Of a stretch of 23,363 nucleotides of DNA, positions 1-23,363 are shown one piece after another. Within the stretch, counting starts at the first letter, position 1; each line of letters begins with the position of its first letter. A program made the translations under genes and the position numbers. The notes below the pieces were generated by a model. That model was given only the letters and a program-made list of their open reading frames with translations, was not told the DNA's origin and searched no databases. The DNA is from a virus, in IMG/VR virus record IMGVR_UViG_3300030103_004042, positions 1-23,363 of that record; one strand, given 5' to 3'.

Positions 1-477
1 AACATCAATACTCTGAGGAGAAGGCCTAGAGTTTTGTTTAATTGGTCAGGTGTAGAGGGTATTAGCTCAGGATCAGGTATAAGCTCAGCCGGTGCAGCTC
101 CTCGAGCTATTGCCACAGGTGATCTTAACTCGATGTTTAGTGAGTCTGCCATCTTCCCCGGTATGAGAGATGATTCAACTTTAGACCTCACAGCCTATGT
201 TCACGTCATTCAAAATGGAGGTAGTTACACACCCATCTCTATTGACCTGTTAGGAGAGCGCATCACGATGAACTCCACAGGATGGACAACTCACACACTC
301 AACTTTAGACTTGATGAACTGCCAAGGTCTGATGACTTTGGTCTTAGTGTATACAGAGTAGGACCTGATGAGAGCGCTCACAATCTAACTCAGCTGTTTA
401 TCTTTGGTGTAGACATGGATGGTGGGAGTGGAACCTATCTGCCATACGTCGCCGGTTTAACAATCATAGGAGTGTGA
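1..477 (+). CDS. Minor tail protein candidate, 5' end uncertain
   Basis: The reading frame is open from the first base, so the gene may begin upstream of the window. Alternatively it starts at the TTG at position 34, which is preceded by a purine-rich AGGAGAAGG at 16-24 that could serve as ribosome binding site. The product is rich in Gly, Ser, Thr and beta-type sequence, with no signal peptide or membrane segment. I do not recognise the family. One base separates it from the next gene, and it lies two genes before the large tail hub protein. This position suggests a virion tail component. That role is inferred from neighbours only. Confidence 0.6.
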   Translation, partial: NINTLRRRPRVLFNWSGVEGISSGSGISSAGAAPRAIATGDLNSMFSESAIFPGMRDDSTLDLTAYVHVIQNGGSYTPISIDLLGERITMNSTGWTTHTLNFRLDELPRSDDFGLSVYRVGPDESAHNLTQLFIFGVDMDGGSGTYLPYVAGLTIIGV

Positions 478-478
478 C

Positions 479-1114
479 ATGCTAATACCCACCGGTTTTA
501 TTAAGCTACCTAGTGTTGATGGTTGCTATAATGGTGAAGTGGTCATGGGTGGGACTGCTACACAGTTAGCTAATGGTCTAGCTCAACTTAGCCATTGTAA
601 GTTTCTCGGTGAAGCTCACTACCAAGTCAGTCATAGCACTTATGGTGGGTGGTCTGGTGTCTTTGGTACAGGGTCAAGACTTCATAATTATGGGGTCATA
701 CGTAGCGCCTATAAGGGATATGACTATAACTTCTTATATCAGAGCACAGCTCTCTCAGAGAGACTAGCCATCTTAATTAGCTATGCAGGTAAAACAGGGT
801 CATCGAATCCTGATATACAGTGTCAATTAAGAAGCACAGCAGGCAACTCATTTACAGGCAGTATCATTGATCAAGGGATTAAGTTTACAGATCTATCAAC
901 CCAAGGTTACAGCTACGCTCCTGATGAGTTCATCTTTAGTGGTACTCAGCTTATTGATGCACCCACTAACGTATCACCCACCGTATTGATTAGGCCTCTA
1001 TATGTACCATCTGCTAATAGAGGTCAGCTACTGAATATAAGTGTGACCGTTAATGATGTGGCCATATCTGGATTTCACATCTATGACGTATTTGAGGTTG
1101 AGGTGACACCATGA
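479..1114 (+). CDS. Minor tail protein candidate
   Basis: A 211-residue protein that I do not recognise. It starts at ATG one base after the preceding stop and overlaps the next gene by four bases (ATGA), so the three are probably translationally coupled. The sequence is Gly/Ser/Tyr rich with many alternating hydrophobic stretches, as expected for a beta-structured virion protein. It has no membrane segment and no obvious catalytic motif. Its position directly before the 1019-residue hub gene resembles the small tail proteins that precede the tip or host-specificity gene in siphophages. Assignment as a tail protein is inference from gene order. Confidence 0.6.
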   Translation: MLIPTGFIKLPSVDGCYNGEVVMGGTATQLANGLAQLSHCKFLGEAHYQVSHSTYGGWSGVFGTGSRLHNYGVIRSAYKGYDYNFLYQSTALSERLAILISYAGKTGSSNPDIQCQLRSTAGNSFTGSIIDQGIKFTDLSTQGYSYAPDEFIFSGTQLIDAPTNVSPTVLIRPLYVPSANRGQLLNISVTVNDVAISGFHIYDVFEVEVTP

Positions 1115-4100
1115 GTGTTAATAGTGATCATGGGCGTCGCGTCTTTGCTTTAGAGGTGGGTGGTCTTCAGTATCGCTATCACTCTGGAGGTGGTACAGCC
1201 GGCTTAAATACTCAGATCATCAGTGGTATAAATTATACAGATGTTGAGAGCATCATAGAGGTAGGTGGCTATAGTTCATCTCTTGATGTCGCTGGTGGTG
1301 TAGGTCAATACTCGAGCACTACTGTCACTCTATCAGTAGATAGACAGAGAGGTGGTCTAGGTGATGCAGGTATAGTCTTTGGTCGTTGTGGTCAGAGGTC
1401 AGCCTCTACTAAAGCTCAACTCACTGCATCACTAACTAGATCAGCCTCAGTGATCCAAGTTGATAGAGATCTCACCTCACTCTCTTATCCTCGACTGTTA
1501 CATGTTGGATCAGAGACTGTTAGAGCGATAAGCGCGACCACAACACAGCTCAATGTCTTAGCAGGTCGCGCAGTAGGCAACACACCCAGGCAGACTCACA
1601 GCATAACGTTAGAAGGTTCAAGCGTCCCTGAGATCACCACTGAGATCACTACATTCAGAGGCAGACGCGCTAAGCTCTATGCAGCTCATCAGCATCCAAG
1701 TGGATCACTATCCTCATGGGTAGAAGTGGTGAATGGATTCATCGAGAGCTCACCTGTGATCGAGAGGCAAGACGCAATCTCTATCAGCCTCATACCTCTA
1801 ACGGCGTTGGTTGATTCTCAGCTAGGTGATAAGGGCGTTGGGCAAAGCTCACTATTAGATGGCTATCATTATTATGGTACTGATTCCAACATGCTCGAGT
1901 ATGGGATCAGACAAAGCTCCCTATGGGGATATGAAGTCGACTCTACAAGCACAATAACAGCAGGTACAATCAGCCTGATCAAAAATTCAAATATTGCGCT
2001 TGAGGCTGACTTTGATCTCAGTCTACCAAAAGGCTCAGCAGACACTGACTTCAATGGACAGCCTCACCCACGTTACCCACGCCTCAAGCCTAGAATGTCA
2101 ATTGAAGATAAGTATGCTTTCCCCACTGCAATAGCAGCAGGTGTTAATGGGGATGGTCAGACCATTTATACTTGTACACTAGCATCACTCTCTGAGAGCT
2201 TTACACAGGCAGAGCTTGAAGATATTACTAATTTGACTGTTGAGAGATTAGCAGAGTTAAAACAGCATCAACTAGGGTCTGATGAGTTAAAGAAGTGGCC
2301 TGATGTAATCAATGACACTTTAAACAGTGATGGCCCTAGCTCATCTGCTGGCCTCTCTGGTGGTCTAGCTAGTTGGGCATTAAATGGACAAGCTCAAGCA
2401 ATAGTAAGAAAGACCACTAGATCCAATGTCGAGACAGAGATTTTTCTATGGTCGAGTAAACTAAAATTTATCTTAGATATGCAGAGGCGTGGTTTAGGAA
2501 ATTGGCAGAACGCTCGATATTGGCGAACTGCTAATAGTGCTCTCATGGCGCTCGATGATAGGTCTAGGTGTTGGTATCCAATTGATCTATCGTCAAGAGA
2601 TGAAGACTTTGTACAAGATATAAGGAACACTTTTGACGGAGTCTTCAGAAGGCTACAAGTACAGCCTCCAACCTTCTCAGCTCAGTTTCCTTTGCAGGGT
2701 GTAGCCTCTGCTTATTATCAGCTCTATGAAGATCGATTCCTAGTTGAGAACTCTATAGGTCTACCGAGCACAGCAGGCTCAAGCTCATTTGACATCGTGG
2801 TGAGATTCACAGATCGAAAGTCTAATGAGCAAAGAGATCAAGTCTTTGTAGCTACTCATGAGACTACGGCTACATTTAGCGGTGTAGATGTTGGTGTCTT
2901 CATTCACCTAGACCCATCTCAAAGCCTTGCTGAAAATGTCTCTTTTGGAAACTGGCCTAATCATGAGCGCGTTATTATATTTAGAGCGTCAAGGATAAAC
3001 TCAGATAGACCTGGTGTAGCACTGCTTAAGCTGCTCGAGAGTGGAGGCGGTGAAGGGCTCAATGGTACTTATGACGTGTTCACCCTAGGCTTAAACATTG
3101 ATGATAGCCACATCGATGAGCAAAGCTTCTTAGCTGTTGATAGCACTAGCCTCATCACTGTTGACTCATTTATATCTGGTGATGAGGGTGACCTTAGAGA
3201 GCTTGTCGAGTCCATACTCAAATTACTCAGCGCTGCTATAGTTATGAGGCGAGATCCTAGCACCGGTGTAAGTAAGATTACTCTCGTATCTATCGGTAAT
3301 GATCGAAGTGCTAACACTGATCTGTCTATATCAGCCGGCGACTGGTTAGCAGATGAACCCCCATATTGGGGAGTGTATGAGGACATAGTCACTCAGATTG
3401 AGTATCAGTATGACTATGACGCTATTGAAGAGAAGTACATGAGCAACGTACTTTTCAGCAATCAGGAGGCCATCACTCGCTATGGTGGTGAGCGTTCAAA
3501 GATCACACTAACACTCCCCGGCTTATCCTCTGATGAGTTTGGACGTGGAGCTGGTGACCGTTACGCTGAGTTTTTGCCTATATCATCGAGGATCTTCAAC
3601 TTGCTCAGCAACCCTCTTAGGGTATGGCGTGGATCTATAGCCACAGGTCAGAGCATTTATCTCGATGTTGGATCTTATGTCAGCGTAAGCTCACCACATC
3701 TAAAAGGGTATGGTGACGCCTATGGCGTGACTGATGGCGTCGGGATGGTCAGGTCAATACGTCAAGAGTTGATGAGTGAAGGGTGTGAACTCGAGATCTT
3801 AGTAACAGGTCTAAGTCCTGTGGCTTGGAATGTAACAGCCAGAGTCACTGCATTTACAGCAGACACTGTCACAGTAGCAGAGGATGACTTCAGCTCATTA
3901 GCTGTGGATGACGTGAGCTTCTTCAAGGCTGGTGATGTGGTTGATTATCTGCCAAGAGGCGACCATGACAGCGCCATCACGAATCTCACTATTCAGTCAA
4001 TAGCGGGTAACGTGATAACATTCACCGGCGCTCACTCTATTGCTAGCGCCAATGGGACACTAGAGAGCACCACTTATGCCAATGCATCAGCCACCCACCA

Positions 4101-4170
4101 GGCTGACGCATATTTAGCAAGCTCATCAGATGTCATAAATACAACGGTGGATGCTCAGGAGTATAGCTGA
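1111..4170 (+). CDS. Large tail hub / tip protein
   Basis: The second largest open frame in the structural block (1019 residues), beginning with ATGA overlap on the preceding gene. It lies just before the lysis gene and tail fibre, the usual place of the baseplate hub or tip attachment protein (lambda gpJ type) in long-tailed phages. It has no membrane segment. The region around residues 760-900 contains alternating strands and a segment ending in a measured-value style motif typical of tail hub proteins (position read by eye). The last roughly 90 residues are Ala/Ser/Thr rich and look like a small added beta domain. I cannot align it with a named family by eye, so the hub/tip call rests on length, composition and context. 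Confidence 0.65.
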   Translation: MSVNSDHGRRVFALEVGGLQYRYHSGGGTAGLNTQIISGINYTDVESIIEVGGYSSSLDVAGGVGQYSSTTVTLSVDRQRGGLGDAGIVFGRCGQRSASTKAQLTASLTRSASVIQVDRDLTSLSYPRLLHVGSETVRAISATTTQLNVLAGRAVGNTPRQTHSITLEGSSVPEITTEITTFRGRRAKLYAAHQHPSGSLSSWVEVVNGFIESSPVIERQDAISISLIPLTALVDSQLGDKGVGQSSLLDGYHYYGTDSNMLEYGIRQSSLWGYEVDSTSTITAGTISLIKNSNIALEADFDLSLPKGSADTDFNGQPHPRYPRLKPRMSIEDKYAFPTAIAAGVNGDGQTIYTCTLASLSESFTQAELEDITNLTVERLAELKQHQLGSDELKKWPDVINDTLNSDGPSSSAGLSGGLASWALNGQAQAIVRKTTRSNVETEIFLWSSKLKFILDMQRRGLGNWQNARYWRTANSALMALDDRSRCWYPIDLSSRDEDFVQDIRNTFDGVFRRLQVQPPTFSAQFPLQGVASAYYQLYEDRFLVENSIGLPSTAGSSSFDIVVRFTDRKSNEQRDQVFVATHETTATFSGVDVGVFIHLDPSQSLAENVSFGNWPNHERVIIFRASRINSDRPGVALLKLLESGGGEGLNGTYDVFTLGLNIDDSHIDEQSFLAVDSTSLITVDSFISGDEGDLRELVESILKLLSAAIVMRRDPSTGVSKITLVSIGNDRSANTDLSISAGDWLADEPPYWGVYEDIVTQIEYQYDYDAIEEKYMSNVLFSNQEAITRYGGERSKITLTLPGLSSDEFGRGAGDRYAEFLPISSRIFNLLSNPLRVWRGSIATGQSIYLDVGSYVSVSSPHLKGYGDAYGVTDGVGMVRSIRQELMSEGCELEILVTGLSPVAWNVTARVTAFTADTVTVAEDDFSSLAVDDVSFFKAGDVVDYLPRGDHDSAITNLTIQSIAGNVITFTGAHSIASANGTLESTTYANASATHQADAYLASSSDVINTTVDAQEYS

Positions 4171-4171
4171 T

Positions 4172-4828
4172 ATGCCTACCAAAGCAGAACTAGAAGAACA
4201 GATTGAAGGCCTTAAGCATGATGTCAGGCGTATGGATCGAGCGCTTAATCAGGCTTCTATTGATCTTGAGGCACTGCCACCAAGGATGCTCCATCACCCT
4301 ACACCACATATCGACCCTCGAAGCGCTGAAGCTATAGCCAGAGGTCTATCCGAGTGGGAGCGTAATGTCGTTGACCCTGATGTGAGAATCAACACATACA
4401 TTCGAACTTCTCAGGGTATAGGTTGGGGATGGGAGAAACAGTACACGACCAATGGGCAGTTTGCATGGTGTGGCGCTTTCGCTGCCTTCTGTTGGACTGC
4501 TGTGAAGATCAACATCAGAAAGAAGATCTTTCCCTCATGTTATCGATTATACACGACTTGGTATAATACGAGCCGACGCATTGAATCTGACAGGATGGCT
4601 CCTGGTGATATTGTAGTAGTGTATACATCAAAGCGCAGTAAGCAGGGTGACCACATCACCATCTGTGTTGACGCTCCTGATTGTGATGGCACATTTAAGA
4701 CGGTCGAGGGTAACGCACATGGGACGTTAGGTGATGGCTCTTATGGTGAGGGTGTCATCAGGAGAGAGCGTAACATCGATGAAGTAGCCCATGTCTATAG
4801 ACTCCTCGGCGGTGATTTCGATGAGTGA
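4172..4828 (+). CDS. Endolysin, CHAP/NlpC-P60-like cysteine peptidase
   Basis: Probably cleaves peptide or amide bonds of host peptidoglycan at lysis. Visible features are an N-terminal helical segment (residues 1-35) and a papain-like hydrolase core: FAWCGAF with the likely nucleophile C100, PGDIVV at 143-148, GDHI with the likely catalytic H160, and VEGN with E178/N180 as third residue. This Cys-His-Glu/Asn order is that of CHAP and related amidases. There is no signal peptide. The start at 4172 is preferred over 4151 because AGGAG lies about ten bases before it. It overlaps the next, holin-like gene by eight bases, which supports a lysis role. A tail-associated peptidoglycan hydrolase is the alternative, because a tail hub gene precedes it. 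Confidence 0.75.
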   Translation: MPTKAELEEQIEGLKHDVRRMDRALNQASIDLEALPPRMLHHPTPHIDPRSAEAIARGLSEWERNVVDPDVRINTYIRTSQGIGWGWEKQYTTNGQFAWCGAFAAFCWTAVKINIRKKIFPSCYRLYTTWYNTSRRIESDRMAPGDIVVVYTSKRSKQGDHITICVDAPDCDGTFKTVEGNAHGTLGDGSYGEGVIRRERNIDEVAHVYRLLGGDFDE

Positions 4829-5117
4829 TAAGTCAGCAGAAAAGACTGCCACAGAGAAAGCCGGTGGGCGTAAAGCTATGGCGTTCTACGCTACGCTTTC
4901 ATGCTGTCTATTGCTCGCGCTACTCGATAAAGCTCACACAGAGGTCCTAGGCCTTATTGATACTCTGTTTCTCGTTTACGCTGGTAGTAATGTACTATCA
5001 AAGCGTAAGGGCAAAGAGGATCAACCTCAACCTCAACCTCAACCTCAACCTCAACCTCAACCTCAACCTCAACCTCAACCTCAACCTCAACCAATAGACT
5101 CACTGGAGAAGCCATGA
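4821..5117 (+). CDS. Holin-like small membrane protein with Gln-Pro tail
   Basis: A 98-residue protein when started at the ATG at 4821, which overlaps the endolysin stop; an in-frame ATG at 4791 is the alternative. It has a charged N-terminus, a hydrophobic segment at about residues 20-36, a short turn, and a second moderately hydrophobic segment at about 42-60. A basic patch (KRKGK) and twelve consecutive Gln-Pro pairs follow near the C-terminus. Small size, two possible membrane helices, a charged tail and coupling to the endolysin fit a holin or a holin-like pore partner. The Gln-Pro tail is unusual for holins and would form an extended rod. Function is inferred from topology and context. 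Confidence 0.55.
   Translation: MSDKSAEKTATEKAGGRKAMAFYATLSCCLLLALLDKAHTEVLGLIDTLFLVYAGSNVLSKRKGKEDQPQPQPQPQPQPQPQPQPQPQPQPIDSLEKP
5022..5093 (+). repeat. Hexanucleotide tandem repeat (CAACCT)
   Basis: Eleven perfect copies of CAACCT, then one CAACCA, lie in frame within the holin-like gene and encode twelve Gln-Pro pairs. Because the unit is six bases, copy-number change by slippage would alter only the length of the tail and not the frame. Confidence 0.95.
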
Positions 5118-5500
5118 GACTCGGTGTCCAATATCCCATCCACGCCGGTGGATACGCCTCTGCCTACAATGCCTCAGCTGTAAATGACACAGATTGGCAC
5201 TCACTTTCATCTACTGATTTCTATGATGCTCAGACTGGTACACAGCTCAGCGCTGGCCTTAAGTTCGCTTTCGTCGAGATTGTCTCAGGCTCTACTACGA
5301 CTGTCTCGTTCTTCAAAGCTCGAGCAGCTGCCGGCGCTGGTGATGGTGTGGCCAATACTGATGGAGTCATACCTGTGCTTGGCTCATACTCTGTCGACGT
5401 TCAAGCGCTCATCGGTGGCGTAAATGTAACGTCTATTGCTTACAAGAAGGCAGCAGGATCTGACAGCTTTGTCATCTATGCAGGCTTCAACAATCCTTGA
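5114..5500 (+). CDS. Hypothetical small virion-associated protein
   Basis: A 128-residue protein starting at ATGA overlapping the holin-like gene stop. It is rich in Ala, Gly, Ser and Thr with alternating beta-type stretches. It has no Cys, no signal peptide and no membrane helix. I do not recognise a family. It sits between the lysis pair and the tail fibre, and its composition resembles small phage structural or fibre-associated proteins. A good ribosome binding site is not obvious apart from GGAGAAGCC just before the ATG. A structural role is inferred. Confidence 0.6.
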   Translation: MRLGVQYPIHAGGYASAYNASAVNDTDWHSLSSTDFYDAQTGTQLSAGLKFAFVEIVSGSTTTVSFFKARAAAGAGDGVANTDGVIPVLGSYSVDVQALIGGVNVTSIAYKKAAGSDSFVIYAGFNNP

Positions 5501-5510
5501 GGAGTAAATC

Positions 5511-8144
5511 ATGAGTATTTCAGCTAAACCTTGGGACAGTGCCGGCGGTGGTGCTAGCTCAGACACACTTAATGATGTCACAGGTAGAGGAGCGACGACG
5601 GGTAATAGTATTCAAGTTGGTGGTTTAAATATCGCAGGTAACTATGCCATGCCATCAGCTGATGGTTCAGTGAATCAAGTATTGCAGACAGATGGTAGTG
5701 GTTCACTCTCATTTACTAATATAAGCGTCACTGGTGGTTTAACGTACAAAGGCAAATACTATTTAAGCTCACCTGCTGACCTAAGCAACGCGGTTCAAGG
5801 TGACTTCTATATCATTCAAGGGGACGGAACGCTTTATGGTAAAGCATGGATTACCGGTGACCACCTTGTAGTTAATGATGATATGGGTGGATCAGTATCT
5901 AACGGTAAGATTGATAAGATCGACAATACTGACCTAGTCACCAGCGTTAATGCATTAACTGGTCCTGTAGTCCTAAACGGTACTAACGTTGACGGCGATT
6001 ATACTCCGAGCAACTACAGCACTAACGCCGGTAGTGACAAAATAGAGAAGCATCTTGAAGGTATTGATAATAAATTTGGTACTCTCGGCACAGCGTCGAC
6101 CTCAGCAAGCACAGACTTTCAGCCTATTGATGCAGGCTTAACGTCAATTAGTGGGTTAACGACAGCAGCTGATAAGATGATTTATACATCAGGTTCAGAC
6201 ACGTATGCTGTGACTGACTTGACGTCAGCCGGTCGAGCTCTACTCGATGATGCTAATGCTTCAGCTCAGAGAACAACGCTAGGCCTAGTCATTGGCACTG
6301 ATGTCTCAGCCATTGCATCACCTGCATTTACTGGCTCACCCACTGCACCAACGCAGAGCGCCGGTGATGACTCAACCAAGATCGCAACGACTGCATATGT
6401 AGATGCTGCAGTAACAGCTAGTGGCGGTGCTACTGATCTTAATGGTCTTAGTGATGTAACGATCACTAGTGCAGCGTCTGGCAACCTGCTTCAGCATAAT
6501 GGCTCAGGTCAGTTTATTAATGTAGCTAAGAGCACAATTAGTGTAGGCACGTTTAACGATGACAATACGTATCAGCCTAAAGATGCAGGTCTTACATCTA
6601 TAGCAGGTCTTACAACAGCAGCTGATAAGATGATCTATACATCAGGATCAGATACGTATGCAGTGACTGACTTGACATCAGCCGGTCGAGCTCTACTCGA
6701 TGACGCTAATGCAACAGCTCAGAGATCTACACTAGGCCTAGGCTCTGCAGCTCTCTCAGAGAGCACAGATTTTCAGCCTATTGATGCAGGTCTCACGTCA
6801 ATCAGCGGGTTAACTACAGCAGCTGATAAGATGATCTATACATCAGGTTCAGACACTTACGCTGTAACAGACTTAACGTCAGCCGGTCGAGCTCTACTCG
6901 ATGATGCTAATGCGACAGCTCAGAGAGCAACATTAGGTCTAGTCATTGGCACTGATGTATCTGCTATTGCATCACCTGCATTCACTGGCTCACCCACTGC
7001 CCCTACTCAGAGCGCCGGTGATGACTCAACCAAAATTGCAACTACTGCTTATGTAGAGGCTGCAGTGGTCGCCGGTGGTGGTCTGTCTTCAGTAGTGCAA
7101 GACACATCACCTGAGCTGGGGGGCAATCTGGATGTATTATCGCGCTCGATTGTCTCTAGCTCAAATAGAGCTATCACGCTCACTCCAGATGGATCAGGTC
7201 TAGTTACGATCTCAGGAAATGCTACGAGTGGATCAGGGCAAATAAAGCTAAACTGTGAGCAGAACTCTCATGGGATTAAACTCAAAAGTCCACCACACAG
7301 CGCTAATGCTGACTATACTCTTGTATTCCCTGATGATCTTGGCACATCAGGTAAAGTACTCACTACGAATGGTGGTGGTGGTGGTGGCTCAACTATAGGA
7401 ACACTGACATGGGAGACTGTAAGCACAACAGATACAACAAAGCTAGCTATACTCAATAACCTCAGCGACCTAGACAACGCCGGCACAGCTCGAACTAATT
7501 TAGGGTTAGTCATTGGTACTAATGTTCAAGCTTATGATCTAGGTCTTACATCTATCGCAAGTCTAACGACGGCAGCAGATAAGATGCTGTATACAGATGG
7601 ATCAGACAGCTATGCTGTGACGGGCTTAACATCAGCCGGTCGAGCTTTACTCGATGATGCAGATGCTTCAGCTCAACGAACAACGTTAGGGCTAGTCATT
7701 GGGACAGACGTGGCCCCTATTGCAGCACCTGCATTCACAGGCAATGCTACTGCTGTAACTCAAAGTCAGTCTGATAACTCAACTAAACTCGCTACTACTG
7801 CTTATGTTGATACAGCTGTGGCCGGCGGTGGTGGAAGTAAGCCCACGATCACAACGTTGGGCAGTCAAGGAGCAAATTACACGATCACGACATCATCTGG
7901 TATTGAAGAAGTCTTTTTGATCACACCTACATCTAATATTGATATTGTGCTCGAAGCTGCTGCTACATGTGGAGCGGGGTACAAATATCAGATTAAGAAT
8001 CTTGCTTCATCATATAGCCTCACGCTCAAAGGGCCTAGTAGTGAGACGATTGATGGCGTACTGCCCGCGACCGGCATCAGTATTGACGCCCAATTTGAGG
8101 CTGTAACAGTGATCACTGATGGCTCAAACTGGTTTATTATCTAA
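5511..8144 (+). CDS. Tail fibre protein with tandem repeats
   Basis: An 877-residue fibre, probably trimeric, that would extend from the tail and take part in host recognition. It starts at ATG after TGAGGAGTAAATC, which contains a clear AGGAG. The middle contains four copies of a module beginning D-x-GLTSI at residues 207, 358, 425 and 676. Three of them continue into a segment with SPAFTG or APAFTG and ending ATTAYV, which matches the known phage tail fibre repeat family (Phage_fiber_2 type). A run of Gly near 7371-7388 forms a flexible linker. The final residues (GSNWFII) are a common ending of fibre and collar proteins. It is followed with one-base overlap by three small proteins that probably form or decorate its tip. 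Confidence 0.88.
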   Translation: MSISAKPWDSAGGGASSDTLNDVTGRGATTGNSIQVGGLNIAGNYAMPSADGSVNQVLQTDGSGSLSFTNISVTGGLTYKGKYYLSSPADLSNAVQGDFYIIQGDGTLYGKAWITGDHLVVNDDMGGSVSNGKIDKIDNTDLVTSVNALTGPVVLNGTNVDGDYTPSNYSTNAGSDKIEKHLEGIDNKFGTLGTASTSASTDFQPIDAGLTSISGLTTAADKMIYTSGSDTYAVTDLTSAGRALLDDANASAQRTTLGLVIGTDVSAIASPAFTGSPTAPTQSAGDDSTKIATTAYVDAAVTASGGATDLNGLSDVTITSAASGNLLQHNGSGQFINVAKSTISVGTFNDDNTYQPKDAGLTSIAGLTTAADKMIYTSGSDTYAVTDLTSAGRALLDDANATAQRSTLGLGSAALSESTDFQPIDAGLTSISGLTTAADKMIYTSGSDTYAVTDLTSAGRALLDDANATAQRATLGLVIGTDVSAIASPAFTGSPTAPTQSAGDDSTKIATTAYVEAAVVAGGGLSSVVQDTSPELGGNLDVLSRSIVSSSNRAITLTPDGSGLVTISGNATSGSGQIKLNCEQNSHGIKLKSPPHSANADYTLVFPDDLGTSGKVLTTNGGGGGGSTIGTLTWETVSTTDTTKLAILNNLSDLDNAGTARTNLGLVIGTNVQAYDLGLTSIASLTTAADKMLYTDGSDSYAVTGLTSAGRALLDDADASAQRTTLGLVIGTDVAPIAAPAFTGNATAVTQSQSDNSTKLATTAYVDTAVAGGGGSKPTITTLGSQGANYTITTSSGIEEVFLITPTSNIDIVLEAAATCGAGYKYQIKNLASSYSLTLKGPSSETIDGVLPATGISIDAQFEAVTVITDGSNWFII
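6129..7820 (+). repeat. Tail fibre module repeats (four copies)
   Basis: Four imperfect direct repeats start at 6129, 6582, 6783 and 7536. Each encodes a GLTS..LTTAADKM segment and then a GRALLDDA segment. Copies 1, 3 and 4 extend through the ATTAYV segment; copy 2 is cut short and runs into copy 3. Conservation at the DNA level is high in the stretch encoding SAGRALLDDA. Such repeats can recombine to lengthen or shorten the fibre. Confidence 0.9.
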
Positions 8145-8581
8145 TGACTTTTAATCATAAATTAGTAGAAAAAGTCAGCTTTGATTTATACCTCGCTGGC
8201 CTCAGTCTTTCAACGTATGCCGTTGATGCTGTCTATCAATTGTCTAATGCAGAGGGTTCAATCACTCTGTCTGAGTCATCTGGTGTCATAACGTTGCCTG
8301 CTGGTCGATATATGCTTGAAGCATCCCCCCACATTGATGCTGCATCTACATCTGACGTTGTTAAGTGGAGCTGGCAACAAGACAACAGTGGAACCTTTGA
8401 AACTATCGGACTAGAGGGACAGCTTCAAGTTATCGGTGACACGATCGGAGAGAAAGATCTGGCGCTTGCTGTTGTTGATTCGGACTCTGCTGTTGACGTG
8501 CGTCTAATTGTCACCGCAATGACCTCATCAGGCACACCGACCGATGACGGTGGATGTGTTGTAATCTGGAGAGAATCATGA
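8144..8581 (+). CDS. Fibre-tip / receptor-binding protein candidate 1
   Basis: A 145-residue protein starting on the last base of the tail fibre stop (TAATG). The sequence is beta-rich, with an ITLPAGRYMLEA segment in the centre and a C-terminal VVIWRES. The same LPAGxYxL segment and an IWR ending recur in the gene at 8979, and an IWR ending also occurs in the gene at 8578. The LPAG-R/K-Y-x-L motif followed by strands resembles trimeric C1q/TNF-like jelly-roll domains found at phage fibre tips. A role in receptor binding is inferred from this pattern and from its place directly after the fibre. Confidence 0.6.
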   Translation: MTFNHKLVEKVSFDLYLAGLSLSTYAVDAVYQLSNAEGSITLSESSGVITLPAGRYMLEASPHIDAASTSDVVKWSWQQDNSGTFETIGLEGQLQVIGDTIGEKDLALAVVDSDSAVDVRLIVTAMTSSGTPTDDGGCVVIWRES

Positions 8582-8982
8582 GCTATAATCCTGCATCCCC
8601 CAAAAAAGCACTTGGTTTTATTCAAGCTACAGCTGTTTCATCAGCGACAGTTAACACTGTGCCTTTTGATGTACCTAACGACATGGAAACAACTGAGAGT
8701 GGTGAGAAAACTGAGCTCTTTGCAGGGTCCATTGTGCTCATGACTTACTCAAGGTCTAACGATGGGTCAACTAGTAGGTCGTCAGCATATCATGTCGTGT
8801 CTACTGAGACAGATCTAAGATATAGAGGTAGAATACCTGGTGAGATTGCTAATTATTTTCAAAGCTCTGAGTATGCTTTTGATTTTACAGATAATATTAA
8901 ACCGTATCAGGTAAACACCATTGGCTCAGGCAATATTGATTTTACAAATTATTCACACTGTAGAATCTGGAGGTTAGTGTGA
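8578..8982 (+). CDS. Fibre-tip / receptor-binding protein candidate 2
   Basis: A 134-residue protein starting at the ATG overlapping the previous stop by four bases, with GGAG about eight bases upstream. An in-frame ATG at 8554 would need a longer overlap and lacks a better site. The sequence is beta-rich. It ends in CRIWRLV, matching the VIWRES and MIWRFA endings of its two neighbours, but lacks a clear LPAG motif. It may be a diverged jelly-roll relative. The role in host recognition is inferred. Confidence 0.55.
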   Translation: MSYNPASPKKALGFIQATAVSSATVNTVPFDVPNDMETTESGEKTELFAGSIVLMTYSRSNDGSTSRSSAYHVVSTETDLRYRGRIPGEIANYFQSSEYAFDFTDNIKPYQVNTIGSGNIDFTNYSHCRIWRLV

Positions 8983-9479
8983 CATATAGACCTACAATCC
9001 GGACTGGTAAATTAAGCGTTGCAATACTGAATAATACTCATGATCAATCTACGACAACGACTACATATATTGATTATCAAATCACAACAGGTTACGACTC
9101 TGTCGTTGATCAATTCTCAAATACACTAACGATTGATGCAACTAACAATAGAGTGACATTGCCAGCCGGCAAATATTATTTAGATGCTCGCCTCATGATA
9201 AAACGTGGTGCAGCTGGTACTTGGGGCGCTGAGTATATTTGGTATAGTTGGGATGGTAGCTCAAGAACTGATCTAGGCTATGTAGGTCGTGAAGTAGGCG
9301 CCGTAGCCATTGGCGACCCACACAAAAGTGAGCACGCTAAAGCTTATATTGAGAGTGACGGATCGGCTATTATAGGCCTACAGTATAAGACAATTAATGG
9401 TGTACTTATTGAAGTCAGTGATACTCAATATGATGATTATTGTGGACAGTCACGATTGATGATTTGGAGGTTTGCATGA
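8979..9479 (+). CDS. Fibre-tip / receptor-binding protein candidate 3
   Basis: A 166-residue protein beginning with GTG that overlaps the previous stop (GTGA). GGAGG lies six bases before the start, which decides it. It contains VTLPAGKYYLDA, clearly related to the LPAGRYMLEA segment of the protein starting at 8144, followed by alternating strands and a C-terminal LMIWRFA. The arrangement fits a small C1q/TNF-like jelly-roll. Tandem paralogues after a fibre suggest alternative or hetero-oligomeric tips. Confidence 0.6.
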   Translation: MTYRPTIRTGKLSVAILNNTHDQSTTTTTYIDYQITTGYDSVVDQFSNTLTIDATNNRVTLPAGKYYLDARLMIKRGAAGTWGAEYIWYSWDGSSRTDLGYVGREVGAVAIGDPHKSEHAKAYIESDGSAIIGLQYKTINGVLIEVSDTQYDDYCGQSRLMIWRFA

Positions 9480-9793
9480 TCAATGTCAACATACCAAAAG
9501 ACACACTTAAATATGTGGGCGCTGTCTCTGTCATATTCGGCGCGTGGCTAGGTGCTTATGTATGGGGTATTCACCTAGGAGCTGCACAGTCTGAGCAGAG
9601 CCACAAGGAGGAACTCGCTGAATGTGTGGTCAAGGTAGATCAGGTGCATACTCAAATGATTGACGCTCAGCTCAAGCTCGTAGAGTGTGAATCTATTAAG
9701 GCGGGTAAATGCGCTCTAAACTGTGAGGCCATAGCTCAGGAGCGTGTTGATGCTGTACTACAAGATCTACAAGAGGTGATGTGTGCAGATTAG
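9476..9793 (+). CDS. Membrane-anchored coiled-coil protein, i-spanin-like
   Basis: A 105-residue protein starting at ATGA overlapping the previous stop, with GGAGG seven bases upstream. A short N-terminal stretch is followed by one hydrophobic segment at about residues 11-30. A charged, heptad-like helical region with five Cys residues follows. One N-terminal anchor and a periplasmic coiled coil is the layout of inner-membrane spanins (Rz type), which fuse the membranes at lysis of Gram-negative hosts. No separate small outer-membrane lipoprotein with a lipobox was seen nested or downstream. The call is therefore structural likeness, not identification. Confidence 0.5.
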   Translation: MINVNIPKDTLKYVGAVSVIFGAWLGAYVWGIHLGAAQSEQSHKEELAECVVKVDQVHTQMIDAQLKLVECESIKAGKCALNCEAIAQERVDAVLQDLQEVMCAD

Positions 9794-10235
9794 TTTATTG
9801 AGCCTAATCATCTGGCTGTCGCCTATGCTACCTGAGCAGATCCCTGCTAACACGATTTACATGGGTGAGCATGTTAAGCCTGTTGTAGGGGAGCGCTCGA
9901 GATGTAAAAGTATCACAGGATTCTGCATGACGCTGACTCTTAGAGACTTTCTAAAAGTCAAAGATGCTGTACAGAATCAACCAGGTCTTTGTCATCTGGC
10001 TGTGACTTCCACTGCTAGCGCGTGCAAAGATCAAGCTAAGTCTTTAGCTGATATCGTTAGTCAGAGGACGTTAGAAGATCAGCAGATCATTGACTCATAT
10101 AAAGTCAAGCTGAATGCTTTAGAGCTCACACTTGCAGAGACTGAGGAGAAGCGCTTTAAATGGAAGTGGGTGAGCGCGTCTCTTGTAGGCCTCAGCGCTA
10201 TTCTCACTACTACCATCATCATCATCAGGAAGTGA
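9783..10235 (+). CDS. Exported protein with C-terminal membrane anchor
   Basis: A 150-residue protein starting with GTG, with AAGAGG six bases upstream and an 11-base overlap with the preceding gene. The N-terminus is hydrophobic (SLLSLIIWLSPML) and resembles a signal peptide. A segment with four Cys follows, then a helical heptad-rich stretch, then a hydrophobic C-terminal segment (SLVGLSAILTTTIIII) ending in RK. The topology is an exported domain tethered at its C-terminus. This is like a unimolecular spanin, except that no lipobox Cys is visible near the N-terminus. I do not recognise the family. Position between two other membrane/coiled-coil genes supports a role at the envelope, possibly in lysis. 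Confidence 0.5.
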   Translation: MQISLLSLIIWLSPMLPEQIPANTIYMGEHVKPVVGERSRCKSITGFCMTLTLRDFLKVKDAVQNQPGLCHLAVTSTASACKDQAKSLADIVSQRTLEDQQIIDSYKVKLNALELTLAETEEKRFKWKWVSASLVGLSAILTTTIIIIRK

Positions 10236-10240
10236 CTATC

Positions 10241-10483
10241 ATGGACTTTTCAAGTGTAGACATTGGCGTTATTGTCGCTATAGTAGGCCTAGTGATTAAA
10301 GGGGCTCAGGACTCAGCTAGACAGGCAGAGGAGATGGGGCGTCTAAAACAGCAGGTTCATTCACTTGAAGCTAGGGGCGGTCGATGGGATGAGCGCTTCA
10401 ATGATATTGAGCGTGATCTAAGTGACATCAAAGCGAGCTTAGCTAGAGTGGAAGCTGTGCTTACTCACATCGAGCAAAGATAA
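10241..10483 (+). CDS. Small membrane/coiled-coil protein
   Basis: An 80-residue protein if started at the ATG at 10241, which has AGGAAG about 11 bases upstream; an upstream in-frame start at 10160 would create a poly-His stretch and overlap most of the previous gene. It has a hydrophobic N-terminal segment at about residues 7-20 and a long amphipathic helix (heptads with Leu, Val, Ile) to the end. This resembles small phage holin-associated or haemolysin-type proteins, but the order (anchor first) differs from XhlA. Its last 19 bases overlap the end of the leftward gene, so the two transcription units converge here. Confidence 0.5.
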   Translation: MDFSSVDIGVIVAIVGLVIKGAQDSARQAEEMGRLKQQVHSLEARGGRWDERFNDIERDLSDIKASLARVEAVLTHIEQR

Positions 10484-11634
10484 GACGCTGCATTCATATC
10501 AGGCTCATTAAGGACTTTGCTCAATACCCTCTTTGCCTCCTGAAGTTTCCCGTCTGTAAAGTGAGCAGAGACCTTTGCAGCCTCCCAAAAGTCAGCGCGT
10601 CCTAGGCTTTTACCGATAAGTCTATCTGATAGATCACTGATAGCAGGGAACTCTTGACGTAAAGCATTGAAGACCGGCTTTGCTTCTGATGTGTTACGCC
10701 ACCAGTCAGCTTTTAAGTTAGCTTTTCTCAGTGTCCCTTGAAGAATCCAAGAGTAGAAAAACTCTGAGCGCTGAAACTCTGTCATCTTGTCAAAATGTGC
10801 ATTGTGAGCCAGAGCTACCTGGTTAGCTTCATCAAGTGGTATGAAGTTCCACTCACACCACTCCATCAGCTGAGGCACACTCTTGAATGAGTCAAGTGAA
10901 CTTGGTGTAGCTCGATGGGTATGGATCTGTTCAATAGGCTTGCTCTTTGGCTTTGCAGGTATGCTGTTATCATTCGTGATTTCAACTGCTGTCTGCTGTG
11001 GAGCCGGTTGAGGCTGTGGAGCCGGTTGAGCTTGTGGAGGTTTTGAAGTGATGCGCTGTGGCTGTGGTCGAGTAGAGAGATTGATCTCTTCACCCATTGA
11101 CTGAGCTGAGATCATAGCGCGCTCATGGTCGTTCATGTTCTCACTGTCCATCATCTCTTCAACAGAGTAGAATCCTCCAACAACGTCTGGGAAATAGTCT
11201 CTGGCAATCTTGCTCCAGCATCGAGCGGTGAGCATAGCAGCTGGCATCTTCTTATAGTTAAGTTGATGAGTGTTACCAGCTCTTTCAGCATCCTCCCAAG
11301 TATACTCAAATCGCTGTGGTGGGATGTCATCAGGAAAGTCAGTGCGCTTGACTTCCATGATACAGCGTTCTGCGCTTTGCTCAATATAGCGAACATAAGC
11401 CAACTTGCCCGACATAAAGATTAAGCTCTTAAGGCCTTCTGCAGATAAACAGGCTTTATTACTTTTCTTTCTAACATAAGACATTGCTGCTGTGCGGGCG
11501 ACATCTCCATTAAAAAGCTGACCAAACATTATATACTTGAGGTTTATAGCGTTAGGATCTTCGTTGTGTGCTCGAGCAACCTCCATGATTAGGTGGTGCT
11601 TGTGCTCTTCGCTTTTAGGTACATACATACTCAT
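10465..11634 (-). CDS. RecT-like single-strand annealing protein candidate
   Basis: A 389-residue protein. The N-terminal 175 residues contain a segment with YTWEDAERAG, a KKMPAAMLTARCWS stretch and a PDVVGGFYSVEEM stretch. This order (W-x-D-A-x-x-AG, then basic-P-x-x-ML-x-AR, then D/Pxx-GG-x-Y-x-x-EE) is typical of phage RecT-family annealing proteins that promote homologous pairing of single strands. A low-complexity linker of Pro, Gln and Ala follows at about residues 187-215. The C-terminal domain of about 150 residues is not recognised. It is the last gene of the leftward operon. No exonuclease partner is visible in this window. The start is ATG at 11634 after an AGAGAGAGATT leader, with a second ATG two codons on. 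Confidence 0.6.
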   Translation of the reverse strand: MSMYVPKSEEHKHHLIMEVARAHNEDPNAINLKYIMFGQLFNGDVARTAAMSYVRKKSNKACLSAEGLKSLIFMSGKLAYVRYIEQSAERCIMEVKRTDFPDDIPPQRFEYTWEDAERAGNTHQLNYKKMPAAMLTARCWSKIARDYFPDVVGGFYSVEEMMDSENMNDHERAMISAQSMGEEINLSTRPQPQRITSKPPQAQPAPQPQPAPQQTAVEITNDNSIPAKPKSKPIEQIHTHRATPSSLDSFKSVPQLMEWCEWNFIPLDEANQVALAHNAHFDKMTEFQRSEFFYSWILQGTLRKANLKADWWRNTSEAKPVFNALRQEFPAISDLSDRLIGKSLGRADFWEAAKVSAHFTDGKLQEAKRVLSKVLNEPDMNAASYLCSM

Positions 11635-11662
11635 AATCTCTCTCTTTCTTTTACATTATCTC

Positions 11663-11998
11663 TTAGTGATGTGATGGGAACATAGGCCACTGTTTAGCCT
11701 GATTGATCTGCTCATAGCTGTTGTCTGTGTGTCGAGCGCACCACTTTGAAGCTGTGGCATAGGTCGCCTCTTTACGAATCAGCAGACGACCTTGGAAGGG
11801 TGATAAACCTTTAGTCACTCTTAAAGCGCAGTCTCTATTAGAGTCATGAGTGTTACCCACTGAGCAGATAAGACCCATGATGAAGATGGACAAGATTAAG
11901 AGGCCTATCATTGTCATGTCTGACTTGAGTTGTTTGTCTGGGTGCATGTTGTGTTCAATCTTTACAGGTCTGATAAATAGTTCTGTTGTAGTGTTCAT
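11663..11998 (-). CDS. Single-pass membrane protein with two external cysteines
   Basis: A 111-residue protein started at the ATG at 11998, which has the same AGAGAGAGATT leader as the gene at 11634; an upstream in-frame ATG at 12025 lies within a palindrome and lacks that site. Residues of the first 30 are polar. A hydrophobic segment (MIGLLILSIFIMGLICSV) follows at about 29-46, and then a polar domain with two Cys (DCAL and WCAR) that could pair. The family is unknown to me. A small envelope-anchored protein near a regulator could act in superinfection exclusion, but this is speculation. Confidence 0.6.
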   Translation of the reverse strand: MNTTTELFIRPVKIEHNMHPDKQLKSDMTMIGLLILSIFIMGLICSVGNTHDSNRDCALRVTKGLSPFQGRLLIRKEATYATASKWCARHTDNSYEQINQAKQWPMFPSHH

Positions 11999-12012
11999 AA
12001 TCTCTCTCTCTT

Positions 12013-12028
12013 CTAATGGATCCATTAG
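12013..12028. promoter_or_regulatory. Perfect 16-bp palindrome in the leader of the 11998 gene
   Basis: The sequence CTAATGGATCCATTAG is its own reverse complement. It lies between the XRE-regulator stop and the start of the next leftward gene, immediately before the AGAGAGAGATT ribosome binding leader. As RNA it could form a six-base stem; as DNA it could be an operator. Confidence 0.6.
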
Positions 12029-12036
12029 TTTAGTTG

Positions 12037-12462
12037 TTACCAGCCTGGTTCATCATCTGGCTTTAGTTCGATGAGCAGTGATCCCCATGTTTGTGAATGT
12101 TCACCGCTCACTAGGTTGTTAAGGCAGACCAAAAGGTCAAGGTCATCATTGCAGGTCTCTTGGAGCTCCTTAGCTGATTGATAGACAGTCTTCTTAGTGA
12201 CAACACAATGAACTCTAAACATGACATCATCACATACGTTTTTGAGCGCTAGGCTTAGAGTGTTATTGAAGTCGTTAGGATCAAAGATCTTATAGGGACT
12301 AAGCTTATTAGCGCAGCGTGAAAGGTTTAGCGCTTTGTCTTTGCTGGCTTTGAGCTTTCCACTCACTATTTTAGATAGGTAAGCCAAGCTAGTTCCAGAC
12401 TCATCAGCCAGCTTAGTTAGTGTGATGCCTCTTAGTAAGTTACGTTTATTTTGATTCATCAT
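12037..12462 (-). CDS. XRE-family helix-turn-helix regulator
   Basis: A 141-residue protein. Residues about 14-45 (LTKLADESGTSLAYLSKIVSGKL) form a recognisable helix-turn-helix of the Cro/CI (XRE) type: a first helix beginning LxxLA, then GxSxxYLSKI as recognition helix. The rest, with DDLDLLVCLNN and a C-terminal acidic end, is not recognised and could mediate dimerisation. It is the second gene of the leftward operon. The overlapping divergent promoters 300 bases upstream are the natural target, so it probably represses itself and the rightward replication operon. Two ATG codons are adjacent at 12462 and 12459; either may be used. Confidence 0.7.
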   Translation of the reverse strand: MMNQNKRNLLRGITLTKLADESGTSLAYLSKIVSGKLKASKDKALNLSRCANKLSPYKIFDPNDFNNTLSLALKNVCDDVMFRVHCVVTKKTVYQSAKELQETCNDDLDLLVCLNNLVSGEHSQTWGSLLIELKPDDEPGW

Positions 12463-12467
12463 TACTC

Positions 12468-12707
12468 TTAAATCTTTGAACTTTTAACTACAAAGTTAGC
12501 CTCAAGCCAGCCCCAGTCACTGAGCAGGTCTTCTAAAGTAGCGTCTCCCCCTTCCTCCTCATCCCAATACAGCTGATGCTCTTCAATAAGATCCATCATG
12601 AGCGCTTTTTTGTCCTCAAAGCTTAGGTCAATATAATCTTCAGGGTTAATGACAAGCTGTCTTTGCTCTTCTCCCTGATATAAAAAAGTCTCAATTCGGT
12701 GACTCAT
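12468..12707 (-). CDS. Small acidic early protein
   Basis: A 79-residue protein when started at the ATG at 12707, which has GGAG eight bases upstream. Longer starts at 12731 and 12773 lack such a site, and the latter would cover the promoter region. The product is strongly acidic in its second half (runs of Asp and Glu such as WDEEEGGDATLEDLL). There is no Cys, no membrane segment and no known motif. It is the first gene of the leftward operon, five bases before the regulator gene. Acidic small early phage proteins can mimic DNA or bind host proteins, but nothing here shows which applies. Confidence 0.6.
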   Translation of the reverse strand: MSHRIETFLYQGEEQRQLVINPEDYIDLSFEDKKALMMDLIEEHQLYWDEEEGGDATLEDLLSDWGWLEANFVVKSSKI

Positions 12708-12754
12708 TGTCTCTCCAGTCTTCTTAGACATGTTTAAAAGATCAAGCGCTATGC

Positions 12755-12782
12755 TTGACAACAGTCTTATCATGATGATAAA
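12755..12782 (+). promoter_or_regulatory. Rightward promoter of the replication operon
   Basis: A perfect -35 TTGACA at 12755-12760 and a -10-like GATAAA at 12777-12782 are separated by 16 bases. This would start transcription near 12789, about 45 bases before the initiator gene. The -10 overlaps the palindrome at 12767-12781. Confidence 0.6.
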
Positions 12783-12793
12783 TGTCTAGTCAA
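12766..12793 (-). promoter_or_regulatory. Leftward promoter of the regulator/RecT operon
   Basis: On the minus strand a -35 TTGACT (12793 to 12788) and a -10-like GATAAG (12771 to 12766) are separated by 16 bases. The start would be near 12759, about 50 bases before the acidic protein gene. Its core overlaps that of the rightward promoter almost symmetrically. Confidence 0.5.
12767..12781. promoter_or_regulatory. Operator candidate between divergent promoters
   Basis: TTATCATGATGATAA is a perfect inverted repeat with seven-base arms around a central G. It covers parts of both -10 elements, so a bound dimer would block both promoters. A half-site TTATCA recurs at 12822-12827, before the initiator ribosome binding site. 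Confidence 0.6.
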
Positions 12794-12819
12794 CTAGTTT
12801 GTTGAATAAATGACAAACT
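12786..12819. promoter_or_regulatory. Two further inverted repeats near the rightward start
   Basis: CTAGT-CA-ACTAG (12786-12797) lies at the predicted rightward start. AGTTTGT and ACAAACT (12796-12802 and 12813-12819), separated by ten bases, follow in the leader. They could be extra operator sites or a leader hairpin in the replication transcript. Confidence 0.5.
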
Positions 12820-12834
12820 TATTATCAAGGGGTA

Positions 12835-13560
12835 ATGATGAAACAGCATGAAGCTTTTAAGATAGCTCTAAGGGCACCGATAAAATACAACCCTGCTAAG
12901 ATGCTATTGATGGCGCTAGTTGGTAACAGTGGGACCGGCCTAAACTGGGATTCATGGTCTAAGCCCATGTCTGTCTCTTATCTATATAAGATGTTTAACG
13001 AGGGACATGACCTATCTTTAAGCAGAGCTACTATAGAGAGAAGCATATCTCATCTTGTTAAGATGGAGCTCATCGAGAGACTAGACACAGGTAGAGCTGA
13101 CAGAGTGAGAACAATTCTCTTAAACACATCTAAGCTTGCTGAGCTTTGTGAGGTAGTCCCTCAGGTTGAGGTAGTCCCTCAGGTTGAGGTAGTCCCTCAG
13201 GTTGAGGTAGTCCCTCAGGTTGAGGTGACGTACCCTCAGGTTGATGTGATGGGTCCCTCAGATAGAGGTGGTGACTCCCTCAACTTGAGGGACAATAAAG
13301 TAGGTTATAGTAAATTAAGAAGTAATGAAGAAAGTAAGATTGAGCCTGAGCTTGAGCAGAGCGCTGAGGATGAGAAGACTAATGAGTCTATAAGGTTATA
13401 TTTTAAAACTTCAAAAGCTGAAGAGGTTGAACCTCCAAAGCCCTTGATGAACAATGATGAGATCAGAGCTTACAACCAAGCTAGACAAGAGAGGATCTGG
13501 CAAGCTCAAGAATATAAAGCGAATCCAACGAAGCGACGAAGAAAACGACAGTGGAGATAA
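12835..13560 (+). CDS. Replication initiator, lambda O-like, containing the origin
   Basis: A 241-residue protein that probably binds iterons inside its own gene and recruits the helicase loader encoded next. The N-terminal 105 residues have a winged-helix flavour: a segment LSLSRATIERSISHLVKMELIERL reads as a recognition helix and following helix, as in phage O-type and replication initiator proteins. Residues about 107-131 are four in-frame repeats of EVVPQV encoded by 18-bp iterons. The rest is acidic then basic, ending KRRRKRQWR. Two adjacent ATG codons at 12835 and 12838 follow AAGGGG. The gene ends one base into the next gene. Identification rests on the winged helix, in-gene iterons and the adjacent AAA+ loader; overall similarity to lambda O is not claimed. 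Confidence 0.72.
   Translation: MMKQHEAFKIALRAPIKYNPAKMLLMALVGNSGTGLNWDSWSKPMSVSYLYKMFNEGHDLSLSRATIERSISHLVKMELIERLDTGRADRVRTILLNTSKLAELCEVVPQVEVVPQVEVVPQVEVVPQVEVTYPQVDVMGPSDRGGDSLNLRDNKVGYSKLRSNEESKIEPELEQSAEDEKTNESIRLYFKTSKAEEVEPPKPLMNNDEIRAYNQARQERIWQAQEYKANPTKRRRKRQWR
13157..13293 (+). repeat. Seven iterons, probable replication origin
   Basis: Units start at 13157, 13175, 13193, 13211, 13232, 13254 and 13276. The first three are identical (TCCCTCAGGTTGAGGTAG); the fourth differs only at its last two bases, the next two are degenerate. The seventh is a perfect palindrome, TCCCTCAACTTGAGGGA. Spacing is 18, 18, 18, 21, 22 and 22. Each unit has an imperfect dyad of CCCTC and GAGG arms. From memory, lambda O-binding iterons have the same plan (TCCCTC...GAGGGA) and also lie inside the initiator gene. 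Confidence 0.8.
13294..13340 (+). other. AT-rich segment beside iterons, candidate unwinding element
   Basis: Directly after the last iteron the sequence becomes strongly AT-rich (for example ATAAAGTAGGTTATAGTAAA) inside the coding region. An AT-rich element next to the iteron array is the expected site of initial strand opening in lambda-type origins. It is inferred from position and composition. Confidence 0.5.
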
Positions 13561-14519
13561 TGATGATTAAAGTGATGGATAATGGATTTCAAAAGCTAGA
13601 CACTCAAGCGCTAGCAGCTCAGGCTCAACTACTTAAGAAGGCCATAGCTAAGAAGAGAGGTGATGAAGCTTATAAGCCAAAAGATGAATATGACTATAAG
13701 GACTTCTCACACCTCACAGCTCGTAACTTAGAGACTGAGATGTGGATTGATGGAAAGTCATCTTGGATTGATGATGAGTCTTATTCTCTCGTATGTCGTA
13801 AAGTTCCACACTGTGGAGAGTGTCAGGATGGGTGGATCATCACGCGCGGTGATTACAGCAAAGCACCTACCTCAAAGATATGTAGACGCTGTGAAGTTCC
13901 TCGAAGATGGATGAACAGACTTAACAAGCTCGAGCTACCTCTTGATGCTGTTGGTATGCACCTCGATGTTTATGAGCCAGACTCCCCGCGTCAGGTTGAG
14001 GTCATCTCTAATATGCTTGACTATCTGAATCGTGGTGATGGAGCTCCACCGGCGGTGCTCTGCTATGGTCCTCCTGGCAATGGTAAGACCTCTATACTTT
14101 ACGCTGTGGCTAGAGAGGCATGTAACCTGCATTGGAAAGTGAGATATACATCTCACAATCAGATAATCAATGACATTCAAGGCTCATGGAATGATAGGAA
14201 TAAGAGCAACCCTGTTGAGCGTTGGTTAGATGGAGTCGAGATCCTGTTGCTTGACGAGTGGTGTGGTATCGGTGGATCAGCTATGAAGCAAGGTTGGTGG
14301 ATTAAGCAGTCAATAGAGCTTATTGAGCAGATTCATCGACGATGGAAAGCAGGGACTCTGGCTGTCATCATGACCACGAATGTCTATCCTAAACAGATGT
14401 TTAACATCTTTAATAACGATGCATTTAAGTCTCGCTTTCTCGGCATGTTTCATCCTTGTGAGATGAAAGGCAGAGATAGACGTAAAGATAATTTAGACCT
14501 CACCCATTGGGGTCTATGA
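13560..14519 (+). CDS. AAA+ helicase loader, DnaC-like, with N-terminal zinc motif
   Basis: Probably loads the host replicative helicase at the origin in the preceding gene. From the ATG at 13560, Cys pairs C85xxC88 and C108xxC111 could bind zinc, with C79 nearby. The AAA+ core shows Walker A GPPGNGKT (170-177), Walker B ILLLDEW with D232/E233, a sensor-1 MTTN ending at N274 and a following SRF segment that may supply the arginine finger. This order is that of DnaC/DnaI/IstB-type ATPases. ATG codons at 13560 and 13563 overlap the previous stop (TAATG), with GGAG at 13553; the second has the better spacing. Confidence 0.85.
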   Translation: MMIKVMDNGFQKLDTQALAAQAQLLKKAIAKKRGDEAYKPKDEYDYKDFSHLTARNLETEMWIDGKSSWIDDESYSLVCRKVPHCGECQDGWIITRGDYSKAPTSKICRRCEVPRRWMNRLNKLELPLDAVGMHLDVYEPDSPRQVEVISNMLDYLNRGDGAPPAVLCYGPPGNGKTSILYAVAREACNLHWKVRYTSHNQIINDIQGSWNDRNKSNPVERWLDGVEILLLDEWCGIGGSAMKQGWWIKQSIELIEQIHRRWKAGTLAVIMTTNVYPKQMFNIFNNDAFKSRFLGMFHPCEMKGRDRRKDNLDLTHWGL

Positions 14520-14522
14520 TTC

Positions 14523-14576
14523 ATTGTAAACAATGTAAACATTAGTCTTGACAAGATTCTAAACACTAGATTAGAT
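14523..14576 (+). promoter_or_regulatory. Promoter with upstream GTAAAC direct repeats
   Basis: A perfect -35 TTGACA lies at 14548-14553, with only a weak -10 (TTAGAT, 14571-14576) after 17 bases. Just upstream are two 9-bp direct repeats, ATTGTAAAC and AATGTAAAC (14523-14540). They could be an activator or repressor site; tandem short repeats are typical of ribbon-helix-helix operators, and such a protein is encoded downstream. Confidence 0.5.
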
Positions 14577-14583
14577 AGTAGAC

Positions 14584-14630
14584 GTTAAGCATTCTTTTAA
14601 AACTTAATAGACTGAGCTTTAAAGCTTAAC
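14584..14630. promoter_or_regulatory. Nested inverted repeats in the SSB operon leader
   Basis: GTTAAGC (14584-14590) pairs with GCTTAAC (14624-14630). A perfect 12-bp palindrome, AGCTTTAAAGCT (14615-14626), overlaps the right arm, so the two pairings are mutually exclusive. This gap of about 190 bases before the ribbon-helix-helix gene has no other coding content. Confidence 0.45.
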
Positions 14631-14649
14631 AAATGAGATTCGTGATATG

Positions 14650-14685
14650 CCCCACCTAGTTTAAGGGTCTTTTTTCTAGGTGGGG
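14650..14685 (+). promoter_or_regulatory. Strong hairpin ahead of the SSB operon
   Basis: CCCCACCTAG (14650-14659) and CTAGGTGGGG (14676-14685) form a perfect ten-base stem, extendable with a wobble. The 16-base loop contains a six-T run. The T run lies in the loop and not after the stem, so it is not a standard rightward terminator. It could act as an operator, an RNA leader structure or a single-strand initiation site. Confidence 0.65.
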
Positions 14686-14711
14686 TATTGTCATCTTTTA
14701 AGGTCGAGATC

Positions 14712-14933
14712 ATGAAAACTAGGACAGCATCACTGAGACTAACTTATGAGGAGTATGCAAGACTGCAGCGTACTGCTGATGAGCTTGGGTGGACTGTCTC
14801 AAAGCTTTGTCATGAGATCATATTTGGCGACTTCTTCACTAAGATTAATAGTGGGATACTTGGCTCGATCTCAAACATCAAAGCTCAACAGGAACTAGAG
14901 AGAATTATGAAGGGAGATATGCATGATCAATAA
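14712..14933 (+). CDS. Ribbon-helix-helix DNA-binding protein candidate
   Basis: A 73-residue protein from the ATG at 14712, preceded by AAGG at a suitable distance; a TTG at 14688 within the hairpin is a poor alternative. Residues 1-36 read RTASLRLTYEEYARLQRTADELGWTV in pattern: a short strand with alternating residues, then two helices, as in Arc/MetJ/CopG-type proteins. It probably binds short tandem operator repeats as a dimer. It opens the SSB operon and may act on the repeats about 170 bases upstream, which would make it autoregulatory. It overlaps the SSB gene by 11 bases. Confidence 0.6.
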   Translation: MKTRTASLRLTYEEYARLQRTADELGWTVSKLCHEIIFGDFFTKINSGILGSISNIKAQQELERIMKGDMHDQ

Positions 14934-15342
14934 GATTACACTTATTGGTAACATTGGCGCTGATGCTGAAGAGGTCATTACTCAAGCCGGCTCCAAATAC
15001 ACCAAGTTTACTGTCGCGACTAATGAGCGCTATACTGACCCTCAAGGGCAGTGGCAGACCTCAACAGAGTGGCACACTGTCAAAGTGTGGGGAGCTCAAG
15101 CGCAGAACGCTCTACAACGTTGCAAGCGTGGAAAGAAGGTCTATGTCGACGGAAAGCTTAAGAGCTTCAAAGGTCAGAATGATGTCAAGTTCTGGGAGGT
15201 CCGCTGCTACACATTCAGGATCTTAGACAAAGACGACCGTGAAGAGGTGCAAGTGCATCATAAGCCTCAGAGTCAATTTCAAACACCTAGCGCCTTTGGC
15301 GTTAATCAACCGGCTCCAAGTTGGGGAGCTCCTATTAAATAA
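14923..15342 (+). CDS. ssb: Single-stranded DNA-binding protein (SSB)
   Basis: A 139-residue OB-fold protein that coats single-stranded DNA in replication and recombination. The start MINKITLIGNIGADAE, the central TEWHTVKVWG and the KRGKKVYVDGKL stretch are the conserved bacterial SSB signatures. AGGGAG lies seven bases before the ATG. The C-terminal tail is Gln/Pro rich and ends PSWGAPIK, without the acidic DDxIPF tip through which host SSB recruits partner proteins. The phage SSB may therefore not engage the host interactome in the usual way. It lies in an operon with the ribbon-helix-helix gene and precedes the GHKL ATPase. Confidence 0.93.
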   Translation: MINKITLIGNIGADAEEVITQAGSKYTKFTVATNERYTDPQGQWQTSTEWHTVKVWGAQAQNALQRCKRGKKVYVDGKLKSFKGQNDVKFWEVRCYTFRILDKDDREEVQVHHKPQSQFQTPSAFGVNQPAPSWGAPIK

Positions 15343-15343
15343 T

Positions 15344-15379
15344 AATGTAAACCTCGAAAGAGGATAAGAGAGAGAGATT
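15344..15379 (+). promoter_or_regulatory. Leader of the GHKL gene with small hairpin and AG-repeat ribosome site
   Basis: It begins with AATGTAAAC, a third copy of the 9-mer found at 14532. It then has CCTC-GAAA-GAGG (15352-15363), a short stem closed by a GNRA-type tetraloop, and AAGAGAGAGAGATT directly before the ATG. The same AG-repeat precedes the genes starting at 11634 and 11998. Confidence 0.5.
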
Positions 15380-17344
15380 ATGGAAATCAAAGAGATGACT
15401 GATAGCAATATCATTAATAGTTTAAGAAGGGCTGCTCAGCTTGCAGGGTCCTGGCAGTTCGCCAGAGAACTATATATCAACTCGGTTGAGGCTGACGCTA
15501 CATTTTCAGAGACTTCAAGAGTTAATGATAAATTCGCATTTTTTGATAATGGTTGTGGAATAGCTCCAAGCGATTTAGACCAATACATTAATGCAAGAAA
15601 CTCCTCATCTAAGCAGACCGGTGGACTTCATCAAAACTACGGTATTGGTCTTAAAGACACTGCTCTATGGTACAATCAATATGGGGTGGTTATTGTCAGC
15701 AAAACAGAAGAATGCCCACATGGTGGTATGATATGGCTTTCTATAGATTGGTGCTCAGGCAAAGCAGGAGCTAAGCATTTAATTTCTGATGAAATGATTA
15801 AATCTGGCTACAGTGGTCCAGGTGAACCAGTTATTGATTTTAAACACCACTCATCATTTACGATTGATGGCATTGACTTCACTAAGCTCTTTAACAAAAA
15901 GAGACGAATTAAGAAGTCGGGTACTGCAATAATCTTGATGGGTAATAGCAAAACAGAAGATACATTCTCAAAACTATCAAGCGCTAAACTTGTGCAGTTT
16001 TTATCAAGTCGGCTTTTTAGTCTTCCAATACCCATCAGCATGAATAGGCCAACTGGCAAAGTACAGAAGACAGATAACTTATCAGACTTCTCGAGCATAT
16101 TTAATGCAAGAATTATAGATACAATGTCTTATCAAGGCTTTGAAATAACTACTTCTATAATTTTAGAGTCTGACTTTTATGATAAGAAGTATATCAAACC
16201 ATACTCAGAGAGAAACAACCTATGTAAGTGTAAGACTTTTATTGATTTCATTCTCTACCAGAACGAGATGTATGGATATCGCTTAAGCAAAGGATCTGCG
16301 GAAAGTCGTAAACGCGCTGAAAAATGGGGCATTTATTACTCAAGTGTCGCTGATAGAGTAAGGATCTGCATCAGACCACCAATGGCTGATGGTCTCGGCT
16401 CTAAAGGTGTTTACCCAAACAGTGAAAGGACTACTTTATTTTGGGGCACTGGCACAGCTGAATCGGATCCAACACCAATATCACTAGGCGAGATCAGAAA
16501 GTATTACATTGAGAATATGCCTACTAAACTTGAGGAGCTCCTTGAGGCTGCAGCTGAAGCTCAAGCACCAGCCAAAAGTGATAGGAATCAAGAGTGGATG
16601 CAAAGCTGGGTAAAGTATCAAGGTGTAAGCAGGGACGCATTAAGGCCTGGCGCTTTAGAATCTTACAGAAGTTCAAGCAATGGCAATGAAGTGCCTGGCG
16701 TATTAGGACCATTGTTTGAGCCTCCAAAGAAAGACTCAAAGCCCAAACAAAATAAGCCCACTTCAAAACCTAAGAGCAAGAAAACTTCAAGGGGAAGCGC
16801 GGATAAACCAAAGACGATTCTTGATGGTAATGGCAAAATCAAGGCTAAGCGTAAAACTCAAACCGACTTTGACCAAGTGGTCTTTATTGATGAGTTGTCT
16901 GAAGATCAAATAGAAAATATCGAATCATACTTTAGGCCAGACACTGATCATAAATATTGGATTGTTTACCCTATGGGTCATGGTTGCATTTATATCGATG
17001 AAGGATGCTCAACAATTAGAAAAGGTGCTCACGTTGCTTGTGACATTATCAATGAGCGTGTCAATGATAAAAGGAAAACAAAATGGTCAAGACGTGTAAA
17101 TTATCAAGAGGTGCTGACTCATATCATCAAGCCTTATTTAAAACAGGTTTTGCCGGTTCAGATTCGAGACTTAGCAACTGATCAAGATATGATTAAAAAC
17201 AATCAGTCTCCGAGAAACCCAGACCAAATACAGCAGATCCTTGGTGGTGGTATCTGGGGATCTTATGCAGTGGATAATCATGATTTTTATTTTCAATGGT
17301 TAAAGAGCTTAAAGACAACAAAAGAAACTAATGAGGCATCATGA
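15380..17344 (+). CDS. GHKL (Bergerat-fold) ATPase, phage type
   Basis: A 654-residue protein with an N-terminal HSP90/MutL-like ATP-binding domain. The N-box is ARELYINSVEAD with E30 and N34; the G1 box is DNGCG (56-60); the G2 box is NYGIGLK (86-92). Such domains act as ATP-driven clamps in DNA gyrase, MutL, HSP90, MORC and some defence proteins. Residues about 440-490 form a Lys/Pro/Ser-rich linker, and the last 150 residues form a second domain I do not recognise. It sits after SSB, which suggests DNA repair, DNA remodelling or counter-defence. Its codon style looks plainer and more AT-rich than that of neighbours, hinting at separate acquisition. No MutL dimerisation or nuclease motif was seen. 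Confidence 0.75.
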   Translation: MEIKEMTDSNIINSLRRAAQLAGSWQFARELYINSVEADATFSETSRVNDKFAFFDNGCGIAPSDLDQYINARNSSSKQTGGLHQNYGIGLKDTALWYNQYGVVIVSKTEECPHGGMIWLSIDWCSGKAGAKHLISDEMIKSGYSGPGEPVIDFKHHSSFTIDGIDFTKLFNKKRRIKKSGTAIILMGNSKTEDTFSKLSSAKLVQFLSSRLFSLPIPISMNRPTGKVQKTDNLSDFSSIFNARIIDTMSYQGFEITTSIILESDFYDKKYIKPYSERNNLCKCKTFIDFILYQNEMYGYRLSKGSAESRKRAEKWGIYYSSVADRVRICIRPPMADGLGSKGVYPNSERTTLFWGTGTAESDPTPISLGEIRKYYIENMPTKLEELLEAAAEAQAPAKSDRNQEWMQSWVKYQGVSRDALRPGALESYRSSSNGNEVPGVLGPLFEPPKKDSKPKQNKPTSKPKSKKTSRGSADKPKTILDGNGKIKAKRKTQTDFDQVVFIDELSEDQIENIESYFRPDTDHKYWIVYPMGHGCIYIDEGCSTIRKGAHVACDIINERVNDKRKTKWSRRVNYQEVLTHIIKPYLKQVLPVQIRDLATDQDMIKNNQSPRNPDQIQQILGGGIWGSYAVDNHDFYFQWLKSLKTTKETNEAS

Positions 17345-17940
17345 ACACATCAACAAAGCTACATTCAAATCTTCAAGACTGGTCTTTTGAGTTTCAATAT
17401 CTCGCTGAGTGTCAGCAGGTACTTACTCCTAAAGGCATCTATGCTCTCTCACAGCTAACACGTCGAGACCGTTACGAAGCGCAGGGCGTTGTTCAAGGTT
17501 ATCATGTTGAGAAGGTCAGAAAGTCTCTGATACGTGCTCGAGCGAATCTCACTTTTAAGCTAAAGCTTAGAGAGCTCCACGATGCTCTACAAGATGTCTC
17601 TGAGTCTCTTGGTGTTATCGCTGCTATTGATGAATCACTGCCTTTCATCGTCTGCCTCACAGCATTGTTCCCTGATCAGTGTTGGGCTAGTTATGCTCTT
17701 GGTGGTGCTCGAGATGAACTCTCTTTAGGTGACTTTGATATCAATCAAGACTTTGGTTTTAATAAGCGCCAGGTTCGATATGTCCAAAGGGTCAAAGATT
17801 ACTGTGACAAGCTACCTCTCGACTTTAAGCTATTTGGTGAGGACATTTATAGATTCTCTCTAAACCTCGATCTCATCAAAGGTATCTCTTACTCTTTTAA
17901 TATTGAAGACCTTAAGCATGACTTTGAGGATGAAGGTTAA
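17341..17940 (+). CDS. Hypothetical protein in replication operon
   Basis: A 199-residue protein beginning with ATGA overlap on the GHKL ATPase stop, so the two are probably co-translated. It is helical and charged, with a basic segment KVRKSLIRARANLTFKLKLRE (residues about 59-79) that could contact nucleic acid. The second half has a FNKRQVRYVQRVKDY segment and an acidic C-terminus. I do not recognise the family. Coupling to the ATPase makes it a candidate partner. Confidence 0.6.
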   Translation: MNTSTKLHSNLQDWSFEFQYLAECQQVLTPKGIYALSQLTRRDRYEAQGVVQGYHVEKVRKSLIRARANLTFKLKLRELHDALQDVSESLGVIAAIDESLPFIVCLTALFPDQCWASYALGGARDELSLGDFDINQDFGFNKRQVRYVQRVKDYCDKLPLDFKLFGEDIYRFSLNLDLIKGISYSFNIEDLKHDFEDEG

Positions 17941-17943
17941 ATT

Positions 17944-18186
17944 ATGGACGAAACGAACACACCCATACACGCGCGAGAAGATAGCGCAGCCTATGTCATT
18001 AAAGTGCTAACTCAGCTCAAAGCTATGCTTACCCTTGGTGAGTCAGATCCTCTATGCAGACAAGCCTCAGCGCTATATGATAATGTAGAGCGTACACTTC
18101 AGTCAGCATATCAAGAGTTAGAGGATGCAAGTGACAAGTTACGACGCAATCAGAATGAGGATAGCCAGGAGCCAAGAGACTCCTGA
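17944..18186 (+). CDS. Small helical hypothetical protein
   Basis: An 80-residue protein starting at ATG three bases after the previous stop, with AAGG about eight bases upstream. It is predominantly helical, with a charged C-terminal third. No motif is recognised. Its last 62 bases overlap the start of the repeat-protein gene in another frame. Confidence 0.5.
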   Translation: MDETNTPIHAREDSAAYVIKVLTQLKAMLTLGESDPLCRQASALYDNVERTLQSAYQELEDASDKLRRNQNEDSQEPRDS

Positions 18187-18454
18187 GCAGAGAGAGACAC
18201 GACTGTCTAAACAGAGGGAGTATGCTCGAGCTCGGAGAGAGACTGAGACTTCAGAGCAGAGAGAGTCTCGACTAGAGAAGCAACGTGCTTCTAATAGAAA
18301 GCATAGGCACAGCCAGACGCCAGAGCAGAGAGAGGCTCGACTAGCTAAACAGCGTGTCTATAATCAAAAAGCTAGAGACAATGAGACACCTGAGAAAAGA
18401 CAGGCACGTCTTGAATATCAGCGCTCTGCTAATCGAAAGTATAGACATGGGTAA
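18125..18454 (+). CDS. Basic protein of four 23-residue repeats, STPR-like
   Basis: A 109-residue protein. After a 17-residue lead it consists entirely of four exact 23-residue units (18-40, 41-63, 64-86, 87-109) with consensus ETPEQREARLxKQR, then a variable aromatic/basic segment. No residue is left over. The period, the ExPEQR-x-x-RL-x-x-R core and the basic, helical character match the score-and-three-amino-acid peptide repeat (STPR) of silkworm FMBP-1, a DNA-binding domain that also has four units (from memory). It probably binds DNA. The start at 18125 has GAGG only just before it; an ATG at 18155 is possible and would keep all repeats. It overlaps the small terminase start by eight bases. 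Confidence 0.65.
   Translation: MQVTSYDAIRMRIARSQETPEQRETRLSKQREYARARRETETSEQRESRLEKQRASNRKHRHSQTPEQREARLAKQRVYNQKARDNETPEKRQARLEYQRSANRKYRHG
18176..18451 (+). repeat. Four 69-bp tandem repeats in the STPR-like gene
   Basis: Units are 18176-18244, 18245-18313, 18314-18382 and 18383-18451. They code for the 23-residue repeats. The CAGAGAG stretch encoding EQRE is conserved in the first three and altered in the fourth. Divergence within units suggests ancient duplication under selection for the protein. Confidence 0.85.
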
Positions 18455-18902
18455 GGGTCGAAAAAAGACAAAGCGCCAGAAGGATCAACTCTTAGCTAAT
18501 CTCAGAGATGGGCTAACTGTTGAGGCCTCATGTGCTCAGGCTGGAATAGGTAAGACCACTTACTATGGATGGATCAAGGCTAGTGGTGAGGATGGAGAGT
18601 GGACCAAAGAGATTGATGCAGCTATCACATTCTCAGAGGCTGTGATTCTCGATAAGATCAAGAAGACCACAGAGTTAAAAGAAGACTGGAGAGGATGGGC
18701 TTGGATCTTGGAAAGGCGTTTCCCTCAGAGGTGGGGAGCCAAGAGAGAGCTAGAGGTCAATGTAAATAATCCACATAAACAGTCTGATGAGATGTTTGCT
18801 CTGATGGTAGAGCAGAGTAATCAGGCTTATTCAAGACGTATAACAGACGAGGAAATAAATGATGAAAGTACGAGTGAAGCTGAAGAGACAGTGGACAGTT
18901 GA
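18447..18902 (+). CDS. Terminase small subunit candidate
   Basis: A 151-residue protein from the ATG at 18447, overlapping the previous stop by eight bases; the longer frame upstream only reads through the repeat gene. It begins with a basic stretch, then a helix-turn-helix (LTVEASCAQAGIGKTTYYGWIKA, about residues 25-47), then a helical segment containing WILERRFPQRWG, which is a hallmark of phage small terminase-like proteins. It would bind the packaging site on phage DNA and stimulate the large subunit, encoded one gene downstream. The acidic C-terminal tail is typical. It overlaps the next gene by 44 bases. Confidence 0.7.
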   Translation: MGKGRKKTKRQKDQLLANLRDGLTVEASCAQAGIGKTTYYGWIKASGEDGEWTKEIDAAITFSEAVILDKIKKTTELKEDWRGWAWILERRFPQRWGAKRELEVNVNNPHKQSDEMFALMVEQSNQAYSRRITDEEINDESTSEAEETVDS

Positions 18903-19113
18903 GCCAAGTAGAGAGCGCACCTATTACAGAGTTGAAGGGACCTATCATAAAGTGTGTGAGGAGGACCGGTCGACAGATTGGCTCATCATCTACTATGACT
19001 CTCTCGATGTGAATCTAGGCACAACCATAAGCGTAACTCAGGTTGATGTGAATGGACTACAGAGAACGCTAGATTATGAGGCCACATCAGAGGGCCTAGC
19101 TTTTGTCTCTTAG
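18859..19113 (+). CDS. Small hypothetical protein between terminase genes
   Basis: An 84-residue protein starting at one of two adjacent ATG codons (18859, 18862), with AGGA about ten bases upstream. The first half is basic with alternating strands (RVKLKRQWTVEP, RTYYRVEG); the second is beta-rich. It has no membrane helix or Cys-based metal site. I do not recognise it. Its ends overlap the small terminase by 44 bases and the large terminase by 11, so it is translated with both and may be a packaging accessory. Confidence 0.55.
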   Translation: MMKVRVKLKRQWTVEPSRERTYYRVEGTYHKVCEEDRSTDWLIIYYDSLDVNLGTTISVTQVDVNGLQRTLDYEATSEGLAFVS

Positions 19114-20464
19114 CCTCAACCCCCTCCAACAGGATATCATTGGAGCGATAAGAGGAGAGGAGCGCATTATCTCGGCTCGATGTGGTTGGGGATCTGGCAA
19201 GACATCAGCGCTGGTGTTTAGCCTGCTCTTCATCAGCAAGTGGAGAGCAGGTCGCAGCTCCTTGCTTGTCACAGATACTAATCCACGTTACAACAGTGTC
19301 CTCCTTCCTGAGATGGAGAAGTGGCTTTCACCACTTGGTTGGACTTACAACCATACCTTGCGTCAATGGGCAGATCCGCAGACGGGCTCAACGGTGTGGT
19401 GTAGGTCTTACTATAGACCAGGGACACGTGACGCCACCCATAATCCCCTTGAGGGTCTAAATGTGACTAGTGGTGTCTGTCTTATCGATGAGTGCCAGAC
19501 GCTATCATCAGAGGTGGCGCACAAAGCTTTAGGTCGATTAAGAGCAGGCCCATCACCCATCATGATCTTAGTGGGTCTACCTGTTAGCGGTGCATGGTGG
19601 GTAGAGATGGCAGAGACAGCAGGGTGTCAGCCTATGCTGTACACGTCTTATGTCAACGAAGACAATCTTAGCGCTGAGTGGTTTGAGGCAACTAAACTTT
19701 TACCCAAAGCTGAGCGTGACGCTATGGTCCTCAATAAGCCTCGACCACCAACAGGTCTAATCTACTCAGAGTTTAATGAGGAGGTTCATGTGATCGATGG
19801 GTGGGAGTACAAGCCCACCATGTCAGGACGTATCGCCATCGACTGGGGATTCAGGAAGCCATCAGTGCTGATTATTGCCCATGATGATGAGCTAGGCGCT
19901 GATGTGGTATGTGGTGAGCTTAACCCTGCTGAGGTCACTGTCGATGAGTTAGCCAGACTTATACTCATGACAGCATGGCCTAGGTCACTGAAGAGTGAAG
20001 CACCAGGGGAGCGAATCTGGCTAGACTATGGAGTGGCTGACAAAGCAGGTAGAGCTAGGAATGATCAGACGGGTAGGTCAGCGTTTAAGGCTATGAGAGC
20101 ATCACCACCTTTGGGGATAGGTATGCCTCTGAGATCAAACACAGACCCCATCAGGACTGATGTGCTTAATGGTATTCAGCGTCTTAAGAGGTGCTTTGCT
20201 AGAGGTCAGTATCTAGTGACACGTGAGGTATGGGATCAGGGTGAGCGCGCCACAGGTAACAGTCTGCGTAAAGCTATCTACTCTTATGGGTGGGACAATA
20301 AAGAGCAACCTAAGAAGGATGGGCGTGAGGACCCACTTGACGCACTGCGCTATGACGCCATAACATGGAATTGGTCTGATACGTTGGTTGATCAGAGGTC
20401 ATATACAGCTAGGACGCCAATAAGCCGAAAGGTGAAAGTAGGCGGTAAAGGGGGAAGGTTTTGA
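19103..20464 (+). CDS. terL: Terminase large subunit
   Basis: A 453-residue packaging motor with ATPase and nuclease domains. Walker A is GWGSGKT (28-34), Walker B is VCLIDEC with D129/E130. The nuclease half starts with AIDWGFRKPS, giving the first acidic residue D247, and ends with a DPLDALRYD segment supplying the last acidic residues near 413-418. The start must be the TTG at 19103: the frame is closed by a TAG at 19097-19099 and no ATG occurs until residue 72. AGAGGG lies eight bases upstream of the TTG. It overlaps thyX by four bases (TTGA). Confidence 0.95.
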   Translation: MSLSLNPLQQDIIGAIRGEERIISARCGWGSGKTSALVFSLLFISKWRAGRSSLLVTDTNPRYNSVLLPEMEKWLSPLGWTYNHTLRQWADPQTGSTVWCRSYYRPGTRDATHNPLEGLNVTSGVCLIDECQTLSSEVAHKALGRLRAGPSPIMILVGLPVSGAWWVEMAETAGCQPMLYTSYVNEDNLSAEWFEATKLLPKAERDAMVLNKPRPPTGLIYSEFNEEVHVIDGWEYKPTMSGRIAIDWGFRKPSVLIIAHDDELGADVVCGELNPAEVTVDELARLILMTAWPRSLKSEAPGERIWLDYGVADKAGRARNDQTGRSAFKAMRASPPLGIGMPLRSNTDPIRTDVLNGIQRLKRCFARGQYLVTREVWDQGERATGNSLRKAIYSYGWDNKEQPKKDGREDPLDALRYDAITWNWSDTLVDQRSYTARTPISRKVKVGGKGGRF

Positions 20465-21141
20465 ATATCTATGGCGGTCAAGGTTATGCCTACATGCTCT
20501 CATCGATGGGAGAGGATCACACACCAGCTTTAGCAGCGCGTGTTAGTTTTGCTGACTACGAGAATGGATTGATGAATGATCGTAATCTCAGGTTGATTAA
20601 GTATCTAGCTAAGCATCAGCACACATCACCCTTTGAGCACAACACAGCCACCTTTGTCATTGACTGTCCCATCTATGTAGCTAGGCAGATCATGAGACAT
20701 AGGACATTCTCATATAATGAGGTAAGCCGGCGCTATACATCAGAGGCGCTTGACTTTCATCTACCTGATGAGTTGAGAGCACAGGCTAAAAGTAATCTAC
20801 AATGCTCGACCTCTGAAATCGTCAACCGGTCTGATGAGTTTGTAGAGCTCATCGAGCGTCATCAGGAGTTGAGCTTAGAGATGTATAATGAGCTTATCGA
20901 GTCAGGAGTTGCTAGAGAGCAAGCACGCGCCGTTCTACCTCAGTCCTTGAATACTACCTTTTGGATGACAGGTAATCTCTTGAACTGGTCAAGGTTCCTG
21001 AAGCTCAGACTAGACTCACACTCACAGCCAGAGACTAGAGAAGTAGCAGAGGCCATCATGATTCAGCTGGGTAAGCTGTGGCCTATTAGTCTCTCAGCTC
21101 TGCTAGGTGATCATGTTAAAACACATCAAGCTGAGAATTGA
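20461..21141 (+). CDS. thyX: Flavin-dependent thymidylate synthase (ThyX)
   Basis: A 226-residue enzyme that methylates dUMP to dTMP with methylene-tetrahydrofolate, FAD and NADPH. The family signature RHRxxSxxxxSxRY is present as RHRTFSYNEVSRRY at residues 79-92. SPFEHNTATF just before it and the C-terminal RFLKLRLDSHSQPE stretch are also conserved. Length is close to usual. It begins with TTG overlapping the large terminase stop, with GGGGGAAGG immediately upstream. Its substrate is the product of the deaminase encoded next. An unrelated host-type ThyA is not present. Confidence 0.96.
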   Translation: MNIYGGQGYAYMLSSMGEDHTPALAARVSFADYENGLMNDRNLRLIKYLAKHQHTSPFEHNTATFVIDCPIYVARQIMRHRTFSYNEVSRRYTSEALDFHLPDELRAQAKSNLQCSTSEIVNRSDEFVELIERHQELSLEMYNELIESGVAREQARAVLPQSLNTTFWMTGNLLNWSRFLKLRLDSHSQPETREVAEAIMIQLGKLWPISLSALLGDHVKTHQAEN

Positions 21142-21574
21142 TCAAGCTAAGCTCTTAGCCTCATGCTCACCTTGTCCACGTGGTCAAGTCGGTGCAGTCA
21201 TATATGATCCTGAGTCATGGGCTGTGATCTCAGATGGTTATAATGGACCTCCTCGAGGAGGGTCTAAGTTATGTCACTCAGATCATGCTTGCTCACGTAT
21301 TGACCTCAACATCATCAGTGGTCAGCGTGTCGAGGTTGGCTGTCATCATGCTGAAGCTAATGCCATAGTCAACGCTTCAAGACTTGGAGCATCTACCCTA
21401 AATGCTCATCTAGCTGTCACACGTTCACCTTGTCTTAACTGTGCTAAGTTAATACACCATGCAGGTATAAAAGCAGTATACTCACCAGACGATGGTGATC
21501 AGCCTGGCATCGATTATCTTATTAAGCATAATGTGGAGGTGGTGAGATGGTCGACCTCAAAGAGAGACAACTAG
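21113..21574 (+). CDS. dCMP deaminase
   Basis: A 153-residue zinc deaminase that converts dCMP to dUMP for ThyX. From the ATG at 21113 (AGGTGA upstream), the catalytic HAE motif is H79-A80-E81 and the second zinc motif is PC107xxC110. The N-terminal SCSPCPRGQVGAVI and the GYNGPPRGG segments are typical of dCMP/dCTP-type deaminases of the ComEB family. The start lies inside the last 29 bases of thyX, in a different frame; the GTG at 21107 is a less likely start. It overlaps the cyclase gene by 28 bases, so all four genes of this block are coupled. Confidence 0.92.
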   Translation: MLKHIKLRIDQAKLLASCSPCPRGQVGAVIYDPESWAVISDGYNGPPRGGSKLCHSDHACSRIDLNIISGQRVEVGCHHAEANAIVNASRLGASTLNAHLAVTRSPCLNCAKLIHHAGIKAVYSPDDGDQPGIDYLIKHNVEVVRWSTSKRDN

Positions 21575-22350
21575 CAATTGTACTACTTGACCTCATCGGC
21601 TCTACTGCTTTTGTCGAGAGAGTAGGCGCTAAAGATGCAGCCATCTGGCTTCAGTATCATGACCGGCTTGCAAGGTCTTTGCTGTATAAGTTCGACGGTA
21701 GAGAGATAGATAGATCTGATGGCTTCATGCTCAGCTTTGATAAACCCATCGACGCCGTTAACTTTGCACTGATCTATCAACAGACTATCCCTGCTAAGAC
21801 TCACCTCAATACACGAATAGGGATTCATTGGGGTACAGTCATCGAGGTTATCCAAGATGATACGTGGACAGCAGTGGGAGCTAAGCGAGTTGAGCTTGAA
21901 GGTATCAGTAAGAACATAGCAGCTAGGACGATGAGTTTATGTGGGGCTGGTCAAGTGCTCCTGACATCTGAAGCGCTAGAGTCTGTCAAGGGCGCTACCA
22001 ATGCATTCACACCAAAGGGTACTCGATATGTGATGATAGGCCTTTATAAGTTCAAAGGTGTAGGAGCTGCACAGACTCTCTATGCAGTAGGCAGTGATAT
22101 TAGAGCGCTTCAACCTCCTAAGGGTACTGATAAAGCAAAACGTCTAGGTGGTCCTAAGAAGGTCAAGAGTAGAGCGCGTGACCGTAAAGTCTTAGAGTGG
22201 ATCATGTGGGTATTACCTCGATGGGCTCTAATCAATCTCATCTACATCATCTGTGAGTTGTGGCCTTGGCTCAGCGCTCAGGGATATGTGAAGTGGTTAC
22301 AGGTCACCGGCAACTTTATAGTGAGGATGTTCTATGGCCCAGGATATTAA
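21547..22350 (+). CDS. Class III nucleotidyl cyclase with C-terminal membrane segment
   Basis: A 267-residue protein. Residues 8-182 form a class III cyclase homology domain: LDLIGST with metal-binding D15, GREIDRSDGFMLSF with second metal Asp D58, TRIGIHWG (89-96), KNIAAR with transition-state N123/R127, and a GQVLLTSEA segment. It would make a cyclic nucleotide from a nucleoside triphosphate. The residue that selects adenine (Lys in adenylate cyclases) is not Lys here, since the segment reads EIDRSDG and appears one residue short, so the substrate is open. Residues 218-236 and roughly 240-262 are hydrophobic (WIMWVLPRWALINLIYII) and follow a basic linker, suggesting membrane attachment. GGAGG precedes the ATG. 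It overlaps the next gene by 17 bases. Confidence 0.85.
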   Translation: MVDLKERQLAIVLLDLIGSTAFVERVGAKDAAIWLQYHDRLARSLLYKFDGREIDRSDGFMLSFDKPIDAVNFALIYQQTIPAKTHLNTRIGIHWGTVIEVIQDDTWTAVGAKRVELEGISKNIAARTMSLCGAGQVLLTSEALESVKGATNAFTPKGTRYVMIGLYKFKGVGAAQTLYAVGSDIRALQPPKGTDKAKRLGGPKKVKSRARDRKVLEWIMWVLPRWALINLIYIICELWPWLSAQGYVKWLQVTGNFIVRMFYGPGY

Positions 22351-22825
22351 ACAGCGTAAGACTGAGAAAGAGCTTAGCGCCCAAGAGAAAACTAAACGTG
22401 GTTGGTGGTTTAGTGTATTTTTTATGCTCTTGGTCGTTGGGCTCATCCTATTCTTAACTTATGTAGAGATAGTCGAAAAGAACAGAGATGTCTTAGTGGG
22501 TATACTCGGGATGATCACTGGCTCGATCTCATCGATGATGGCTATAGCCTCAGGTCGAGATCCGTCTGAAGTTGAAGACCTCAAGGACAAGCTCGCATCA
22601 GCCAACGCTGACAGAGAAGCATTGATAGGCCGGTTGAGAGATGCACAGATTCAGATGCAACTTAGCAGAGAGCAGATATCAGAACTACAGACCGCAGTCA
22701 TAGAGAAGCTGTCCATCTTTTCAGGTGAAAGACCGATTAAGACAAAAGATCCTGACAAGGTAATACTACCCCCTACGGTTGAGGAGTGGTTGCCTGAAAT
22801 TGATTCTGTGGACAGAGGTGACTAA
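22334..22825 (+). CDS. Two-helix membrane / coiled-coil protein coupled to the cyclase
   Basis: A 163-residue protein overlapping the cyclase gene by 17 bases. A charged N-terminus is followed by a strong membrane segment (WFSVFFMLLVVGLILFLTYV, about residues 25-44) and a second weaker hydrophobic segment (about 53-72, with ILGMITGSISSMMAIA). A long coiled coil with QMQLSREQISELQTAVIEK and a Pro-rich acidic tail complete it. No cyclic-nucleotide-binding domain is recognisable. Small phage membrane proteins of this type near portal genes are often holin-like or of unknown role. Coupling to the cyclase makes it a candidate partner, but no domain proves this. Confidence 0.6.
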   Translation: MAQDIKQRKTEKELSAQEKTKRGWWFSVFFMLLVVGLILFLTYVEIVEKNRDVLVGILGMITGSISSMMAIASGRDPSEVEDLKDKLASANADREALIGRLRDAQIQMQLSREQISELQTAVIEKLSIFSGERPIKTKDPDKVILPPTVEEWLPEIDSVDRGD

Positions 22826-22840
22826 AATCTGTATTCTCGC

Positions 22841-22870
22841 CTATGCAAGCGTGACACACTCACGTCATAG
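22841..22870 (+). promoter_or_regulatory. Leader hairpin ahead of the portal gene
   Basis: Nested arms CTATG/CATAG (22841-22845 and 22866-22870) and CGTGA/TCACG (22850-22854 and 22860-22864) make a bulged stem with a five-base loop. It stands eight bases before the portal ATG and just before the GGGG ribosome site. There is no T run, so it looks like a translational or processing element and not a terminator. Confidence 0.55.
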
Positions 22871-22878
22871 GGGTCCAT

Positions 22879-23363
22879 ATGATAGACGAACAGAGGCCAC
22901 CCAAACACCTTAAAGCACTGCACCCACGTTTAGGGGTGAAAGGGATTTCAGGTACTCAACTCTCTGGTGGTAACATCACCGGCAAAGAGAACAACCCTCA
23001 GCTCACTGGCCTCAATTGGGTCACTGAAGCTGAAGAGATGATGAGGACTGATCCCATAGTCAGACGATCTTGGCACATGCTAAGACAGACTCTCCTCTCT
23101 GCCTCCTGGCGTTGGGAGCCTGGCGTTGAGAATGATGAGGTAGCTGATGAGCTCGCTAGATATGCCAATGAGTGTTGGGGCCTAGATGGATTCTCAGGCC
23201 AGATGTCTATCTCATGGGAAGAGCAACTTGCTTACCTCCTAGAGTTTATACCCTTGGGATATCGTTACGCTGAAGAGGTCTATAAAGTCGGGCCAGACTC
23301 AGACGGTAGAATCAGAGTGTGGCTGTCACACTATGCAGATCGTGAGCCATCAGCGCACTCACA
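22879..23363 (+). CDS. Portal protein, N-terminal part (cut by window end)
   Basis: The frame from the ATG at 22879 is open to the window end, giving about 161 residues. GGGG lies eight bases upstream. The segment EAEEMMRTDPIVRRSWHMLR followed by SWRWEPG and by LLEFIPLGYRYAEEVYK matches the opening of DUF935-like (Mu gp29-type) portal proteins, where an N-terminal loop region precedes the dodecameric wing and stem. The portal is the DNA entry vertex of the head and docks the terminase encoded to the left. Four unrelated genes separate the two here. Confidence 0.7.
   Translation, partial: MIDEQRPPKHLKALHPRLGVKGISGTQLSGGNITGKENNPQLTGLNWVTEAEEMMRTDPIVRRSWHMLRQTLLSASWRWEPGVENDEVADELARYANECWGLDGFSGQMSISWEEQLAYLLEFIPLGYRYAEEVYKVGPDSDGRIRVWLSHYADREPSAHS

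What the first reader, a model, noticed from the sequence alone, without database searches (positions are those of the whole stretch)
21547..22825. Phage-encoded class III cyclase coupled to a two-helix membrane protein
A complete class III cyclase domain (metal Asp D15 and D58, transition-state N123/R127) with its own hydrophobic C-terminal segment is followed by an overlapping gene for a membrane/coiled-coil protein. Known cyclase-plus-membrane-effector pairs in bacteria include the Pycsar defence systems, where a class III cyclase makes cCMP or cUMP. A phage carrying such a pair could run its own signal, feed a host pathway, or exclude rival phages. Against a Pycsar-type effector: no cyclic-nucleotide-binding domain is visible in the partner. 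The Lys that marks adenylate cyclases is absent, so the nucleotide is unknown.
Basis: partly seen in the sequence, partly recalled or inferred. Interest (0 to 1): 0.85.

Follow-up and report, generated by a model that had tools for sequence, protein, structure and literature searches.

The report
Phage cyclase with dedicated membrane partner
Several unrelated groups of uncultivated viruses of bacteria carry the same two-gene module, an enzyme predicted to make a cyclic-nucleotide signal plus an almost unchanging membrane protein, which suggests that these viruses run their own signalling switch at the membrane of the infected cell.

Summary
ORF 21547-22350 is a class III nucleotidyl cyclase; its metal residues D15 and D58 and transition-state R127 are invariant in 71 relatives, and N123 is kept in 70. 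It ends in a membrane anchor. ORF 22334-22825, overlapping it by 17 nt, encodes two TM helices plus a cytoplasmic coil. The pair also occurs in large AT-rich phages with a different terminase, in a 76-kb contig and in a 6-kb fragment, where it is the most similar or nearly the only shared gene content. Both genes are under strong purifying selection (dN/dS 0.08 and 0.05). No cellular or plasmid relative of the partner was found. It is not Pycsar by the tests run: no PycTM, no cNMP-binding domain, no PADLOC match; the cyclase is nearest the N-terminal domain of TIGR04510. Best reading: a transferable phage signalling module in which a membrane-tethered cyclase controls a two-TM effector. The nucleotide and the purpose are inferred, not shown.

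The parts
21547..22350 (+). class III nucleotidyl cyclase gene, 267 aa
   Evidence: Pfam PF00211 over cut-off; TIGR04510 N-domain 3e-44; Foldseek to Rv1900c/Ma1120 about 1e-13
21589..21591 (+). metal-binding Asp D15
   Evidence: invariant 71/71
21709..21720 (+). D55-R56-S57-D58: D58 second metal Asp; D55 aligns with the base-selecting Lys position
   Evidence: GREIDRSDGF invariant in 71/71; alignment to Rv1900c
21913..21927 (+). N123 and R127, transition-state residues
   Evidence: 70/71 and 71/71; Ala at N123 in two divergent phages, L093 and L321
22093..22197 (+). conserved basic linker between cyclase domain and membrane anchor (residues 183-217)
   Evidence: mean column conservation 0.81
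22189..22335 (+). C-terminal hydrophobic membrane anchor, variable in sequence (residues 215-263)
   Evidence: helices 215-244 and 249-263; conservation 0.49 for residues 218-267
22334..22350 (+). 17-nt overlap of the two genes
   Evidence: coordinates; overlaps of 4-23 nt in 101 of 103 loci
22334..22825 (+). partner gene: two-TM protein with cytoplasmic coil, 163 aa, orphan family
   Evidence: 60 of 60 members have 2 TM; no significant family match
22409..22465 (+). partner TM1 (residues 26-44)
   Evidence: hydropathy and conservation; helix 3-47
22490..22552 (+). partner TM2 (residues 53-73), rich in invariant small/polar residues
   Evidence: conservation 0.96; helix 51-72
22562..22720 (+). 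partner cytoplasmic helix/coiled coil (residues 77-129)
   Evidence: helix 77-129 in the model; residues 74-110 conserved at 0.95
19103..20464 (+). terminase large subunit, upstream context
   Evidence: PHROG terminase 1e-5; its relatives carry the pair wherever sequence reaches far enough
20461..21574 (+). ThyX and dCMP deaminase, variable neighbours
   Evidence: Pfam Thy1 1e-50 and dCMP_cyt_deam 8e-18; absent or moved in many relatives
22879..23361 (+). portal protein (runs off the window), downstream context
   Evidence: Pfam Portal_Mu 7e-6 and PHROG portal

Best explanation
A phage-borne, transferable two-gene membrane signalling module. The cyclase, tethered to the inner membrane by its C-terminal hydrophobic segment, turns an NTP into a cyclic nucleotide (catalytic residues shown; activity inferred; nucleotide unknown, probably not a classical adenylate or guanylate cyclase because the K/D and E/C base-selecting residues are missing). 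The two-TM partner is its dedicated membrane effector: TM2 and the adjoining cytoplasmic helix form the working part, probably an oligomer, whose state is changed by the nucleotide or by contact with the cyclase (inferred). The outcome is a change in the infected cell's membrane or its signalling that serves the phage, most likely holding the cell against competitors or defences (inferred).
For: Intact catalytic residues and cyclase fold. Pair co-occurrence without real exception: 263 loci, 119 distinct sequences, same order and strand. Gene overlap conserved. Presence in phages with a different terminase, sharing few or no other genes with the 36-kb lineage. dN/dS 0.08 for the cyclase and 0.05 for the partner, like terminase and portal. 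The partner stays conserved while the cyclase drifts: in L318 and L319 the best-hit identity is 85% for the partner but about 47% for the cyclase, so the partner is constrained by something other than one particular cyclase, as expected of an effector. TM2 and adjoining coil 0.96 and 0.95 conserved, cyclase anchor only 0.49. No relative of the partner in 84,980 species genomes, the plasmids or the cultured phages.
Against: No cyclic-nucleotide-binding domain in the partner, nor any PF00027 protein in 13 phage contigs searched. The partner model is only moderate (pLDDT 69, pTM 0.26) and has no structural match. Two divergent cyclases have Ala at N123. A module that looks universal in the 36-kb lineage and is as constrained as structural genes could be essential for growth rather than a weapon against rivals. 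No activity, expression or interaction data.
Confidence: 0.45

Rival explanations
1. The partner is the membrane regulator or scaffold of the cyclase (a transmembrane input split off in trans), and the cyclic nucleotide acts on a host pathway such as a CRP-type regulator.
For: No nucleotide-binding domain in the partner; the cyclase has its own anchor and a conserved basic linker; tight overlap suggests coupled translation.
Against: The partner hardly changes while the cyclase diverges to 40-54% identity to the window's in several large phages, not what a cyclase-specific scaffold predicts; genes lie 1.3-1.6 kb apart in some large phages.
Confidence: 0.27
2. A phage-run Pycsar-like exclusion system in the strict sense: the cyclase senses a second infection and a cyclic pyrimidine opens the partner as a pore.
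For: Same overall plan, class III cyclase plus TM protein; D55 at the Lys position recalls D94 of the uridylate cyclase BcPycC (PMC11224242); ThyX or dCMP deaminase lie near the pair in three backgrounds.
Against: PycTM and CNBD absent with controls ringing; PADLOC no match; nearest cellular cyclases found are TIGR04510-type, not PycC.
Confidence: 0.13
3. The partner is a holin-like lysis protein and the cyclase a lysis timer.
For: Two-TM plan; weak match of one member to a holin PHROG (0.025); all members match phrog_9990, a 72-position family of unknown function, weakly (best 1e-4).
Against: The phage has an endolysin (4151-4828) followed by a small ORF with a hydrophobic stretch (4791-5117) and an Rz-like candidate at 9440-9793, far from the pair; the pair is not beside lysis genes in the loci inspected.
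Confidence: 0.08
4. The two genes are neighbours without joint function, for instance a structural operon remnant.
For: In the 36-kb lineage they sit between terminase and portal.
Against: Neighbouring ThyX and dCMP deaminase come and go while the pair stays, and the pair recurs in unrelated phages.
Confidence: 0.04

Closest known systems
Pycsar (PycC pyrimidine cyclase + PycTM)
   Same: Two-gene module of class III cyclase and transmembrane protein
   Different: Carried by phages; partner lacks PycTM and CNBD; cyclase not matched by PADLOC models or by sequence to PDB PycC entries
TIGR04510 putative peptide modification system cyclase (Burkholderiales relatives L230-L237)
   Same: Cyclase domain with GREID[RK][ST]DG-type motif; 34-41% identity to bacterial copies
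   Different: The family model is 814 positions long; the phage form stops after the cyclase domain, has a membrane anchor, has Asn at N123 where the eight bacterial copies read have another residue, and forms its own clade
Mycobacterial cyclases Rv1900c (1ybt) and Ma1120 (4wp8)
   Same: Closest solved fold
   Different: About 25% identity; no membrane partner known to me
Pelagiphage adenylate cyclase beside curli genes (PMC9599517)
   Same: Shows that phages can carry a class III cyclase
   Different: Linked to curli secretion, FecR and histidine kinase; no two-TM partner described in the passages read
SLATT two-TM effectors
   Same: Two TM plus following helix; weak Pfam SLATT_fungal matches in 19/20 members (best 3.6e-5)
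   Different: Window protein below cut-off; AbrB matches as often; hhalign to one bacterial SLATT_1 protein finds nothing (prob 0.7%)

Membership tests
class III nucleotidyl cyclase | two metal Asp and transition-state Arg in the cyclase fold | tested here: met
   D15, D58, R127 invariant in 71/71; fold match
class III nucleotidyl cyclase | transition-state Asn | tested here: met
   N123 in 70/71; Ala in L093 and L321
adenylate cyclase | base-selecting Lys/Asp pair | tested here: not met
   D55 at the Lys position in the sequence alignment, E116 at the Asp position by motif register
guanylate cyclase | base-selecting Glu/Cys pair | tested here: not met
   D55/E116
class III nucleotidyl cyclase | production of a cyclic nucleotide | not testable with these tools
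   needs biochemistry
Pycsar | PycTM effector domain (PF18967) | tested here: not met
   none in 6 phage contigs; 2 controls ring
Pycsar | cyclic-nucleotide-binding domain in the effector | tested here: not met
   no PF00027 in 13 phage contigs, 10 controls ring
Pycsar | cyclase of the PycC families | tested here: inconclusive
   no PADLOC match at E<=10 but no positive control run; profile does not find PycC entries in PDB
Pycsar | cCMP or cUMP product and abortive infection | not testable with these tools
   needs biochemistry and infection assays
TIGR04510 mod_pep_cyc | score over the family cut-off (400 bits, full-length protein) | tested here: not met
   151.7 bits, N-terminal domain only
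SLATT effector | match over cut-off to a SLATT model | tested here: not met
   18.7 of 26.5 bits for the window protein; hhalign to one SLATT_1 member negative
phage holin | holin family match and position in lysis cassette | tested here: not met
   PHROG holin E 0.14 for the window protein; endolysin lies elsewhere

The most novel reading that the evidence does not exclude
A phage-only cyclic-nucleotide signalling system: a cyclase with unusual base specificity driving a new class of membrane effector without a known nucleotide-binding domain, exchanged as a unit between unrelated phages that attack similar hosts.
Probability: 0.4. Interest if true: 0.88.

Novelty: new variant of a known kind. 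Interest (0 to 1): 0.73.

Why it matters
Bacteria use cyclase-plus-membrane-effector pairs against phages. Here phages carry a pair of the same general plan, apparently as a standard gene set in one lineage and shared with at least two other backgrounds, and the membrane partner has no detected cellular relative. If active, it would be phage-run second-messenger signalling, with a testable product and an orphan membrane effector.

Tried and rejected
PADLOC search of both proteins: nothing. The only INPHARED cyclase hit, MT838110, reads as an actinobacterial-type scaffold (cyclase-ATPase-TPR protein), not a phage. SLATT relationship: weak Pfam hits, not supported by hhalign against one member. 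phrog_9990 in genomes: only marginal matches. Structure search with the partner model: no match. Literature: no paper found on phage-encoded nucleotide cyclase pairs, only the pelagiphage cyclase. Host assignment: neither terminase nor helicase searches nor tRNAs point to a host; the DUF481 protein beside the pair in a large phage suggests a Gram-negative host. L310, a terminase locus without the pair, ends 2.7 kb after terminase, just past ThyX. Mirror-tree correlation is not specific: cyclase-partner 0.78 is no higher than with terminase.

Full report
Observation. The window is a whole IMG/VR virus record (23,363 bases). The first matches Pfam Guanylate_cyc just over its cut-off and, much more strongly, the N-terminal domain of NCBIfam TIGR04510 (3e-44). 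Its model (pLDDT 83) superposes on the mycobacterial class III cyclases Rv1900c and Ma1120 (E about 1e-13), which are also its nearest solved sequences. Across 71 distinct relatives D15, D58 and R127 never change and N123 changes once. The base-selecting Lys is replaced by an invariant Asp (D55), read from the alignment to Rv1900c; E116 stands at the usual Asp position. The pair is therefore neither K/D nor E/C. The C-terminus carries a hydrophobic segment that is present in all 71 members but variable in sequence.

Partner. The second ORF has two TM segments and a long cytoplasmic helix. It matches no family significantly. TM2 and the first part of the coil are the most conserved stretches measured in either protein (0.96 and 0.95). 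The model is only moderate (pLDDT 69) and has no structural match.

Are the two genes coupled? In the first set of loci all 103 that hold the partner (and whose partner start could be read) have the cyclase directly upstream, overlapping by 4-23 nt in 101. After all scans 263 loci (119 distinct by sequence) hold both, on one strand in one order. The loci with only one gene that were listed (9 cyclase-only and 2 partner-only, and the cyclase-only terminase loci) have that gene at or very near a contig end. Starting from the terminase of this 36-kb lineage, 50 of 80 loci have both genes, 8 have the cyclase at the contig end and 22 end before it could appear. The pair thus looks like a core feature of the lineage. 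ThyX and dCMP deaminase next to it come and go.

Other backgrounds. The partner scan from L205 found further contigs of 12.9 to 102.5 kb, each with a cyclase upstream. These AT-rich phages (GC 0.28-0.33) share many genes with each other but with G001 only the pair and at most ThyX, a tail-fibre fragment and one small ORF. Three of them encode a Terminase_6N terminase that G001 lacks, and none of the contigs has the 36-kb lineage's terminase. A 76-kb contig (GC 0.41) and a 6-kb fragment (GC 0.51) also carry the pair, sharing otherwise only ThyX and/or dCMP deaminase with G001. The phage cyclases form one clade (100/100) against eight bacterial relatives, and the large-phage partners cluster (98/93), so the pair appears to have a common origin and to have moved between phage backgrounds, in a direction not determined here.

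Selection. Median dN/dS is 0.08 for the cyclase and 0.05 for the partner, against 0.06 for terminase and 0.05 for portal.

Mechanism. Shown: fold, catalytic residues, anchor, two-TM partner, pairing, purifying selection. Inferred: catalysis, inner-membrane topology, effector role, purpose. I favour the partner as effector because it stays conserved while the cyclase drifts (best-hit identities in L318 and L319: partner 85%, cyclase about 47%) and because the genes can lie 1.3-1.6 kb apart, which a diffusible signal tolerates. A regulator or scaffold role is the closest rival. A lysis role is unlikely because the phage has an endolysin and a small ORF with a hydrophobic stretch together elsewhere.

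Known systems. Pycsar has the same plan, but PycTM and the cyclic-nucleotide-binding domain are absent from the phages while the controls ring. PADLOC gave nothing, without a positive control. BcPycC also has an Asp (D94) among its base-recognition residues (PMC11224242), a lead only. The nearest cellular cyclases found are TIGR04510-type proteins of Burkholderiales at 34-41% identity, whose substrate I do not know. Phage cyclases as such are known from pelagiphages (PMC9599517). No relative of the partner was found in GTDB species genomes, plasmids or INPHARED phages; those scans use short patterns or tblastn, so very distant relatives may be missed.

Noticed in passing
window 18125-18454 (+): 109-aa ORF matching Pfam STPRs (score and three amino acid peptide repeats, 3e-13), a repeat known to me from eukaryotic DNA-binding proteins; it overlaps its neighbours and has tblastn matches in 61 fetched loci.
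   Followed up: partly
window 15380-17344 (+): 654-aa protein with a weak GHKL/HSP90-like ATPase match (HATPase_c_3, 6.5e-5, just under cut-off), no PHROG function, divergent relatives in 25 fetched loci.
   Followed up: partly
L345:10548-11312 and L093:8464-9180: Directly after the partner gene in large phages lies a DUF481 protein gene (2.5e-11 in L345; the L093 copy is called related by reading only); G002 and G003 have relatives. DUF481 proteins are outer-membrane barrels to my knowledge: possible receptor masking, and a hint of a Gram-negative host.
   Followed up: partly
L213:6732-8706 (-): Adenylosuccinate synthetase-like and IMPDH/GMP reductase-like genes in the 76-kb contig that carries the pair; possibly a purine-modified genome.
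   Followed up: no
L205:4936-6285: Three small fibre-like ORFs sit between cyclase and partner in a large phage, similar in style to window ORFs 8144-9479; no Pfam match for those tested.
   Followed up: no
L230, L233, L234, L235, L237: Rubrivivax MAG-214 carries at least five TIGR04510-like cyclase genes on different contigs.
   Followed up: no
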